DNA of 64,000 bases from Parvibaculaceae bacterium Mf 1.05b.01 (GTDB lineage: Bacteria > Pseudomonadota > Alphaproteobacteria > Parvibaculales > Parvibaculaceae): NCBI GenBank assembly GCA_000509225.1, contig BAOK01000002.1:190496-254495 (forward strand), written 5' to 3'. Below the pieces are notes generated by a model, which worked only from the letters and a program-made list of their open reading frames with translations, was not told the DNA's origin and searched no databases. The stretch's first letter is position 1, and each line of letters opens with the position of its first letter. Positions 1-64,000 of the stretch are shown here, piece by piece. Made by a program: the position numbers and the translations under genes.

Positions 1-1067
1 GCGGGATCGCAGACGGGCGGCTGGAAACTCTGCTTGCTTGTGGTGTGGCCAATGGTTTCGTCCCATTTGCTAACGATCTGAGCAAGGTCGTTGGTGGCAG
101 ATTCTATTTGATCCGCACGCGTCGGTTTGCCTATAGCCTCCCAAAGTTTGTCGATGGTTTGCTGATCAGGAGTTTCGGTTTGTGTAAGCGCGTTTGTGAG
201 TGCTGTCATGGCGGGTGTCGACGTTGCCGGTGAGGGGGCAAATCTTGCGCGGTTCGCGGCAACCTCGGTGCTACTTCGAGCAACTTTCAGGGGGTCCTGT
301 GCCACGTCGCGCAACAGGCCGCCGACTTTGGCTTCGATGGAGCGGGCCTGCATCAACATCAAATCGCCGGCACTATCTGAGAAGCGCTGATAGTCGAGGG
401 CCTGTCGCCTACGCTCATTAGCAGCGTCGCGGGTCGTCAGCGCAGCTGTCATGAGCTGCTCATTGGCATTCCTGAAAGTATCGTCGTTCTCAACAGCTCC
501 TAGTGCTTCGTTCAAGTCTTCGATTAGTTTGTTGAAACTCTCATCGCCCGTGAGGAACGCATCGACTTCATCGTCGAGAATGCCGACTTGCGAATAGCCT
601 TGAAACACGCACCCAAGAGCTCGCGCGCCGTTTGCATATACTTCCTGTTTGAGGCGATCTGTGATGATGTCGCTTCCTGCATAAAGCGCGGCGGTTCCTA
701 TGGCGCTGCCGGTAATAAAATCTTGATGCGCTCTGCCGGTGATGGCGTAGAACAAGGTGACCGCTCCAGTGGCCAATGTTGCAAGACCAAGGTGCGTTCG
801 GGCGTCTCTCAGGCTCGCTTCTCGCTCCAAATAGGCGGTCTGCAAATCGAGCGTGTAATGACGTGCCACCGAAATCGGAACGATATGGGTCTCGTTAGCG
901 TCGGTTGCCGCGGACCTTGCCGCCTTTAAGTTCCCTTCAGGGGCGCCCAGGACCGCTGCGCAGCCGAGAAGCAGCCCACAGGTCACAACCAAACAAGCCA
1001 TTCGGCTCATTCTGGTCTTAATGCTGTGGTGCGTTCGTTTGTGTCGTGTGGCATTGAGATCGAGCAT
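1..1067 (-). CDS. Hypothetical lipoprotein, C-terminus beyond the window edge
   Basis: An open reading frame of at least 355 codons runs from an ATG at 1067 off the left edge with no stop. A strong GGGGAGGGG ribosome site lies about 8 bases upstream of that ATG. The N-terminus has a basic stretch, a hydrophobic segment and a lipobox ending LLLGC with Cys36, so it should be a secreted, lipid-anchored protein. A short hydrophobic stretch near residues 95-125 is followed by a long charged, mostly helical part. An internal ATG at 1010 would give a more usual signal length but has no clear ribosome site. I do not recognise the family. The many plus-strand frames here are shadows of it. Confidence 0.75.
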   Translation of the reverse strand, partial: MLDLNATRHKRTHHSIKTRMSRMACLVVTCGLLLGCAAVLGAPEGNLKAARSAATDANETHIVPISVARHYTLDLQTAYLEREASLRDARTHLGLATLATGAVTLFYAITGRAHQDFITGSAIGTAALYAGSDIITDRLKQEVYANGARALGCVFQGYSQVGILDDEVDAFLTGDESFNKLIEDLNEALGAVENDDTFRNANEQLMTAALTTRDAANERRRQALDYQRFSDSAGDLMLMQARSIEAKVGGLLRDVAQDPLKVARSSTEVAANRARFAPSPATSTPAMTALTNALTQTETPDQQTIDKLWEAIGKPTRADQIESATNDLAQIVSKWDETIGHTTSKQSFQPPVCDP

Positions 1068-1142
1068 GACCACCCCTCCCCATAATAAAATAGTGGAATC
1101 ATTTCATCAAATGGGCAAGGGGCTTTTGGCTCTAATTTCGTA

Positions 1143-2117
1143 TCACGGTTCGATGATGGTGGCGCCGGTGGTTTTGCGTCCCTGAATATCAATGTGCGCC
1201 TGAGCGGCATCTGCCAGGGCATAGCGTTGGTTGATGTCCACTTTCACCGCACCTCGAGCGACAACGTCAAAAAGATCGGCCGTTGCTTCGGCGACCTGAT
1301 CTGGCGTCATCATGTAATGCAGCATGGTCGGCCGGGTGACATAAAGAGATCCCTTGTTCTGGAGCATGCTGAGATCGACCCCGGTGACAGGACCGGATGC
1401 ATTGCCGAAGCTTGCGAGCAGGCCGCGAGGAGCCAGGCAATCCAGAGACATTTCAAACGTGTCCTTGCCCACACCGTCATAGACTACGGGCACCTTGGCG
1501 CCATTGGTAATATCGGCGACGCGCTCGGGCACGTTCTCTGTTGAGTAATTGATGACATGGGCGCAGCCATGGGCACGAGCAAGCTCTGCTTTTTCCTCAG
1601 AGCCAACGGTGCCGATCATGGTGACACCGAGTTCCTTGGCCCACTGGCAAGCGACCAAACCGCAGCCTCCGGCAGCTGCATGGAAGAGGATGGTTTCACC
1701 GGCTTTGACTTTGTAGGTCTCTTTAAAGAGGTAGCGAACGGTGAGCCCCTTCATCATGAGAGCGGCTGCTTCATCCTCTTTGACCCCTTCTGGAAGTTTT
1801 ATCAGACCGGCGGCGAAACAATTCTGTGCTTCGGAGTAGGCGCCGAGTGGGCCGGACCCGTAGGCAACCCGATCGCCGACGGTCACGTTTGTGACGCCTT
1901 CGCCAACTGCTTCCACCACACCGGCTGCCTCCAGACCCAGACCTGATGGAAGGGCAATGGGGTAGAGGCCGGAGCGGTGGTAGGTGTCGATATAGTTGAG
2001 GCCGATCGCCGTGTGTTTGACGCGCGCCTGGCCAGGACCCGGGTCGGGCAGATCCATCTCTTCCAGTTTCATCACTTCCGGGCCGCCGGTTTCGTGAATG
2101 CGAATTGCCTTTACCAT
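1143..2117 (-). CDS. NADPH:quinone reductase-like zinc-independent MDR oxidoreductase
   Basis: A 324-residue protein of the medium-chain dehydrogenase/reductase family, quinone oxidoreductase branch. The N-terminal catalytic fold carries the NYIDTYHRSGLY signature near residues 41-52. The Rossmann nucleotide-binding motif AAAGGCG lies at residues 147-153. The cysteine and histidine zinc ligands of alcohol dehydrogenases are absent, as is usual for Qor. Family members reduce quinones or enones with NADPH in the cytosol. Length is typical. The gene reads toward the lipoprotein gene, and the dienelactone-hydrolase gene lies 93 bp upstream on the same strand. The family call is safe, the substrate is unknown. 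Confidence 0.9.
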   Translation of the reverse strand: MVKAIRIHETGGPEVMKLEEMDLPDPGPGQARVKHTAIGLNYIDTYHRSGLYPIALPSGLGLEAAGVVEAVGEGVTNVTVGDRVAYGSGPLGAYSEAQNCFAAGLIKLPEGVKEDEAAALMMKGLTVRYLFKETYKVKAGETILFHAAAGGCGLVACQWAKELGVTMIGTVGSEEKAELARAHGCAHVINYSTENVPERVADITNGAKVPVVYDGVGKDTFEMSLDCLAPRGLLASFGNASGPVTGVDLSMLQNKGSLYVTRPTMLHYMMTPDQVAEATADLFDVVARGAVKVDINQRYALADAAQAHIDIQGRKTTGATIIEP

Positions 2118-2210
2118 GTGATGTTGCCTGCTTTTTTCTTCGGCCTATCCCTGAGTCTGGGGGCCAGATTATTTGATTCGGATACGGAACGTTGCAGCGT
2201 CTGATTCAGG

Positions 2211-2921
2211 TCAGAGGTTCGCTTTGAAGAAGTTGAGGGTCCTGCCATTGGCAAGGTCGGCGTCTGCCTGATCGAAATGCGCGCCGCCGACACGTGCGAA
2301 GGCATGATCGCGTTCAGGGTAATCATGGAGCGTAACCTGCGCGTGATTGTCGAGGCCTGCATGGATGGCGGCCTGGGCATCGGCTGGGACAAACTCATCC
2401 TTGCCGGCGATGTGCAGCATCAATGGCTTGGTGATGTTGCCGGCTTCATCGGTGCGGTTCTGCAGGTTGACGCCATAAAAGCCGACGGCGGCATCCGCGT
2501 CGGTTCGGGCTGCTGTGAGGTAGGCCAGCTGCCCCCCGAGGCAATATCCAACAGCACCGACTTTGCCGTTTGCGCCTGGGAGCTTGCGGGCCGCGTCGAT
2601 GGTGGCCTGGACATCCACCATGCCTTTGTCGACATCGAAAGCGTTGAACAATTCAAAGGCCTTGGCCCACTCTTCTTCCGACTGGTCGGTAATGTCGATG
2701 CCCGGCTCAATGCGCCAGAAAAGATCGGGGGAGAGGGCCAGATAGCCCTGTTTCGCCAGATCATCGCAGATGCCTCGCATGACCGCGTTGACGCCAAAGA
2801 TTTCCTGGATGACCACAATCGCGGGGAAAGGACCGTCCCCCGCAGGTTTGGCCAGGTATCCGGAAAAGCTGCCGTCGGGACCATTGATGGTGATTGTTTC
2901 TGAGCTGGTTTGTGACGTCAT
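2211..2921 (-). CDS. Dienelactone hydrolase family protein
   Basis: A 236-residue alpha/beta hydrolase of the dienelactone hydrolase family. The expected triad is visible: Cys127 in GYCLGG, Asp175 in AGKDEFVP and His206 in ERDHAF. Glu40 in VIQEIFG matches the conserved Glu near the active site. The start is placed at 2921 because an AGGAGG ribosome site lies 7 bases upstream; a 15-residue longer frame exists but lacks one. Members hydrolyse lactones or esters in aromatic breakdown or detoxification. No chlorocatechol genes are nearby, so a general hydrolase role is more likely. It has no signal peptide. Confidence 0.9.
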   Translation of the reverse strand: MTSQTSSETITINGPDGSFSGYLAKPAGDGPFPAIVVIQEIFGVNAVMRGICDDLAKQGYLALSPDLFWRIEPGIDITDQSEEEWAKAFELFNAFDVDKGMVDVQATIDAARKLPGANGKVGAVGYCLGGQLAYLTAARTDADAAVGFYGVNLQNRTDEAGNITKPLMLHIAGKDEFVPADAQAAIHAGLDNHAQVTLHDYPERDHAFARVGGAHFDQADADLANGRTLNFFKANL

Positions 2922-3022
2922 GGGAGGACCTCCTGTCAGAGAATGGTGTTGGGCGTGTGGGTCCACACTGCCTGATTATTTTGGCGATAGCGTAACGGGC
3001 TCATCGTTCAGTTGCGAGCGTG

Positions 3023-3066
3023 TTTCTTGGATCTTTCTTGGATCTTTCTTGGACCATTCTTGGATC
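3023..3066. repeat. 11-bp tandem repeat, four copies
   Basis: Four head-to-tail copies of TTTCTTGGATC occupy 3023-3033, 3034-3044, 3045-3055 and 3056-3066. The first two are identical; the third and fourth each have one change. The array starts about 100 bp upstream of the dienelactone-hydrolase start and ends 10 bp after the stop of the upstream DUF255 gene. A period of 11 bp is close to one helical turn, so the copies would face the same side of the DNA. A regulatory role is possible but unproven. Confidence 0.85.
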
Positions 3067-3075
3067 TGGGGCGGG

Positions 3076-5100
3076 TCATTCCGGGGCAAGGCGACTGGCT
3101 TCCAAAGCGACGCGGAGATCGCCTGGGTGGGTTACGGGCGCAGAGCAGACGGGACCGGTGCAGACATAGGCCGTGGCTCTGCCGTCCAGCATGGTTTTGT
3201 CCATGGCCGGATGACCGTCAGGCAAGTCAGCACCTGGATCGAGATCAAGGAGCAGCCGTGTTGGGAGCGAGAGGCTGAGGACGGTATCCTTGAGCGCCTC
3301 TCGGGCCGGGTCGTCTGTCTCGCCGATGATGACGATTTGGGTGAGATTGACGGCGGTATCGAGGCTCGCCAACCAGCTGCCATGGGGGAAGGCGTTTTTG
3401 GTCACAGTGCCGCCAAAGGCGAGGATCAGCTGGTCGGCACGATCGCGATAATGTTCGTCGCCGGTAAGGGTGTAGAGGCGCACCATGAGGCCGGGCAGGG
3501 TGCCGTTGGCTGCCGGGGTGGCATCATCTGCCGCTGTTCGTGTTCGCACAAGCAGGGCTTCGGCATCATCAGCGGTGTAGAAATAGCCGCCATTTGTTTC
3601 GTCCCAATAGTGGGCGTCGAGTTCTGTGATGAAGCTTTGGGCATCATCCACATATGTCCAGTCCATGGTTGCTTCGAACAGAGCAAGCGCTGCGGCGCAG
3701 ATGTTTGCCAAGCCGTCAGACATGGCACGATGTTGGAGACGGTCTGCACGATAGGCATGATGCATGCGGCCGTCGCGCTTCATGGATTCGGTCACGAAAC
3801 GATAGGCAGTTTGACTCAGGGTGAGCCAGTCATCGCGTTTGAATACCATGCTGGCATTGGCAATGGCGGCGATGGCCAATCCGTTCCAATCAAGGAGAAC
3901 TTTGTCATCAAGGCCTGGTGCGATGCGTGATCTGCGTTTGTCGAAGAGTTTCTGGCGTTGGGTTTTGAGGCTGATTTTTTCCTCTGCAGTAAGGGTCTGG
4001 CCGATGAGATGGAGCCGGTTGAGAATGGTATTGCCTTCCCAATTGCCGCCCTCGGTGACGTCATATTGTTCTCTGAACCAGGGACCGGCGTCACCGAGTT
4101 CGGCGTCGATCTCAGTGGCTGTCCAGACATAGAACTTGCCTTCTTCTCCTTCGCTGTCTGCATCGATGCTGGCGGCAAAGGCACCTTCGGCCGTGGTCAT
4201 TTCGCGCGCGATCCAGGTGATGGTTTCGTCGATGCGGGCGGCATAAAGCGGGTCTTTGGTCTCCTGCCACACCTCTGTGAGGCGGTCGACAAGGAGGGCA
4301 TTGTCGTAGAGCATCTTTTCGAAATGCGGCACAAGCCAGTCGGCGTCGACGGAATAGCGGGCAAAGCCACCGCCCAGATGATCATAGATGCCGCCTTCGC
4401 ACATATGGGTGAGGGCGGTGGTGACGGCTGCGCGGAGTTGCTCGTTGCCGGTGGCGATGTGACCACGCCAGAGGACGTCCAGCAAGCCGGACTGCGGGAA
4501 TTTGGGGGCGCCTTTAAGGCCGCCTCTCTCCATGTCCATCACATCCATGAGCTGGTTGGCGATGCCGAGCAACATGTCCAAAGGTGGCTGGCCGCTAGTG
4601 TCTTCAATGCGGCCCAAAGCGTGTTTCAGCGCATCCCGGTTGCCATGGATTTTTTCCGGTTCTTGTGTATAAAGGCGCGCAATCTCTTCAAGGACTTGCG
4701 GAAAGCCAGGACGGCCGAATTTTGGCTCTGGGGGAAAATATGTGCCGCCCCAGAAAGGTTCTCCGTCGGGCGTGAGAAACATGGTCAAAGGCCAGCCGCC
4801 TTGCTCGCCAAGTGCATGGAGCGCGCTCATATAGATCGTGTCTATGTCGGGGCGTTCTTCCCGGTCTACTTTGATATTGATATAGAGGCGGTTCATGATT
4901 TCGGCGGTTGCCGGATTTTCGAAACTCTCATGAGCCATGACGTGGCACCAATGGCAGGCAGCGTAGCCGACTGAGAGTAGAATGGGTTTATTCTCAGCCT
5001 TGGCGCGGGAGAGCGCGTCGGGTCCCCAGGGATGCCAATGAACGGGGTTGTCCTTGTGCTGAAGCAGGTAGGGACTGGTTTCGGCTGAAAGGTTGTTCAT
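3076..5100 (-). CDS. Thioredoxin domain-containing protein, DUF255 (YyaL/SPATA20 family)
   Basis: A 674-residue protein of the YyaL/SPATA20 family. The N-terminus carries the thioredoxin-like DUF255 domain (signature [14 protein letters not shown] at residues 2-15) with a CHWC pair at Cys49 and Cys52. The rest is a long alpha/alpha barrel related to N-acyl-glucosamine epimerases. The start is at 5100, where this conserved N-terminus begins; an upstream frame adds 25 unrelated residues. Its function is not firmly known, and a redox or sugar-related role has been suggested for the family. It is transcribed divergently from mnmE, with 105 bp between the two starts. Confidence 0.92.
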
Positions 5101-5205
5101 GAAAGATCTTTCGAAGAGCGGATGCTCAGCAAGAGATAGCATGGATGCTCGTGGCCACAAGGTGCAAGCGGGCACAGCGGGTTAGATCATAGGAGTCGAT
5201 TCGGA

Positions 5206-6522
5206 TTGGAAACGATTTTTGCCCCGGCAACCGCCCGTGGACGCGGTGGTGTTTCGGTCATCCGCATTTCCGGACAGCAAAGTGGTGAAGCATTGAAAGC
5301 TTTATCCGGCAAGGGGCCTGGTGCGCCGAGGCTGGCTGAACTTCGCCAACTTAGAGATCCGCATTCCGGGACCATGCTTGATCAGGCGTTGGTGCTTTTT
5401 TTCCGGGGCCCACATTCTTTTACTGGTGAAGACGTTGTGGAACTTCACCTCCACGGTGGACTCGCTGTGGTTGACTCGGTGGTTGATGGACTCGGAAAGA
5501 TTGCAGGGCTGAGGTTTGCCGAACCAGGTGAGTTCAGTCGGCGCGGTGTTGAGAACGGGAAATTCGATCTCTCTGCAGCGGAGGGTATTGCAGACCTGAT
5601 TGAGGCTGAGACCTCTGCTCAGCAGGTACAGGCCCTTCGACAGATGAAAGGTGCCTTTGGCGTGCTCTGCGATGGCTGGCGGGATCAACTGGTTCGGTCA
5701 CTCGCCTATGTTGAGGCGGATATTGATTTCGCTGATGAGGACCTTCCAGACGATTTGTCCGCTTCGGTTCTACCGGGGCTTACGGCGCTGCGTGAGGAAA
5801 TGTCCGGGTTTTTGGCCGACCATAGAGGTGAGCGCATCCGGGATGGGATCTTTGTTGCCGTGGTAGGGCCGCCCAATGCGGGCAAGTCCAGCCTTGTTAA
5901 TGCTTTGGCAAGACGGGACGCAGTGATTGTTTCTGAAGAGGCGGGGACAACGCGGGACGTGATAGAGGTGCATCTGAAGTTGGGAGGTCTGCCGGTGACG
6001 GTGTGCGATACGGCGGGGCTTCGAGAAGGTGTGGGGGCTGTTGAACAGGAGGGTATCAGACGGGCCCGGAAGACTGCTGACGAGGCTGATTTGAGGATTT
6101 GGATGCAATCTGCGGAGGATGCGTCCATGGATTTCTTCGCGATCGCGGATCCAAAGGACCTGAAATTGGTGAACAAGGTGGACCTGGTTCAAAACTCTTT
6201 GGTAGCGGCGGACATCTTTCAGGTTTCGATCAAGAGCGGTGCCGGGATTGGAGAGTTTGAGGATGCCCTGGGTGCTCGGATTGAAGACATGTTTGGTCGC
6301 GGAGAGGAACCGGTGATTACCCGGGCCCGTCATCGCAAAGAGCTCGAGGCCTGTGTGAATGCTCTGGACGGTGCTTTGTCTCTCCTTCGAGTCGGAGGCG
6401 AAACGGCCCTTATTGCAGAAGAGCTCCGGCACGCTGCGAGGTCGGTAGGGCGGATTACTGGCCGGGTTGATGTTGAAGAATTGCTGGATGTGGTGTTCCG
6501 GGATTTTTGTATCGGCAAATAG
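5206..6522 (+). CDS. mnmE: tRNA uridine-5-carboxymethylaminomethyl(34) synthesis GTPase MnmE
   Basis: MnmE works with MnmG to modify U34 of several tRNAs. The 438-residue protein has the N-terminal tetrahydrofolate-binding domain (TIFAPATARGRGGVSVIRISG region), a helical domain and an inserted G domain. Visible motifs are the P-loop GPPNAGKSS at 221-229, DTAGL at 268-272 and NKVD at 323-326. The essential C-terminal CIGK occupies residues 435-438. The start is a TTG at 5206 with AGGAG 10 bases upstream. A parS site begins one base after the stop codon, followed by mnmG, the usual alphaproteobacterial order. Confidence 0.97.
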   Translation: METIFAPATARGRGGVSVIRISGQQSGEALKALSGKGPGAPRLAELRQLRDPHSGTMLDQALVLFFRGPHSFTGEDVVELHLHGGLAVVDSVVDGLGKIAGLRFAEPGEFSRRGVENGKFDLSAAEGIADLIEAETSAQQVQALRQMKGAFGVLCDGWRDQLVRSLAYVEADIDFADEDLPDDLSASVLPGLTALREEMSGFLADHRGERIRDGIFVAVVGPPNAGKSSLVNALARRDAVIVSEEAGTTRDVIEVHLKLGGLPVTVCDTAGLREGVGAVEQEGIRRARKTADEADLRIWMQSAEDASMDFFAIADPKDLKLVNKVDLVQNSLVAADIFQVSIKSGAGIGEFEDALGARIEDMFGRGEEPVITRARHRKELEACVNALDGALSLLRVGGETALIAEELRHAARSVGRITGRVDVEELLDVVFRDFCIGK

Positions 6523-6538
6523 TGTTTCACGTGAAACA
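6523..6538. promoter_or_regulatory. parS centromere site 1
   Basis: This is a perfect 16-bp copy of the bacterial parS sequence TGTTTCACGTGAAACA, directly after the mnmE stop codon. The palindrome extends two bases on each side (6521-6540). ParB, encoded 3.8 kb downstream, is expected to bind here and spread to form the partition complex that ParA moves. An identical second copy lies at 8566-8581. The site indicates that this window is near the replication origin of the main chromosome. Confidence 0.97.
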
Positions 6539-6642
6539 CTTGAGTCTAAATAGCCACAGGCCTGCGAATTGATTTTGACTGTGCGGCCTATTCGGCCTAG
6601 ATGTCGGCCTTAGATCTTGGGTGTCCAAATTTGGATCGGCGA

Positions 6643-8508
6643 ATGGCGGATCGTTTTGATGTGATTGTGATTGGGGGCGGACACGCCGGCTGTGAAGCCG
6701 CGGCCGCTTCTGCACGCCTGGGTGCTGCCACACTCCTGATTACCCACAAATGGGCGACTGTCGGCGAGATGTCCTGCAATCCCGCTATAGGGGGTCTTGG
6801 AAAGGGTCACCTGGTTCGGGAGATTGATGCTCTGGACGGCGTCATGGGACGGGTGGCTGATGCCTCGGGTATCCAGTTCCGGCTACTGAACCGTCGGAAG
6901 GGCCCTGCTGTTCGCGGTCCACGGACCCAGAGCGATCGAAAGCTCTACCGAGAGGCGATGCAGAAGGCCATTACCGATCAAGAGAACCTCTTTGTTGAAG
7001 AGGGGGCTGTGGTCGATCTCATCGTTGAGGATGGCAATGTCTCAGGGTTGCTATGTGACGATGGTCGGCAATTCGATGCACCAAGAATTATCCTGACGAC
7101 TGGGACCTTTCTTAATGGAGAGATCCATCTCGGACGGGAGCGTGTTCCTGCAGGTCGGGTGGGAGAAGCGCCGGCGCTAGGCCTGTCTGAGCGGCTTTAC
7201 GGCCTTCATCTCAAGATGGGGCGGCTTAAAACCGGGACGCCTCCGCGACTTGATGGAAGAACGATCAATTGGGATGTGCTTGAGGAGCAATTTGCAGACG
7301 AGCCAGCGGTTCCCTTTTCTTTTCTGACCAAGGACGTGCCTCAGAAACAGATTTCCTGTCATATCACCAGGACAACGCCTGAGACCCACGAGATTATCCG
7401 CACCAACCTGGAGGAGTCTCCGGTCTATGGGGGTCGGATTGACGGCGTGGGACCACGCTATTGTCCGTCCGTGGAAGATAAGGTGGTGCGGTTCTCTGAA
7501 CGTCCTTCTCACCAGATTTTCCTGGAGCCTGAAGGACTAGACGATCACACGGTCTATCCCAATGGGATTTCTACGGCGCTTCCTGAAGACGTTCAGAAAG
7601 CCTTTTTGGCCACAATTCCCGGTCTGGAAGAAGCTGAGATCCTTCGGCCTGGCTATGCCATTGAATATGATTATGTGGATCCGAGGGAATTGCTGCCTAC
7701 CTTGGAGACGAAGGCTCAAAAAGGCCTTTATCTCGCCGGACAGATCAATGGAACGACGGGATATGAAGAGGCCGCGGCGCAAGGTCTGATGGCGGGGCTT
7801 AATGCGGCGCTTGCGGAGCAGGACCGCGAGCCATTTGTCCTCGACCGGGCCGACGCCTATATTGGGGTGATGATAGATGACCTTGTTACTAAGGGCGTTT
7901 CGGAACCGTATCGGATGTTCACGTCCCGGGCAGAATACCGTTTGAGCCTTCGGGCTGACAATGCAGATCAAAGGTTAACGCCCCTGGGGATGGCGGTTGG
8001 GTGTGTTGGTGCCGAGAGGGCAGCGGTCTTTTGCTTAAAGCAGGAAAAATTGTCGGCGGCGCACAAGCTGGCCAAGGAACTGTCTGAAACACCGGCAAAG
8101 CTGGCAAAGGCAGGGTTTAAGATCAATCAGGATGGCGTGAGACGCTCCGCGTTCGATCTGCTTGCCTATGCAGAGATTAATCTGGTGGATGTGTTGCCTG
8201 TCTGGCCGGAGCTTGCTGCGCTTGAGCCAGAAATTGCGGAACAGTTGGAAATTGATGCCACATATGCGGTTTATCTTGAGCGTCAAGCGGCGGATGTACG
8301 GGCCTTTCGTAAAGATGAGGCGCTGGTGATCCCATCGGCCCTGGACTACAGTACTGTTCCCGGCCTGTCGCAGGAAGTGCGACAGAAGCTGGCTGAAGCA
8401 CGCCCTGTTACGCTCGGGCAGGCCTCCCGTGTGGAGGGGGTGACCCCCGCTGCGATCACTACTCTTCTTCTCTTTGTAAAGCGCGGAAATCTGCGCCGTT
8501 CGGCCTGA
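6643..8508 (+). CDS. mnmG: tRNA uridine-5-carboxymethylaminomethyl(34) synthesis enzyme MnmG (GidA)
   Basis: MnmG is the FAD-dependent partner of MnmE in U34 modification. From ATG 6643 the product has 621 residues, the usual length. It opens with the FAD dinucleotide-binding motif GGGHAG at residues 11-16. Further family signatures are MSCNPAIGG, the RLKTGTPPR segment and [18 protein letters not shown]. An in-frame ATG at 6601 adds 14 residues not expected from the family; neither start has a strong ribosome site. It lies between the two parS sites and ends 4 bp before rsmG, suggesting an operon. Confidence 0.96.
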
Positions 8509-8512
8509 ACCT

Positions 8513-9163
8513 GTGGATAAAGGCCCACAAGTCCTTGATGCGGAATCCTTTTTCGAGGTCGCACATGTTTCACGTGAAACAATGGAGCGACTCTCGGTAT
8601 ACGAGTCTCTCTTAAGGAAGTGGCAGGGTTCCATCAATCTGGTGTCCAAAACGACCCTTGATGATGTGTGGCGACGACACTTCCTGGATTCTATGCAATT
8701 GATTGAGCTGTCTTCTGAAAAGCACCTGAAATGGGCAGATTTTGGCAGCGGGGCAGGCTTTCCCGGCCTGGTGCTGGCCATTCTGGCCCGAGACCGGGCA
8801 GATTTTCAGATGAACCTGGTTGAAAGCGATCAGCGCAAGTCTGTTTTCTTAAGAGAGGTCATCCGGGAAACCGGTGCGCCAGCGGTGGTTCACACCTCCC
8901 GGATTGAGGCTCCTGAAACCATTGCCGCGATTGGACCTTGTGATGCGCTTTCGGCGCGTGCCTGTGCACCCCTCGACCGCCTTATGGGATGGGCGGAACC
9001 CTATTTCAGCTCGGCAACAGCAGCGTTCTTTCTAAAGGGCGCCCAGGCGGATGAAGAATTGACCCTGGCCGGGAAATCGTGGACATTTAGGGTTACTTCC
9101 TATCCGAGCCAGGCGGACCCAGAAGGGTGTGTCCTCAAGGTGGAGCAACTTGCCCGTGTCTGA
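8513..9163 (+). CDS. rsmG: 16S rRNA (guanine(527)-N(7))-methyltransferase RsmG (GidB)
   Basis: RsmG methylates G527 of 16S rRNA with S-adenosylmethionine. The 216-residue protein has the SAM-binding motif ADFGSGAGFPG near residues 75-85 and the family segment INLVSKTTLDDVWRRHFLDS at 41-60. The start is a GTG at 8513, 4 bp after mnmG. The second parS site is embedded in codons 18-23, where it encodes HVSRET. The end overlaps parA by a few bases, so translation of rsmG and parA is probably coupled. Confidence 0.95.
   Translation: MDKGPQVLDAESFFEVAHVSRETMERLSVYESLLRKWQGSINLVSKTTLDDVWRRHFLDSMQLIELSSEKHLKWADFGSGAGFPGLVLAILARDRADFQMNLVESDQRKSVFLREVIRETGAPAVVHTSRIEAPETIAAIGPCDALSARACAPLDRLMGWAEPYFSSATAAFFLKGAQADEELTLAGKSWTFRVTSYPSQADPEGCVLKVEQLARV
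8566..8581. promoter_or_regulatory. parS centromere site 2, inside rsmG
   Basis: A second perfect 16-bp TGTTTCACGTGAAACA lies within the 5' part of rsmG, 2,043 bp from the first site. Here the palindrome does not extend beyond 16 bp. The codons that contain it are still compatible with a normal RsmG N-terminus. Multiple parS copies close to parAB are usual in bacteria. Confidence 0.96.
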
Positions 9164-10064
9164 CATGCCATCGACTTCAGCTGACTCTATCGCGGACGCG
9201 TCGGCGCCTGCGGAAGATGCTGCTCAGCCTCGTCCCAGAGTGCTTGTGCTCGCAAATCAGAAGGGTGGGGTGGGCAAAACCACGACCGCCATTAATCTGG
9301 GAACAGCGCTTGCCGCCGTTGGCGAGCGCGTCCTTGTGGTTGACCTGGACCCACAGGGCAATGCCAGCACCGGCCTTGGCGTTGACCGGGCTGACCGGAC
9401 GCTTTCGACCTATGATGTGCTCATCGGCGCCGCACTGATCGAAACTGCTATCGTGCCGACGAAGGTTCCCGGTCTTGATCTGGTGCCGTCCACCATGGAT
9501 CTGCTGGGTGCTGAGTTGGAACTCGCAAGCGTCTCGAGACGTTCGCACCGGTTGCGAGATGCGCTGGCCCGGATGCCGGCCTCAGGTCGAGATCTTGATG
9601 GTGTGCCGGAAGAGATGAATGCCCGGCCCTATACATATATTCTGATTGACTGCCCACCGTCTCTAAATCTGCTCACGATCAATGCGATGACTGCTGCGGA
9701 CTCCATCCTGGTTCCGCTGCAGTGTGAATTTTTTGCGCTGGAGGGGCTCAGCCAATTGTTGCGGACGGTTGAACGCGTTCGCACCAGTCTCAATCCGCGG
9801 CTGGATATCCAGGGCATCGTGCTCACCATGTTTGATCAGCGGAATAATCTTTCTGGCCAGGTGGCGCAGGATGTGCGCGCTCATCTGGGTGACAAGGTTT
9901 ATAAAACGGTCATTCCGCGTAATGTTCGCATTTCCGAAGCGCCTTCCTATGGCAAGCCTGCGCTGGTTTATGATCATCAATGTGCGGGAAGTCGGGCTTA
10001 TATGAAGCTCGCCTCAGAGCTCATTCAGAGGGAACGTATTTTGCGGAGCCAAACGGCTGCATGA
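9156..10064 (+). CDS. parA: Chromosome partitioning ATPase ParA
   Basis: ParA is a deviant Walker ATPase that binds DNA non-specifically and moves ParB-parS complexes. The approximately 302-residue protein has a 28-residue Ala/Ser/Asp-rich lead, then the Walker A' motif KGGVGKTT at 36-43. It also has VDLDPQGNASTGLG and the Walker B segment ILIDCPPSLN. The GTG at 9156 is preferred because GGAG lies 11 bases upstream and the codon overlaps the rsmG end. An ATG at 9165 and a GTG at 9129 are alternatives. parB follows after a 229-bp gap. Confidence 0.94.
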   Translation: MSDMPSTSADSIADASAPAEDAAQPRPRVLVLANQKGGVGKTTTAINLGTALAAVGERVLVVDLDPQGNASTGLGVDRADRTLSTYDVLIGAALIETAIVPTKVPGLDLVPSTMDLLGAELELASVSRRSHRLRDALARMPASGRDLDGVPEEMNARPYTYILIDCPPSLNLLTINAMTAADSILVPLQCEFFALEGLSQLLRTVERVRTSLNPRLDIQGIVLTMFDQRNNLSGQVAQDVRAHLGDKVYKTVIPRNVRISEAPSYGKPALVYDHQCAGSRAYMKLASELIQRERILRSQTAA

Positions 10065-10118
10065 CATAGGTTTCAATGTGTTGTAGAGCTGGCTTCGAGT
10101 CAGACCTGATGACTCTTA

Positions 10119-10138
10119 AAGACCTTCGTTAAGGTCTT
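10119..10138. other. Hairpin between parA and parB
   Basis: A perfect 8-bp stem AAGACCTT / AAGGTCTT with a CGTT loop lies 55 bp after the parA stop. No run of T follows, so it is not a classic Rho-independent terminator. It may still help define the parA mRNA end or attenuate reading into parB. The rest of the 229-bp gap shows no coding potential. Confidence 0.4.
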
Positions 10139-10293
10139 GAAAAGATTCACAAATGGCGCTACCGGGCCCTACTTTCTGGCCCTAACGTCAAAAACTCAAG
10201 GTTTCGTGGGGCCTCGCCGGATGAGACCCGCGGTGTGGCAGGACGGGTCCGAGCACAAGGCTTCTGTCTTGCTTAAGGAAAGAGGAGACCGTG

Positions 10294-11190
10294 ATGGTCG
10301 ATGAGAGTGCTGGAAAAAATCGACTGGGCCGCGGGCTTGCCGCGCTGATCGGCGATGATGCAGCGGTCGCACTCGGCGACGAGACGGCGCCGGCGCCTAA
10401 AGGTGTCCGAGAGGTCCCTATTGAGTTTTTGCGCGCCAATCCCTTTCAGCCGCGCCAGATCTTTAAAACAGGTGATTTGGATGATCTGACGGAATCGATC
10501 CGGGAAAAGGGCATTTTACAGCCCATTATGGTGCGTCCTGCGCCAGGCGGATCTGAGAATGAGTTTGAGATTGTCGCTGGTGAACGCCGATGGCGCGCAG
10601 CGCAGGCAGCGCAGCTCCATGACGTGCCAATTGTTGTTAAAGACCTCAATGACAATGAATCGCTTGAAATTGCGATTATTGAGAATGTGCAGCGGGCGGA
10701 CCTTAATCCGATTGAAGAAGCGGCGGGCTATCAGCGTCTCGTGGACCAATTCACCTACACTCAGGATCAGCTCTCCAGGATGATCGGTAAGAGCCGGTCC
10801 CATGTTGCCAATACGCTTCGGCTGCTCAGCCTGCCCTCGGGTGTGCAAGATTTCCTATCGAGTGGCGCGCTGAGTGCGGGGCACGCGCGGGCTTTGATTG
10901 GCCACCCGCAGGCCGAGACGCTTGCGAAAGAAATTGCAGATAAGGGTCTGTCCGTTCGAGAGGCCGAAGCGCTCACACGCAAGCCAGAGTCCGGTTCACC
11001 CAAGAGCAAAAGTGGATCGTCGCCGAAGCTGAAAGATGCCGACACCGTGGCGCTTGAAAAGAACATCACAAATGCGCTGGGCTTGAGTGTGTCCATCAAT
11101 CATAAGGGTGAGAAGGGTGGCACGGTGAATGTCAGCTATACCTCGCTTGAGCAGCTTGATGAGATATGCCGCCGCTTGTCTCGGGTCTAG
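10294..11190 (+). CDS. parB: Chromosome partitioning protein ParB
   Basis: ParB binds parS and spreads along DNA using CTP. The 298-residue protein shows the N-terminal ParB/Sulfiredoxin-like domain with the IRANPFQPR-type start, GERRWRAAQ (box II) and IIENVQRADLNPIEEA. A helix-turn-helix follows around TQDQLSRMIGKSRSHVANTLRLL, then a low-complexity Ser/Lys/Gly linker and a C-terminal dimerisation domain. The ATG at 10294 is chosen over a GTG at 10291 because AGAGGAG then sits 6 bases upstream. It is convergent with holA. Confidence 0.97.
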   Translation: MVDESAGKNRLGRGLAALIGDDAAVALGDETAPAPKGVREVPIEFLRANPFQPRQIFKTGDLDDLTESIREKGILQPIMVRPAPGGSENEFEIVAGERRWRAAQAAQLHDVPIVVKDLNDNESLEIAIIENVQRADLNPIEEAAGYQRLVDQFTYTQDQLSRMIGKSRSHVANTLRLLSLPSGVQDFLSSGALSAGHARALIGHPQAETLAKEIADKGLSVREAEALTRKPESGSPKSKSGSSPKLKDADTVALEKNITNALGLSVSINHKGEKGGTVNVSYTSLEQLDEICRRLSRV

Positions 11191-11254
11191 CTCGTCCGTT
11201 TACGGATAAAACTCCTCCAGTTGACTCAAACGTCATGTGCTTAGAGATATGGTT

Positions 11255-12319
11255 TTATCTCCGACCCCCAGACCGGGCGCCGGACCGGGCGCCGGACCGG
11301 GCGCCTTGTGCAACGCGCATCAGGGCCTGCGCGCAGATGGCGCGGTCGGGCAGGCCGGTTGTTTTGCATTGCCGGTCGGCATCACCAAGAAGGCTGAGTG
11401 CGCGCTCCAGGCGTTTTCGATCCCACAGCCCGCATTGTCTTTTCATGGAGGCGGAGCGTTTGAAGTGAACCGGTGGCCTCAATGCTTTGATTGCCGCTTC
11501 TCTGTCGCTACCGGCTTCCATGCGCCCCAACACTAAATGCAATTGCTGCACGTGCCGGGTCATGGCGATGAGGATGGCGACCGGCGCCGTGTCTGCTTCG
11601 GACGCTTTGGCCAACGCAACGTCCAGCGCACCGAAATCCCCAATGGCCGCCGCATCGACAATGTCATCAAGCCGGGTCGCGGCGGTGTCTCCGATGCAGG
11701 CAGTAACGTCCGCCAGCGCAATGCTGCCGGCGTCAGGATCTGATTGCATGTAGAGGATCAGTTTATCGAGTTCCTGCAGTGTTACGCCACGGTCGCTGCC
11801 CAAATGACTTGTAAGATAGGCAAAAGCATCTGGGTCGGCGCGGAGGCCGGCTTGCCGTAGCCGTTCTTCGATAACCCGTTCCAGCGTGCGTGCATCATCA
11901 GCATAGCAAGGCAGGGCGGCGCCGTTTTTGGCGGCCTCTAGGGCTTTACGTAAGCTCGATCTCGGGGTCAGATCGCCACCCTCCAGAAGGATGAGGGCAT
12001 CACCTGCCGGCGTTTCGAGAAATGACTTCACTGTTTTTGTAAGAGCATCGCCTGCGTGCCTTACCCGCACGACACGGCGCCCGCCCATCATAGAAATGGC
12101 AGCGGCTTCGTCTGCGAGACGTGCGGGGTCCTGCCTAAGATCCGTATCGGCGAGGTCGGTCATGCGAAAAGGGTCGCTCAGATCGTCCAGGACCGTTCTG
12201 GCCATCCGGTTTGCCCGTTCTCGCACAAGACCCTGATCAGGACCAAAAATGAGAATGACCTGTGCTGCCGGATCAGGGTTGGCAACGAACCGGTCAATGT
12301 CGCCTGCACGCAGTTTCAT
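11255..12319 (-). CDS. holA: DNA polymerase III subunit delta
   Basis: HolA is the delta subunit of the clamp loader, which opens the sliding clamp. The 354-residue protein begins with MKLRAGDIDRFVANPDP and has the delta-subunit features LIFGPDQGLVRERA and LDDIVDAAAIGD. It is the last gene of the minus-strand leuS-lptE-holA run, a common alphaproteobacterial order. The C-terminus ends in a tandem Gly-Ala-Arg-Ser repeat encoded by a 12-bp DNA repeat, which probably extends the protein without affecting its fold. Confidence 0.95.
   Translation of the reverse strand: MKLRAGDIDRFVANPDPAAQVILIFGPDQGLVRERANRMARTVLDDLSDPFRMTDLADTDLRQDPARLADEAAAISMMGGRRVVRVRHAGDALTKTVKSFLETPAGDALILLEGGDLTPRSSLRKALEAAKNGAALPCYADDARTLERVIEERLRQAGLRADPDAFAYLTSHLGSDRGVTLQELDKLILYMQSDPDAGSIALADVTACIGDTAATRLDDIVDAAAIGDFGALDVALAKASEADTAPVAILIAMTRHVQQLHLVLGRMEAGSDREAAIKALRPPVHFKRSASMKRQCGLWDRKRLERALSLLGDADRQCKTTGLPDRAICAQALMRVAQGARSGARSGARSGGRR
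11271..11305. repeat. 12-bp in-frame tandem repeat in the 3' end of holA
   Basis: Nearly three copies of GACCGGGCGCCG lie head to tail. They encode the repeated GARS tetrapeptide at the HolA C-terminus. Because the unit is a multiple of three, copy-number change would keep the frame. This is a likely slippage site with variable copy number between strains. Confidence 0.9.
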
Positions 12320-12366
12320 GTGGTCGCCTTGATCAGTAGGGGTCGCGGATCGAAGGATGCACCTGG

Positions 12367-12873
12367 TTACATTCCCTGGCGCTCAAGATAGATGGCGAGT
12401 TTTGTCTGGATCTCTTCGGCCACCTGGCTTGCAACGCGCGCTTCCGCATCACGCTCGGCAATGATGTTGGCAAACTCCGAGGGCACGCGGTTATAGGCGA
12501 CAATCCCAAACGCTTTTGCCTCATACACGGTTTCGCCTGTCTCTATAGAGTTCAGACCGAAGCTCGTTCTGAGGGTCAGGTTGGACCGCGTGACTTCAGT
12601 GTCTTGTTGGATCGCAACGTCAGACTCTATCAGCTGTGACGTGAGCACCAGGACATATTGCGGCGCAACCAGGCTGTTCGCGTTCAGCTTGTCTTCAAGT
12701 GCAATGCGCAGCGCCCGATTTACCCGATCTCCCGTTGCCTGCACTGTGATAGATGCAAGGCTGGCGACAATACCCTCGCTCTGATTGCGGGGTGCGTAGA
12801 GCGGTGTGAAGCCGCAGGCGCTGATAAACAGGCTGAGCACCAGTGTTGTTGCGAGCACCTGAAATCGCTTCAT
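12367..12873 (-). CDS. lptE: LPS assembly lipoprotein LptE
   Basis: LptE is the outer-membrane lipoprotein that plugs the LptD barrel for lipopolysaccharide insertion. The 168-residue product starts at ATG 12873 with a lipoprotein signal peptide ending LFISAC, Cys20, followed by GFTPLYAP, typical of LptE. A longer upstream frame overlaps leuS and is not credible. The gene starts 10 bp after leuS and precedes holA by 47 bp, so the three are probably one operon. Confidence 0.93.
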   Translation of the reverse strand: MKRFQVLATTLVLSLFISACGFTPLYAPRNQSEGIVASLASITVQATGDRVNRALRIALEDKLNANSLVAPQYVLVLTSQLIESDVAIQQDTEVTRSNLTLRTSFGLNSIETGETVYEAKAFGIVAYNRVPSEFANIIAERDAEARVASQVAEEIQTKLAIYLERQGM

Positions 12874-12883
12874 ACCTGCCCTG

Positions 12884-15490
12884 CTATCCAACGACGACAT
12901 TGACAATCTTGCCCGGGACGACAATGACTTTCCGGACGCTCGCCTCTCCAATGGCATGTTGCACTTTCTCCTGGGCCAGGGCGGTTTCTTCCACCGTCTT
13001 CTTGTCAGCATCGACAGCGACGGTAATTTCATCCCGCCGTTTGCCGTTTACCTGAACAGCAACGGTGACTGAGTGTTCCACGAGCAGGGATGGCTCCGCA
13101 ACCGGCCAGGGCGCATCAGCGATCAATGTTTCATAGCCAAGCGACGCCCAGGCTTCTTCTGCCAGATGCGGCATCATTGGCGCGACAAGCTGGGTCAGGA
13201 TTTCAACTGCTTCGCGCCGCGCCCACTCAGCCGCCTGTTTGTCTCCCGGCTTGAAAGCGGAGAGGGCATTGCTGAGCTCGTAGATCTTTGCGACGGCGCG
13301 GTTGAATCCGAGCTGATCAAGGTCGGCTGTGATTGCCTCCAGCGCCTTGTGCACCGTCCGCCGCAGCTCCTCAGCGGGTGCATCAAGATCTGGCATGGGG
13401 GTGCCGACTGGTGCAAGTTCGTCGAGTGTTGTCTGGATCAGGCGCCACAGGCGCTGGGTAAAGCGCCAGGCTCCTTCGACACCTTCTTCGGTCCATTGGA
13501 CATCGCGTTCTGGCGGGCTGTCGGACAACATGAACCAGCGGGCTGTATCGGCGCCATATTGATCAATAATGGCAGAGGGATCGACCGTGTTCCGTTTGGA
13601 CTTCGACATCTTTTCAATGGCGCCCACAGCGATCGGCGCGCGATTGCCGCTGTCATCCAGGTAAGGCGTATCACCGTCCCAAACGAGTTCCTCAGGGGAG
13701 ACCCAGCGCCCATCTGTGGCTTTGTAGGTTTCATGGGTCACCATGCCCTGCGTGAAGAGGCCCGCGAAAGGCTCACGGATATCCATGTGCCCGGTAGCTT
13801 TCATGGCGCGTGAGTAGAAGCGCGAATAGAGCAGGTGGAGAACGGCATGCTCAACACCGCCGATATATTGATCGACCGGCAGCCAATGATTTGCGAGATC
13901 CGGCACTGTTGGGCTGGCGTCGTGGGGGGCGGTGAAGCGCGCGAAATACCAGGATGAGTCCACGAACGTGTCGAACGTGTCGGTTTCCCGGAGCGCATCC
14001 TTGTTGCATTTCGGGCAAGCAACATGTTTCCAAGTCGCATGATGCTCCAGTGGATTGCCTGGTTTGTCGAAGGTTACATCGTCCGGCAAGACAACAGGGA
14101 GCTGATCCTTGGGAACAGGGACCGTGCCGCACTGCTCGCAGTGAATGACCGGGATTGGACAGCCCCAATAGCGCTGGCGTGATATTCCCCAGTCGCGCAG
14201 GCGGTAGTTCACCGTTCCTTCGCCGAGGCCAAGCGCTTCGAGTTTTTCGATTGCGGCCCGTTTGGCGGCCTCAACCTCCAAACCGTTCAAGAAGTCCGAG
14301 TTTACCGCGACGCCGTCCCCGTCAAAGGCGGTATCGCTGGCATCTTGTTCCGTGAGGAAGGCAGAAAGATCTGTGCCTTCCAATTTCTTCGGCGCCACGA
14401 CGGTGGTGACCGGCAGCCCATATTTGCGGGCAAAATCAAGGTCACGCTGATCATGGGCCGGGCAGGCGAAAATGGCACCTGTGCCGTATTCCATGAGCAC
14501 GAAGTTTGCCACATAGACAGGCAGGGTCGCCCCGTCAACAAAGGGATGGCGGGCCTTGAGGCCCGTATCGAACCCGCGCTTCTCGGCTTTTTCTATCGCT
14601 TCTTCACTGGTCCCGAGCTGTTCGCATTCGCGGACGAAGCTTGCCAGCTCGTTGTTTGTTTCCGCGAGTTCCTTTGTCAGCGGGTGGCCAGATGAAAGGG
14701 CGCAAAAGCTCGCGCCAAAGAGCGTGTCAGGTCTTGTTGTGAAGACTTCCAGCGGGGCGTCGCGACCTTCAATGGGGAACTGAACATGGGCGCCTTCTGA
14801 TCGCCCGATCCAGTTTCGCTGCATGACGCGCACTTTGTCTGGCCAGCGCTCCAATTCATCGAGACCTGCCAACAGATCGTCGGCCATGTCGGTGATCTTG
14901 AAGAACCATTGGGTCAGCTCGCGGCGCTCAACCAGAGCGCCCGACCGCCAACCCCGGCCGTCAATGACCTGCTCATTGGCCAGGACCGTCATGTCCACTG
15001 GGTCCCAGTTCACCTGTGCGGTTTTCCGGGTTACGAGACCGGCGTCCAGCATATCCAGGAACAGCACCTGTTCTTGGGCATAGTAGCTTGGATCGCAGGT
15101 CGCAAATTCGCGGCTCCAATCGATTGCCAAACCCATTTGCTTGAGCTGGCCCCGCATGGCGTCGATATTTTTGTAGGTCCATTCGCCGGGATGAACATTG
15201 TTCTCCATGGCAGCGTTTTCGGCCGGCATGCCGAATGCGTCCCAGCCCATAGGGTGCAGCACGTCATATCCTTGTGCTTTCCTGAAGCGCGCGATGACGT
15301 CGCCCATGGTGTAGTTGCGCACATGGCCCATATGAATGCGCCCGGACGGATAGGGGAACATTTCCAGGACGTAATATTTGCCGGCACTTCCCTCACGCGG
15401 CTGATCGGGCGCCTCGAAAGTCTGAGAGTCTTCCCAGACTTTCTGCCATTTGGTCTCTGTGGTTTTCGCGTTGTAGCGATCGGCGGACAT
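12884..15490 (-). CDS. leuS: Leucine--tRNA ligase
   Basis: LeuS charges tRNA-Leu in the cytosol. The 868-residue class I synthetase has the HIGH-type motif HMGH at 53-56 (within [14 protein letters not shown]) and the KMSKS motif followed by KRNTVDPS in the C-terminal half. The inserted editing domain and the anticodon-binding region are present, giving the normal bacterial length. It is first in the leuS-lptE-holA operon. The upstream 212-bp gap to the DUF3576 gene shows no further gene. Confidence 0.98.
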
Positions 15491-15702
15491 GTGAACTCTT
15501 CAAATTAGAAAAACTGGATTGATGCGCATCAGGTGCAACTATTGCTGCAACCCTCTGCCTCTTTTGCATCGGAATGTGCCAAGGGGCAAGTTTTTGGGGG
15601 GCAAGGTTCGCGTCGGCTGCTCGTTCAGAACGAACAGCTCTGGCCTGTCTTTTCGGGGGGTGCCCTGCTAGGAGTGGGTCGTCCAGATGGGCGGATAGGC
15701 AA

Positions 15703-16296
15703 TTAGCCTTCGTCTGCCTCTAGGGTGTTGACCCGAAGTTCCCTTGCTCTCATGAGGATCGCATTTTCCAACTGGACGCTTGTCGCGGCGTTGGCGCCTG
15801 CATCACGCCATTCATCACCTGCTCGTTCCTGGCGGAAAACAGCGACTTTCAAGCCGTCAGCCCGAAGCCGTTTATCGAGAATATAAACGGTGAGCTTGAA
15901 GCGCTCTGTTGGGGTGGCCGGGTCTGAATACCAGTCAGTGATGATTACGCCACCGAAAGGGTCCGCAGAAGCCAAAGGAACAAAGGAGACTGTGTCGAGA
16001 GAGGCGCGCCAGAGGAAGCTGTTCACGCCGATCCCGCCGCCGCCGCTCTGCCCATCATTGCTGTCTCCGCCAAACAGGACCAGCCCGTCTTCACCGAAGA
16101 TACTCTCGCGCTCAGCGTTTGGATCAGGATTGGGATTTGTCGGTCCACGCCCGCCTGTCGTTGTGGGAAAGCTCGAGTCACTTGGCCCACATGCCGCAAG
16201 CATGAGTGCAACTGAGGCTGCCGCAAGAACCTTTTTGAGGGTTCCTGATTTTCCGGTCATTTCGGATGTTGCGGCAAAAATTGGTGAAAAACTCAT
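15703..16296 (-). CDS. DUF3576 domain-containing lipoprotein
   Basis: A 197-residue secreted lipoprotein of the DUF3576 family, found mainly in Alphaproteobacteria. The signal peptide ends LMLAAC (Cys36), followed by a Pro/Asn/Gly-rich linker. The family core is FLWRASLDTVSFVPLASADPF, then GGVIITDWYSDP. Function is unknown; its fixed position upstream of leuS-lptE suggests an envelope role. A GAGG lies 11 bases upstream of the ATG at 16296; an internal ATG at 16260 would give a shorter signal peptide and is a possible alternative. Confidence 0.88.
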   Translation of the reverse strand: MSFSPIFAATSEMTGKSGTLKKVLAAASVALMLAACGPSDSSFPTTTGGRGPTNPNPDPNAERESIFGEDGLVLFGGDSNDGQSGGGGIGVNSFLWRASLDTVSFVPLASADPFGGVIITDWYSDPATPTERFKLTVYILDKRLRADGLKVAVFRQERAGDEWRDAGANAATSVQLENAILMRARELRVNTLEADEG

Positions 16297-16908
16297 TGTC
16301 GACTTGGCCTCTAGCTTTTTGGGCGTTTCCCGAGTGCGGCACGGCTCTTATTACCCGCCACACTACATTTTGCACACCGTGACCGAAAGTCTGAAGGTGA
16401 GCAAGTTTTCCCTCTGATTTCAGGCGTTTATATCGACTAAAGGCCCATGCGTCTATGGCAGAAGTGTAGCGGTAATTCAGCGCCTTCCCGGTGTTTGGCG
16501 CGCAAGCGTCAGCGCGATCGTTTTCACTGGCGCGTGCTCTGGATGCGTTTTGGGCGATCCGCTAACGTCCAACTGATGCAGAAAGATCACAGTTCGATCT
16601 GGCCACGTCGCCAAGATTGGAAATTCTCTTCAGGTTTCAAGCCCATGGAGGCCGGTAGTACTTTGTTAACCATATGGAAACCACTTGTGACGTTTACGCA
16701 ACATTGCGCCAGTTTTGAGGCAAAACGGAGCGACCTTTGCTTGACGGTGGCACCCTACTCGGGATTAATCGGCATACGCGCTCGGGGGGGCATTAAGTCG
16801 GCCCGGCGGTGAAGTGGACCAGAGCAGTGGTGCTTTCAATTGAAAGCGGTTTCCGTTGATTTGGACATTTTGTATTTGAACAGCTAATTGCTGAACTGCG
16901 AGGAACAA
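16297..16908. other. 612-bp intergenic region upstream of the porin gene
   Basis: No convincing gene is seen here. One 121-codon plus-strand frame (16447-16812) has no ribosome site and a composition unlike a protein. The right part holds the likely porin promoter. The long leader from the predicted promoter to the porin ATG, about 130 bp, leaves room for post-transcriptional control of the porin mRNA, but I see no known riboregulator. Confidence 0.5.
16741..16769 (+). promoter_or_regulatory. Candidate sigma-70-type promoter of the porin gene
   Basis: TTGACG at 16741-16746 and ATTAAT at 16764-16769 are separated by 17 bp. They sit 140 bp upstream of the porin ATG on the same strand. The -35 box matches 5 of 6 consensus bases, and the -10 box 4 of 6. 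This is a sequence match only. Confidence 0.4.
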
Positions 16909-18036
16909 ATGAAAAAGACACTTCTTGGGACGACAGCTCTCGTCTCGGCTGGTCTGGTAGCCGGTCCGGCTCTTGCAAGCGATCCGCTCACCGTTACGGT
17001 TAGCGGCTCCGTTGTAACGGGCTTCTATTTCGTCGACATGGACACCGTTGGTGGCATCGACGCTGACGACACTAAAGTTGCTGTTGTTGCACGTAACGTA
17101 GACATCGTTGCTTCTGGTACGCTGGACAATGGTCTGGTTGCTGGTGCTGCTCTTAAAGTGCAGCTTGGCGATGATGAAGGTAACGCGCTTAACACTGGCG
17201 ATGACGCAACTTTCTCGGAAGTGTACACTTTCCTTGAAGGTGGCTTCGGTCGTGTTGAACTTGGTGCGACAGACGGTGCTGCATTCAAGATGCACTACAC
17301 GTCTCCTTGGTTCGTTCCAGGTAACGGCGTTGACTCACCAAACATCTACAACATGAACAATGGTGGTGTGACCTTCTCTTCACGCACATCAACGTTCTCG
17401 TTGCTGGCTGAAGATGACAACAAGATCTCATACTTCACACCTCGCCTTGCTGGCTTCCAGCTCGGTGCATCGTTCACACCAGACACCGCAGCTAACGATC
17501 CAGTTGCAAACGGCTTTGGTCTGAGCGCAACAAACAGCTCTGTTGAAGATGTGTTCGAAGTCGCTCTGAACTATGCAGGCGAATTCGGTGGCGTGTCAGT
17601 TGGTGCTGACGTGTTCTACGTAACTGGTGAAGCACCTGGTGCGGGCGCAACTGGTGACCCAACCGAACAGGGTGTTGGTGCAAGCCTCGGCTGGGGTGGT
17701 TTCACTCTCGGTGGTGCTTACACGCAGACCGAAGACATCACTGTACGTACACAGCGTCTCGTAACGACAGGCAACGAGTCTGACACATGGACTGTTGGCC
17801 TTGCCTACGGTTCAGGTCCTTGGACAGTTGGTGCTGCATACTTCGAATCTGAAACTGAAAACACTACAGGCGTGAGCCTTGGTGAAAACAGCTTCATCCA
17901 GGTTGGTGGCGGATACTCGCTCGGCGCTGGTGTTGATGTTGGTCTGGATATCCAGATCATCGAAGACCAGGCTGGTGCGGCTGCAACGGAAGTTGACAGC
18001 ACGTCAGCGGGTGTTGTTCTGGCAATTTCTTTCTAA
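16909..18036 (+). CDS. Outer-membrane porin
   Basis: A 375-residue outer-membrane beta-barrel porin. It starts at ATG 16909 with a GCGAGGA ribosome site and an N-terminal signal peptide ending ALAS around residue 24. The mature part is rich in Gly, Thr, Asp and alternating aromatic residues and ends in a terminal Phe (VVLAISF), the usual barrel-assembly signal. It resembles the Gram-negative porin (OmpC-like) family of Alphaproteobacteria. Codon use (many GTT, GCT, GGT, AAC) differs from its GC-rich neighbours and fits very high expression. A strong terminator follows. Confidence 0.92.
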   Translation: MKKTLLGTTALVSAGLVAGPALASDPLTVTVSGSVVTGFYFVDMDTVGGIDADDTKVAVVARNVDIVASGTLDNGLVAGAALKVQLGDDEGNALNTGDDATFSEVYTFLEGGFGRVELGATDGAAFKMHYTSPWFVPGNGVDSPNIYNMNNGGVTFSSRTSTFSLLAEDDNKISYFTPRLAGFQLGASFTPDTAANDPVANGFGLSATNSSVEDVFEVALNYAGEFGGVSVGADVFYVTGEAPGAGATGDPTEQGVGASLGWGGFTLGGAYTQTEDITVRTQRLVTTGNESDTWTVGLAYGSGPWTVGAAYFESETENTTGVSLGENSFIQVGGGYSLGAGVDVGLDIQIIEDQAGAAATEVDSTSAGVVLAISF

Positions 18037-18060
18037 GAAGTTTCCAAACCTAGAATTTGA

Positions 18061-18091
18061 GAGAGCGGGTTTCGGCCCGCTCTCTTTTTTT
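18061..18091 (+). terminator. Rho-independent terminator of the porin gene
   Basis: A perfect 9-bp stem GAGAGCGGG / CCCGCTCTC with a 6-base loop is followed by seven T. It lies 24 bp after the porin stop codon. This is one of the clearest terminators in the window. Confidence 0.95.
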
Positions 18092-18169
18092 GTGCCCGAT
18101 TTTTGGTTGAGCTTTGCTTTGTGCTAGAAAGCGGTTCTCTTTAAGTCTTCGTTTGTTTTGGAGGCCCTG

Positions 18170-19006
18170 ATGGGCGGCATTATCTGGCTCGCGTCCTATC
18201 CAAAGTCCGGCAATACGTGGATGCGGTCATTTCTCCACAATCTGCTGCGCAATGCGCATGAGCCAGTTGATATCAATGAGCTTGACCATTTTTGTATTGG
18301 CGAAAGCGCCTCAGGCCCATACCGCAAATATGCCGAGACGCCGGTTGACCAGATCGACCATGAAAGTCTCGCCAAGTTGCGCCCGAAAGTGCATGAGGAT
18401 TTCACGCATTATTTTCCTGACTCCGTTTTTGTGAAGACCCACAACTTCCTAGGGGAGTGGCATGGAGTGCCATTGCACAATATGGACGTGACGGTCGGGG
18501 GCATTTATGTCCTGCGCAACCCACTGGACGTTGTGCTCTCCATGACTCATCATTTTGGGGATGATGTGGATGGTGTCATCCGCCGGATGGCGAATGAAGG
18601 GGCGCTCACAGAGGCGGGGTCCACCCATGTTCCGGAGTTTCATTCATCCTGGTCAACGCATGTGAAGAGCTGGACGGGTCAGCCGAACCCCCAATTGCTG
18701 GTTGTTCGATATGAAGACCTGCAGGCCAAACCGCGCAAATTTTTCAAACAGGTGACGAATTTCCTTGGGCTTAAAGTGAAGAGCGAACGGCTGGAACGGT
18801 CAATCCGTAACGCGTCCTTCAAGGCGTTAAAGCGCCAGGAAGAGCAAAAGGGCTTTAAGGAAAAATCGGAGTTCGCCCAGTCCTTCTTTCGGGAAGGGAA
18901 AACCGAACAATGGCGTGAGGCGCTCACGGAGGATCAAATCAAACAGATCATCTCTGATCATCGCGACCAGATGGAACGTTTCGACTATATTCCAGAGGGT
19001 TACTAA
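18170..19006 (+). CDS. Sulfotransferase domain-containing protein
   Basis: A 278-residue protein of the sulfotransferase family, which moves sulfate from PAPS to a hydroxyl or amine acceptor. The 5'-phosphosulfate-binding motif YPKSGNTW lies at residues 10-17, and the 3'-phosphate-binding segment YVLRNPLDVVLSMTHH lies in the middle. The ATG at 18170 has GGAG 6 bases upstream. The 3' end overlaps the convergent thiE-like gene by 4 bp. The acceptor is unknown. A second, TPR-fused sulfotransferase lies 3 kb downstream. Confidence 0.9.
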   Translation: MGGIIWLASYPKSGNTWMRSFLHNLLRNAHEPVDINELDHFCIGESASGPYRKYAETPVDQIDHESLAKLRPKVHEDFTHYFPDSVFVKTHNFLGEWHGVPLHNMDVTVGGIYVLRNPLDVVLSMTHHFGDDVDGVIRRMANEGALTEAGSTHVPEFHSSWSTHVKSWTGQPNPQLLVVRYEDLQAKPRKFFKQVTNFLGLKVKSERLERSIRNASFKALKRQEEQKGFKEKSEFAQSFFREGKTEQWREALTEDQIKQIISDHRDQMERFDYIPEGY

Positions 19007-19617
19007 GCTGCAGAGACCGTTGCCCATCCTGCCAGGTTGGGGATGCTCACCAATCTCTTTACAGACGAAGATGTAACGCCACCCAGGGCATAGACAGGCA
19101 TCGCTGCGAGTGCGGCGAGCTTGGCGAACCTAATGACACCGAGCGTTTGTGCTCCGGGATGACTTCCCGTTGCATATACAGGCGAGACCAGCACCGCATC
19201 AGCGCCCGCTGAGGCGGCGTGTCTTACTTCCACTTCTGAATGTGCAGAGGCTGTCACGAGCCATCCCGGCTTCACTCGCTCTTTCCAATTCCCGCCGCGT
19301 TTTGTCATCCAGGCAGGAAGGTGAAGCCCGTCTGCCTGCACCTCGCAAGCGAGATGGTGATCGCCCGCTACAAGAAAGGGTGTTCCATTGGTCTTGCAGG
19401 CCTCTCGGAGGACACGGGCGAGCGCCAGACGATCGTCGCGCGTCCATTCATAGTGGCGGTAGATCAGGGCATCGGTTGGTTTGAGGTGCGCGACCTGCGC
19501 GGACGGATCAATCTCTCGTGCGGCATCTGTTAACACAAACCGGGAAGGTAGCTGTCGGTGTCTGCTTGTCACAGGCGACCGCCGCGCATAGTGTGCGCCC
19601 CATGTCTGATCTCCCAC
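19003..19617 (-). CDS. Thiamine phosphate synthase/TenI-like TIM-barrel protein
   Basis: A roughly 200-residue protein related to ThiE/TenI. Recognisable parts are RFVLTDAARE near the N-terminus, VQADGLHLP, HSEVEVRHAASAGADAVLVSPVY and VYALGGV near the C-terminus, matching the order of ThiE strands. ThiE joins the pyrimidine and thiazole halves of thiamine; TenI relatives aromatise thiazole. No other thi genes are nearby, so the exact reaction is uncertain. The GTG at 19617 has GGAAG upstream but overlaps the divergent YggS gene; a GTG at 19572 is an alternative start. Confidence 0.8.
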   Translation of the reverse strand: MGDQTWGAHYARRSPVTSRHRQLPSRFVLTDAAREIDPSAQVAHLKPTDALIYRHYEWTRDDRLALARVLREACKTNGTPFLVAGDHHLACEVQADGLHLPAWMTKRGGNWKERVKPGWLVTASAHSEVEVRHAASAGADAVLVSPVYATGSHPGAQTLGVIRFAKLAALAAMPVYALGGVTSSSVKRLVSIPNLAGWATVSAA

Positions 19618-20285
19618 CCCCTTCTTCCGAGCGCCTTGTCTCGGTTAAACAAAGCATTGTTAAAGCCGAAAAAGATGCTGGCCGACCTGCGGGCGCTGTG
19701 ACGCTTGTGGCCGTGTCCAAGACCTTTCCGGCAGAGGATATTCGCGCCGTACTTGATGCCGGGCAGCGTGTCTTTGGCGAAAACCGTGTTCAGGAAGCTC
19801 ATGGGAAGTGGCCCGAGTTGCAGGAGCAATATGCAGGTGTCGAATTGCATCTTATCGGTCCGCTGCAAAGCAATAAAGTGGGAGAGGCGGTTTCTCTTTT
19901 TGATGTTATTGAGACACTGGACAGGGAGAAACTCGCACGGGCGTTGGCCGCTGAACGAGCAAAAGGTCACAAGCTCCCGGATCTATTTGTTCAAGTGAAT
20001 ACAGGTGCCGAGGTGCAAAAGGCAGGTGTCCTGCCTCAAGATGCAGATGCGTTTGTTGCGCTCTGCCGAGATGAGCTGGATTTGCCCGTTGTTGGGCTCA
20101 TGTGCATTCCGCCAGTTGATGAAGAGCCGGCGCTTCATTTTGCGTTGCTTGAGAAAATTGCCAATCGAAACATGCTCTCGCAGCTCAGTATGGGTATGAG
20201 CAGTGACTATGAAACGGCAATTGAATTTGGGGCGACCCATGTGCGTGTTGGCAGTGCCATTTTTGGAGCGCGGACACCGGTCTGA
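19602..20285 (+). CDS. YggS family pyridoxal phosphate homeostasis protein
   Basis: A 227-residue PLP-binding protein of the YggS/PROSC family, which acts in vitamin B6 and amino-acid homeostasis rather than as a known enzyme. The PLP lysine is Lys40 in LVAVSK. Other signatures are FGENRVQEA, HLIGPLQSNK and LSMGMSSDYETAIEFGATHVRVGSAIFG. A longer upstream frame exists, but the family length supports ATG 19602. It overlaps the divergent thiE-like gene by 16 bp. Confidence 0.95.
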   Translation: MSDLPPPSSERLVSVKQSIVKAEKDAGRPAGAVTLVAVSKTFPAEDIRAVLDAGQRVFGENRVQEAHGKWPELQEQYAGVELHLIGPLQSNKVGEAVSLFDVIETLDREKLARALAAERAKGHKLPDLFVQVNTGAEVQKAGVLPQDADAFVALCRDELDLPVVGLMCIPPVDEEPALHFALLEKIANRNMLSQLSMGMSSDYETAIEFGATHVRVGSAIFGARTPV

Positions 20286-20819
20286 CTAGTCGCCAAGCTC
20301 TATTCTCAAGTTTGTATCGGGCTCACAGTTCATCAGAATGTTGACTATTGTGTCTTGTGGCAATGCCACGCACCCCTCCGTCGCACACAGTCTGCCCGCT
20401 TCTTCTTTGGCGACATGAAAGAAAATGGCGCTTCCCCTGTGGGGTAGCACGGGGTCGTCATTATGTCCCAGGACCACGCAAACATTGTAGAGCTCGTCCT
20501 CACGCCATAGCTTTTCAGCACTGGCGGGATAGGGCAGTTGCGTTGGCTTATTGTAAAGCGGGTCTGATGGGTCGTCGCACCAGCCATCTGCGGGCGCTAT
20601 GGGTTTGGTGATCAGGTTCGTTGCGGGTTCGCTCAGCCTGTCGGGTCGATAGAGAACCCGGCGGAGCGGCCAGGTGCCTGCTGGTGTTGCGCCGTCACCC
20701 TCTTTCTTTTTGTCATTGGATATGATCCCGCGCCGCCCCAACGCGCAGGGAACGGTCTTTCCGTCAAAAGTAAGTGTTCCGGTTGAGGCGCCCGGTTTGC
20801 CGCGCACGAGAATGTTCAT
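20286..20819 (-). CDS. L,D-transpeptidase (YkuD) family protein
   Basis: A 177-residue protein of the YkuD fold. The family core is present: GDGATPAGTWPL, then LGHND, His135 in IFFHVA and the catalytic Cys150 in TEGCVAL. L,D-transpeptidases cross-link peptidoglycan or attach proteins to it. No signal peptide is visible, so export is unclear; this short single-domain type is common in Alphaproteobacteria. It lies tail to tail with the YggS gene with no gap. Confidence 0.88.
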   Translation of the reverse strand: MNILVRGKPGASTGTLTFDGKTVPCALGRRGIISNDKKKEGDGATPAGTWPLRRVLYRPDRLSEPATNLITKPIAPADGWCDDPSDPLYNKPTQLPYPASAEKLWREDELYNVCVVLGHNDDPVLPHRGSAIFFHVAKEEAGRLCATEGCVALPQDTIVNILMNCEPDTNLRIELGD

Positions 20820-20868
20820 AGGGTGAGTCTAAAAAGGGATCAGGAGCGCTGCAAGCTGAAGCCGGGAA

Positions 20869-21606
20869 TTAGTAGGCTGGCTCTTCCACGAGATTCAGGG
20901 AGTTGTACCGGTCCAAGGCGATTGCCATGGCGGCCGCTAACCCGCTTTGTTCATACTCTGTTGTCGCGTGCTGTTGTGCAGGCTTGGCAGGATTGGAGTC
21001 TTCCGGGCTGGTCAGGAGTGCATTGAAGGCTTCAGCGCTGAGGCTCGGCAGTGGCACACTTGCTGGAGCAGCAGGCGGAGCGGTGGTGATTGGGGTAGAC
21101 TGCGCCGCTGGGCGGACGCTCTCGCGGGTGGTCGCAGCGGTTATTGTTGGCGGCGTGTCTGAGCTTTGAAGCAGCGACATGACATGGCCGCCCAGATCAT
21201 CCCCGGTCGCCTGTTCCAGCACGGCTTCGGCAACCGAAATCCCGGCGCCAATGGGTCCGCCATAAATTGCGCCACCCACAATGCGAGCTGCTGGCTCCAT
21301 CTCGTCTCCTGTCATCTCCCGATAGAGGGTTGAGATGACTGGCAGGTGTTGCAGCGGATTGATCATGTCCAGGAAATCATCGAAGGAGAAACCCTCATTG
21401 TCGGTTTCAGCTGGAGTCTCTTTTCCGGCACCCTCCGTCTGAAGCGACCCAGTAATCAGATTGTCGTCATCTAATTCAGTCTTTGCAGTCGCCGCAGCCT
21501 GATCTGCCAGGTAGCGCTCCGTCCGCAGTTCCATCACGGCCTTTGAGCCCTTGGTATAGCGGCTCATCTGAAGGTAAAGCGGCAGCTCTGCGGCGACAGC
21601 TTCCAT
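20869..21606 (-). CDS. Conserved hypothetical protein
   Basis: A 245-residue protein. I recall similar alphaproteobacterial proteins with a core around DFLDMINPLQHLPVISTLYREMTGD followed by a glycine-rich segment, but I know no function. The glycine-rich part (IVGGAIYGGPIGAGISVAEAV) could be a weak membrane-inserting stretch. The C-terminal half is rich in Pro, Ala and Thr. ATG 21606 has GGAG 10 bases upstream, and a longer frame to 21660 is less likely. It is divergent from the TPR-sulfotransferase gene, across an AT-rich gap. Confidence 0.75.
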   Translation of the reverse strand: MEAVAAELPLYLQMSRYTKGSKAVMELRTERYLADQAAATAKTELDDDNLITGSLQTEGAGKETPAETDNEGFSFDDFLDMINPLQHLPVISTLYREMTGDEMEPAARIVGGAIYGGPIGAGISVAEAVLEQATGDDLGGHVMSLLQSSDTPPTITAATTRESVRPAAQSTPITTAPPAAPASVPLPSLSAEAFNALLTSPEDSNPAKPAQQHATTEYEQSGLAAAMAIALDRYNSLNLVEEPAY

Positions 21607-21655
21607 GATGGCGGTTCTCCGATTGATCCTGTGCCTTGCGATGCAAGTCTGAGAC

Positions 21656-21690
21656 CGCAAAAATATATATAATATTCAGTCGCTTAGTGA
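21656..21690. promoter_or_regulatory. AT-rich intergenic promoter region
   Basis: A run of alternating A and T (AAAATATATATAATATT) around 21658-21676 stands out in GC-rich surroundings. It lies between two divergent genes starting at 21606 and 21847. It probably contains one or both promoters, but I cannot assign -35 and -10 boxes with confidence. Confidence 0.35.
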
Positions 21691-21846
21691 GTGCGGGTCG
21701 GTTTGGGGCGGCAGAAATTGCCGAGTTGGACGGTGCAGGGAGGGCAGCATCCGCCGGATGGGCATTTTCGCTAGGCTGTGGCAAACTCAGACACATATCT
21801 GGTCTGACCGCACCCCGCGGCAGCCATTCATACATTTCAGGACCTC

Positions 21847-23577
21847 ATGACACAAAAGACTGCCGCCGCAACCCCTCAGGATATGTTGCGCGAGGCCTTT
21901 CAACTCTTCGATCAAGGCAAAATTCACGAGGCGGCAAAGCTTGCAGAGGCTTTGCGCCAACAGGCCCCCAATCACCCGGATGTGTTGCATCTAATGGGAC
22001 TTATATGTCTCAAATCCGGCAACCCTCAAGAAGCTGAAAAGCTGATTGGCCTTGCGATCTCTATTCTGCCCGACAAAGCCTTTTTGCGGGTCAATTTGGC
22101 AAATGCGTTTCGACAGCAGGGAAAGTCGGCAGACGCTCGAGCGGCCTATAACAAAGCGGCGGCCCTCGACCCAGACTTTGCCGGGACATATCTCAATCGG
22201 GGAACGCTTAACGCCGAAGAAGGCGAGGCTGAAGCCTGCATCAAAGACTTTGAAGCGTTTATTCGCCTGACGCCACATGACCCTCAGGGATATTTGCACC
22301 TGGGCCAGTTTCAGTTGGCGCAGGGGGACTTTGCAGAAGCCCGCGCTACTTATGAAGCGGGCCTGGAAAAACGGCCGGATGGCCCCATGCTGCTGCTTGG
22401 ATTGGCGAATTCGCTGGAGCGCCTCGGGGATCTGGACGGCGCGCTCCATGCCGCGGAAAAGGTTCTGGAGAGAATGCCGGATCTGCCGGGTGCGTTGCGG
22501 ATCTGGTCGAGTGTTAAGCGCCGGCAGGGCTCTGCGGCAGAAGCGCGGGACCGCCTTGAACGGGTGTCGGTTGGGAAGCTGCCGCCGGGCGGTCGTCGGC
22601 TCATTCATGGGGAGCTGGCTCAGGTTTATGACCGCCTTAACGAGGCCGCAGATGCTTTCGATCATTTCGTTGCTCAGAATGATGCCGCGGCTGAACAGTT
22701 GACCGAAAGCGGTATTGATAAGTCTTCCTACATGACCCAGGTGACGGACCTCAAAGAAGCGTTCACATCAGATTGGGTTCGCTCCTGGACGCAGGTCAAG
22801 CCGGGTGATCTCGATCCGGTCGCTGCGCCGGTTTTTCTGGTCGGCTTCCCGCGATCTGGCACCACCCTGCTGGATCAGTTTCTTGATGCTCATAGCCAGA
22901 TCGACGTGGTCGAGGAGCTGCCGGTTCTATTGCCCGTCCGCGACGCAGTGAAAGCGAGCGGCGGGTATCCTGAAGGGCTGGCGGCGCTCTCTGTTGGTAA
23001 GATCAATGAGCTTCGTCGTCTCTACATGTCTGAGCTTGAACAGGCTGGTTGCGACATCTCCGCGAAAACAGTGATCAATAAATTGCCGCTCAACATTATT
23101 CATGTGGGACTGATCGCCCGCGTGTTCCCCGAGGCGAAATTCATTCTGGCTCTTCGTCATCCGGCGGACGCGGTGCTTTCCTGTTTCATGCAGGATTTCC
23201 AGTTGAATGCATCGATGGCGCATTTCCTCACCCTCAAAGATAGCGCGGCGCTTTATGACGCCGTCATGTCGCTTTGGGGTCAGTACAGAGACCTATTGTC
23301 TCTAAATGTCGCTGAAGTTCGATACGAAAACCTGATCGCGGAACCAAAGGCAGCGCTGAGTGAGGCAATGTCTTTGTTGGAGCTCGCTTGGGAAGAGGGT
23401 CAAAGCGATCATGTAGCCCATGCACAAGCGCGTGGTTCCATACGGACGCCGTCTTACGGTCAGGTGACACAGCCCCTATATGACCGGGCCGCGGACCGAT
23501 GGCGGCGGTATGAAACGCATTTAGATGGTATTCTGCCCCGGCTGGCCCCGTTTGTTGGTGAGTTCGGGTATGATTAA
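21847..23577 (+). CDS. TPR repeat and sulfotransferase fusion protein
   Basis: A 576-residue cytosolic protein. Residues 10-290 form consecutive tetratricopeptide repeats (for example PDFAGTYLNRGTLNAEEGEAEACIKDFEAFI). The C-terminal half is a sulfotransferase-like domain with the PAPS-binding loop GFPRSGTT at 333-340 and the later LALRHPADAVLSCFMQ segment. TPR-sulfotransferases are common in marine and soil proteobacteria. They may sulfate surface glycans or proteins, with the TPR part selecting the partner. The acceptor cannot be told from sequence. Confidence 0.92.
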   Translation: MTQKTAAATPQDMLREAFQLFDQGKIHEAAKLAEALRQQAPNHPDVLHLMGLICLKSGNPQEAEKLIGLAISILPDKAFLRVNLANAFRQQGKSADARAAYNKAAALDPDFAGTYLNRGTLNAEEGEAEACIKDFEAFIRLTPHDPQGYLHLGQFQLAQGDFAEARATYEAGLEKRPDGPMLLLGLANSLERLGDLDGALHAAEKVLERMPDLPGALRIWSSVKRRQGSAAEARDRLERVSVGKLPPGGRRLIHGELAQVYDRLNEAADAFDHFVAQNDAAAEQLTESGIDKSSYMTQVTDLKEAFTSDWVRSWTQVKPGDLDPVAAPVFLVGFPRSGTTLLDQFLDAHSQIDVVEELPVLLPVRDAVKASGGYPEGLAALSVGKINELRRLYMSELEQAGCDISAKTVINKLPLNIIHVGLIARVFPEAKFILALRHPADAVLSCFMQDFQLNASMAHFLTLKDSAALYDAVMSLWGQYRDLLSLNVAEVRYENLIAEPKAALSEAMSLLELAWEEGQSDHVAHAQARGSIRTPSYGQVTQPLYDRAADRWRRYETHLDGILPRLAPFVGEFGYD

Positions 23578-23583
23578 CCTAAT

Positions 23584-23618
23584 CACGGAACGCTCAAATG
23601 GACGTGAGGCGTTCCGTG
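23584..23618. other. Perfect 10-bp inverted repeat after the TPR-sulfotransferase gene
   Basis: CACGGAACGC (23584-23593) and GCGTTCCGTG (23609-23618) form a perfect stem with a 15-base loop, 7 bp after the stop codon. No T run follows on either strand, so it is not a classic terminator. It may protect the mRNA end or bind a regulator of the response-regulator gene that starts 107 bp downstream. Confidence 0.6.
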
Positions 23619-23724
23619 AGGTGGTTGGCAAGCGAGGGTATGACAGCTACATGACCAGCAACGAAGGGGGCGGGGTACGCTTGTCCCGGGTGTTAAGATG
23701 GTAGGACTGGGAGCTGACCCTAAG

Positions 23725-24411
23725 ATGAGCACGATCAAAAAAATCCTGATTGTTGATGATGATGACGCACTGCGTGACTCCCTCGTGGAGCAGCTGGCGT
23801 TGCATGAAGAATTCACCTGCACCGCGACCACCTGCGCTACAGAAGGCATCGAACATGTCCGTGGCAATCACGTTGACATTGTTCTGCTAGATGTCGGACT
23901 GCCTGACATGGACGGGCGGGAAGCCTGTCGTCTGATGCGCAAGGGAGGGCTTAAAGCGCCGGTGATTATGCTGACAGGCGCTGACAGCGACAGCGATACG
24001 ATCCTGGGTCTGGAAGCCGGTGCCAATGACTATGTCACGAAGCCGTTCCGTTTTGGGGTGCTGCTGGCTCGTATCCGTGCGCACCTTCGTCAACACGAAC
24101 AAAGTGAAGATGCTGTCTTCAAAATTGGTCCGTATACGTTCAAACCCTCAGCCAAGATGCTTGTGGATGATGGCGACAAGAAAGTTCGCCTGACAGAAAA
24201 AGAAACAGCGATCCTCAAGTTTCTCTATCGCACGGGCGTTAAGACCGTGGGCCGGGATGTTCTGCTGCATGAAGTCTGGGGTTACAATTCTGGTGTAACA
24301 ACCCACACGCTGGAAACCCATATCTACCGGCTGCGTCAGAAGATTGAACGGGATCCGTCCAATGCGGAACTGCTGGTGACGGAAGCGGGCGGCTACAAGC
24401 TCGTTCCCTGA
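23725..24411 (+). CDS. Two-component response regulator, OmpR family
   Basis: A 228-residue DNA-binding response regulator. The receiver domain shows Asp11-Asp12, the phosphoacceptor Asp56 in LLDVGLPDMDG, Thr84 and Lys107 in VTKPF. The C-terminal winged helix ends with THTLETHIYRLRQKIE and the LLVTEAGGYKLVP tail typical of OmpR members. No histidine kinase gene is adjacent, so it is an orphan here. ATG 23725 has GGGAG 11 bases upstream; an in-frame ATG at 23698 lacks one. Confidence 0.93.
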   Translation: MSTIKKILIVDDDDALRDSLVEQLALHEEFTCTATTCATEGIEHVRGNHVDIVLLDVGLPDMDGREACRLMRKGGLKAPVIMLTGADSDSDTILGLEAGANDYVTKPFRFGVLLARIRAHLRQHEQSEDAVFKIGPYTFKPSAKMLVDDGDKKVRLTEKETAILKFLYRTGVKTVGRDVLLHEVWGYNSGVTTHTLETHIYRLRQKIERDPSNAELLVTEAGGYKLVP

Positions 24412-24430
24412 GCCTCAAGACAGGAGCCTG

Positions 24431-24634
24431 TCAGACCCTGTGTGTGGGGGCTGACAGGTAGATCACCACGCCAAGCATGACGACGGTGCCAAAGAGGGCC
24501 GCGATCACAAGGGCCGCCGGCCCGAAGAAATACGTGGCGAGCACGAGAAGCAATACAATATTTGCCAGAAATGCGAGGGCACGAAGTCCTGTTTGCTGAT
24601 CCGGGTCAGGCGTGCTGGTGGGGTCGACCGACAT
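24431..24634 (-). CDS. Small two-helix membrane protein
   Basis: A 67-residue protein with a polar N-terminus (residues 1-16) and two hydrophobic segments at about 20-38 and 41-62. An AAGGAG ribosome site 5 bases before the ATG supports translation. It should sit in the inner membrane. I do not recognise a family. It is convergent with the response-regulator gene and lies downstream of the thioesterase gene. Confidence 0.7.
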   Translation of the reverse strand: MSVDPTSTPDPDQQTGLRALAFLANIVLLLVLATYFFGPAALVIAALFGTVVMLGVVIYLSAPTHRV

Positions 24635-24740
24635 GATGTCTCCTTACGGGTCATGCGCATAAAGGAGCATGTGCGCATGTGATTGCTGCCCGGATATCGC
24701 CCTTTCGGTCGCCTGCCTCAACGTGGCAAACCGCCGCGCG

Positions 24741-25223
24741 TCATTTTTTGCCGTCCGTCTGGTCACCGGCAACGTTTGCGGTGAGCGCATAGGCATCAAC
24801 AAAGCTTTGAGGCATACGTTTGGGTTTGCCGGACTTTATGTCGATGCAGACAAAATCAGACCGGCCCCGGAGCAGTGTTTTTCCCGTGTCGGCATTGACC
24901 ATTTGAAAGCGGCGGCGCAACCGGAGCTTGCCATCATTTCCGGTAATCCAGGTCGCGATGTCGATCTTTTCCCCTTCGTGGGAAGGGCCCAGATATTCCA
25001 TCTCATGGGCCCGCACGACCATGCCCTTTCCGATCCTGGCATATGCCTCGAAGTCAAGGCCGAGTGCTTTTGAGTGCTCCCAGGCCACCTTGGCCATCCA
25101 GGTAAGATAAACCACATTATTCGTGTGCTGAAAATCGTCGATGTAATCAGGTTTGACAGTGACCGTTACAATGAACGGGTCTGGGTAATCCCAGGTGTCG
25201 GCGGGCAATCTGCTCTCTGTCAT
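24741..25223 (-). CDS. Acyl-CoA thioesterase, 4-hydroxybenzoyl-CoA thioesterase-like
   Basis: A 160-residue hotdog-fold protein. The segment YIDDFQHTNNVVYLTWM (Asp30, His33, Asn36, Tyr39) matches the active-site region of the 4HBT/YbgC thioesterases, which hydrolyse acyl-CoA esters in the cytosol. ATG 25223 has an AGGACAGG ribosome site; the longer frame to 25289 is rejected. It is divergent from the cyclic-nucleotide-binding protein gene. The substrate is unknown. Confidence 0.9.
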   Translation of the reverse strand: MTESRLPADTWDYPDPFIVTVTVKPDYIDDFQHTNNVVYLTWMAKVAWEHSKALGLDFEAYARIGKGMVVRAHEMEYLGPSHEGEKIDIATWITGNDGKLRLRRRFQMVNADTGKTLLRGRSDFVCIDIKSGKPKRMPQSFVDAYALTANVAGDQTDGKK

Positions 25224-25346
25224 AACCTGTCCTCGTGAACTTGGCGCTCTGCAGACAGTCTCTTTAGGGGGTTTGGGCGAAGCTGCCAAGAGTGCGGGAT
25301 GATTGCAGGTCTCGACGGGGGCGTCAGAACCGCTTAGTTTTCGCCT

Positions 25347-25892
25347 ATGAGTTTACGCGATGCTGTTTCTCTTTTGGCCGCAACTCCCCTGTTTGAAGGG
25401 GTCGACCCTGTGCGCCTGGAGGTGCTTGCCTTTACGGGCACCCACCTGGCCTTTGACGCCGGGGAAACCGTTGTAGAGGAAGGTACGCAAGCAGACGGCG
25501 CTTTTCTCATGCTGTCTGGCGAAGCGATTATGCTGGCAACAGGCTCAGACGGGCGGGGAAGTGCGGCGCGTCTCGACCGGGGTGGTCTGGCGGGTGAACA
25601 GGCGCTGATGCAGCCTGTTACCTGGTCAGCAACCATCCGGGCGGCTCAGCCGGTTGAGGTGCTGAAGCTGGAGCGTGAGGTTTTCCTGCGTCTGGTTGAT
25701 GAGTTTCCGGAAATTGCCTCAGGCTGTCTGCGTAGTGCGAACGCCCAAGTGAATGCACTGGCCGATGATCTGCGTGATCTTGACCGCAGACTGACGCGCG
25801 CGCGGGACACGCGGCAAGCCATGAAGATTGCCCGTGACGCCCGTAAGAGGCAGATGACCAATACCCCAACATCAGATCCCTTACCTAAGTGA
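25347..25892 (+). CDS. Cyclic nucleotide-binding domain protein
   Basis: A 181-residue protein with one cNMP-binding-like domain at about residues 10-115 (LLAATPLFEGVDPVRLEVLAF, then GGLAGEQALM). There is no DNA-binding helix-turn-helix, unlike Crp/Fnr. The C-terminus is a charged helix rich in Arg and Asp, possibly a coiled coil (residues 125-168). It probably senses a nucleotide or acts as a small regulatory subunit. It lies 9 bp upstream of a thioesterase gene on the same strand, suggesting an operon. Confidence 0.82.
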   Translation: MSLRDAVSLLAATPLFEGVDPVRLEVLAFTGTHLAFDAGETVVEEGTQADGAFLMLSGEAIMLATGSDGRGSAARLDRGGLAGEQALMQPVTWSATIRAAQPVEVLKLEREVFLRLVDEFPEIASGCLRSANAQVNALADDLRDLDRRLTRARDTRQAMKIARDARKRQMTNTPTSDPLPK

Positions 25893-25901
25893 GTAGAATG
25901 A

Positions 25902-26372
25902 ATGAGTGAGAGTGTGACTGTTACGACTTTGGAACAGGCAAAAGACAAAGGCTGGCCGCCTAATATTCAAGCGGCGTTCAAACGAATGTCGCCTGCCAGT
26001 CGCTATCTGGGGCTCGAAATTCTTGATGTGGATATGGAAACGCTTACTGTTCAGGTTGCGTTTAATGCCTCAGAAGAGCTCTGCAACATGTGGGGCGGCG
26101 TTCAGGGGGGCATGGTGGCGGCCATGCTTGATGACGTCATGAGCTTCGCTGTTGGTCTTGATCTCAACTGGGGACAGATTTCACCGACGCTTGAAATCAA
26201 AGTCTCCATGTTGGCGCCTGCGCGGCCCGGTCGCCTCTATGCAAGCGGGACCGTGATCAAGCGGGGCAAGTCTGTTGGCTTTATTGAGAGTGAGCTGAAA
26301 GATGCTGACGGCAATGTGTTAGCGACGGGTTCTTCAACGGCGACATTTGTTACGCTGAAGAAGAAGGATTAG
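25902..26372 (+). CDS. PaaI family thioesterase
   Basis: A 156-residue hotdog-fold thioesterase. The helix segment NMWGGVQGGMVAAMLDDVMSFAV is the PaaI-type signature, with the Gly-Gly-Met-x-Ala-x-x-x-Asp pattern around the catalytic Asp. These enzymes hydrolyse aromatic or medium-chain acyl-CoA esters. It follows the cyclic-nucleotide-binding protein gene by 9 bp and is convergent with a MaoC-like gene. Confidence 0.9.
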   Translation: MSESVTVTTLEQAKDKGWPPNIQAAFKRMSPASRYLGLEILDVDMETLTVQVAFNASEELCNMWGGVQGGMVAAMLDDVMSFAVGLDLNWGQISPTLEIKVSMLAPARPGRLYASGTVIKRGKSVGFIESELKDADGNVLATGSSTATFVTLKKKD

Positions 26373-26395
26373 GCCAAGCCCGGAAGGAGCGTGCT

Positions 26396-27325
26396 TTAAG
26401 CCTCTCGCGCGGCGCGTAATTCTTCGTAATTCTCAAATGAGTTTTTAACGACAGCGTGGTTCAACATGACCTCAGCGACCTGTGTGTCGCCGCCCTTGTC
26501 AAAGATGCGGGTGCGGACCCAATAGGATTCCGTTCGTTTGCTTTCTGCAATGGCAGCCACTTCCCGGCGCAGCAGATAGTCCTCGCCGACAAAGAGCGGC
26601 CCGTTGAGCATGCGAATTTCGAGATCTGCGAAAAGTCCGACGGCAGGCCCTTTGGTCGGGAAGCCTGCTTCCCGGTTTGAATATTCTGCAAGCACGCTCA
26701 CCATTTCCGTGGGGATGATGGCGCGTCCCCAGGGGGCTGCAGATGCATCCGCATACCAGGGAGAGTTCTCGGTAATGGCGGCAAGCTTCTGTGTCAGCGA
26801 GAAGGGATAGAGCGCGCCCATATGCTGGTCCGCGTCCATGCGCACGTGTTCGTCTTTTGCACCTTTCATGCCGACTTCCAGGTCTTCAAGAATGACAAGC
26901 TTGCCCGGCTGAGTGAGCTTGGCGCGGCGGGCGTCCAGCAGGGTTTCGCCGTGACCCGGCCCGAGGCTTGCTGTGGCTTCCAGCACGGGTGTGCCGTCGG
27001 CTTTTTCAGCCCAGGCGCGCACGGACGTTTCTCCCTGGCGGGGTGTTTCAACAAAGGCTCGGACTTGCTCGCCTTCGACCACCATGTTTTTGAAATGGGA
27101 GGAAATGCAGCCGCGCTCAAACCAGGCTTGTCCCCAGATTTGGACCAGAAGCGGATCGAACTGTGAGAAGTGGGTCGGCCCCTCAATGGGCCCCGCTTTA
27201 AAGCCCAGCTTCTCCGCCATCTCATCATCATGGATCGACGTATGGCCCCCATATTCCTGATCCGCCAGCATCTGGCGGGGTTTGCGAAGTGGGCCGGAGA
27301 GTGTCAGAGAAGTCTCAAACGTCAT
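26396..27325 (-). CDS. MaoC-like (hotdog-fold) protein
   Basis: A 309-residue protein starting MTFETSLTLSGPLRKPR. It reads as two tandem hotdog-like halves. One contains SIHDDEMAEKLGFKAGPIEGPTHFSQF, resembling the hydratase motif of MaoC proteins. The other contains GPLFVGEDYLLRREVAAI, resembling the second half of fused dehydratases. It may act on acyl-CoA, but the catalytic residues are not certain to me. The start is set at 27325; the longer frame overlaps xthA. xthA lies 32 bp upstream on the same strand. Confidence 0.75.
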   Translation of the reverse strand: MTFETSLTLSGPLRKPRQMLADQEYGGHTSIHDDEMAEKLGFKAGPIEGPTHFSQFDPLLVQIWGQAWFERGCISSHFKNMVVEGEQVRAFVETPRQGETSVRAWAEKADGTPVLEATASLGPGHGETLLDARRAKLTQPGKLVILEDLEVGMKGAKDEHVRMDADQHMGALYPFSLTQKLAAITENSPWYADASAAPWGRAIIPTEMVSVLAEYSNREAGFPTKGPAVGLFADLEIRMLNGPLFVGEDYLLRREVAAIAESKRTESYWVRTRIFDKGGDTQVAEVMLNHAVVKNSFENYEELRAAREA

Positions 27326-27357
27326 GTGGGTCTCGATATGTTCAGGTGAGCAGTGGG

Positions 27358-28176
27358 TCAGACTTTGAACGTGGCGATGACGGGCGCATGGTCGGACGGT
27401 TTTTCCCAGCCGCGGGCGTCGGTCAGGACTTCCATTGATTTGGCGGCGCCTTCCATGGCCGGTGTCACCCAGATATGATCCAGGCGACGGCCCTTGTTTG
27501 CGGCCTTCCAGTCTTTCGCGCGGTAGCTCCACCAGGAATAGAGTTTCTCATCATGGGGAACGAATTCGCGCATGACGTCGATCCAGGAATGGGATTTCTG
27601 CACACGCTCAAGATGTTCCACCTCGATTGGTGTGTGGCTCACGACCTTTAGAAGCTGCTTGTGGGACCAGACATCGTGCTCAAACGGGGCGATGTTGAGG
27701 TCGCCCACGAGCACCATCCTGGATGTCTTCTTGTTCTTGTGATTTTTGTACCAGGCTTCCATCTCGTTGAGGAAGCTGAGCTTGTGCGCGAACTTTTCGT
27801 TCTTGTCCACGTCAGGCTCATCGCCGCCTGCGGGCACATAAAAATTGTGGATGCGCACATCACCAGCGTCGGGCACGGTCGCAGCGACGTGACGCGCGTC
27901 GCCTTTGTTGCAGAATTCGCGGGCTTCGATATTGATGAGCGGCACACGGCTTACTGTTGCTACACCGTGATAGGCTTTTTGTCCGTTAAGCGCGATGTGT
28001 TCATAGCCCGCTTTCTTAAACGCCTTCTCTGGAAACACATCATTGTGGCATTTGATTTCCTGCAGGCAGAGCACGTCGGGCGTCTGTTCCTTGAGGAATT
28101 TCTCGACGCTCTCAATGCGCAGGCGCACGGAGTTGATGTTCCAGGTGGCGACTTTAAGTGTTTTTAGTTTTGGCAC
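27358..28176 (-). CDS. xthA: Exodeoxyribonuclease III
   Basis: A 272-residue AP endonuclease and 3'-5' exonuclease for base-excision repair. Visible motifs are KVATWNINSVRLR (metal-site Asn13), LQEIKC (Glu40), GDLNIAP and the C-terminal SDHAPV with the catalytic Asp-His. The start is a GTG at 28176, which has GAGG 9 bases upstream; a GTG at 28191 has none. It lies on the same strand as, and 69 bp after, a hypothetical gene. Confidence 0.95.
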   Translation of the reverse strand: MPKLKTLKVATWNINSVRLRIESVEKFLKEQTPDVLCLQEIKCHNDVFPEKAFKKAGYEHIALNGQKAYHGVATVSRVPLINIEAREFCNKGDARHVAATVPDAGDVRIHNFYVPAGGDEPDVDKNEKFAHKLSFLNEMEAWYKNHKNKKTSRMVLVGDLNIAPFEHDVWSHKQLLKVVSHTPIEVEHLERVQKSHSWIDVMREFVPHDEKLYSWWSYRAKDWKAANKGRRLDHIWVTPAMEGAAKSMEVLTDARGWEKPSDHAPVIATFKV

Positions 28177-28245
28177 AGGTGGGAGCCTCACGAAAATTGA
28201 GTGCGACAGATCGTAAGTCTAAGCAGGAAACGAAGAGACCGGTGA

Positions 28246-28857
28246 TCAGAAGATGTTGAAGGTAAGGCCTGCAACGCCGATGGGCCAGCGTCCTTGTTCG
28301 AAAAGTTTAAGGCGCAACAAGAAAGGATGATCTTCGTCGGCGCCAATGGCTGTTGCCAGCGCTGCTCCATGTACTGCCTGCATCGCGGCGCCTGCGGCGG
28401 CGATGGCGATTTCCATGTCCTCGACGCCCCAGATGTTGGCGGCGGTCTCTGCCGCGGTGCGCACTGCAGGCTCGGCCTCTGATGCGGCATAGGTGAAGCC
28501 GATCTCAAAGGCCTCTTCGCTTAAGACGTCAAGCAGGTCCGTGGAGAGAGAGGCGCGCAGACCTTCTTCGGCCTCCCAGGCGCCACCATTCCAGTCACCA
28601 CTTTCGGCGGCGATGATGGCGTCGTCCCAATTGGAGATGCGGGCGGGCCGCGCGTCGGGGAAGCCGAGTGCATCGAGATAGGCCTGCCCCGCTGATTTGG
28701 TGTGGCTACGGAGCGGTGTGCCCAGTTCCGTAAACCAGGGGATCTCGGCGACCTGCCGACCAAAGTCGCGCAGGAGGGCCAATGCCGGCATTTCAAGCGC
28801 CAGCTCTTCCAGTTCTGCGTCGGAAAGGGGTTCGCCCCCTGAATAGTCCATGCTCAT
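28246..28857 (-). CDS. Conserved hypothetical protein, acidic and Ala-rich
   Basis: A 203-residue protein with no recognised domain. The N-terminal half is mixed (PLSDAELEELALEMPALALLRDFGRQVAEIPWFTEL), the middle is acidic, and residues 120-185 form an Ala-rich helical segment. No signal peptide is seen. ATG 28857 has AAGGA 4 bases upstream, and a second ATG six bases on is nearly as good. It is divergent from the 46-bp repeat array. Confidence 0.75.
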   Translation of the reverse strand: MSMDYSGGEPLSDAELEELALEMPALALLRDFGRQVAEIPWFTELGTPLRSHTKSAGQAYLDALGFPDARPARISNWDDAIIAAESGDWNGGAWEAEEGLRASLSTDLLDVLSEEAFEIGFTYAASEAEPAVRTAAETAANIWGVEDMEIAIAAAGAAMQAVHGAALATAIGADEDHPFLLRLKLFEQGRWPIGVAGLTFNIF

Positions 28858-28926
28858 GGGGTCCTTATATCGCGCTCTCTGGGACACCCAAAGGGATTAA
28901 GCGTGTGCGGTACATATAGGAGGTTG

Positions 28927-29085
28927 GACATGAAAACGCCCCGCCTCCCAAAACGGAAAGATTAGGCGGGCGGACATGAAAACGCTCCGCCTCCCAAAAC
29001 GGAAAGATTAGGCGGGCGGACATGAAAACGCTCCGCCTCCCAAAACGGAAAGATTAGGCGGGCGGACATGAAAACGCCCCGCCTA
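28927..29085. repeat. 46-bp tandem array with possible micro-ORFs
   Basis: Three full 46-bp units start at 28927, 28973 and 29019; a partial fourth starts at 29065 and merges into a long hairpin. Units two and three are identical; unit one differs by one base. Read on the plus strand, each unit has ATG and 11 codons then TAG: 28930-28965, 28976-29011 and 29022-29057, encoding MKTPRLPKRKD once and MKTLRLPKRKD twice. The fourth ATG at 29068 opens 24 codons to 29142. Only the first has an ideal ribosome site (AGGAGG, 6 bases upstream). Read on the minus strand, each unit holds a CCGCCT/AGGCGG hairpin followed by GCGTTTTC, resembling weak terminators behind the small RNA at 29070-29218. Confidence 0.9.
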
Positions 29086-29218
29086 AGGGGGGATGGCGGG
29101 GCGTTCATGCGCTTACTCTGCGCTGGCACCGAGAGGGGATAGATCGGTGCCGGGGGCGGGCGGAAAACTCACTGCGAGGAGTTCGGGGGGCGTCGTCCTC
29201 AAGCTTTCCGCCTGTCTG
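29070..29218 (-). ncRNA. Candidate structured small RNA with terminator
   Basis: On the minus strand, from about 29218 downward, three strong hairpins follow each other. Hairpin I pairs 29205-29212 with 29159-29166 (GGCGGAAA/TTTCCGCC). Hairpin II pairs 29144-29151 with 29125-29132 (GGCACCGA/TCGGTGCC). A small GCGC stem lies at 29109-29123. The last hairpin pairs 29095-29104 with 29074-29083 over 10 bp and is followed by TTTTC, a terminator. All three large loops are C-rich (CCCCCC, ATCCCCTC, CCCCCC), which could pair with Shine-Dalgarno sequences. A promoter lies just upstream. No coding frame fits. I do not recognise a known family. Confidence 0.55.
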
Positions 29219-29224
29219 AGACTA

Positions 29225-29253
29225 TAGATAGGACTGAGAGCGCCCACGTTCAA
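29225..29253 (-). promoter_or_regulatory. Candidate promoter of the small RNA
   Basis: On the minus strand TTGAAC (29253-29248) and TATCTA (29230-29225) are spaced by 17 bp. The -35 box matches 4 of 6 bases and the -10 box 4 of 6. The predicted start at about 29218 lies 6 bases before hairpin I. No gene on this strand would otherwise need a promoter here, because the next one begins 370 bp further on. Confidence 0.5.
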
Positions 29254-29422
29254 TGCAATCTGGTGAAAATCACTAACAGTTCATAAATGGGTGAGACCGC
29301 ATTAACCCTATGATTTTCTTGATGTTTCCGGTGTTTTCGCTGGCTCACTGCCAGTTTTTGCAAGGTCTGTTGCGCGGCCTTAACCCCTCCAGGAACCTAA
29401 ACCTTAAGTCCTATTTTGACCC

Positions 29423-29809
29423 TCAAACGTGTTGGTCGATCAGGATCGGGTTGCCGTCCGGGTCGATGATGATGCAACTGGCAGGGCCCTCCGTGCTCTC
29501 GTCGGCTTCGCTGGCAAAGGGGATGCCGTCGGCTTTCAGCTGCTTCTGCAGGTCGCGCACATCGGTGAAGCTTTTGAGCGTCTCTCCTTTGGCATTCCAG
29601 CCGGGATTGAAGGTGAGGGTGTTTTTCTCAAACATACCCTGGAAAAGGCCGATCGTGCAGCTGGGGCTTTGCAAGATGAGCCAGCCCTGGTCAGGGTCGC
29701 CGCCAATCACTGTGAAGCCCAGTTTTTCATAGAAGGCGCGGGAGGTGGCCAAGTCCTTGACGGCGAGGCTTAGAGAGAAATTGCCGAGATCCACATTTTT
29801 GAGGTTCAT
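29423..29809 (-). CDS. VOC family (glyoxalase/bleomycin-resistance-like) protein
   Basis: A 128-residue vicinal-oxygen-chelate protein with two beta-alpha-beta-beta-beta modules. The N-terminus [22 protein letters not shown] and C-terminus [14 protein letters not shown] are typical. The family includes glyoxalases, dioxygenases and resistance proteins; the reaction here is unknown. The gap downstream of it, 29254-29422, shows no gene. Confidence 0.88.
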
Positions 29810-29916
29810 GGGTGATGCCCGTTCCTTGTGGTGGTGATTGTCTGCTGGTCAGCAGACCATGACAGACAATCACGCATCAAGGGGGCACCCATCAACTGTG
29901 CGATCAGAAGTTGGGT

Positions 29917-31290
29917 TTAGGAAACGCCGAGGCTCTCTGCCGTGAGGTCGAGCGCCTTCACCGCCAGACCGAAGAGCTCATCAATCTCCGGCTTTGTGAT
30001 GGAGAGCGGCGGGGACAGAACCATGGTGTCGCCAATGGCCCGCATGATGAGACCGTTTTCAAAACAATGGTCGCGGCAAATGCCACCGGCATCGCCAAAA
30101 CGTTCGCGGGTCTCTTTGTTCTTCACAATCTCCATGGCGCCAAGCAAGCCGACACCGCGGGTCTCGCCGATGATCGTGTGCTGGCTCAACTCACTAAGTT
30201 TGCCCTGGAAATAGTTACCGATCTCGCCGCCGGTTTTTTCCACCAGGTGATCGCGCTCTATGATGTCGATATTGGCAAGGGCGACCGCGCAGGCGACCGG
30301 GTGCCCTGAATAGGTGAAGCCGTGGGACCATTCTTCATCTGCGTTGAAGAGCGTCTCGCCCATGCGCGGGCCGACGGCGACAGCAGAGAGCGGTTGATAG
30401 CCAGACGTCATGCCCTTCGCCATGGACATGCTGTCGGGCTCGATATTGTAGGTCTCTGAGCCGAACCATTTGCCCGTCCGGCCAAAGCCGCAGATCACTT
30501 CATCCACATGAAGCAGCACGTCGTGCTTTTTGCAGATGCGCTGGATTTCCGGCCAATAGGTTTCCGGCGGGATGACAAGACCGCCAGCGCCCTGCACAGG
30601 CTCAGCGAAGAAGGCGGCGACATTGTCGGCGCCCAATTCCAGGATTTTGGCTTCGAGTGTCTGCGCAACCTTCAAGCCAAATTCGGCCGGATCGCTGTTG
30701 CCGCCTTCGCCATACCAGTATGGATAGTCGATATGGGTGAAGCCCGGCAGCGGCAGGTCGGCCTGCGGATGCATGGAGGGAATGCCGGAGAGGGACGCCG
30801 CTGTCATGGTGACGCCATGGTAGGCCTGTTTGCGAGCAATGATGGTTTTCTTGGTCTTCTTGCCCTGGAGGTTCCAGAAGAAGCGGATCATTTTGACCGC
30901 GCTGTCATTGGCCTCCGAGCCGGAATTGGCAAAAAAGAACTGGTTCAGGTTTCCCGGTGTCAGTGTACTGAGTTTTTCCGAGAGCTCGGCCACATAGGGA
31001 TTGGTCGTCTGGAAGAAGTTATTGTAGTAGGGCAGTTCGGTGAGCGCCTTGGCGCCTGCTTCTGCAATTTCCTTGCGGCCATAGCCTGCATTCACGCACC
31101 AGAGGCCCGCCATGCCGTCGATCAGACGTTGGCCTTCAGAGTCATAAAGATAGACGCCCTCTGCGTGGGTAATGACGCGCGCACCCTTGGCGGCGAGTTC
31201 GTGGTGCGTTGTGTAGGGATGCAGGTGATGGGCGGCATCCATTTCCTGCCAGCGTTTGGTCTGGTTTGAACGTGTGGCGGCTTGAGACAT
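29917..31290 (-). CDS. Class III PLP-dependent aminotransferase, putrescine/omega-amine type
   Basis: A 457-residue fold-type I aminotransferase. It has the substrate-loop segment NNFFQTTNPYVAELSEKL, FFANSGSEANDSAVKM near the phosphate site, HVDEVICGFGRTGKWFG with the cofactor Asp, and the PLP lysine in SMAKGMTSGYQPL. It resembles putrescine--pyruvate aminotransferases (SpuC) and other omega-transaminases. Upstream on the same strand are a glutamine-synthetase-like and a PuuD-like gene, supporting polyamine breakdown. Inverted repeats lie 17-84 bp upstream of its start. Confidence 0.9.
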   Translation of the reverse strand: MSQAATRSNQTKRWQEMDAAHHLHPYTTHHELAAKGARVITHAEGVYLYDSEGQRLIDGMAGLWCVNAGYGRKEIAEAGAKALTELPYYNNFFQTTNPYVAELSEKLSTLTPGNLNQFFFANSGSEANDSAVKMIRFFWNLQGKKTKKTIIARKQAYHGVTMTAASLSGIPSMHPQADLPLPGFTHIDYPYWYGEGGNSDPAEFGLKVAQTLEAKILELGADNVAAFFAEPVQGAGGLVIPPETYWPEIQRICKKHDVLLHVDEVICGFGRTGKWFGSETYNIEPDSMSMAKGMTSGYQPLSAVAVGPRMGETLFNADEEWSHGFTYSGHPVACAVALANIDIIERDHLVEKTGGEIGNYFQGKLSELSQHTIIGETRGVGLLGAMEIVKNKETRERFGDAGGICRDHCFENGLIMRAIGDTMVLSPPLSITKPEIDELFGLAVKALDLTAESLGVS

Positions 31291-31306
31291 TTAGTTTTCT
31301 CCTTTT

Positions 31307-31374
31307 GAGCGCTTTCTCGGACGGAAAACCGCCAAGTCAGATTTGGCACTTTTCCCGAGAAAGCTTGATTGCTC
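31307..31374. repeat. Dispersed palindromic repeat, copy A
   Basis: The outer arms GCTTTCTCGG (31311-31320) and CCGAGAAAGC (31355-31364) pair perfectly over 10 bp. An inner AAAA/TTTT and a GCCAA/TTGGC stem follow. The core, ACGGAAAACCGCCAAG, is shared with copy C at 39063-39120. It sits in the leader of the aminotransferase gene. Confidence 0.8.
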
Positions 31375-31589
31375 GAAACAACTTTGGTGACTGATGGTCA
31401 GGTTGTTGGCGCGGGTATCCGCGCAAAGGGAGTGCTTTACGGATTGAAGCCAATGCGCGCGCACAGAACCAAAAGCTCGCCCTTGGTCTTGCTCGGAATA
31501 TGGCTGTGATCCTGTCTCATAGGCGAAGCTTAGCGCGGGTTGGGTTGGGGCTCAATGGGGGTGTTTTGTTGGAAATGCAAACACAGACT

Positions 31590-31620
31590 GTCATTGCCCG
31601 ATTTATTCGGGCAATCCAGG
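31590..31620 (+). repeat. Palindromic element, class 2, copy 1
   Basis: GTCATTGCCCG, a 7-base loop and CGGGCAATCCAGG form an 8-bp stem. A related copy lies at 31726-31756 in opposite orientation with A:T in place of G:C in the stem. Such elements are common between genes in Hyphomicrobiales. Confidence 0.75.
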
Positions 31621-31725
31621 ACGGCGGGCAATGATGTTGCGTTGTTACGATTGCGGGGCTGGGTAGTAGGCGGGTGTGTGAATTCTTCTGCTGTAAGCGG
31701 ATGCCGCTTTTCCGAGTGCTCTCAC

Positions 31726-31756
31726 CCTGGATTACCCGGACAAGCCGGGTAATGAC
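31726..31756 (-). repeat. Palindromic element, class 2, copy 2
   Basis: Read on the minus strand this is GTCATTACCCGG, a short loop and CCGGGTAATCCAGG, the inverted counterpart of the copy at 31590-31620. The stem base differs on both sides, keeping the pairing. The two copies bracket about 105 bp with no gene. Confidence 0.75.
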
Positions 31757-31770
31757 ACTGGGTGTGGGTT

Positions 31771-31810
31771 GATCCTTGGAGAAGGACCTGCGGCCCTCCT
31801 CAGGATGAGG
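31771..31810 (-). repeat. Palindromic element, class 3, copy 1
   Basis: On the minus strand this reads CCTCATCCTGAGGAGG, a variable GC-rich middle and CCAAGGATC. It matches the pattern of a well-known intergenic repeat of rhizobia and relatives (CTCATCCTGAGGAG... CTCGAAGGATGAGG). A second copy lies 13 bp further on, in the other orientation. Confidence 0.7.
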
Positions 31811-31822
31811 ATAATATACAAG

Positions 31823-31865
31823 CCTCATGGTGAGGAGGCGCTTTGGCGCTGTCTCGAACCATAGG
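31823..31865 (+). repeat. Palindromic element, class 3, copy 2
   Basis: CCTCATGGTGAGGAGG, a CGC/GCG hairpin and CTCGAACCATAGG form a folded element. It ends 3 bp from the stop codon of the glutamine-synthetase-like gene, so it should be transcribed as part of that gene's 3' end. Confidence 0.7.
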
Positions 31866-31867
31866 CC

Positions 31868-33313
31868 TCACACGTTCAGCAACAAGTGCTCACGTTCCCA
31901 CGCGGAAATGACCTGTTGATAGGCGTCGTGCTCCACCATTTTCACTTCCGTATAAACGGTAACAAACTCGTGGCCCAAAACCTCGGCCAGTTCCTTGTTG
32001 GCATTCAGTTTGATGAGCGCGTCGAGCAGATGTTTTGGCAGCGCATGGGTTTTGCTTTCATACGCATTGCCCTCTTTGGGCTTTGATGGCGTGAGCTTGT
32101 TCACCATGCCGAGATAGCCACAGGCAAGTGATGCGGCGATGGCAATGTAGGGATTGGCGTCGGCGCCCGCGACGCGGTTTTCGATGCGCCGGGCATTGCC
32201 TTCGGAGATTGGCACACGCAATCCCACAGTGCGGTTTTCCACGGCCCAATGGGTGTTGATGGGGGCTGCGTTCCAGATCACGAAGCGGCGGTAGGAATTC
32301 ACGTTCGGCGCAATGAGCGCCATGGCGGAAATCAAGTGCTTTTGCAGGCCGGCAATGTGGGCGTGGAAGAGTTCCGTGTCTTCGCCCTTTTTGTTGGCAA
32401 ACAGGTTCTTGCCGGTTTTCGTGTCCACAATGGATTGATGCAGATGCATGGAGGAGCCAGGCTGTCCGCCATAGGGCTTTGCCATAAAGGTTGCGTAGAC
32501 GCCGTGGCGAATGGCCGACTGTCTCACCGTGCGCTTGAACAGAAATGCCTGGTCGGCAAGAGCGAGAGGATCGCCGTGGTTGAAATTGATTTCAACCTGG
32601 GCAGGGCCTGCTTCATGGATCAGCGTATCCACGTCCAACTCTTGCGCTTCGCAATAGTCATACATGTCCTCAAAGATCGGATCGAATTCGTTCACCGCGT
32701 CAATACCATAGGACTGGCGACCGGTTTCCTGACGCCCGCTCGCTCCAATGGGTGGTTCCAGGGGATAGTCCGGATCGATGTTTTTTGCTGCGAGATAGAA
32801 TTCCAGTTCCGGTGCGACGATGGGCTTCCAGCCTTTCGCCTCATAAAGGGCGAGCACATTCTTCAGGACAGCGCGGGGTGAAATGGGGACCGGTTTGCCC
32901 TCGCGTGTCTCGGCATCGCAGATCACCTGGGCCGTGGGTTCTTCATACCAGGGCACCATGCGCAGCGTGCTGCCATCGGGCGAAAGGATGCAGTCCGGCT
33001 CGGTCCACTGGATGTAGTCGCTTTCGTCGATATAGTCACCGGTCACCGTCTGCCCGAAGACACTTTCAGGAATGCGCAGGCTGTCGCCATCGACGGCGGC
33101 CAAGAATTTTTCCGTGGGCAGAATTTTACCGCGGGCGATGCCGGACATGTCCGGCACCATGCACTCGACTTCCGTGACGCGCCGATCGCGCAGCCATTTG
33201 GCAATCTGGGCTTTTGTGTTGAGTTCCGGCTCAGCAGGTGCGGCAGATTTCTTTTTTGCAGCGGGCTTTTTTGCGGTCGCCTTCTTTGAGGCTGGCCCTT
33301 TTGAGGAGGACAT
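31868..33313 (-). CDS. Glutamine synthetase family protein, gamma-glutamylpolyamine synthetase-like
   Basis: A 481-residue glutamine-synthetase-fold ligase. After a Lys/Ala-rich lead (residues 1-30) come the beta-grasp domain and the catalytic domain (APELEFYLA, VEINFNHGDPLALADQ, ATFMAKPYGGQPGSSMHLHQS, NRTVGLRVP). It lacks the Tyr-adenylylation loop typical of GlnA. The PuuD-type hydrolase upstream and the aminotransferase downstream suggest a PuuA-like gamma-glutamylputrescine synthetase. Ethanolamine or another amine is possible. Confidence 0.88.
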   Translation of the reverse strand: MSSSKGPASKKATAKKPAAKKKSAAPAEPELNTKAQIAKWLRDRRVTEVECMVPDMSGIARGKILPTEKFLAAVDGDSLRIPESVFGQTVTGDYIDESDYIQWTEPDCILSPDGSTLRMVPWYEEPTAQVICDAETREGKPVPISPRAVLKNVLALYEAKGWKPIVAPELEFYLAAKNIDPDYPLEPPIGASGRQETGRQSYGIDAVNEFDPIFEDMYDYCEAQELDVDTLIHEAGPAQVEINFNHGDPLALADQAFLFKRTVRQSAIRHGVYATFMAKPYGGQPGSSMHLHQSIVDTKTGKNLFANKKGEDTELFHAHIAGLQKHLISAMALIAPNVNSYRRFVIWNAAPINTHWAVENRTVGLRVPISEGNARRIENRVAGADANPYIAIAASLACGYLGMVNKLTPSKPKEGNAYESKTHALPKHLLDALIKLNANKELAEVLGHEFVTVYTEVKMVEHDAYQQVISAWEREHLLLNV

Positions 33314-33341
33314 GGGGTCACCTGATCAGTTGTTGTTGCTC

Positions 33342-33365
33342 CTAGAGCCCGGTAGCGGGCTCTAG
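33342..33365. other. Perfect 10-bp hairpin upstream of the glutamine-synthetase-like gene
   Basis: CTAGAGCCCG and CGGGCTCTAG pair perfectly around a GTAG loop, 29 bp upstream of the start codon. No T run follows on either strand. It may be an operator or a stalled-transcript hairpin. Confidence 0.6.
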
Positions 33366-33379
33366 TCGTTTATTCTATC

Positions 33380-33423
33380 GCGTTTCCGGACGGATAACCG
33401 GTTCCCACTTATCCTGGAAACGC
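33380..33423. repeat. Dispersed palindromic repeat, copy B
   Basis: The outer stem GCGTTTCC / GGAAACGC (8 bp) and the inner stem GGATAA / TTATCC (6 bp) enclose an ACCGG core. It ends inside the stop codon of the PuuD-like gene. Five related copies lie at 31307, 39063, 41320, 41429 and 48790. Confidence 0.85.
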
Positions 33424-34208
33424 TAGACGCAGTTCTCGCGTACTGCTTCTCCAAACGCCCGGAACAGTTTCTCTGAGACCGGGTTTTCCCAAAACTTCCA
33501 TTCCGGGTGCCACTGGACGGCGAGGGCGAAATTCGCTGCCGTCTTGTGAGAAAGCGCTTCCGCCGTGCCATCCGCAGCACGGCCTTCAATTGTCAGCAGA
33601 TCGCCCGGCTTTGCAATGCCTTGCCCGTGGAGAGAGTTAACTTCAATACTCTGCGTCCCCAGCAGCTCTGCAAATTTGCCGTTGGGTGTGAGCTGGACTT
33701 TGTGGGCGGGCCCATATTGGACCTCCAGCGGGTCGTCCTTGCCTTCACGATGGTCAAAGCGGGGCTCAAAGCCTTCATCCGACGGAATTTCATGGATGTG
33801 GGCGTGGAGCGTGCCGCCATAGGCCACGTTCATTTCCTGAAAGCCCCGGCAGACGGCAAAGAGCGGGACGGCGCGGTCAACGGTCTGGCGGATGAGCTCC
33901 AGGGTCAATGCGTCGCGTTGGGGGTCGTGCAGCGTTCCTTCCCGCGAGGGGTCGCCGCCATATTCGCTTGGGTGCACGTTTGACCAGGAGCCTGTCAGGA
34001 AGATGCCGTCGACGGCGTCGAAGATCTCTTCCAGGTCCAGCGGGTCGGGCAGCACTGGAATGAGGAACGGCGTGCAGTCTGCGCCCTCTGCAATGGCTTT
34101 GATGTATTTTTCGCCCACCGCATGGAAGGGATGCTCCCCCATCATTTTGATGTCACAGGGAATACCAACGATAGGTCTTCTGGGCGGACGTTTGCGCGAT
34201 TTAGCCAT
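33423..34208 (-). CDS. Gamma-glutamyl-gamma-aminobutyrate hydrolase family protein (class I glutamine amidotransferase)
   Basis: A 261-residue class I amidotransferase-fold hydrolase (PuuD-like, peptidase C26). The triad is Cys120 in FAVCRGFQ, His234 and Glu236 in QWHPEW. Family members cleave gamma-glutamyl-GABA to GABA and glutamate. It is the first of three minus-strand genes whose products fit the glutamylated putrescine pathway. No glutamylaldehyde dehydrogenase (PuuC) or putrescine importer is in the window. A basic N-terminus (KSRKRPPRR) precedes the fold. Confidence 0.9.
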   Translation of the reverse strand: MAKSRKRPPRRPIVGIPCDIKMMGEHPFHAVGEKYIKAIAEGADCTPFLIPVLPDPLDLEEIFDAVDGIFLTGSWSNVHPSEYGGDPSREGTLHDPQRDALTLELIRQTVDRAVPLFAVCRGFQEMNVAYGGTLHAHIHEIPSDEGFEPRFDHREGKDDPLEVQYGPAHKVQLTPNGKFAELLGTQSIEVNSLHGQGIAKPGDLLTIEGRAADGTAEALSHKTAANFALAVQWHPEWKFWENPVSEKLFRAFGEAVRENCV

Positions 34209-34262
34209 ATATCTTGGCTATCACGGGGCCCGGGGGGGCCGTCAAGGGCGCAGGGATTTGCG

Positions 34263-34376
34263 TTCGATTGAGTGTTTAAAAACTCGAACGGCCTCTTTTT
34301 GCGCTCACGCATGGTCACCAAAGGTGACCTGCTTCGCGGGAGCGGCGCAGAGGCGCCGGGCCACGGTCGTGGCCTT
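34263..34376. other. Hairpin-rich gap between the PuuD-like and lolA genes
   Basis: Several short perfect palindromes lie here: GGTCACC-AAA-GGTGACC around 34313, and GGCCACG-GT-CGTGGCC near 34359-34374. CGTTCGA/TCGAACG with a long loop lies around 34261-34290. Some may end lolA transcription on the minus strand. None has a clear T run. Confidence 0.4.
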
Positions 34377-34383
34377 AGGTTGT

Positions 34384-35088
34384 CTATCGCCGTCCACCGG
34401 GGCGTTGTTCATCGCGGACGACGAAGAGGGCGTTGTCGGCCTTGATGCCGCCTTCAATGTTTCGAAGGGCGATGGTTGTCTGCAGGCCCTGCGCGTCGCG
34501 CACGATCCATTGGCGCAGCTGCAGCTGGGGTTCATCGAACACGAGGGTGAGATCACCCGGCGCTTCGCCGCTCGGGTCTGCCAGGGTCACCCGAAGCAGG
34601 CCTGGTTCGCGCTTTACTTCGCGCACATCGGAGGATCGTGCCAGATCCACGTCCGAGGCGAGCAGAAGGTTCAGCGGCGTGGCGCCAATGGGATAGCGCT
34701 GGGCAGTATAGTCTTCTTCCTTGACGATCACCCAGGTGCCGTCGGCCACGACCACAAGTTCTGTGGGAGGGGCATATTCAAAACGCAGGCGGCCGGGACG
34801 GCGAAGATAGAACATGCCTTCTGTAATGGAACCGTCCGGTCCCACCTGCAGAAAGCCGCCCTGCAAATGCTCAATGGACTTCAGATAGCCGGTGATGCGG
34901 TCTATGTCCGCGCGCTCTTGAGGGCCCAATTGTGTTCCGGGAGGCGCTGCCTGTGCACCGGCCAGTGGCGTCAGCAGGGCGAGCGCCAAAATGGCCACGC
35001 CCGCAATGGCTGCCAGCACCAGAGTGCGGGCTCTGGCATGCGCCGCCTTGCGGCTATCTCGTCCAAAATCGCTCATGGTGAGGACCAT
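34384..35088 (-). CDS. lolA: Outer membrane lipoprotein carrier protein LolA
   Basis: LolA ferries lipoproteins across the periplasm. The 234-residue product has an N-terminal signal peptide (hydrophobic residues about 23-45, ending AGAQA) and the LolA core ITGYLKSIEHLQGGFLQVGPDGSITEGMFYLRRPGRLRFEY. The ATG at 35088 has AAAGG 6 bases upstream; a second ATG at 35076 is possible. It follows ftsK by 83 bp on the same strand, a conserved pair in Alphaproteobacteria. Confidence 0.92.
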   Translation of the reverse strand: MVLTMSDFGRDSRKAAHARARTLVLAAIAGVAILALALLTPLAGAQAAPPGTQLGPQERADIDRITGYLKSIEHLQGGFLQVGPDGSITEGMFYLRRPGRLRFEYAPPTELVVVADGTWVIVKEEDYTAQRYPIGATPLNLLLASDVDLARSSDVREVKREPGLLRVTLADPSGEAPGDLTLVFDEPQLQLRQWIVRDAQGLQTTIALRNIEGGIKADNALFVVRDEQRPGGRR

Positions 35089-35171
35089 AGAAGACCTTTG
35101 TGGCGGAATGAAGGAATGAAATGGGCGCAGAAACGCCCCGGAGATGAACGGTTTCTGAGCCGAAATTTGGG

Positions 35172-37649
35172 TTAATACCGCACACCTTCGCCTGGATCAC
35201 CAATGAGCACCTCGCGTTTGCCTGCGTGGTTGGGCTTGGAAATGACGCCCTCTTCTTCCATCTGTTCCACAATTCGGGCAGCGCGATTATAGCCGATCTG
35301 CAGCTTGCGCTGGATGTAGGACGTGGAGGCCCGCTTGTCGCGGCCGACAATGGCGACAGCCTGATCGTAGAGATCATCACCGGACGATTGCGCCGCGCCC
35401 AGACCCAAGATCTCGTTTACGTCTTCGTTTTCGGACTCTTCGGTGACAGCATCGAGATATTCCGGCGTGCCCTGTTTCTTGAGGAAAGTTACAACCTTCT
35501 CGACCTCGCTGTCGGAAACAAAAGGCCCGTGCACACGGGAGACGCGGCCGCCGCCTGCCATGTAGAGCATGTCGCCCTGCCCCAGCAATTGTTCCGCGCC
35601 CTGCTCACCCAGAATGGTGCGGCTGTCAATTTTGGATGTGACCTGGAAGGAGATCCGGGTCGGGAAGTTTGCCTTGATGGTGCCGGTGATGACATCAACC
35701 GACGGGCGTTGCGTGGCGGTGATCATGTGAATGCCGGCCGCGCGCGCCATTTGCGCCAGGCGCTGAATGGCGGCTTCGATCTCTTTGCCCGCGACCATCA
35801 TGAGGTCGGCCATTTCATCGACGATAACGACGATATAGGGCATGCGTTCCAGACTCAGTTCTTCATCTTCATAGATGGCCTCGCCTGTGTCGCGGTCATA
35901 GCCAGTTTGAACGGTGCGGATGATCTGCTCTTCGTTTTCGATGGCCTCGGCAATGCGGGTGTTAAAGCCATCAATGTTCCGGACACCGACTTTTGACATT
36001 TTGCGGTAGCGGTCTTCCATCTCTTTGACGACCCATTTGAGCGCCACGACAGCTTTCTTCGGGTCGGTCACAACCGGTGCCAGCAAGTGCGGGATGCCAT
36101 CATAGATGGAGAGCTCCAGCATTTTGGGGTCGACCATGATCATTTTGCACTGATCGGGTCGCATCCGATAAAGCAGTGACAGGATCATGGTGTTGATGCC
36201 AACGGATTTACCTGACCCGGTGGTCCCTGCAATCAGCAGATGAGGCATGCGGGCGAGATCGGCGATGATGGGTTCCCCGCCAATGTTTTTGCCGAGCGCC
36301 AATGGGAGCGATGAGTTGGACGCGTCATATTCAGACGAGGAGAGAATTTCTTTGAGGCCCACCATTTCGCGGCGCACGTTTGGCAGCTCGATGCCGATGG
36401 CGTTGCGTCCCGGGACGACTGCGACACGGGCAGATACCGCACTCATGGAACGGGCAATGTCATCGGCAAGCGCGATCACACGGGACGATTTGATGCCGGG
36501 TGCGGGCTCAAGCTCATAGAGCGTGACGACAGGGCCGGGTCGTACATTGATGATCTCGCCCCGGATGCCAAAGTCGTCGAGCACGCCTTCGAGCAGCCGT
36601 GCGTTTTGCTGCAGGGCTTCGTCGGAGAGGCTTTCGTCTGCCGCCTGGCGCTTCACCGCATTCAGGATGGAAAGCTCGGGCAGGTCGAAATCTTCTGCGG
36701 GCAGCAGGTCCAGCATGGGCTCGCGCTCGGCCTTCGCGCGTTTGCTGGGTTTTGCTTTCTTTGATGAGCGTTTAACGGGTACACGGCGCTGACGGCGGCG
36801 CGGTTCCTCCGGCTCGTCCAGCATTTCGCGTTCAACGGCGAGACGTCTGCGGGGCGCGATTGTAGGTTCGTCCTCGAACTCGTCGTCGTCGTCGTCCCAG
36901 GTGGGCTCTTTCCGGAACCGGTCGACAAGACCGGTCATGCGATCGCTTGCGGCATACCAGAAGATGCGCAGGCGGCTTGGTTCCGCGTCTGCATTGATCG
37001 CCCGTTGTTCGGCCCGCGCGTCTGCCCAGTCATAGTAGGAATCGACGAGCTGCCATCTCAGTTCAGACACCTGATCAATGCTGATGTCGCTTGCATAGCT
37101 TAGAAGGAAGAGCGCAAGGCCCAGCGCCATGACACCGATGAGCGCGTGCGCGGGGGCATCGCCGATAAGGATGCCCAGATTGCCTGCGGTGAGGGATGCA
37201 AGCGCATCTCCAATGACACCACCAAAGCCGACGGCGAGCGGCCAGTTGTCGGTGGTGGGGAGGACGCTGGCGAGCAGGGCCACCACACTGAGTGCCAACA
37301 GTCCGACCAGTGTTCGTCTGCGCACCTGATCGACGGGCGTATGGGTGAGCAAGCGCCAGCCCCAGATGCCGGCAAGAGGAACGAGGAGAAGACCCGCCAG
37401 CCCTAGAAGCTGATAGGTGAGATCGGCGGTGACGGCACCGCTCGCGCCCATCCAGTTTTGAAGCGGCGCGCCTGTTGCCTGGTTCCAATTGGGGTCTGCG
37501 GCGGACCAGCTCGCAAAGGCGAGCGCCAGAAAGCCCCCAAGTGCCAAGAGCGCAAGCCCTGTTGCTTCCGCCATGCGGTGGCGGAAGAACACCCGCACAC
37601 CCATGGGCAGGTAGTTGACCGGGTTGGGAATGGATCGCACGAGGGCCAT
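35172..37649 (-). CDS. ftsK: DNA translocase FtsK
   Basis: FtsK pumps DNA at the division septum and activates dimer resolution. The 825-residue protein has several N-terminal membrane segments (within residues 25-215), an acidic and basic linker, and the motor domain with Walker A GTTGSGKS and the Walker B segment [14 protein letters not shown]. The C-terminal winged-helix gamma domain contains [24 protein letters not shown]. It lies 10 bp after an aminotransferase gene and before lolA. A CtrA-type box upstream of that aminotransferase may drive all three. Confidence 0.96.
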
Positions 37650-37659
37650 GGTTTTTCCC

Positions 37660-38865
37660 TTAGCTCAAAACATTGGTGAGGCGGGTGAGGGCTTCTTCAA
37701 CAGTCTTTTCATCTTGGACAAGCGCCAGGCGGATGAAGCGCGCGCCCGGATTGCCATCTGGAAGTGTGGCGTCATCGCGGGCGAGATAGCCGCCGGGCAG
37801 CACTTTCAAGCCTGCGTCTGCCCAAAGCTGCTTGGTGACAGCGACCCCGTCGCCTACATCCAGCCATAGGAAGAAACCACCGGCGGGACGATAGAAGCCA
37901 TAGCGGTTGCCGATGATGCGTTCGGCAATGTCGTTCTTCACTTGATAGCGGGCGCGGTTCTCCGCTGAATGGGCATCATCGTTCCAGCACGCCGTTGCGG
38001 CGGCGAGTACGGGCAGGGGTGTTTGCGGTGCTGCGATGTTGCGGAAGGCGCGGAAGCGATTGATGAGTGCTTTGTCGCCGGCACAAAAGCCTGTGCGCAG
38101 GCCGGGCAGGTTTGAGCGTTTGGAAAGCGAATGGAACACGATGATGTTCTCAAACACATCACCGGATTTGGGGACTGCTAACTCAAGCGCGGCTTGGAGG
38201 CCCCCAGGCGGTTCATCCTTGTCGTAGATATCGGCATAACATTCATCGATGACCAGTGTGACGTCATGCTCGCGGGCAAGAGTGATCAGGCGTTTGAGAT
38301 AATCAAGCGGCGCTACGGTGCCTTGCGGGTTTGCAGGCGAGCAGAAGTAGATCATCGCGGTTCGGGCAAGCAGGTCGCTGTCCAGCGTTTCAAAATCCGG
38401 CAGGAACCCGTTTTCAGCCGTCGCGGCGATGTAATGTGGTTCCGCTCCTGCGGCGATCGCAGCTGAGGCGTAGCACTGGTAAAAGGGGTTCGGCATCAGC
38501 ACGGCAGGCTGCTTGCCTGCTTTCTCTGTCGGGCAGGCGACCAGCGCCAGGTTGAACAGGGCTTCGCGGGTTCCGTTTACCGGCAGAATGCGCGCATCGG
38601 GCTCCAGCACTTCTGGCGGCAGATTGTATCGGCGGGCGAGCCACCCGGCGGCGGCGTCGCGAAAGGGCGTCGTGCCGATGATGGGCGGATATTTGCCATA
38701 GTCTTTTTCATGGGCCCGCAGCACGTCAGAGACAAACTCTGGGAACGCATGTTGCGGTTCCCCAATGCTCATCATGATCGGGTCCTGGCCGGGCTGCACC
38801 CCATCCAGCAGGGAATTCAGTTGGGCGAAGGGCCCATCAGGCATATTGGCAAATCGGTCACTCAT
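37660..38865 (-). CDS. Class I/II aminotransferase (DapC-like)
   Basis: A 401-residue fold-type I aminotransferase. It has [12 protein letters not shown] near the N-terminus, [12 protein letters not shown] with the cofactor-binding Asn, [10 protein letters not shown], and the PLP lysine in [16 protein letters not shown]. It resembles succinyldiaminopimelate aminotransferases (DapC), which feed lysine and peptidoglycan synthesis. Its position directly before ftsK fits a cell-wall link. Substrate is inferred only. Confidence 0.85.
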
Positions 38866-38964
38866 GGACTGATCTTAACCATGAGCTCTGTGTGTCGTCT
38901 AGAGTCGGAAGTCCAAAAACCTGTTAAAAAGCATATGGTTAGGGCACCTTTTGGAAGGCGTTTG

Positions 38965-38980
38965 TTAACCGCTTGTTAAC
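38965..38980. promoter_or_regulatory. CtrA-type binding box
   Basis: TTAACCGCTTGTTAAC matches the full CtrA consensus TTAA-N7-TTAAC. It lies 100 bp upstream of the aminotransferase-ftsK-lolA run. CtrA controls division genes in many Alphaproteobacteria, so regulation of ftsK by CtrA is plausible. No CtrA gene is in the window. Confidence 0.6.
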
Positions 38981-38997
38981 CATATCTTAGGCGCTGA

Positions 38998-39034
38998 AAC
39001 AAAAAACGGGCACCTGATCGTCATCAGGTGCCCG
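38998..39034 (-). terminator. Rho-independent terminator downstream of an amt gene
   Basis: A perfect 12-bp stem CGGGCACCTGAT / ATCAGGTGCCCG with a 4-base loop is followed on the minus strand by TTTTTTGTTT. It ends transcripts coming from the ammonium transporter gene at 39127-40362. Confidence 0.93.
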
Positions 39035-39062
39035 CTCCCCTCATCTCCTCCCCGGTATCATT

Positions 39063-39120
39063 GAGTGCTTCCGAACGGAAAACCGCCAAGGATGACTTGG
39101 CACTTTTCCTGGAAACGCTC
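39063..39120. repeat. Dispersed palindromic repeat, copy C
   Basis: Outer arms GAGTGCTTCC / GGAAACGCTC (8 of 10 paired) enclose GGAAAA/TTTTCC and GCCAAG/CTTGGC. The core is like copy A. It lies between the amt stop codon and its terminator, so it should be transcribed. Confidence 0.8.
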
Positions 39121-39126
39121 AGTAGA

Positions 39127-40362
39127 TCAGCGTGGTGTCACGTCTGATTCCGGGTTGGCGCCAATCTTGTGGATCGCCAGATCGGCACCCAGAGCTTCTT
39201 CCTCTTCAGAGAGTTTGATGCCCATGACGGCTTTCAGGATGCCGTAGACAATAAGCCCCATGATGAAGGCATAGCCTGCGCCCAAGACAGAGCCGGCAAG
39301 CTGACCCATGAAGGTCACACCGCCCAGACCACCCAGGGCTTCGGTTCCGAAGATGCCGGCAGCAACCGCACCCCAGACACCACAGAGACCGTGGAGCGGC
39401 CAGACACCCAGAACATCATCGATTTTCCACTTGTTCTGGCACATGTCGAAGAGGACCACGAAGATCACACCAGCGCCCGCGCCAACCGCAAGAGAGCCCA
39501 GCGGATGCATGATGTCAGATCCCGCACACACAGCGACAAGACCGGCAAGCGCACCGTTGTGAATGAAGCCTGGGTCGTTTTTGCCAACAATCAACGCGGC
39601 CAGAATGCCGCCCGCCATGGCGAGCAGAGAGTTCATGGCGACAAGGCCTGAAATGCTTTCCAGCGACTGTGCCGACATGACGTTGAAGCCAAACCAGCCA
39701 ATGCAAAGCAACCAGGATCCCAGTGACAACCAAGGAATGGAGGATGGTGGAAAACCGACAAGCCGCCCATCTGCGGTGTAGCGTCCTTTGCGGTGGCCCA
39801 GCATCAGGACCGCGCCAAGAGCGACCCAGCCGCCAATAGCGTGCACCACAATGGAGCCGGCAAAGTCGTGAAGGGGTGCGCCGAAGGTTGCCTCGATCCA
39901 ATCCTGAACGCCGAAGTTGCCGTTCCAGATGATGCCTTCAAAGAAGGGGTAAACAAGGCCGACGATCGCTGCTGTTGCAAAGGCCTGTGGCCAGAATTTT
40001 GCGCGCTCGGCGATACCGCCAGAGATAATGGCCGGGATCGCTGCGGCGAAGGTAAGCAGGAAGAAGAACTTCACGAGGCTGATGCCTTGTGGTCCGAACT
40101 CGTACCCTTCGGCTGTTGCGTCCCCTTGAAGTACGGCGGCGCTTACCAGGAAGTCGACACCATAAGCGACCGAATAGCCGACAAAGAAATAGGCGATTGT
40201 TGAGACGGCAAAGTCCACGATGATTTTCACCATGGCATTTACCTGGCTCTTGTGACGGACGGTGCCCACCTCAAGAAATGCAAAGCCTGCATGCATTGCG
40301 AAGACGAGGATTGCCCCCATCAACAAGAAAAATACGTCACCACCAGCTGAAGCGGTTTCCAT
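39127..40362 (-). CDS. Ammonium transporter
   Basis: A 411-residue Amt/Rh-family inner-membrane channel for ammonium, with about 11 membrane helices. Family signatures are MHAGFAFLEVGTVRHKSQVN, FDFAGSIVVHAIGGWVALG with the pore His, and VWPLHGLCGVWGAVAAGIFG with the second pore His. There is no cleaved signal peptide. The ATG at 40362 has GGAGG 7 bases upstream, making the 40407 start unlikely. A second amt gene, paired with glnK, lies 1.1 kb upstream. Confidence 0.93.
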   Translation of the reverse strand: METASAGGDVFFLLMGAILVFAMHAGFAFLEVGTVRHKSQVNAMVKIIVDFAVSTIAYFFVGYSVAYGVDFLVSAAVLQGDATAEGYEFGPQGISLVKFFFLLTFAAAIPAIISGGIAERAKFWPQAFATAAIVGLVYPFFEGIIWNGNFGVQDWIEATFGAPLHDFAGSIVVHAIGGWVALGAVLMLGHRKGRYTADGRLVGFPPSSIPWLSLGSWLLCIGWFGFNVMSAQSLESISGLVAMNSLLAMAGGILAALIVGKNDPGFIHNGALAGLVAVCAGSDIMHPLGSLAVGAGAGVIFVVLFDMCQNKWKIDDVLGVWPLHGLCGVWGAVAAGIFGTEALGGLGGVTFMGQLAGSVLGAGYAFIMGLIVYGILKAVMGIKLSEEEEALGADLAIHKIGANPESDVTPR

Positions 40363-40511
40363 CAGATTGCCTCCGTTGCCACCCATGACGCTCGGTGTGA
40401 GCCCCATGTCCCCCAGAACGGGGAAGTCTGCCGTGCCCGTTTTTGCGGCATATGGCAGACATGAAAGATCGCGCGCGAGACCCCCTCACGCGTTAACTTG
40501 TTGGCAACACA

Positions 40512-40527
40512 CTCAAACCTTGTGCCA
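40512..40527 (-). promoter_or_regulatory. Weak sigma-54-type promoter candidate of the amt gene
   Basis: On the minus strand TGGCAC, 5 bases and TTGAG follow the -24/-12 spacing. The -12 element has GA instead of GC. It lies 150 bp upstream of the ammonium transporter ATG. A near-match of the same type precedes glnK. Confidence 0.3.
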
Positions 40528-40656
40528 CACGTCCCCTATTTCTGAAATGCCTTCAGAATCAGCACCTTGGCCGCAAAAGGGGCAGCTGCCCGCTTTCTAA
40601 GCAGGCAAACTTATGCTCATTTTGTGGGCGTTTTGATTGTTTTGGGCGCCTGATAT

Positions 40657-40785
40657 TTAGGCAGATTTCCAGCGTCCTTTGAGGATGCGCCAGGCAATAA
40701 AGGCGCCGATTAGGCCGTCGAAAATGATAAGGGTGTGCGGCTGGTAGGAGACGCGGGCGGTGGACCTGCTTTCCGGCCATTCCCG
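40657..40785 (-). pseudogene. Possible remnant of a small membrane protein gene
   Basis: A 42-codon open stretch ends in TAA at 40657-40659 and follows an in-frame TAA at 40786-40788. Its translation ends with a convincing membrane helix and basic tail (LIIFDGLIGAFIAWRILKGR). It contains no ATG, GTG or TTG codon. An ATG in another frame lies just upstream, so a frameshift may have broken a small gene. The resemblance to protein is by eye only. Confidence 0.3.
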
Positions 40786-40823
40786 TTAGTGCCTGACTTA
40801 AAGGCTGTCTAAAGATTGGAGAA

Positions 40824-41222
40824 ATGATGAAAGAAATTACGCGCATCAATCATGTAGGCCTTCGGGTTCGAGAGCTTGCGGTAACGCGGGCCTTCTACGA
40901 AAAGTTGGGTTTTGAATTTCTTGAAGGTCCTGTCGGTCCTGAGCCCGTCGCGATCATGGAGCATCCGTCTGGGGTCAATATCAATTTCATCCTCAATGCG
41001 TCTGAAGACGTGTCGCAGCCGAATGTGTTGATGGACATACCTGAGAAGCATACCGGCTTCACACATGTCGCGTTGGAGATTACGGATAAGGAAGCGGTTG
41101 AACGCCAGCTTGGCGAATTGGGAATGGAGATTACGGAGACCGTCGAGTTGCCGACGGGTGCGGTGTTCTTCTTCGTTCGTGACCCGGACGGCAATGTGAT
41201 TGAGTTTCACAAGCCTGCTTGA
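40824..41222 (+). CDS. VOC family (glyoxalase-like) protein
   Basis: A 132-residue vicinal-oxygen-chelate protein. The N-terminus [29 protein letters not shown] and the C-terminus FFFVRDPDGNVIEFHKP show the two modules, with likely metal ligands His10 and the Glu in VIEFH. It lies alone between two amt genes on the opposite strand. The reaction is unknown. Confidence 0.88.
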   Translation: MMKEITRINHVGLRVRELAVTRAFYEKLGFEFLEGPVGPEPVAIMEHPSGVNINFILNASEDVSQPNVLMDIPEKHTGFTHVALEITDKEAVERQLGELGMEITETVELPTGAVFFFVRDPDGNVIEFHKPA

Positions 41223-41319
41223 GGCAAAAAAGAGGGACCCAAGTCGGGGGTGACTTGGATCCCAGTCGGACATCAAATCTGCGGGAGTTGGTGGCTGCAG
41301 AAATGATGCCTTTGGCTTG

Positions 41320-41365
41320 GAGTGTTTCCGGACGGATAACTGTTTCCACTTATCCTGAAAACGCT
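41320..41365. repeat. Dispersed palindromic repeat, copy D
   Basis: AGTGTTTCC with the inner GGATAA / TTATCC stem and a final AAAACGCT arm. It lies about 100 bp after the VOC gene stop codon. A further copy lies only 64 bp to the right. Confidence 0.8.
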
Positions 41366-41428
41366 CCTGGGAGGAATGTCAGGGCCACCGATACTCAAGT
41401 GGCCCTAACTGACTGCGCTTTTTACTGC

Positions 41429-41472
41429 GCGTTTCCGGACACAAAACCGGTGTCCACTTTTGTTGGAAACGC
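41429..41472. repeat. Dispersed palindromic repeat, copy E
   Basis: Outer stem GCGTTTCC / GGAAACGC, inner stem ACAAAA / TTTTGT. The inner stem differs from copies B, D and F on both sides, keeping the pairing. It lies just after the amtB stop codon, in the expected 3' part of its mRNA. Confidence 0.85.
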
Positions 41473-41486
41473 TTTGCTCAGACTTC

Positions 41487-42824
41487 TCAGATCCGCTGTG
41501 ATCCGGAACCGAACTCTGGGTAGGCTTCAAGGCCAATCTCGGCTTTGTCGAGACCCAGGACTTCTTCTTCCTGGCTTGCGCGCAGTCCGATGGTGAACTT
41601 CAGCGCCAACCAGAAGGCCAGGCTTGCGAGCACAACGAAGGCGCCGATGGAGACCACGCCAACACCCTGCACATAAAAGCTCGTGTCGGAGTTGGTGAGT
41701 GGTACAGCCATGGTGCCCCAGATGCCTGCGAACAGGTGAACCGGGATGGCGCCAACCACATCGTCGATTTTCAGCTTGTCGAGAAGCGGTACAGCGACAA
41801 CCACGATGGCACCGCCAACAGCGCCGATCATTGCAGCAGACCCCAGTGTAGGTGTCAGCGGTTCAGCGGTGATGGAGACAAGACCGGCAAGTGCGCCGTT
41901 CAGAGCCATGGTCAGATCAACCTTGGTGTAGAGAAGCTGCGTCAGGACCATCGCCGTTATCACGCCAGCTGCTGCTGCCATGTTTGTGTTGATGAAGATC
42001 TGCGACACATCAATGGCGTTTGAGGCAGAGCCCAGTGCGAGCTGTGAGCCACCATTGAAGCCGAACCAGCCGAGCCACAGGATGAAAGTACCCAGTGTTG
42101 CAAGCGGCATGGAGGACCCAGGCATCACATTGATTTCGCCGTTCGCGCCGAACTTGCCATAGCGTGAGCCGAGGATGATGGCGCCGACAAGAGCTGCCCA
42201 ACCACCTGTTGAGTGCACGATCGTGGACCCAGCAAAGTCAGAGAAGCCCATTTCTGAGAGCCAGCCGCCGCCCCACTGCCATGCACCCTGGATTGGGTAG
42301 ATGAAGCCGGTAAGAACAACTGTGAAGATCAGGAAAGGCCAAAGCTTGATGCGCTCGGCAAGGGTTCCTGAAACGATGGACGCTGCTGTCGCAACAAACA
42401 CCATCTGGAAGTACCAGTCGGATGCTGCCGCATAGCCTTCGCCTTCGCCGAAGGCAGGCACGTCTGCCAGAGCGCCAGTATCGTCTGGGCTCCAGAGTGA
42501 CAGGGATCCGATGAAGCCAGCGTCAACGCCGTCATACATCAGGTTGTAGCCGACCAGGTAGTACATGATGCCGGCGATGGAGAAGAGCGAGATGTTCTTC
42601 GTACATTGGATGGCAACGTTCTTGGAGCGCACCATGCCTGCTTCCAGCATGGCAAAGCCCGCAGCCATAAACATGACCATGAAACCTGCCATCAAAAAGA
42701 GCAGGGTATTAAAGATGTAGGCTGATTCACCGGACGTCATGGTTTCTTCAGCGAGGGCTGGTGCACTCATGGCCGTCAGACCAATAAGGGCAGCAGATCC
42801 CAGTTTTATAAGTTTGGCTGTCAT
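41487..42824 (-). CDS. amtB: Ammonium transporter AmtB
   Basis: A 445-residue Amt channel with a cleavable signal peptide (LGSAALIGLTAMSAPALA, ending near residue 25), as in E. coli AmtB. Signatures include FNTLLFLMAGFMVMFMAAGFAMLEAGMVRSKNV, FAGSTIVHSTGGWAAL and AIPVHLFAGIWGTMAV with the two pore histidines. The ATG at 42824 has GGAGAG upstream. It follows glnK by 10 bp, the classic pair in which GlnK blocks AmtB when nitrogen is plentiful. Confidence 0.95.
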   Translation of the reverse strand: MTAKLIKLGSAALIGLTAMSAPALAEETMTSGESAYIFNTLLFLMAGFMVMFMAAGFAMLEAGMVRSKNVAIQCTKNISLFSIAGIMYYLVGYNLMYDGVDAGFIGSLSLWSPDDTGALADVPAFGEGEGYAAASDWYFQMVFVATAASIVSGTLAERIKLWPFLIFTVVLTGFIYPIQGAWQWGGGWLSEMGFSDFAGSTIVHSTGGWAALVGAIILGSRYGKFGANGEINVMPGSSMPLATLGTFILWLGWFGFNGGSQLALGSASNAIDVSQIFINTNMAAAAGVITAMVLTQLLYTKVDLTMALNGALAGLVSITAEPLTPTLGSAAMIGAVGGAIVVVAVPLLDKLKIDDVVGAIPVHLFAGIWGTMAVPLTNSDTSFYVQGVGVVSIGAFVVLASLAFWLALKFTIGLRASQEEEVLGLDKAEIGLEAYPEFGSGSQRI

Positions 42825-42834
42825 CAGCTCTCTC

Positions 42835-43598
<764 letters not shown>

Positions 43599-45851
43599 AT
43601 GTCGGACTTTTTGCGGGAGAAGTGGCCGGTTCTAGTGAATTCGGCTGCTGGGGTGGTGCTTGCGGCTGTCGTCGTAATGCAGTTTGCGGGCGGCAGCGGT
43701 GACGCTGATACAACAAGCCTGCCAGATGCGGTGCCTGCTGCAGGCAGTGAGGTTGCTGACGCGCCGGCGGGTGAGACACCGGCGGCATCTGCTTCACGTT
43801 CGGTTGTGGACGTGGATGGGGCGCGGATTGTTAATGCAGATAGCGAGCCCGGCAATTGGATGAGCCACGGGCGGACTTATTCAGAGCAGCGCTACTCGCC
43901 TCTTAATCAGATCAATGATCAAAATGCCAGCGAGCTTGGTCTTGCCTGGTCCTTCAACACAGGCACCGTGCGCGGTCTGGAAGCAACACCCATCGTGGTT
44001 GACGGCATGCTGTACACCACGGGTAATTGGGGCGTGGTTCATGCGCTTAATGCCAAGACCGGTGAAGAGCTTTGGGAATTCGATCCAGAAGTGCCCGGCG
44101 AGTGGGCGCGCTATGGCTGCTGTGACATTGTCAATCGCGGTGTTGCCGTCTGGAAAGGTCGCGTCTATGTCGCGAGTTTTGACGGACGTCTCTTTGCGCT
44201 TAACGCAGAAGATGGCTCGGTGCATTGGGAAGTAAATACGATCCCGGGTCCTCCCTATACGATTACCGGCGCACCGCGGATTGTGAATGGCAAGGTTATC
44301 ATCGGGAATGGCGGCGCTGAGCTCGGCGTGCGGGGATACATTACGGCATATGATGCGGAGACGGGCGAACAGGCCTGGCGTTTCTACACCGTCCCGGGCA
44401 ACCCAGCGGATGGATTTGAGCATCCGGAAATGGAAGTGGCTGTCGAAACCTGGAAAGGTGGTCGCTGGTGGGAAATCGGTGGCGGCGGCACCGCCTGGGA
44501 TTCCATGGCCTATGATTCAGAGCTCGACACGCTTTATGTCGGGGTCGGCAACGGTTCACCGTGGACTCGGGAAATCCGGTCGCCTGGCGGTGGGGACAAT
44601 CTTTATCTCTCCACCATTCTTGCACTAGATCCAAATACGGGTCGGCTGAAGTGGCACTATCAAACAACGCCGAGCGACAATTGGGACTACACAGCGACGC
44701 AACATATCATTCTTGCTGAGCTTGAGATTGACGGGAAAGAGCGCAAGGTGCTGATGCAGGCGCCGAAGAATGGCTTCTTCTACGTGATTGATCGGGAGAC
44801 GGGTGAGCTTCTGTCTGCTGATCCCTACATCACCGTTACCTGGGCGAGCCATGTTGATATGGAAAGCGGACGTCCGGTTGAAAACCCTGCTGTGGGGTAT
44901 GAGATCGATCCGCAGTTTGTGTTTCCGTCTGCCAATGGCGGTCACAACTGGCACCCGATGGCGTTCAATCCGGATACGGGTCTTGTCTATATTCCAACTC
45001 AGGAGATTGGCGGCATCTACACGCTCGCCAACCAATGGAAAGAGGGTAAGGAATTTACGGTTCGTGAGAACTGGTGGAACACGGGGCTTGATTGGGCGGA
45101 CTATCTCGACGTGGTGAAAGGTCTGCTTGCTGAGGGCGGTGAACTCCCGATTGATCATGGATATCTGAAAGCCTTTGATCCGCTGACTGGGGAGACACGC
45201 TGGGCGATTGAAATGCCGTCTATTCTCAATGGCGGTGTCTTAACGACGGCAGGTAATCTTGTGCTGCAGGGTACGGCCGATGGCCGTTTCGTTGCCTATC
45301 GCGCGGATACGGGCACGGAGCTTTGGCGGGCAAATGTCCAGACAGGGATTGTCGCTGCGCCCATGACCTATGAAATTGAGGGTGTGCAATATGTGGCTGT
45401 CATGGCGGGTTGGGGTGGCACAGCGCTCCCATCGGGTGATGCGCGCACATCTGCTGCGGCCAAGTATGGCAATGACGGGCGGCTTTTGGTTTTCAAAGTG
45501 AATGGTACAGAAGAGCTTCCTGAGCTTGCGCTTCTTGATCAGACCATCCCTGAGCAACCAGAAGTCACGGCGACGCCTGCGCAACTCCGCAATGGTGAAG
45601 TTCAGTTCATGTCAGTCTGCGGGCTGTGTCATGGGGCGCTGGCGGTCAGTGGTGGGGTGCTGCCGGACCTTCGTCGCATGAGCCCAACGACGCGCGAACA
45701 TTTCGATGCGATCGTGCGGGAAGGCATGCTTGAGGATAACGGTATGCCGAACTTTAGCGATTTGCTCGACGAGCAGGATGTGAAGGACATTTATTCCTAC
45801 ATCATCAAGCGGGCCACAGAGGACAGGGCGCTCCAACTGCCAACGGAATAA
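43599..45851 (+). CDS. PQQ-dependent dehydrogenase with C-terminal cytochrome c domain (quinohemoprotein)
   Basis: A 750-residue periplasmic enzyme. An N-terminal hydrophobic anchor (about 10-30) and a Gly/Ala/Asp-rich linker precede the eight-bladed propeller. The vicinal cysteines Cys174-Cys175 near PQQ and repeated W-docking motifs are visible. The C-terminal cytochrome c domain has CGLCH at 674-678 and a probable axial Met716. Such type II alcohol dehydrogenases oxidise alcohols and pass electrons to a cytochrome. The anchor seems uncleaved, unlike the usual cleaved signal. No PQQ synthesis genes are nearby. Confidence 0.93.
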   Translation: MSDFLREKWPVLVNSAAGVVLAAVVVMQFAGGSGDADTTSLPDAVPAAGSEVADAPAGETPAASASRSVVDVDGARIVNADSEPGNWMSHGRTYSEQRYSPLNQINDQNASELGLAWSFNTGTVRGLEATPIVVDGMLYTTGNWGVVHALNAKTGEELWEFDPEVPGEWARYGCCDIVNRGVAVWKGRVYVASFDGRLFALNAEDGSVHWEVNTIPGPPYTITGAPRIVNGKVIIGNGGAELGVRGYITAYDAETGEQAWRFYTVPGNPADGFEHPEMEVAVETWKGGRWWEIGGGGTAWDSMAYDSELDTLYVGVGNGSPWTREIRSPGGGDNLYLSTILALDPNTGRLKWHYQTTPSDNWDYTATQHIILAELEIDGKERKVLMQAPKNGFFYVIDRETGELLSADPYITVTWASHVDMESGRPVENPAVGYEIDPQFVFPSANGGHNWHPMAFNPDTGLVYIPTQEIGGIYTLANQWKEGKEFTVRENWWNTGLDWADYLDVVKGLLAEGGELPIDHGYLKAFDPLTGETRWAIEMPSILNGGVLTTAGNLVLQGTADGRFVAYRADTGTELWRANVQTGIVAAPMTYEIEGVQYVAVMAGWGGTALPSGDARTSAAAKYGNDGRLLVFKVNGTEELPELALLDQTIPEQPEVTATPAQLRNGEVQFMSVCGLCHGALAVSGGVLPDLRRMSPTTREHFDAIVREGMLEDNGMPNFSDLLDEQDVKDIYSYIIKRATEDRALQLPTE

Positions 45852-45872
45852 ATCTGTTTACAGATGATTTTG

Positions 45873-45907
45873 ACCCCGGCGCTTTGTCAAGTGCCGGGGT
45901 TTTTTTT
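45873..45907 (+). terminator. Rho-independent terminator of the PQQ dehydrogenase gene
   Basis: ACCCCGGC and GCCGGGGT pair with an inner CTT/AAG around a short loop, then eight T follow. It lies 22 bp after the stop codon. Confidence 0.95.
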
Positions 45908-45924
45908 GTGGGCAGTTTGGACTG

Positions 45925-46833
45925 TCACCAATCATCCCAATAGGGTCTTTCGCCGTGATAGGCCTTTTTGATGTGGTCCAGAAAAATCCGCACCTTTACC
46001 GGCAGCAGATGTTTGTCAGGGTAGAGCGCGTAGAGCGGTCTGGCTGGCATCTCATAGTCTGACAAGATGGGCACCAGCCTGCCTTCGCGAATGTCTTTGC
46101 CTGCAATAAAGGTTGGAAGGCGCCCGACACCCAAGCCACGTACAAGAGCTTCCCTGAGCGCATCGCTATTGTTCACTGAGAACTGTCCTGAGATTCGTAC
46201 GGCCTGCGTCTTTCCTGCCTTCATGAAATTCCATTCGCGTTCCAGAACGTGGTGGGTGGAGGTAAGGCAATTGTGATCTTTAAGATCCTGAGGGACCGTT
46301 GGTGTCTCATTGTGCTTCAGATATTCAGGAGACGCACAGATGGTGCTCTTCAGGTCGCAGAGTTTCTGGCCGATCAGTGTTGTGTCAGGCAGGGCGCCCC
46401 CGCGGATCGCTATGTCGAAGCCGCCTTCGATCACATCCGCCCAATTGTCACTCATCTCCATATGGACCTGTATTCCTGGATAGGTCGTCAGAAATTTGGG
46501 GAGGAGCGGCGTCACATGCAATCTCCCAAAGGACATGGGGGCGTGGATCCGCAGGTGCCCCTGGGGTTTGCTTTGAAGCTCTCCCGCGCTGGCTTCTGCC
46601 TCCTGGAGGCTCTGCATCGCGACTTCTGCAGCGACGACGTATCTCTCTCCAGCTTCCGTGAGGTGGAGCTTTCTGGTTGAGCGATGGAGCAGCTTCACGC
46701 CGAGCGCGGTCTCGAGTGTGCTGACGCGCTTGCTCACGGCGGATTTGCTTAGGCCCAGAGTTTTGGCCGCGCCGGAAAAGCTGTTCTGCTCGACCACTGC
46801 GAGGAAAATGGGGACTGCGTTTAGATCCAGCAT
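45925..46833 (-). CDS. LysR family transcriptional regulator
   Basis: A 302-residue LysR regulator. The N-terminal winged helix-turn-helix is clear (FSGAAKTLGLSKSAVSKRVSTLETALGVKLLHRSTRKL), and the C-terminal ligand-binding domain is complete. ATG 46833 gives a normal N-terminus; the frame to 46860 uses TTG. It is divergent from a VOC-family gene, its likely target, and convergent with the PQQ dehydrogenase gene. The inducer is unknown. Confidence 0.95.
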   Translation of the reverse strand: MLDLNAVPIFLAVVEQNSFSGAAKTLGLSKSAVSKRVSTLETALGVKLLHRSTRKLHLTEAGERYVVAAEVAMQSLQEAEASAGELQSKPQGHLRIHAPMSFGRLHVTPLLPKFLTTYPGIQVHMEMSDNWADVIEGGFDIAIRGGALPDTTLIGQKLCDLKSTICASPEYLKHNETPTVPQDLKDHNCLTSTHHVLEREWNFMKAGKTQAVRISGQFSVNNSDALREALVRGLGVGRLPTFIAGKDIREGRLVPILSDYEMPARPLYALYPDKHLLPVKVRIFLDHIKKAYHGERPYWDDW

Positions 46834-46939
46834 GAATGATTGTCGCCCTTCAGAGAACAATAAATTTCAATATTAGGGGATTATAGCAAAATAGGAAACA
46901 CTCCATGTTCTCCGCATCTTGCAGTGATAGGAGACGACG

Positions 46940-47395
46940 ATGGTTAGATTGGAGCATGTGAATTTATGTGTAGCTGAGATTGAGCCGACCCTGAAATTCC
47001 TTCTGACAGCGTTTCCAGACTGGAGAGTGCGGGGAAGGGGCCAAAACACCTGGTTCGGGGTTGATCGGAACTGGGTTCATGTCGGAACCGACGAGACCTA
47101 CATCACGCTTAATGATGGTGCTGTGGGCGAAAATCGTGATCTCGCCGGTCATACGCCGGGGCTCGCGCATCTTGGGTTTTGTGTTGATGATTTGGAAGCA
47201 CTCGCACTGCGGCTCCGCGATGCTGGTTACCCGATTGAGATCGTCGGCGGGGACCATCCGTTCCGCAAGAACCTCTACTTCCTGGATCCCGCAGGCTTCG
47301 AATTTGATTTCGTTGAATATCTCAGCGAGAAGCCGGAAGAGAAAAATATGTATGGCGGGGAGACGTCACCGGTGCGCCGTTTGCTGCCGGCATAG
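46940..47395 (+). CDS. VOC family protein
   Basis: A 151-residue vicinal-oxygen-chelate protein with RLEHVNLCVAEIEPTLKFLLTAFPDW and a C-terminal LYFLDPAGFEFDFVEYL. The His6 and a C-terminal Glu could form a metal site. It is divergent from the LysR regulator, across 106 bp that should carry both promoters. Confidence 0.88.
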   Translation: MVRLEHVNLCVAEIEPTLKFLLTAFPDWRVRGRGQNTWFGVDRNWVHVGTDETYITLNDGAVGENRDLAGHTPGLAHLGFCVDDLEALALRLRDAGYPIEIVGGDHPFRKNLYFLDPAGFEFDFVEYLSEKPEEKNMYGGETSPVRRLLPA

Positions 47396-47402
47396 CTTGT
47401 CC

Positions 47403-48761
47403 TTAAGTAGCAAGTGCCATCTCGATCGCCCGACCGAGTCGCAGCAGCAACTCATCCTTGCCGGGCGCTGCCTGCATCATGAGGCCGACAGGCAGGCCGA
47501 GGGCGTCTGAGCCCACAGGCAAGGTCAGTGCACAGAGCCCCAACTGATTGCCCAGGGTCGTGTTGCGGAGGGCCATGCTGTTTGCTTGCCCATATGCGGC
47601 GTCGTCCGTCAGGAGTGGTTCGATCTTCGGTGGCGAGATGGCGACGGTGGGCATCAAGACAGCGTCATAACCTTCTGTCTCTTTTGCATAGCGCTTCTGT
47701 ATTGCCTCGCGGAGAAGTAGTCCTGCGGCAAGGTCTGGGGCAGAGCCGCGTTTGCCCATCATGAAGCGAGAGGCGACGGAGGGAAACATATCCTTCTGCC
47801 GCTGTTCAACATCGGCCCCCCAAAGCCCATAGGCTTCCGCAATCAAGATGCTGGCTCCCTCCCACGCCAGGTTCTGGATCTCATCAAGGGCGGGCAGGGG
47901 TTTGTGGATAATGCGCAGTCCTTTTGCGCCGAGCGTATGTATGGCCTGTTCAATGGTCTTTGCGATCCCACTGTCGAGCCCGTCAAAGGCCAGATTGTCG
48001 GGCACGAGGACCGCGTGATCCTTGAGTGACACATTATGAATGTCGGCCGTTGCATCGCTTAAGAGAGAGAAAAGTGTCGCGGCGTCGGCGACTGTGTGGG
48101 TCAAGGGCCCGATGGTATCGAGGGACGGCGAGAGTGGCACGGTGCCATCCAAAGGCACGCGACCCCAGCTGGTTTTGAGGCCGACGAGCCCGTTCCACGC
48201 GGCGGGGATGCGAACCGATCCGCCTGTGTCGGACCCAAGGGCAGCGGCCGCGAGTCCGCGGGCGACAGAGACGCCTGCGCCCGATGACGACCCACCTGGC
48301 GCGCGGGCAATGTCGGGGTCGTGGGGGTTTGCCGGGGTCCCGAAGATGGGATTGATGCCAAGCCCCGAAAAGGCGAGCTCCGTCATCGTTGTCTTGCCGA
48401 GCAGCACTGCGCCTGCGCGCGTCAACCGTTCGACGGTGAGCGCGTCTTTCGCCGCGATGTTTTCTGCCAGAAGCTTCGAGCAGGCGGTTGATGGCTCACC
48501 CCTCACATCAAAGAGTTCTTTCCAGGAGAGCGGGACGCCGTCCAAGGGTGAGCGCCGAAAGCCGGTTTTTGCGCGGTCCGCCGCTTCGGCTGCTTCGCGC
48601 TTTGCTCTATCCGCAGTCACGCGGACATAGACAGTGTTGTCCTGATCTTCGGTTGAAATACGATCCAGAAAATAGTCTGTGATTTCGCGCGGATCGGCGC
48701 GCCCGCTGTCAATCGCCGCCCCTAGTGCCAAGGCAGGCTGGTGGGCCCAGTCGTCACTCAT
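47403..48761 (-). CDS. Amidase (amidase signature family)
   Basis: A 452-residue amidase-signature hydrolase. The Ser-cisSer-Lys triad fits Lys81 in SWKELFD, Ser158 in PGGSSSG and Ser182 in SDTGGSVRIP. The 24-residue spacing between the two serines is as in known members. It hydrolyses an amide of unknown kind in the cytosol. It lies between a VOC gene and a P450 gene, and it is convergent with the VOC gene. Confidence 0.93.
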   Translation of the reverse strand: MSDDWAHQPALALGAAIDSGRADPREITDYFLDRISTEDQDNTVYVRVTADRAKREAAEAADRAKTGFRRSPLDGVPLSWKELFDVRGEPSTACSKLLAENIAAKDALTVERLTRAGAVLLGKTTMTELAFSGLGINPIFGTPANPHDPDIARAPGGSSSGAGVSVARGLAAAALGSDTGGSVRIPAAWNGLVGLKTSWGRVPLDGTVPLSPSLDTIGPLTHTVADAATLFSLLSDATADIHNVSLKDHAVLVPDNLAFDGLDSGIAKTIEQAIHTLGAKGLRIIHKPLPALDEIQNLAWEGASILIAEAYGLWGADVEQRQKDMFPSVASRFMMGKRGSAPDLAAGLLLREAIQKRYAKETEGYDAVLMPTVAISPPKIEPLLTDDAAYGQANSMALRNTTLGNQLGLCALTLPVGSDALGLPVGLMMQAAPGKDELLLRLGRAIEMALAT

Positions 48762-48789
48762 TTAAAAATCCGCCAGTCTATTTGTTGCC

Positions 48790-48833
48790 GCGTTTTCGGA
48801 CGAATAACCGGTTTCCTCTTATTCTGGAAACGC
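48790..48833. repeat. Dispersed palindromic repeat, copy F
   Basis: Outer arms GCGTTTTC / GGAAACGC and inner stem GAATAA / TTATTC. The inner stem has A:T where copy B has G:C, again paired. It lies between the amidase and P450 genes, in the presumed 3' end of the P450 transcript. Confidence 0.85.
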
Positions 48834-48840
48834 CTGTCAG

Positions 48841-50082
48841 TCAGAGAGTAACTGGCAATGTTTCAAAGCCGCGGAAAGAAGGCAAGTGCCGACGTTTGCC
48901 GGGTGTGCTACTGAGCTTCACATCTGGAAATCGAGCTAGGAAAGCGTTGATGCCGATCTGGGCTTCAAGTCGCGCGAGCGGTGCGCCAAGACACATATGA
49001 ATGCCACCGCCGAAACTTTGGTGATGGGTGTCTTCCCGTTCAATGTCGAACTTGTGGGGATCAGGATAGACACTGGGGTCATGGTTTGCAGCTGCAAGAG
49101 AGGTGGTGATGCTCCGGCCTTTCATGATTGGACATCCCCCCACTTCATCATCAGCAAAAGGAATGCGCCCGCTGTCGGTCACCGGACTGTCAAAGCGCAG
49201 CATCTCCTCCACAGCGTTCTCAATCAGCGATGGGTCGGCTTTTAGTTTTTTCAGCTGATCTGGATGGGTGAGGAGCGCATAGAGGCCATTTCCGATCAGG
49301 TCAGTTGTCGTCACATTGCCGGCGATGAGGAGAAGCGTGCACATGGACATGATCTCGTCATCGGTCAGGCTGTCTTCTGCTTCCTGCACACGGATCAGGT
49401 CTGAGATGAGGTCGTCTTTTGGCTCTGTCCGTCTCGCGGCGATGGTTTTGTCAAAGTAGAGCCGCATGGCCTCACCAGAGGCCTCGATGCGTTTGCTCAT
49501 CTCCTCGTCTCTCATTGGATCAAAGCCGAAGATCAGATCATCCGACCAGCGTTTGAAATCGTCCCGGTCGTCCAGGGCGACGCCCAGCATGTCTGCAATG
49601 ACGAGGGTCGGCAGCGGTCCAGCGAAGTCCGCGATGACGTCAATTTCGTCGCGGCCCTTCATTTCGTCCAGCAGATCAGAGGTGATTTCCTCGGTTCGTG
49701 CCCGCATGTTTTCAATGGCGCGTGGGTTGAAGGCCTGACTCACCAGGGCACGAAGGCGTTTATGGTCTGGATCGTCCAAAAACAGCATGGAGGGCTGGTA
49801 GTCGGCAAGATCCTCTTCTGTGTTGGTTCCGGTGATAAGGCGAATATAGGAATCCGGCGTGGCTTTGCGTGGGTCGACCCCCCAATCCCGATTGCGCAAC
49901 AGCCCGCGCACATCATCGTGGCGTGTGAGAATGATCCGTCCGAGTTCCGTGTCTTCATGCACGGGAGCTTCGGCGCGTAGTCTGTCGAGAACCTGGTGAA
50001 TGTCCTCGCGATAAGTCTCATCAAGCGCGGTAAGCGCGATGCCGTTGGGCAGGGACGCGTCTTCCTGATGGTGTTCGGCCAC
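48841..50082 (-). CDS. Cytochrome P450
   Basis: A 413-residue bacterial P450. The heme-binding loop FGGGIHMCLGAPLARLE places the Cys ligand at residue 364. The I-helix has AGNVTTTDLIG and the K-helix EMLR gives the ExxR motif. Fold and length match soluble class I P450s that need a ferredoxin and reductase, neither of which is in the window. The start is a GTG at 50082 preceded by GAGGAGGAG, which is better than the ATG at 50121. The substrate is unknown. Confidence 0.93.
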   Translation of the reverse strand: MAEHHQEDASLPNGIALTALDETYREDIHQVLDRLRAEAPVHEDTELGRIILTRHDDVRGLLRNRDWGVDPRKATPDSYIRLITGTNTEEDLADYQPSMLFLDDPDHKRLRALVSQAFNPRAIENMRARTEEITSDLLDEMKGRDEIDVIADFAGPLPTLVIADMLGVALDDRDDFKRWSDDLIFGFDPMRDEEMSKRIEASGEAMRLYFDKTIAARRTEPKDDLISDLIRVQEAEDSLTDDEIMSMCTLLLIAGNVTTTDLIGNGLYALLTHPDQLKKLKADPSLIENAVEEMLRFDSPVTDSGRIPFADDEVGGCPIMKGRSITTSLAAANHDPSVYPDPHKFDIEREDTHHQSFGGGIHMCLGAPLARLEAQIGINAFLARFPDVKLSSTPGKRRHLPSFRGFETLPVTL

Positions 50083-50226
50083 AAGCTCCTCCTCTTGATC
50101 GCAAAACTGACAAAATGTCACAGAAGCCTAGCGTCGGTCCGGGCCGCTGGCAAGCCAGATATTGGTTTGGCTCCTGCGTCACTGGAGCAACTGGACTTTT
50201 TGGGCAATCCGTTGGATTTTGCCTCT

Positions 50227-51462
50227 ATGAGTGGTGACCCAACAAAGTTCGATGTGATCATTGCCGGCGGCGGCCTGGCAGGCCTGCCTTTGGCGCTGGC
50301 CCTGGCACAAGGGGGGTTCCAGGTCGCAGTGGTCGATGTGCTCGATCCGGCTGTGGATGTGGACCCGGAGTTTGACGGTCGGGTGTCGTCAATTGCCGAG
50401 GCGTCCCTTCGAATGCTCGGCGGGTTGGGCGTTGCGCAGCACATGCAAGAACATCTTCAGCCGATCAATGACATTGTCGTCACGGATGGTCGGCCTGGCG
50501 AAACGGCTGCTCCGCTCTTTTTACATTTTGACCATACTGAGATTGGCAATGTGCCCCTCGGCGCCATGGTCGAAAACCGGCATCTGCGTGTCGCGCTTCG
50601 CAAAGCCCTGGCAAACTCGGAGGGGGTCACTCTGATGGCGCCTGACAGGATCGTCTCTTTTGACGTGGCGCCGTCGCATGTCTCTGTCACTTTGGGTTCT
50701 GGCATTCTTCTGGAGGGCGCCCTGTTGGTTGGCGCGGACGGTCGACGCTCGCAAATCCGGCAACAGTCGGACATTCAGACGGTTGGATGGTCTTACGGTC
50801 AATCAGGGATTGTCACGACGGTTGAACATGCCCTGCCTCATGATGGGGTTGCGCAGGAATATTTTCTGCCAAGTGGTCCCTTCGCTGTCCTGCCGATGGT
50901 GGGCAATCGCTCGTCGCTTGTCTGGACCGAAGAGACCGAGTTGGCTGACGCTTTGCTGGGCCTTGATGATGAGGGTTTTGCAGCTGAGTGCGCAAAACGC
51001 TTTGGGCCCTATCTTGGTGAGATGAAACCTGTTGGTCCCCGCTGGTCTTATCCGCTCTCATTGCAGCTCGCACGGGATTATGTGCGGCCGCGTATTGCGC
51101 TTGTGGGAGATGCGGCGCATGGCATTCACCCGCTCGCGGGGCAGGGCCTCAATCTTGGCTTACGTGATGTTGCGGCGCTGGCGGACGTGTTGGTGGACGC
51201 GCAACGGGTTGGTCTTGATATTGGCGCGCTTGTCACGCTTCACCGCTATGAACGGTGGCGGCGGTTCGACAATGTGTCGCTCGCGGTGGCCTGTGATGGG
51301 CTCAACCGCCTGTTCTCAAATGATGTGACTCCCATACGCCTGCTTCGCGACATGGGCCTGGGGCTGGTCAACCGGATCGGACCTGCGCGCCGCTTATTTA
51401 TGCGCCTTGCCGGCGGTGGTGTTGGCGACTTGCCGCGTTTGATGAAGGGTGAGCCGCTTTAA
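50227..51462 (+). CDS. FAD-dependent monooxygenase, UbiH/COQ6 family
   Basis: A 411-residue flavoprotein hydroxylase. The FAD dinucleotide-binding motif GGGLAGLPLA lies at residues 13-22. The second FAD motif GDAAHGIHPLAGQGLNLGLRD is near the C-terminus. This type hydroxylates the ubiquinone ring. No other ubi gene is nearby, so another aromatic substrate is possible. The longer frame from 49996 runs antisense over the P450 gene and is rejected. It overlaps the convergent PAS gene by 4 bp. Confidence 0.92.
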   Translation: MSGDPTKFDVIIAGGGLAGLPLALALAQGGFQVAVVDVLDPAVDVDPEFDGRVSSIAEASLRMLGGLGVAQHMQEHLQPINDIVVTDGRPGETAAPLFLHFDHTEIGNVPLGAMVENRHLRVALRKALANSEGVTLMAPDRIVSFDVAPSHVSVTLGSGILLEGALLVGADGRRSQIRQQSDIQTVGWSYGQSGIVTTVEHALPHDGVAQEYFLPSGPFAVLPMVGNRSSLVWTEETELADALLGLDDEGFAAECAKRFGPYLGEMKPVGPRWSYPLSLQLARDYVRPRIALVGDAAHGIHPLAGQGLNLGLRDVAALADVLVDAQRVGLDIGALVTLHRYERWRRFDNVSLAVACDGLNRLFSNDVTPIRLLRDMGLGLVNRIGPARRLFMRLAGGGVGDLPRLMKGEPL

Positions 51463-52013
51463 GCTCCATCCGTTTCAGCGACGGGGAGCGTAATTTCTTT
51501 GAGCTCTCTGACCTCGATCAGTGGTCCGTATCGGGTTTCCTCGTCGTCATAACCTAGTGTCGCGAGCGGTGATCCGCTGCCAACGACAAATCTGCTGGAG
51601 CCTTCGTCGTCTGCCAGTGGAAACGCAACATATTCGACCAGCGATTGGCGGCCTTGTTCGCTTTGCTCAACGCCTAAGATATGGAGACCACAAGGCGTGT
51701 CGAGGACGCGATCAAGAACAGAAAAAATCGGGCTTCTGTCAGCGTTCACTTCGGAGCGCTTCAAGAGCGTACCCGTCAAATCGCTGACGCCACGTTCCGC
51801 AAAATCGGTCCCTAACAATCGGAAGCGGTATGTGTCCGCATCAAGCCGCTCAATGAGAAAGACTGATGGGAGCGCGGACGGGATAGCGATCGGATCAAAC
51901 GCTGTCCTCGGCGGAATGCCACCTGCAGTCTCTGACAGTTTGTGCCAGTAGGCAGTCAATTCTTGAGCCGTCCGGGACGTGAGTGCGTGGTCGTTGTTTA
52001 GTGCGTCCTGCAT
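51459..52013 (-). CDS. PAS domain-containing protein
   Basis: A 184-residue protein that fits the alphaproteobacterial PAS_5-type family (RFRLLGTDFAERGVSDLTG, then VEYVAFPLADDEGSSRFVVGSGS). There is no output domain, so it may be a sensor that binds a partner, or a standalone ligand-binding protein. It is convergent with the UbiH-like gene. Confidence 0.8.
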   Translation of the reverse strand: MQDALNNDHALTSRTAQELTAYWHKLSETAGGIPPRTAFDPIAIPSALPSVFLIERLDADTYRFRLLGTDFAERGVSDLTGTLLKRSEVNADRSPIFSVLDRVLDTPCGLHILGVEQSEQGRQSLVEYVAFPLADDEGSSRFVVGSGSPLATLGYDDEETRYGPLIEVRELKEITLPVAETDGA

Positions 52014-52298
52014 TTGTCACTTTCGTGTCCCCCCAAAAGATTGATTTGAAACAGGCAGGCGACCTGATGGGTTCGCACGCATGTCTATTCTTGTCCTGCG
52101 CGTTGCAGCGCACGACTTCCTCCATGGCACATACTCAGTGCCATTGCCTCCTCATCCCTCTTTAGATTGGTTCATCCGCCGTCTCCGCGTGCGTAATGAA
52201 CGGCGCTTTCTAGACGAAGATGGTAAATAGATGCGCTGTGGCAGACTGTCGCAGTGTCGAAGATATTTATCGCATGGAGGTGTGAGTGTGGGGCCGGG

Positions 52299-52679
52299 TC
52301 AGCGCGCTAGGCCCGCCTCTGTGAGTTTGGCCAGATAATCCGCCCATTTTCCCTCATATTCACGCCCGAGCTCATAAAGATAGTCCCAGGTGAACAGCCC
52401 GCTGTCATGCCCATCGCTAAATAGGAGGCGCGCAGCATAGTTGCCGACGGGTTCAATGTTGGTGATCGCAACATCCTGTTTGTGGGGCACGATCTTCTGT
52501 TGCCCAGCACCATGACCCTGGACTTCGGCGCTTGGGCTTTCAACTCGCAGATATTCTGCGCGCAACTCGAATGTCTGTTCGTCATTGAAGGAGACGCTGA
52601 GCGAGCGGCCCTGATCAGACAGGCGTAGTTCCGTCGGCCAGGGCCGATCCTGCTCCGGTGACTTCTTATCGTCGCTCAT
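52299..52679 (-). CDS. DUF971 domain-containing protein
   Basis: A 126-residue protein of the DUF971 family ([41 protein letters not shown], ending TWDYLYELG). DUF971 is the N-terminal domain of gamma-butyrobetaine hydroxylases and also occurs alone. Its role is unknown; a link to Fe-S metabolism has been suggested. It overlaps the Trm112-type gene by 4 bp, so both are probably cotranslated. Confidence 0.9.
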
Positions 52680-52885
52680 CCCAGCTGCCGTGCTTCGTCC
52701 GGCAACATAATGGGAATGCCGTCGCGAATGGGATAGGCGAGACCGGCGGCTTCAGAGACCAGCTCCTGGGCATCGCGGTCATAATGCAGCGTTGCCTTTG
52801 TGACGGGACAGACCAGGATTTCCAGCAGTTTTGGATCAACTGTTGGGGAAATATTGGCTGGGGGCGTTGATGGGGTATCAGTCAT
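52676..52885 (-). CDS. Trm112 family protein
   Basis: A 69-residue protein of the Trm112/YcaR family. Core motif: [26 protein letters not shown], then [18 protein letters not shown]. Trm112 proteins help methyltransferases and other partners. Only one Cys of the usual zinc pair is seen (in VCPVT), so it may not bind zinc. It overlaps the DUF971 gene and is 36 bp after a Lon-domain gene. Confidence 0.92.
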
Positions 52886-52921
52886 AAGAACTCTTTTTCA
52901 GGAATATGAGGAAGGCAAACC

Positions 52922-53602
52922 CTATTGAACGGTCGAGCTGCCGTCGGTGTTATCGCGTGCCAGCGCAATTTCTGTAAGGGCGATCAACATTTGGTTTCGG
53001 TCTTCCAGGGTTTTGGCTTCAAGCAAGGCCTGTTTTTCCTCTGGTCCATAAGGTGAAATCACCGACAGGGAATTCACAAGGCTTTCGTTGGGGGCGTTCT
53101 TGATGGCGTCCCAATCTGCGGACAATCCATTGGTCTCCAGATATTGCTTGAGGATCTCCAAGAGCCGCTCGCGGGAGACATCCTCTTCGCCAAGCCCGGC
53201 TTTGAGGTCCCCTTCGAACTCTTCTGTTTCAACAAAGCACTGTCGGTAAGGCGTAACGCCGTCGAGCTCTTCGCGAACGCGGAATCGACAGACACCTGTC
53301 AGGGTAATCAGGAAACGGCCATCGTCGGTTTCCATGAATGAGGTGATGCGCCCGATGGTGCCAATGGTGTGCAGGGGGAGTTTTTCCTCAACAATACCGG
53401 CATTGCTTGTGGGCGCGGCAACAGAGGGTTGGATCATGCCGATCAGGCGTTCGGCGCCCAGCGCGTCTTCGACCATTTGCAGATAACGTGGTTCGAAGAT
53501 GTTCAAAGGCACCTGGGTGCGCGGAAGCAGCAGCGCGCCTGAGAGCGGAAACACAGGAATGCGCGCTGGGAGATCGCTGGCTTTGAGATATTTTCCACTC
53601 AC
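52922..53602 (-). CDS. LON peptidase substrate-binding domain-containing protein
   Basis: A 226-residue protein with only the N-terminal domain of Lon protease (ARIPVFPLSGALLLPRTQVPLNIFEPRYLQMVEDALG). There is no ATPase or protease part. Such stand-alone proteins are common in Alphaproteobacteria next to thioredoxin-like genes, and the role is unknown. It is followed on the same strand by the Trm112-type gene. Confidence 0.93.
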   Translation of the reverse strand: MSGKYLKASDLPARIPVFPLSGALLLPRTQVPLNIFEPRYLQMVEDALGAERLIGMIQPSVAAPTSNAGIVEEKLPLHTIGTIGRITSFMETDDGRFLITLTGVCRFRVREELDGVTPYRQCFVETEEFEGDLKAGLGEEDVSRERLLEILKQYLETNGLSADWDAIKNAPNESLVNSLSVISPYGPEEKQALLEAKTLEDRNQMLIALTEIALARDNTDGSSTVQ

Positions 53603-53658
53603 GGTTTGGTTGTTACCTTGTTGCTGGGGTCCGTCGCCATTGGGTCTTGTCAGATTGT

Positions 53659-54585
53659 TTAGCTGAACAGAATGGACGACAGGCGTTTGCGACCGTCTTT
53701 CGTCACCTCATCTGTTGGGCCATAAGCGTCAAAAAATTCAAGGAGCTGCTTGCGGGCGGCTTCTTCGTTCCAGGCCCTGTCCACGGCAATGATGTCCAGG
53801 AGTTCGTTTACCGCGCCTTCGCGATCGCCAGCCCCATTCAGTGCGAGGGCAAGGTCAAACCGCGCCTGGTGATCCTTGGGGTTGGCGTCCAGCTTCGCGC
53901 GCAGCTCCGCTGTCTCGCCAACATCGCCTGACTTTGCGTCCAGGGCGATTGCTGCACGGACACTTGCGAGTTCCGGGTCATTCACTTTGTCGGGCGGTGC
54001 AAGTTCGAGCGTCTGGCTTGCACGATCTGAATCGCCGCTTTGGAGATAACAAAGTGCTAGGCCTGCAATGGCGCCGATGTGGCCGGCTTCCTGTTGCAGC
54101 GCTTGCGCGAACATTTGAGCGGCTTCCTGGAGCTGACCTTGCGCGAAAGTTTCGCGTCCCATTTCGGTCAATTGATCTGCAGGAGAGGGCCCGATTTCAC
54201 CGGCCAGCTTTTCAATGAATTGCTTGATCTGGCTTTCCGGCAGCGCGCCTTGAAAAGCATCCACCGGCTGACCGTCTTTGAAGGCAAACACAGCAGGGAT
54301 TGATTGTACCCGCAGCTGCTGGGCAACTTCTGGGTGATCATCAATGTTCATCTTTACAAGGCGGACAGCCCCTTGCGCGGCGTTGACGGTTTTTTCCAAA
54401 ACAGGGGTGAGCTGTTTGCAGGGGCCGCACCAGGGCGCCCAGAAGTCAACAATCACAGGAACCTCTTTGGAGGCCTCCACGACATCGGCCATGAAGGTCT
54501 CTGTTGTTGTGTCCTTGATGTAGTCGCCGCTTCCTCCGCCATTGGGCGCTTGGGGCGTATCAGGGGTGCCTGCCAGATCTGACAT
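53659..54585 (-). CDS. Thioredoxin with C-terminal TPR region (CnoX/YbbN-like)
   Basis: A 308-residue protein with a thioredoxin domain carrying WCGPC (Cys53 and Cys56), then helical TPR-like repeats from about residue 150. The E. coli relative CnoX (YbbN) is a redox-protective co-chaperone. It lies 56 bp upstream of the Lon-domain gene on the same strand, and the pair is conserved in Alphaproteobacteria. An active CxxC is retained, unlike E. coli CnoX. Confidence 0.93.
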   Translation of the reverse strand: MSDLAGTPDTPQAPNGGGSGDYIKDTTTETFMADVVEASKEVPVIVDFWAPWCGPCKQLTPVLEKTVNAAQGAVRLVKMNIDDHPEVAQQLRVQSIPAVFAFKDGQPVDAFQGALPESQIKQFIEKLAGEIGPSPADQLTEMGRETFAQGQLQEAAQMFAQALQQEAGHIGAIAGLALCYLQSGDSDRASQTLELAPPDKVNDPELASVRAAIALDAKSGDVGETAELRAKLDANPKDHQARFDLALALNGAGDREGAVNELLDIIAVDRAWNEEAARKQLLEFFDAYGPTDEVTKDGRKRLSSILFS

Positions 54586-54635
54586 GAGGTTCCTTCATTT
54601 TCTGTCTGCAAAAGAGATAGAGCGAAAGGCGCTGA

Positions 54636-55229
54636 TTAAAGGCCTGCCGCTGCTTCCAGGTCGATAATAGTGGGTTCGTGGCCGCAATGGCGGATGAATT
54701 TCAAAAAGTCGGCCTTGGAGATGGTGGTGGTCGCCTCATTGGTCAACGGATGATAGTTGAGCTGATCATGTTCCATCATAGGGGCGTCCAGGATCAGGCG
54801 GACCTGTCTGTCCACATCGTTTATCAATGCAAAGGGGGTGACGGAGCCTGGTCGGACACCCAAGGTTTCCCAGAGAAGCTCCGGTTTTGCGAAGGAAAGG
54901 CGCGCAGATCCGAGGCTTTTCGGCAGGCTGTTCAGCCGAATATTTCGTTCCTCTAGCGTAACAATGAGCCAAAGAGCTCCCTTTTTGTCCTTGAGGAACA
55001 GATTTTTGCAGAAGCCGCCTGTCTCCGGACCCAAGTTTGCGGCCCGCCAGGCTCGTGCGTCCTCGACCGCATGTAGGGGCGGGTGGTCGATCGTGGCGGC
55101 ACTGATGCCCAGATCCTTTAGCAGGGCCAACAGGCCTTCCTTGCTCAAGGGGCCTTCCTTGCTCAACGGGCCTGGCATTCCAGCGGTGAGTGCTGGCACC
55201 GGTTCTGATGTTGGGTCCTGGATTGTCAT
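54636..55229 (-). CDS. Prolyl-tRNA editing-type protein (YbaK/ProX domain)
   Basis: A 197-residue YbaK-domain deacylase that removes wrong amino acids from tRNA. It has GGFCKNLFLKDKKGALWLIVTLEE, with the conserved Lys in the FCKNLF segment, and LGVRPGSVTPFALINDVDRQV. It resembles ProXp-type proteins that clear Ala-tRNA-Pro. The start is set at ATG 55229; the frame further upstream runs over the tRNA. The N-terminus contains a duplicated PLSKEG, from an 18-bp repeat around 55135-55170. Confidence 0.9.
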   Translation of the reverse strand: MTIQDPTSEPVPALTAGMPGPLSKEGPLSKEGLLALLKDLGISAATIDHPPLHAVEDARAWRAANLGPETGGFCKNLFLKDKKGALWLIVTLEERNIRLNSLPKSLGSARLSFAKPELLWETLGVRPGSVTPFALINDVDRQVRLILDAPMMEHDQLNYHPLTNEATTTISKADFLKFIRHCGHEPTIIDLEAAAGL

Positions 55230-55384
55230 TCTCTTCTCATGCCACCAAGGGCGCTTCTTGCCAAGGCCTGAAGCTGACCTGAGGATGCAATTGCGCCTGG
55301 AATAGTTAGGCGTAATAAGGGCTTGCAAAGGTGGCGCACATGCGCGATATACCCCCCTCGGCGGGGGTATATCCCGTCTGGAGC

Positions 55385-55459
55385 GCGGGCGTAGCTCAGG
55401 GGTAGAGCACAACCTTGCCAAGGTTGGGGTCGTGAGTTCGAATCTCATCGCCCGCTCCA
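55385..55459 (+). tRNA. tRNA-Gly(GCC)
   Basis: A 75-base cloverleaf. The acceptor stem GCGGGCG/CGCCCGC pairs over 7 bp. The anticodon GCC is at 55417-55419 in a CAACC/GGTTG stem. The T-loop TTCGAAT is standard. CCA is encoded at the 3' end. It reads GGC and GGU codons for glycine. Confidence 0.98.
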
Positions 55460-55691
55460 ATTTTCCTTCACCAGATATGTGATCCACCCCTTACGGGGAA
55501 CGGCTGCTGTTTAAGATGGTCTGTGGACTCGTCTATAACCGTTATTTGAAGAGCCGTGACCAATGGTTTCTGGATCCTCGGATTGGGTGTCCCCAACTAT
55601 AGCTGCGCTGGGGCTGAAGGTTATGCAGCTCTAATGACCCAACCGCTCACCCAGTTTTGGTGGTCGGACAACAAAAATAGGATCTCAGATT

Positions 55692-56051
55692 ATGGAGTCG
55701 CAAAATCTCGACCGATTGAACGGCCTTTTGGCGTTGCTTGCAGAAGGCGGATTTCTCGAAGGCATGAAAACCTACTTTGCAGATGATGTTGCCATCCAAG
55801 AGCAGGATAATCCTGCGCGAAAGGGCAAAGCGGAATGCATCGCCTTTGAAGAAAAGCTCCTGGAGGGTGTGGCTGAGTTTATCCAATACACTGCCCACTC
55901 AATTGGTGCAGGTGGCGACAAGACTTTTTATGAGGCCACGATGGAATTCAAAACCAAAGATGGGGCTCACGTGGTCCAGAACCAGGTTGTGGTGACGACC
56001 TGGAAAGACGGCGAGATTGTCTTTGAGCGCTATTATCACGGCAATGCGTGA
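55692..56051 (+). CDS. SnoaL-like/NTF2-fold protein
   Basis: A 119-residue protein of the SnoaL/NTF2-like fold (LNGLLALLAEGGFLEGMKTYFADDVAIQEQDN, then VVVTTWKDGEIVFERYYHGNA). Many such proteins are isomerases or unknown lyases. No catalytic residues can be named. It stands alone between the tRNA gene and a hydrolase gene on the other strand. Confidence 0.85.
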   Translation: MESQNLDRLNGLLALLAEGGFLEGMKTYFADDVAIQEQDNPARKGKAECIAFEEKLLEGVAEFIQYTAHSIGAGGDKTFYEATMEFKTKDGAHVVQNQVVVTTWKDGEIVFERYYHGNA

Positions 56052-56157
56052 GTTTGATGTTTTGAGGTCAGCTGTTTCCCATGAGGGGCATGGCTGACCT
56101 CAGCTCCGTCTATCGGCGGGCTCGTTCATACATGCGCTTTTGGAGTTGGTGCTGTTC

Positions 56158-57201
56158 CTATTCCTGAGCCGATGACCGGACGTGATCGATCACGCGCAAC
56201 AGGGCAGCGGCGATTTCCACAGGCACCTCTTCCTGCAGGAAATGACCGGCTTGGGTCTCGGTTACAGGAGCTTCGGGAAAATTCTGTGTCATCCTCGGCA
56301 GTGCTCTCCCCAGGATTGGGTCGTTCATGCCCCAGACGATTTCGACGGGAATGTCCAGGCCTTCCACATAGCGTTCAATTTCTCTCAGTTGCACAGAGCT
56401 CGGCTGGTCAGGGCTGTAGGGGACCATGCGCATCATTGCCAGTGGGGCCTTGGCGTTTCCGCTCTCCACGACCGGTCGGCCGTAGAGGTCTGCCACGTCC
56501 GCGGGGATGGACTCAGGGTCACCCTGCGCATCCCGCAACCGGTCAAAGATAGAAACCAGACCTTCAAACACCAGTTCGCCGAGCAAAGGCGTCTTGGCAA
56601 TATCGTGGGCTCTTGAAAGGCTGCCTGCCTCGGTCGGTGCGTTGAACCCGGTATTCAGGATCACTGCGCCTTCAACCAAGCCGGGAGACCGGGCCAGTGC
56701 CCCAAGCCCGACAGCGCCGCCCCAGTCCTGCCCCATATAAACGAGTTCGGTCAGGTTAAGCCGTGCAAGCGCTGCATTAATCCAGCGGATGTGGTTGTCG
56801 AGCGTGTGTTGGCTTGCGGGCACCTTGCTCGAGAACCCCAGCCCCACCAGGGTCGGCATGATCAGCCGGAGTCGGTCTGTCGGAAGTTCAGCTGCCACCC
56901 TGCGATAGAGAAAGCCCGATGTGGGATTGCCGTGCATGAGAAAGACGGGATACCCGGACCCAACCTCGAGCATATGAACCTTGATGCCCGGTTCCACCTC
57001 GATGAAGTAGCTCTTGTAGTCGTCTGTGATGTGCGTCGCCGCGTAGTCCGGGAGGGGAAAGGCTTCAAAGGTGCCAGCGTCTAGGGCAACAGTCCCTTCA
57101 CCTTCGGGGGTTACCAATTGCCCATCGCGCGTCAGGGCAAACACGATGCCGAGAGCGGCGATGACCACTACGGCCAGCGATATCAGGATCAGTCTTTTCA
57201 T
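56158..57201 (-). CDS. Membrane-anchored alpha/beta hydrolase, haloalkane dehalogenase-like
   Basis: A 347-residue hydrolase with an N-terminal membrane anchor (residues 4-23). The oxyanion-hole motif HGNPTSG (90-96), the nucleophile Asp159 followed by Trp160 (GQDWGG), an acid Asp294 and His320 match the haloalkane dehalogenase pattern. The Trp after the nucleophile is one of the halide-stabilising residues there. The anchor and about 55 extra N-terminal residues are unusual for that family, so dehalogenase activity is a hypothesis. Epoxide hydrolase is an alternative. Confidence 0.88.
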   Translation of the reverse strand: MKRLILISLAVVVIAALGIVFALTRDGQLVTPEGEGTVALDAGTFEAFPLPDYAATHITDDYKSYFIEVEPGIKVHMLEVGSGYPVFLMHGNPTSGFLYRRVAAELPTDRLRLIMPTLVGLGFSSKVPASQHTLDNHIRWINAALARLNLTELVYMGQDWGGAVGLGALARSPGLVEGAVILNTGFNAPTEAGSLSRAHDIAKTPLLGELVFEGLVSIFDRLRDAQGDPESIPADVADLYGRPVVESGNAKAPLAMMRMVPYSPDQPSSVQLREIERYVEGLDIPVEIVWGMNDPILGRALPRMTQNFPEAPVTETQAGHFLQEEVPVEIAAALLRVIDHVRSSAQE

Positions 57202-57251
57202 GTGGTCAGCCTTTCAAATATCTGGTTGCTGCCTCTTGGAGAATGGACTCT

Positions 57252-57665
57252 CTACGCGGACACAGCGTTCTGGTTTCCGTCGTGTTGTCTCATCTGCGTC
57301 CAAAGATAGCGAAGGGCAATAAGGGCCGGGATGTAGTAGAGAAATACGAAGATCGACACCACGCGGGTGGTGTTGGTCGCGAGATCGAAGTGCAGGAGTG
57401 TCGGCAGATCAATCAGGTCGGTGAAGAGGCGAATAAAGATCAGTATAAAGAGCATTGGCCCATTCTTCAGCGCGAAGGCGATGATGAAAGCAAAACCCAC
57501 TGCCAGGTTGCGTGCGGCGTAGATATAAGCGGCCTGATTGACTTCTTCGGCGCCGGGGCCGCCCAGAAACCCTGGCAAATAAAAAGCCGCGACCGGACCG
57601 AGAAACATTGGAAGGGTTTCAATGATGATGATGAGAGTCAGCCACCAGGGCACATGTATTTTCAT
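57252..57665 (-). CDS. Four-helix integral membrane protein, unknown function
   Basis: A 137-residue very hydrophobic protein with four predicted membrane helices (about residues 7-29, 46-66, 67-88 and 96-120). The ATG at 57665 has a GAGGAGGT ribosome site. It lies 50 bp upstream of the hydrolase gene on the same strand, so the two may be one operon. I do not recognise a family. Confidence 0.8.
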   Translation of the reverse strand: MKIHVPWWLTLIIIIETLPMFLGPVAAFYLPGFLGGPGAEEVNQAAYIYAARNLAVGFAFIIAFALKNGPMLFILIFIRLFTDLIDLPTLLHFDLATNTTRVVSIFVFLYYIPALIALRYLWTQMRQHDGNQNAVSA

Positions 57666-57833
57666 CTTGGACCTCCTCGATTTGGCCGAGCCATTTGTCC
57701 TCAACCACCTGACGGGTGTTCCTGGCTCGAAAAACCATAAGAAATGGCATGACCCATGTCAAATGTTACGGGCGTGGAATTTCAGGCAGGTTGCCAATAC
57801 GGCCCGTGGATTAGCGCGATGATCTTGTAGGCC

Positions 57834-58730
57834 TTAGCGCGCGGCCACATCGGTGAACTGGTCGACTAATCTTTGAAGAGGGGCGGCGTAGAGCGTTTCG
57901 GGGCGTAGCAAACAGGCGCATTTCCACATCAGCGTGAATGAAGTGGGGATGGGTTTGAATGTGCCGGCGTCCAGTGCGTCTTCGAACAATGATCGCGGAC
58001 CAGGAAGAACCAGGTCTACCTCGCGGGCGACTGCCATCAGGGTTGGGTAGTTCTCGCATCGCAGCCCGCCGTCGCGCCGACCTTCATCTGGATTGGCATC
58101 AGGCGCCATCTGTTTGTTGACGCTGGTTGGTGAGTGAGGCGTCGCCAGCGGCAATTGCATCAGCTCGGCCAGGGTCCAGTCTTTGTCTTCGTTGAAAAGG
58201 GGATGTTCCGGCCGGGCGACATAGATGATGGGCTCTTCTGCAACTGAGACTGCTTGCAGGCGCGGGTCGATTTCCGTCTCGTCAAACGGCCCTACCGCCA
58301 GATCGACTTCGCCTGTGAGCACCAGCTGTTGAAGGACCTCGGCTGCCTCGGTGCGAATGTCGATGCGTGTTCGGGGAAACTCTGTCAGATGGTTCGCGAG
58401 CGTTTTTGACAGGAAGAGATGTTCCACAATCGGGCCAACCCCAAGGCGGATGGTGACCGGTCCGGCTTCGGCCATCGTCGAGATTTGCCGTTCTATTTTA
58501 GACAGTTCTGTCACTATTCCGACGGCGCTGGTGGCGACAAAGCTACCGGCGGCCGTCGGGACCATGCCGCGTCGGCTGCGATGAAAAAGAGTTGCGCCGA
58601 GCCGGTCCTCCAGGCGCAACAGGAGTTTGCTCAGCGTGGGTTGGGTGGTGTTGAGGGCGTCGGCGGCTTTTTTGATGCTGCCAGTTTCGACAATTGCCCG
58701 CACTGCGCTGATTTCCGCCACTTCCAGCAT
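57834..58730 (-). CDS. LysR family transcriptional regulator
   Basis: A 298-residue LysR regulator with the N-terminal helix-turn-helix KKAADALNTTQPTLSKLLLRLEDRLGATLFHRSRRG and a full ligand-binding domain. ATG 58730 is preferred over the TTG at 58742. It is divergent from two tautomerase genes with 117 bp between starts, so these are its probable targets. Confidence 0.95.
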   Translation of the reverse strand: MLEVAEISAVRAIVETGSIKKAADALNTTQPTLSKLLLRLEDRLGATLFHRSRRGMVPTAAGSFVATSAVGIVTELSKIERQISTMAEAGPVTIRLGVGPIVEHLFLSKTLANHLTEFPRTRIDIRTEAAEVLQQLVLTGEVDLAVGPFDETEIDPRLQAVSVAEEPIIYVARPEHPLFNEDKDWTLAELMQLPLATPHSPTSVNKQMAPDANPDEGRRDGGLRCENYPTLMAVAREVDLVLPGPRSLFEDALDAGTFKPIPTSFTLMWKCACLLRPETLYAAPLQRLVDQFTDVAAR

Positions 58731-58847
58731 TAGATATTCCAAATATTATCATCAGATAGAAAATTTGTTCATTTTAAGAATACCAGAAAGACCCCCATCT
58801 TGTCATCACCAGCGGGGCGCGCCCCGACATAGATGACAGGAGACACC

Positions 58848-59159
58848 ATGATCAGATGTAGCTGTTTGATCCAGGCAGGCCAGATCGCTCAAGGGCAGCA
58901 GACAAATCTGGAAGCGGGCCTGGAAAAAATCACCCAAACCTATTTCTCCGACGCCGCCGATGTTGGCTGGACGCAAATTGCGCAAGGCTCTGGCTTTACA
59001 GATGCGAAGCCGTCGAAGAGCTCCATCATTTCCATGAGCGTGCCGGCGGACACTGCGCAGGAAACCAGGGTCGATGTTCTGCGTGCGATCTGTGATCTCT
59101 GGACGGCGGAGACCGGCTGTCACGTTGATGATGTTGTCGCGACCGCGATGAGTGCCTGA
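58848..59159 (+). CDS. Tautomerase family protein
   Basis: A 103-residue protein with the C-terminal pattern SIISMSVPADTAQETRVDVLRAICDLWTAETGCHVDDVVATAM, typical of tautomerase-superfamily members. The residue after the start Met is Ile, not the catalytic Pro, so classic tautomerase activity is doubtful. ATG 58848 has AGGAG 6 bases upstream. It is followed 29 bp later by a second tautomerase gene. Confidence 0.75.
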   Translation: MIRCSCLIQAGQIAQGQQTNLEAGLEKITQTYFSDAADVGWTQIAQGSGFTDAKPSKSSIISMSVPADTAQETRVDVLRAICDLWTAETGCHVDDVVATAMSA

Positions 59160-59188
59160 CACCTAACTACCATTTCGGGAGAAACCTG

Positions 59189-59584
59189 ATGCCTCTTTAT
59201 CTCTGTTCAAGTCCAAAGAACCTCATTGCCGAAGAACGCAAGCCTGCGATCGCCAAAGAGTTGACTCATATTCATTGTGATGTGACCGGTGCGCCGTCCA
59301 GCTTCGTCCACGTCTTCTTCGTAACACCGGATGATGCAAGCGAAGGGTCAGTGAGTCTTTTCGGTTCTATTCGCGGCGGACGAAGCGATGATCAGAAAAC
59401 GCAAATCACCTCCCGGATGAGCGAAGCGGTTGCGCGGTTCGTAGATCTTGATCCTGCGTCGGTTTCTATGGGGACGGTGGATGTTCCGGCAAAATGGGCC
59501 ATGGAGGGCGGCGACATTATGCCGGAACCGGGGGAAGAGGCGGCTTGGTTTGCCGCACACGCTGCCAAGGCGGCTGCATCCTGA
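59189..59584 (+). CDS. Tautomerase family protein (4-oxalocrotonate tautomerase-like)
   Basis: A 131-residue protein starting Met-Pro, giving the catalytic amino-terminal Pro after Met removal. The core (ELTHIHCDVTGAPSSFVHVFFVTPDD, then VSLFGSIRGGRSDDQKTQITSRMSEAVARF) fits the tautomerase superfamily, here in fused length. A truncated near-copy of its last 52 codons lies at 61153-61320. It is probably controlled by the LysR regulator upstream. Confidence 0.88.
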   Translation: MPLYLCSSPKNLIAEERKPAIAKELTHIHCDVTGAPSSFVHVFFVTPDDASEGSVSLFGSIRGGRSDDQKTQITSRMSEAVARFVDLDPASVSMGTVDVPAKWAMEGGDIMPEPGEEAAWFAAHAAKAAAS

Positions 59585-59695
59585 GGCGGATTGTGCAGCG
59601 CTTAATCAGGCAACATTGCGAGACCCTCAATCTTTGTTGCCGACTTTCTTCTGGTGCCAAAGATAGAGCAGAACAATATGCGCCTAGAGAGGCAA

Positions 59696-60190
59696 TCAAA
59701 TCGCATGGCCTGGAATGGGGCAATCGAGGCATGTTGGGACAGCGCAGAGTCGACAAATGCGGTGTTTTGCCATTTCGGTTTCCGGCAGATTTGTCAGAAC
59801 CTTTGCGAGTAGATCCCCGAGCGCCGTGCGCTCGCTAGCGGTGAGCCCTTTGAGGCCCGCTTCCAGCAGATCAAGGCGCTGGTCCATCAGGCGCTGTCGT
59901 AGTTTGGTGCCCCTGCGCGTCAGATGTAGCGCTACAGCGCGCCCGTCTGCCGCCTGGCGTCGTTCGACAAGCCCATCCTCTTCCAATCGGTCGATCAAAC
60001 GCACGGTTCCTGGATGTGAGCGATTGAGCACCTGGCGAAGAATTTCGACGGAGAGACCGGGCGCATATCCAAGTACGACGATTGCCGCTGCCGATTCTCC
60101 GGAGCGATCGAAAGTGTCTTTCATGCCGGCTTCGATCCGGTCGGTGATTGCGAGGGCAAGCGCACCGAGAAGGTTTGTCGTGCGGTCCAT
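59696..60190 (-). CDS. MarR family transcriptional regulator
   Basis: A 164-residue MarR regulator. The winged helix includes LSVEILRQVLNRSHPGTVRLIDRLEEDGLVERRQAADGRAVALHLT. The C-terminus has a cysteine cluster, CRLCAVPTCLDCP, that could bind a metal or sense oxidants. Start codon choice is unclear; ATG 60190 leaves the palindromic operators upstream. ATG 60214 lies inside one of them. Confidence 0.88.
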   Translation of the reverse strand: MDRTTNLLGALALAITDRIEAGMKDTFDRSGESAAAIVVLGYAPGLSVEILRQVLNRSHPGTVRLIDRLEEDGLVERRQAADGRAVALHLTRRGTKLRQRLMDQRLDLLEAGLKGLTASERTALGDLLAKVLTNLPETEMAKHRICRLCAVPTCLDCPIPGHAI

Positions 60191-60200
60191 GTCAGAAATG

Positions 60201-60215
60201 TATGCATAACGCATA
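60201..60215. promoter_or_regulatory. Palindromic operator O1
   Basis: TATGC-ATAAC-GCATA, a perfect inverted repeat with a 5-base centre. It lies 11 bp upstream of the MarR ATG at 60190. It shares its arms with O2 at 60243-60263, 45 bp apart centre to centre. Autoregulation by the MarR protein is likely. Confidence 0.65.
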
Positions 60216-60242
60216 AAATATACAATTGCAGGATTGACGCAG

Positions 60243-60263
60243 GTATATGCGCTATGCATATAC
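60243..60263. promoter_or_regulatory. Palindromic operator O2
   Basis: GTATATGC-GCTAT-GCATATAC, a perfect 8-bp inverted repeat with a 5-base centre. It lies just downstream of TTGACG (60234-60239). A regulator bound there would block reading to the right, toward the DUF3237 gene at 60603. Confidence 0.65.
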
Positions 60264-60602
60264 TTTTCATAGATTGATTGTGCAAGGAACAGCGATAATC
60301 CCGAAACGTATGAATGAACTGGCCTTTAGCACGGGTACGCCAAGACCCGTTTGGAAATTGCAACCGGTCTGCGAGAGGCCAGCAAGTGCGGGAGGGTCGA
60401 GGAAGCGTTCTCGTTTGGACAAGCGGAAACATCTCGTCGCGTTTCAGGCGAACGTGATGCAGAGCGGCGAACCGGACCATGAGTAGGCAGAAACAAGAAG
60501 GCATGGCGTTCATTTTGGCCCGAGCGGTGAGCTATTTGAGTTGTACCAGTCTGCTGCCGGGAACAGCCTCCCCATAAAGCGAGCAATCTAGAGGAGAGCG
60601 AG
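60264..60602. other. Non-coding stretch between operator O2 and the DUF3237 gene
   Basis: A 79-codon plus-strand frame starts inside O2 and is not a believable gene. No other feature is seen. The long leader upstream of the DUF3237 gene, over 330 bp, is unusual. Confidence 0.4.
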
Positions 60603-61121
60603 ATGCTTGATGCCCTGAAATTGAACGATGCGGACTGGGATGCGGACAGTCCGCCCGGTCTTGAGTTCCTGTTCGAAGCGCGTGTGCAGCTTCACCTCCC
60701 CGCTATGGAGGTGGGAGAAATGTCTGATGGTAGCCGGGTGATCTTCCGGGTGAAGGGTGGCACTTTCGATGGGCCCCACCTGCGCGGGCGCGTGGTGCCT
60801 GACTCGGGCGCGGACTGGATCCGCATACGCCCGGACGGGTCTGGCTTGCTGGACGTTCGTTTCTGTCTGGAGACCCATGACAATGCGTTGCTCTATGTTT
60901 ACTGGCAAGGTCGGTTCTGGTCAGCGCCCGAGGATGCCGAATACGCGTTTGATGTCGAGAAGCCTGACGACCCGGCTGGAGCGTGGCGGTACTATTTTCG
61001 CACAGCGCCGCTATTTGAGACCAGCGACCCGCGCTATAAATGGCTTAACAACATCGTCTCGGTCACCAAATCGCGCACCGGCGATGGTGGCCCCATCCAT
61101 CGTTGTTTTGCTGTTACATGA
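60603..61121 (+). CDS. DUF3237 family protein
   Basis: A 172-residue protein of the DUF3237 family (LEFLFEARVQLHLPAMEVGEMSDGSRVIFRVKGGTFDGPHLRGRVVP, later YYFRTAPLFETSDPRYKWLNNIVSV). The fold is a small beta-barrel, with no known enzyme role. An AGGAGAG ribosome site precedes the ATG. It is followed by a fragment of a tautomerase gene, so it was probably once part of a larger set. Confidence 0.93.
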   Translation: MLDALKLNDADWDADSPPGLEFLFEARVQLHLPAMEVGEMSDGSRVIFRVKGGTFDGPHLRGRVVPDSGADWIRIRPDGSGLLDVRFCLETHDNALLYVYWQGRFWSAPEDAEYAFDVEKPDDPAGAWRYYFRTAPLFETSDPRYKWLNNIVSVTKSRTGDGGPIHRCFAVT

Positions 61122-61152
61122 AATTCCAGGCTACGTGCCACCGCGCTGTTGA

Positions 61153-61320
61153 ACCAAAGCCGTGGTTGCGCGGCTCGCCGATCTTGATCCTTCGTCGGTC
61201 ACTATGGGAACGGTGGATGTTCCGGCAAAATGGGCCATGGAGGGCGGCGACATCATGCCGGAACCGGGGGAAGAGGCTGCGTGGTTTGCGGCACACGCTG
61301 CCAAGGCGGCTGCGTCCTGA
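61153..61320 (+). pseudogene. Truncated tautomerase gene (C-terminal fragment)
   Basis: After a stop at 61150-61152 the frame encodes about 52 residues nearly identical to the C-terminus of the tautomerase at 59189-59584 (from VARLADLDPSSVTMGT to the final AAKAAAS). The first two thirds are missing, as is a usable start. Several differences in the DNA are third-codon changes, so the copy was under selection before truncation. The most likely origin is an old duplication and a deletion next to the DUF3237 gene. Confidence 0.9.
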
Positions 61321-61346
61321 GGGAAGGTTGCGGCCAAGGTGAGGGA

Positions 61347-61835
61347 TCAGCGCTGGTTTAGTTCATCCATGCGTTTTTTGAACTGACGCTGTTCCCAGTC
61401 GCCGCCAAAGAACTTGAAGAAGCCGAAGATGGTCAGGCCGTGAAGCAGGACACCACAGCCCCAGCCAAGCGCGACGGTGACGACCCAGAGCCGGTCCGGG
61501 TTCAACATGATGTTCAACACATACAGTCCCGGCATGATCAACACATAAGACAGCCAATGCATGTGAAAGCCTTTGAGGCTTTGCACATATTGAATGGCGT
61601 CACGCTCGTGGGCCTCTTTCTGTGATGGGTTGTGGGTTAGGTTGTTCATGGTTTCTGGCTCCTGCGTTAAGCGTGTCACGCTTGTTTCAAAAACAGCAGC
61701 AAGGCATTTCAGCGATTCCAAGGTCGCTGGGTTTCCACTTTCAATACGCTGGATGGTGCGCACGCTCAGGCCTGCATGTTCTGCGAGCTGTTCCTGCGTC
61801 CATCCTTTGTCGAGGCGTCTTTTTTGAATGCTCAT
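61347..61835 (-). CDS. XRE-type helix-turn-helix protein with 2TM domain
   Basis: A 162-residue protein. Residues 1-60 are an XRE HTH domain (WTQEQLAEHAGLSVRTIQRIESG). Residues 90-160 contain two membrane helices (LSYVLIMPGLYVLNIML and WVVTVALGWGCGVLLHGLTIFGFF) of the 2TM domain family. It is a membrane-linked DNA-binding regulator. The start codon lies inside a 14-bp repeat and has no clear ribosome site. Confidence 0.9.
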   Translation of the reverse strand: MSIQKRRLDKGWTQEQLAEHAGLSVRTIQRIESGNPATLESLKCLAAVFETSVTRLTQEPETMNNLTHNPSQKEAHERDAIQYVQSLKGFHMHWLSYVLIMPGLYVLNIMLNPDRLWVVTVALGWGCGVLLHGLTIFGFFKFFGGDWEQRQFKKRMDELNQR

Positions 61836-61862
61836 GTCTGAATGCTCATGTCTGAATGCTCA
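61825..61862. repeat. 14-bp tandem repeat over the start of the XRE-2TM gene
   Basis: Nearly three copies of TGAATGCTCATGTC lie head to tail. On the minus strand each copy gives an ATGAGC start-like sequence, but only the last is in the reading frame. Because 14 is not a multiple of three, changes in copy number alter the leader, not the protein. Confidence 0.9.
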
Positions 61863-62029
61863 CGGGGCTACCTTTCCGCTGAGGCTTCATGAGGGCCGGA
61901 TGTCGCCAGATTTAACCACGACAGGGACCCGCCAGACCACGACATCAACCCGTCAAGCCAATATCTTCGGCGCTGCGTCAGACAATTCTGGCCCGGTGGG
62001 CAGGCAGGCCAGTGGCTTTTGACGAAAGC

Positions 62030-62467
62030 TCAGCTGTTGTCGATTGCCTTCGCTGTTTCAGACACATGTTTCAGAAAGCGGCTGATGGTCTCGCGCTCAC
62101 TTTCTGAAAAAGGCTGCAAAAGGTCTTCATTGAGGTCTCTCACCTGTCCGGCTGTTCGGGCGACCAGTGCGGTGCCCTGATCCGTGATGAAGGCCCTGTG
62201 GACCCGGCTGTCTGTGTCTGATCTTTCCCGCCGCACCAGTCCTTTTGAGACTAAACTGTCTACCAGTCCGGTGAGGCGCGATTGAGACATGCCCGCGCGT
62301 TTGGCGATCTTGGAGCTTGGAAGGCCGTCTTCCTGCGCCAACACAAAGAGAATGACCTGATGTGCTGTGGCTATGCCCTCTCGGGCTTTCAGCCGACGGT
62401 CCGCGGCTGCGAAGAGCCGACTGTTAGCCTGCTGAATGAGGTGGAAGATGCGCGGCGCTTTTGTCAT
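62030..62467 (-). CDS. MarR family transcriptional regulator
   Basis: A 145-residue MarR regulator (LPSSKIAKRAGMSQSRLTGLVDSLVSKGLVRRERSDTDSRVHRAFITDQG). The ATG at 62467 gives the normal length; the longer frame crosses the operator. A pair of near-identical operators lies 10-42 bp upstream, between this gene and the divergent membrane protein gene, which it probably controls. Confidence 0.93.
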   Translation of the reverse strand: MTKAPRIFHLIQQANSRLFAAADRRLKAREGIATAHQVILFVLAQEDGLPSSKIAKRAGMSQSRLTGLVDSLVSKGLVRRERSDTDSRVHRAFITDQGTALVARTAGQVRDLNEDLLQPFSESERETISRFLKHVSETAKAIDNS

Positions 62468-62476
62468 TGATTTTAC

Positions 62477-62509
62477 TTCAAGGTTGAAATAAAAAGCTTC
62501 AACCTTGAA
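62477..62509. promoter_or_regulatory. Double palindromic operator of the MarR gene
   Basis: TTCAAGGTTGAA (62477-62488) and TTCAACCTTGAA (62498-62509) form a perfect 12-bp inverted repeat with 9 bases between. Each half is itself a TTCAA-N2-TTGAA palindrome. The centres are 21 bp apart, two helical turns, so two dimers could sit on the same face. Confidence 0.8.
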
Positions 62510-62577
62510 ATACCTGCTTCGGATCTCATGCGCAACAGGCTCTTTCATGAACACTGCATCTGTCACAGGAGAAATCC

Positions 62578-63039
62578 ATGATCGCTTCGTCTTTTTATGT
62601 TCTGGCCCTGGCGGCAAGTGCACTCTGGTTTACCGCTGCGCTCCGCTATTTTGGATTTCAGCAGTTTGCGGCTGCGAAAGTGATGGTCGCCAAAAGCCAA
62701 AGACACTCACCTGTGTTTCCCACCATGGCAGCAGGTATTCGTTTTCTCGGCGGCATGAATGGTTCTTTGGCTCTGCTCTGCTGGATGTTGCTCGGCATCG
62801 TCCTGTTGGGTGTGGATCTATTCGCGGATCCGTTTGAGCGCGTGGTCATTCTTGTTGCACTCGCGGCAGCGCATTTCTCCCAGTTTGTCTTCAATGTTCC
62901 TGTTCGCAGACAAGGTGGGCGGCAGGTGGATGACTCACTGTGGGATGTTGCGACCGGGCCGATGAATTTCATCTATGTCATGGATGCCGCGCAGATGAGT
63001 TTGGCCTTTGCGGCGGCGGTCGTGATCGTTCTTGTTTGA
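62578..63039 (+). CDS. Four-helix membrane protein, unknown function
   Basis: A 153-residue membrane protein with helices at about 4-24, 58-80, 87-107 and 130-152. The ATG has AGGAG 6 bases upstream. It is divergent from the MarR gene and shares the double operator region, so it is its likely target. I do not recognise the family with confidence. Confidence 0.8.
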   Translation: MIASSFYVLALAASALWFTAALRYFGFQQFAAAKVMVAKSQRHSPVFPTMAAGIRFLGGMNGSLALLCWMLLGIVLLGVDLFADPFERVVILVALAAAHFSQFVFNVPVRRQGGRQVDDSLWDVATGPMNFIYVMDAAQMSLAFAAAVVIVLV

Positions 63040-63060
63040 CCGTAGTCCCGTGTAGGCCGG

Positions 63061-63684
63061 TTAGGGGCGTATCAGTGCCGTAACCGCATCTGCTGTTGCT
63101 CGGGCAATTTCACTCAGCCTTTCGCGTGAGGTCCCGGCGCGGGCACGGGTTGCCAGATTGAGCAGGGTCCCGCTCGCGAGCTCTGCGGCTGCGGCGATGG
63201 CTGCGGGATTAGCACCTGGTGCACGATGGGCAATATGGGCTTTTACAGCCTGATCCATGCCGGCGAGTTGCGCCTGCACCATGGCTTTGATTTCGGGCTC
63301 ATTCGTCGCTTCCGTCACCGCCGTGGTGAAAACCAGACAGCCTTGGGCCATTTCCTCATCTTTGCCGAGATAAATGTCGAGGGCCGCGCCGTAGAAATTC
63401 TGAAGTCCTGTCGGCAGATCCGGTCCGGTTGCCAAGGCCGCAACCGCCTCTGTGGCCATGCGCTGTCCAAATATCTCCAGGGACGCGAGGTACATGGAGA
63501 GTTTGTTGCCATAGGCCGCGTAGAGGCTTGGACGGCTCAGCGACGTGGCGGTGGCAAGGTCATCGAGCGACGTTCCTGAGTAACCCTTTGCCCAGAATAC
63601 TTTCACAATGAGCGCGAGGACCGCGTCCTTGTCGAACTTGCGCGGACGTCCTCTCGCTGTGTTTCTAGCCGCATTTTCCATCAT
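63061..63684 (-). CDS. TetR family transcriptional regulator
   Basis: A 207-residue TetR regulator with the N-terminal helix-turn-helix (GTSLDDLATATSLSRPSLYAAYGNKLSMYLASLE) and a C-terminal ligand domain typical of the AcrR/YxaF group. It is divergent from the membrane-protein gene at 63782, 97 bp away, its likely target. ATG 63684 or 63681 may start it. Confidence 0.93.
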   Translation of the reverse strand: MMENAARNTARGRPRKFDKDAVLALIVKVFWAKGYSGTSLDDLATATSLSRPSLYAAYGNKLSMYLASLEIFGQRMATEAVAALATGPDLPTGLQNFYGAALDIYLGKDEEMAQGCLVFTTAVTEATNEPEIKAMVQAQLAGMDQAVKAHIAHRAPGANPAAIAAAAELASGTLLNLATRARAGTSRERLSEIARATADAVTALIRP

Positions 63685-63708
63685 TCTATACCGCTTCGCA
63701 TATATTTC

Positions 63709-63736
63709 TTGACCCTGGCTCTCGTTTGCGCATTAT
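63709..63736 (+). promoter_or_regulatory. Candidate promoter of the gene at 63782
   Basis: TTGACC (63709-63714) and CATTAT (63731-63736) are spaced by 16 bp, 46 bp before the ATG at 63782. The region also serves the divergent TetR gene. Confidence 0.35.
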
Positions 63737-63781
63737 TAAGCGGATCAGTACAAAAATAAACCTCTATCTGGGGAGATGCCT

Positions 63782-64000
63782 ATGGGGTGGATAAGAGACG
63801 TCAAGATCATGATCGAGGATCTGCAGCGCGTGTCCCCTTTCATGCGGGTCTGGGGGCCTTTGCTCAACGGGCCAATGGTACTCGGTGGGTTGGTTTTTAT
63901 GTACCGTTTCGAAGCCGTTCTTATTCTCATCACCTGTATGGGATCGGTCCTGGTTGCCGCTCAGATGCATAAGCGGGCACCGTTTACCCGGCTCTCAAGT
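63782..64000 (+). CDS. Membrane protein, partial (continues past the window)
   Basis: An ATG at 63782 with GGGGAG 6 bases upstream opens 73 codons that reach the right edge without a stop. An amphipathic N-terminus precedes hydrophobic segments GPLLNGPMVLGGLVFMY and AVLILITCMGSVLVAA, followed by a basic segment. It is probably the first part of an inner-membrane protein controlled by the divergent TetR regulator. The family is unknown. Confidence 0.75.
   Translation, partial: MGWIRDVKIMIEDLQRVSPFMRVWGPLLNGPMVLGGLVFMYRFEAVLILITCMGSVLVAAQMHKRAPFTRLSS

What the first reader, a model, noticed from the sequence alone, without database searches (positions are those of the whole stretch)
29070..29253. 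Candidate novel small RNA with three C-rich loops
Seen: a promoter-like TTGAAC-N17-TATCTA, then three strong hairpins on the minus strand, the last a terminator with a 10-bp stem and TTTTC. The three loops carry runs of C that could pair with Shine-Dalgarno sequences. Known: several small RNAs of Firmicutes and rhizobia use C-rich loops this way. Inferred: this is a trans-acting regulator of translation. I know no family that matches.
Basis: partly seen in the sequence, partly recalled or inferred. Interest (0 to 1): 0.7.

Follow-up and report, generated by a model that had tools for sequence, protein, structure and literature searches.

The report
Ancient alphaproteobacterial small RNA, C-rich loops
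The stretch holds the gene of a small regulatory RNA, missing from the main RNA-family library, that has kept its shape, its C-rich loops and often its place in the chromosome across many families of Alphaproteobacteria, and it probably works by sticking to the G-rich start sites of messenger RNAs.

Summary
In detail: TTGAAC-N17-TATCTA, then on the minus strand three strong hairpins with C6, C4 and C6 loops, the last an intrinsic terminator; fold z -5.8. It is a real RNA gene. Covariance models match 37 of 40 genomes of the family, Parvibaculaceae, and 54 of 385 Alphaproteobacteria genomes; 30 of the 54 are sources of the model. Stems covary. A like promoter stands at a similar distance in 24 of 24 family sequences and 10 of 29 others (7.9% of shuffles). 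Most loci checked lie at ftsK-lolA-(C26)-sRNA-(unnamed protein)-xth; 14 loci with tight gaps there lack the RNA. Convergent genes follow it in four loci, against a cis leader. No Rfam family reaches its cut-off at the RNA in the loci scanned; ar7, 6C and sX13 are weak lookalikes. It works most like Xanthomonas sX13. The trans-acting, anti-Shine-Dalgarno mechanism is inferred: pairing with start regions barely exceeds that of shuffled loops, and there are no expression data. A new RNA family of a known kind.

The parts
29248..29253 (-). -35 element TTGAAC
   Evidence: sequence; TTGAA kept in all 24 Parvibaculaceae/Rhodobiaceae sequences examined, TTGAA or TTGCA in many others
29225..29230 (-). 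-10 element TATCTA
   Evidence: sequence; conserved in the genus and in Parvibaculum with small changes
29254..29316 (-). block upstream of the -35 conserved in most of the genus, possible regulator site (function inferred)
   Evidence: genus alignment of 7
29070..29218 (-). predicted small RNA, about 149 nt; start and end predicted, not measured
   Evidence: fold z -5.8; models R1-R3
29159..29212 (-). hairpin 1; C6 run of its loop at 29185-29190
   Evidence: inner helix changes in step among relatives
29125..29151 (-). hairpin 2; loop UCUAUCCCCUC at 29133-29143
   Evidence: CCCCUC kept in 49 of 53 orthologues
29109..29123 (-). small hairpin GCGC-AGAGUAA-GCGC
   Evidence: 98.0% of cells paired in 53 orthologues
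29071..29105 (-). hairpin 3, intrinsic terminator; C6 loop run at 29087-29092; UUUU at 29071-29074
   Evidence: 97.5% of cells paired, 12 of 13 pairs with two-sided changes
28246..28887 (-). downstream neighbour: 213-aa protein without a Pfam or NCBIfam match (first GTG; the true start may lie further in)
   Evidence: downstream of the RNA in other families too
27358..28191 (-). exodeoxyribonuclease III (xth), second downstream neighbour
   Evidence: TIGR00195 over cut-off
29917..31290 (-). class-III aminotransferase, upstream gene conserved in Parvibaculaceae
   Evidence: PF00202

Best explanation
A stand-alone small RNA gene: transcribed from the TTGAAC/TATCTA promoter at about 29218 and ended by hairpin 3. 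It acts in trans by pairing its loop-exposed C runs (H1 C6, H2 CCCCUC, H3 C6) with G-rich Shine-Dalgarno or leader sequences, mostly lowering translation. Shown by comparison: a gene with its own promoter-like and terminator elements, selection on the structure, C-rich H1 and H2 loops kept in nearly all of 53 orthologues, an old locus. Inferred: transcription, the trans action, the sign of regulation and the targets. A helper protein such as Hfq, whose gene is present in this genome, is possible but not required.
For: Fold z -5.8. All 7 genomes of the genus hold it, and all 7 fold alike. Family: 34 of 40 with a model made from 4 genus sequences, 37 of 40 with R2, which is built mostly from this family. 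Class: 54 of 385 at E<=1e-3, of which 30 are sources of the model R3 and 24 are not. Covariation: in the MAFFT alignment of 23, 91.4% of cells paired against 85.3% in shuffles and 21 of 44 pairs with two-sided changes (0/500 shuffles); in 53 model-aligned sequences 93.4% against 71.2% and 40 of 44 pairs, slid controls 38-47%. Promoter-like match of 9 or more of 12 in 34 of 53, 7.9% of shuffles. H1 loop columns 0.777 identical against 0.553 for H1 stems. Convergent genes with Pfam matches end 12-27 nt past the RNA in 4 loci. No ORF of common length inside. sX13, with a like layout, is shown to repress G-rich targets (PMC3771888, passages read).
Against: No expression data. Pairing with 353 start regions: H2 excess 39.0 against 25.2 +/- 8.6 for shuffled loops, H3 25.5 against 20.9 +/- 9.0, H1 2.0 against -16.4 +/- 10.0, so mostly explained by base composition; H1 pairs no better with starts than with coding stretches. 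H3 loop columns (0.636) are less conserved than H3 stems (0.722), H2 loop and stem are equal (0.808), and H3 has a run of 4 or more C in only 35 of 53. The compact form in other families lacks a C-rich H1 loop. In most loci the next gene lies on the same strand, which also fits a leader. The UUUUC tract is short.
Confidence: 0.62

Rival explanations
1. Cis-acting leader or attenuator of the downstream 213-aa protein and xth: hairpin 3 is a conditional terminator read through on a signal.
For: The RNA lies on the same strand as and directly upstream of the 213-aa gene in 14 of the 20 strong class hits outside the family (46 bits or more; coordinates), and in all 13 Parvibaculaceae loci compared.
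Against: In 4 loci the next gene is convergent, 12-27 nt away: aminopeptidase N in L111 and L115 (genus g200 of f126), a 2OG-Fe(II) oxygenase in L056 and L058 (two MAGs, family not known). In f87 the 213-aa gene lies 6-7 kb away. No search for an antiterminator fold was made.
Confidence: 0.15
2. A protein-binding or sponge RNA: the C-rich loops titrate an RNA-binding protein or another sRNA and do not pair with mRNAs.
For: H1 loop conserved more than H1 stems; target pairing only weakly above composition controls.
Against: I know of no protein that binds such hairpin loops in Alphaproteobacteria (recalled, not searched); studied RNAs with C-rich loops pair with G-rich mRNA sites (PMC3771888, PMC5869019, passages).
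Confidence: 0.15
3. A divergent member of the known alphaproteobacterial family ar7 (Rfam RF02342).
For: Closest alphaproteobacterial lookalike, 20.9 bits, E 0.053, and 24.6 bits in Parvibaculum sedimenti L067; [quoted passage not shown]
Against: Far below the 60-bit cut-off; 0 of 385 class genomes reach it, and none of the 5 weak ar7 genomes at E<=0.01 is one of the strong R2 genomes; polA neighbourhood, the ar7 hallmark per PMC3771888, 0 of 34.
Confidence: 0.06
4. Chance inverted repeats in a GC-rich intergenic region.
For: A tandem-repeat array with terminator-like units lies just downstream.
Against: Covariation, spread and promoter.
Confidence: 0.01

Closest known systems
sX13 of Xanthomonas (Rfam RF02232)
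   Same: 115 nt, three stem-loops with apical 4C/4C/5C loops; represses mRNAs with G-rich motifs near the start, without Hfq (PMC3771888, passages read).
   Different: Rfam score 17.4 against a cut-off of 50; another class; sX13 lies beside polA, this RNA between lolA/C26/aminotransferase and xth; extra GCGC hairpin here.
ar7 (Rfam RF02342; Smr7C in Sinorhizobium, recalled)
   Same: Alphaproteobacterial, C-rich apical loops.
   Different: 20.9 against 60 bits; polA-linked per PMC3771888, here 0 of 34.
6C RNA (RF01066; Actinobacteria, recalled)
   Same: Stem-loop with a run of six C; the H3 terminator aligns to it.
   Different: 23.8 bits in the window and 33.9 at best in a relative, cut-off 47; three C-rich loops plus a small hairpin here.
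anti-hemB (RF02837, Burkholderia)
   Same: Lowest E-value of the Rfam scan of the region (0.0028), over hairpin 3 and the first downstream repeat (29022-29102).
   Different: 23.6 against a cut-off of 49.5; the match spans the terminator and the strain's own repeat array, not the RNA.
GsrN of Caulobacter
   Same: Six C in a 5' loop that pairs with a G-rich mRNA leader (PMC5869019, passages read).
   Different: [quoted passage not shown] here a TTGAAC/TATCTA promoter, and no such gene among the 10 neighbours scanned. BLASTn homologues of GsrN were limited to Caulobacteraceae in that paper.
SmelA075/SmelA099-type rhizobial RNAs with CCUCCUCCC loops
   Same: Three or four hairpins that repeat an anti-Shine-Dalgarno loop (PMC3927594, one passage read).
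   Different: Loop motifs here are CCCCCC and CCCCUC; sequences not compared.

Membership tests
ar7 (RF02342) | Rfam gathering score of 60 bits | tested here: not met
   20.9 bits in the window, 24.6 in L067; 0 of 385 class genomes over it
ar7 (RF02342) | gene beside polA | tested here: not met
   polA found in 34 of 35 genomes; on another contig or more than 200 kb away from the RNA in all 34
ar7 (RF02342) | three stem-loops with C-rich apical loops | tested here: met
   shared with unrelated RNAs, so not diagnostic
6C (RF01066) | Rfam gathering score of 47 bits | tested here: not met
   23.8, best relative 33.9
anti-hemB (RF02837) | Rfam gathering score of 49.5 bits | tested here: not met
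   23.6, E 0.0028; 22.1 in L043
sX13 (RF02232) | Rfam gathering score of 50 bits | tested here: not met
   17.4 bits
sX13 (RF02232) | three stems with apical C-rich loops (4C/4C/5C) | tested here: met
   C6/C4/C6
sX13 (RF02232) | represses mRNAs with G-rich motifs at the start | not testable with these tools
   needs reporter fusions; pairing statistics weak
GsrN | general-stress sigma factor promoter (consensus recalled, GGAAC-N16/17-CGTT) | tested here: not met
   read by eye: TTGAAC-N17-TATCTA, kept in relatives
GsrN | C-rich 5' loop | tested here: met
   H1 loop, run of 4 or more C in 52 of 53 orthologues
GsrN | sequence homology to GsrN | not tested
   no GsrN sequence was compared
any Rfam 15 family | match at gathering score at this RNA | tested here: not met
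   window; 9 loci with the RNA and 17 loci with R2 hits at E<=1, none over cut-off; at gathering, 5 of the 20 loci and all 9 hold the RNA, no match

The most novel reading that the evidence does not exclude
An RNA as old as much of the class Alphaproteobacteria whose hairpin-2 loop (frequent class form AUCCCCUCC) imitates the anti-Shine-Dalgarno tail of 16S rRNA (GAUCACCUCC, recalled) and so tunes translation start globally; the other two loops add a preference for mRNAs with G runs.
Probability: 0.2. Interest if true: 0.82.

Novelty: new member of a known kind. Interest (0 to 1): 0.62.

Why it matters
Few regulatory RNAs are traceable by structure and locus across many families of Alphaproteobacteria (general knowledge, not searched). 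This one has a usable covariance model, a syntenic address and natural absences with the flanks intact, so its function can be tested in culturable carriers such as Parvibaculum. It would add an alphaproteobacterial case to the recurrent theme of C-rich loops aimed at G-rich start sites. It has no Rfam 15 match, so annotation that relies on Rfam misses it.

Tried and rejected
ar7 membership: weak alignment, cut-off and polA synteny fail. 6C, anti-hemB, Scr3202, sX13, Atu_C4, SorY: all far under cut-off. Plus-strand RNA (loops would show GGGGA): disfavoured by promoter, U-tract and G-U count. Small ORF: closed ORFs inside the 53 transcripts range from 0 to 49 aa with no common length. Paralogues: one copy in the own genome at E<=10. 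L038 and L043 (G027, G020) are the only R2 copies of their genomes but lie beside other genes; moved gene or paralogue is open. Weak second matches exist in some Parvibaculum genomes (22-29 bits) and were not followed. BLASTn beyond the genus gave only 22-34-nt scraps, hence the models.

Target pairing: a first run with starts chosen by Shine-Dalgarno match was biased; the control with first ATGs and 30 shuffles of each loop left only a slight excess. Four weak R3 hits were not syntenic (L205, L212, L215, L218) and may be chance; they are counted in the 54. A phylum-wide draw (269 genomes) gave 11 hits, all of the same class; the output does not say how many of the 269 belong to other classes, so it is no measured control. 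Paper searches, seen as listings (some capped), without a description of this RNA: (open-licence PMC only). Passages, not whole papers, were read of PMC6234868, PMC3771888, PMC5869019 and PMC3927594.

Full report
Observation. On the minus strand the window reads TTGAAC (29253-29248), 17 nt, TATCTA (29230-29225), then from about 29218 three strong hairpins and UUUUC at 29074-29070. The stretch 29218-29070 folds at -69.1 kcal/mol against -46.65 for shuffles, z -5.80, 0 of 200 as good. Hairpin 1 (29212-29159) has a C6 run, hairpin 2 (29151-29125) the loop UCUAUCCCCUC, hairpin 3 (29105-29073) a C6 run. The promoter scan did not list the site, but conservation supports it.

Known families. Rfam 15 at gathering cut-offs gives only a tRNA in the whole window. 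With E up to 10 the region gives lookalikes under their cut-offs, among them 6C 23.8 of 47 bits, anti-hemB 23.6 of 49.5 (lowest E, 0.0028, over the terminator and the first repeat after it), ar7 20.9 of 60, sX13 17.4 of 50. At E<=1, 9 loci with the RNA and 17 loci with R2 hits gave nothing over cut-off. At gathering, 20 loci around the 213-aa gene (5 of which hold the RNA) and 9 loci with the RNA gave no match.

Genus and family. BLASTn with 201 bases matched 11 of 61 genomes; 7 of these are the 7 genomes of the window's genus, the other 4 are scraps of 22-34 bases. All 7 fold alike, with the inner helix of hairpin 1 changing in step. A model from 4 of them (R1) matched 34 of 40 genomes of the family at E<=0.05. 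A genome-contig scan with a pattern from hairpin 2 and the small hairpin gave 23 stretches; contig lengths tie several to family members and name the family as Parvibaculaceae/Rhodobiaceae (for example Parvibaculum sedimenti). One of the 23, L052 (Microbacterium), looks like chance. R2, built from 23 sequences, nearly all of this family, matched 37 of 40. The misses are both genomes of genus g4 (G009, G013) and G061 (71% complete); two of the 37 hits (G035, G021) are partial. In G009 the flanking genes are in place and only a terminator-like hairpin stands where the RNA should be.

Structure under selection. In the MAFFT alignment of 23 sequences 91.4% of cells pair (shuffles 85.3%, slid structures 37-49%) and 21 of 44 pairs show changes on both sides (0 of 500 shuffles), although further pair types do not exceed shuffles (112 of 500). 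In 53 sequences aligned to the model 93.4% of cells pair (shuffles 71.2%, slid 38-47%), and 40 of 44 pairs have two-sided changes; this alignment was fitted to the structure and leans to it. G-U cells exceed A-C cells, 58 to 31 and 147 to 46, as expected if the minus strand is the RNA. Mean column identity in the 53: hairpin 1 loop 0.777, its stems 0.553; hairpin 2 loop and stem both 0.808; hairpin 3 loop 0.636, its stem 0.722; small stem 0.947. A run of 4 or more C occurs in or at the edge of the H1 loop in 52 of 53, H2 in 53, H3 in 35; H2 keeps CCCCUC in 49 of 53.

Promoter. The best match to TTGAAC-N16-19-TATCTA upstream scores 9 or more of 12 in 34 of 53 orthologues, against 7.9% of dinucleotide shuffles, mostly with 16-17 nt spacing and 4-7 nt before the model start. 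By group: 24 of 24 Parvibaculaceae/Rhodobiaceae sequences and 10 of 29 others. The query hexamers are the window's own and many sequences are close kin, so these are not independent events. Others carry variants such as TTGCAA-N17-TAGCTT. There is no ORF of common length inside the transcript.

Class-wide spread. R2 matched 33 of 385 genomes of the class at E<=0.01. R3 (53 sequences) matched 54 of 385 at E<=0.001: 30 are sources of R3, one more is of the window's genus, 23 are neither. The 54 carry 28 family labels. Strict filters and rough E-values make the numbers approximate. Synteny tests the 23: I fetched 20, and 16 lie beside a lolA, C26 peptidase or xth homologue in the expected orientation, 4 do not. 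Of the other 3, G405 and G328 have lolA and C26 upstream, and G240 has only the 213-aa gene, about 1.3 kb downstream. Several of these families have a shorter RNA with a hairpin 1 that lacks the C-rich loop.

Locus. In the window the order on the minus strand is ftsK, lolA, C26 peptidase, a glutamine-synthetase homologue, class-III aminotransferase, a glyoxalase-fold gene, the RNA, a 213-aa protein without Pfam or NCBIfam match, xth. In other families the RNA often sits directly between lolA or C26 and the 213-aa gene or xth. Of 20 strong R2 hits outside the family (46 bits or more) 14 have the 213-aa gene within 400 nt downstream on the same strand (coordinates). Of 40 loci taken around the 213-aa gene, mostly from genomes without a hit, 14 have lolA or C26 upstream, no significant R2 or R3 match and a gap of only about 70-170 nt between the matched stretches (L151-L153, L155, L159-L161, L163, L169, L170, L174, L175, L177, L179): the RNA is absent there. 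With the RNA the gap is about 500 nt or more (L154, L158, L162, L171, L176).

Trans or cis. The repeated same-strand neighbour suggests a leader RNA as a rival. But the next gene is convergent, 12-27 nt past the model end, in four loci: aminopeptidase N in L111 and L115 (both genus g200 of f126), a 2OG-Fe(II) oxygenase in L056 and L058 (two MAGs whose RNA resembles that of f5; family not tested). In L038 and L043 the RNA lies beside other genes altogether. With its own promoter and terminator a separate transcript is the better reading.

Mechanism. sX13 of Xanthomonas has three stems with 4C/4C/5C loops and needs these motifs and G-rich motifs in its targets for repression, without Hfq (PMC3771888, passages). 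GsrN activates katG through a six-C loop (PMC5869019, passages). By analogy I infer pairing of the loops with G-rich leaders. In 371 mechanically called genes of the window plus 400 kb of its genome, GGGG occurs in 40 start regions against 14 and 13 in control stretches, but starts were chosen there by Shine-Dalgarno match. With first ATGs (353 genes) H2 pairs at -10 kcal/mol or better with 64 start regions against 24 and 26 in controls, H3 51 against 29 and 22, H1 92 against 106 and 74; shuffled loops of the same composition give most of this. The target side is therefore weak evidence. Hfq is encoded.

Novelty. No Rfam match, and ten searches of open-licence papers, seen as listings, showed no description. 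Subscription papers were not covered and RNA-seq lists in supplements were not read, so the transcript may have been listed somewhere without a name. I file it as a new RNA family of a known kind.

Noticed in passing
28926-29084: Three and a half tandem copies of a 46-bp unit (98% matches) directly after the terminator; the unit overlaps the 3' arm of hairpin 3 and copies look terminator-like. In the stretch aligned, G002 shows one similar unit and the other five genomes none that aligns.
   Followed up: partly
28246-28887: 213-aa protein without Pfam or NCBIfam match, yet found in 78 of 385 class genomes and often beside xth: an unnamed conserved family.
   Followed up: partly
29254-29316: Conserved block upstream of the -35 in most of the genus (GGGTTAA ... 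TTTATAAACTGTTAGTGATTTTC); several Parvibaculum sequences have GTAAACA-like elements at about the same place. Possible regulator site, unexplained.
   Followed up: no
L038:1486-1639, L043:1505-1654: In G027 and G020 the only R2 copy lies at another locus and has a different hairpin 1; moved gene or paralogue. R1 gave a weak second match in G027 (27.9 bits).
   Followed up: partly
L201-L220: Compact form in many families: short hairpin 1 without C-rich loop, hairpin 2 with a UCCCC-type loop, terminator loop with a C run.
   Followed up: partly
L149: G009 (genus g4 of the same family) keeps aminotransferase, 213-aa gene and xth but lacks the RNA, leaving a terminator-like hairpin.
   Followed up: yes
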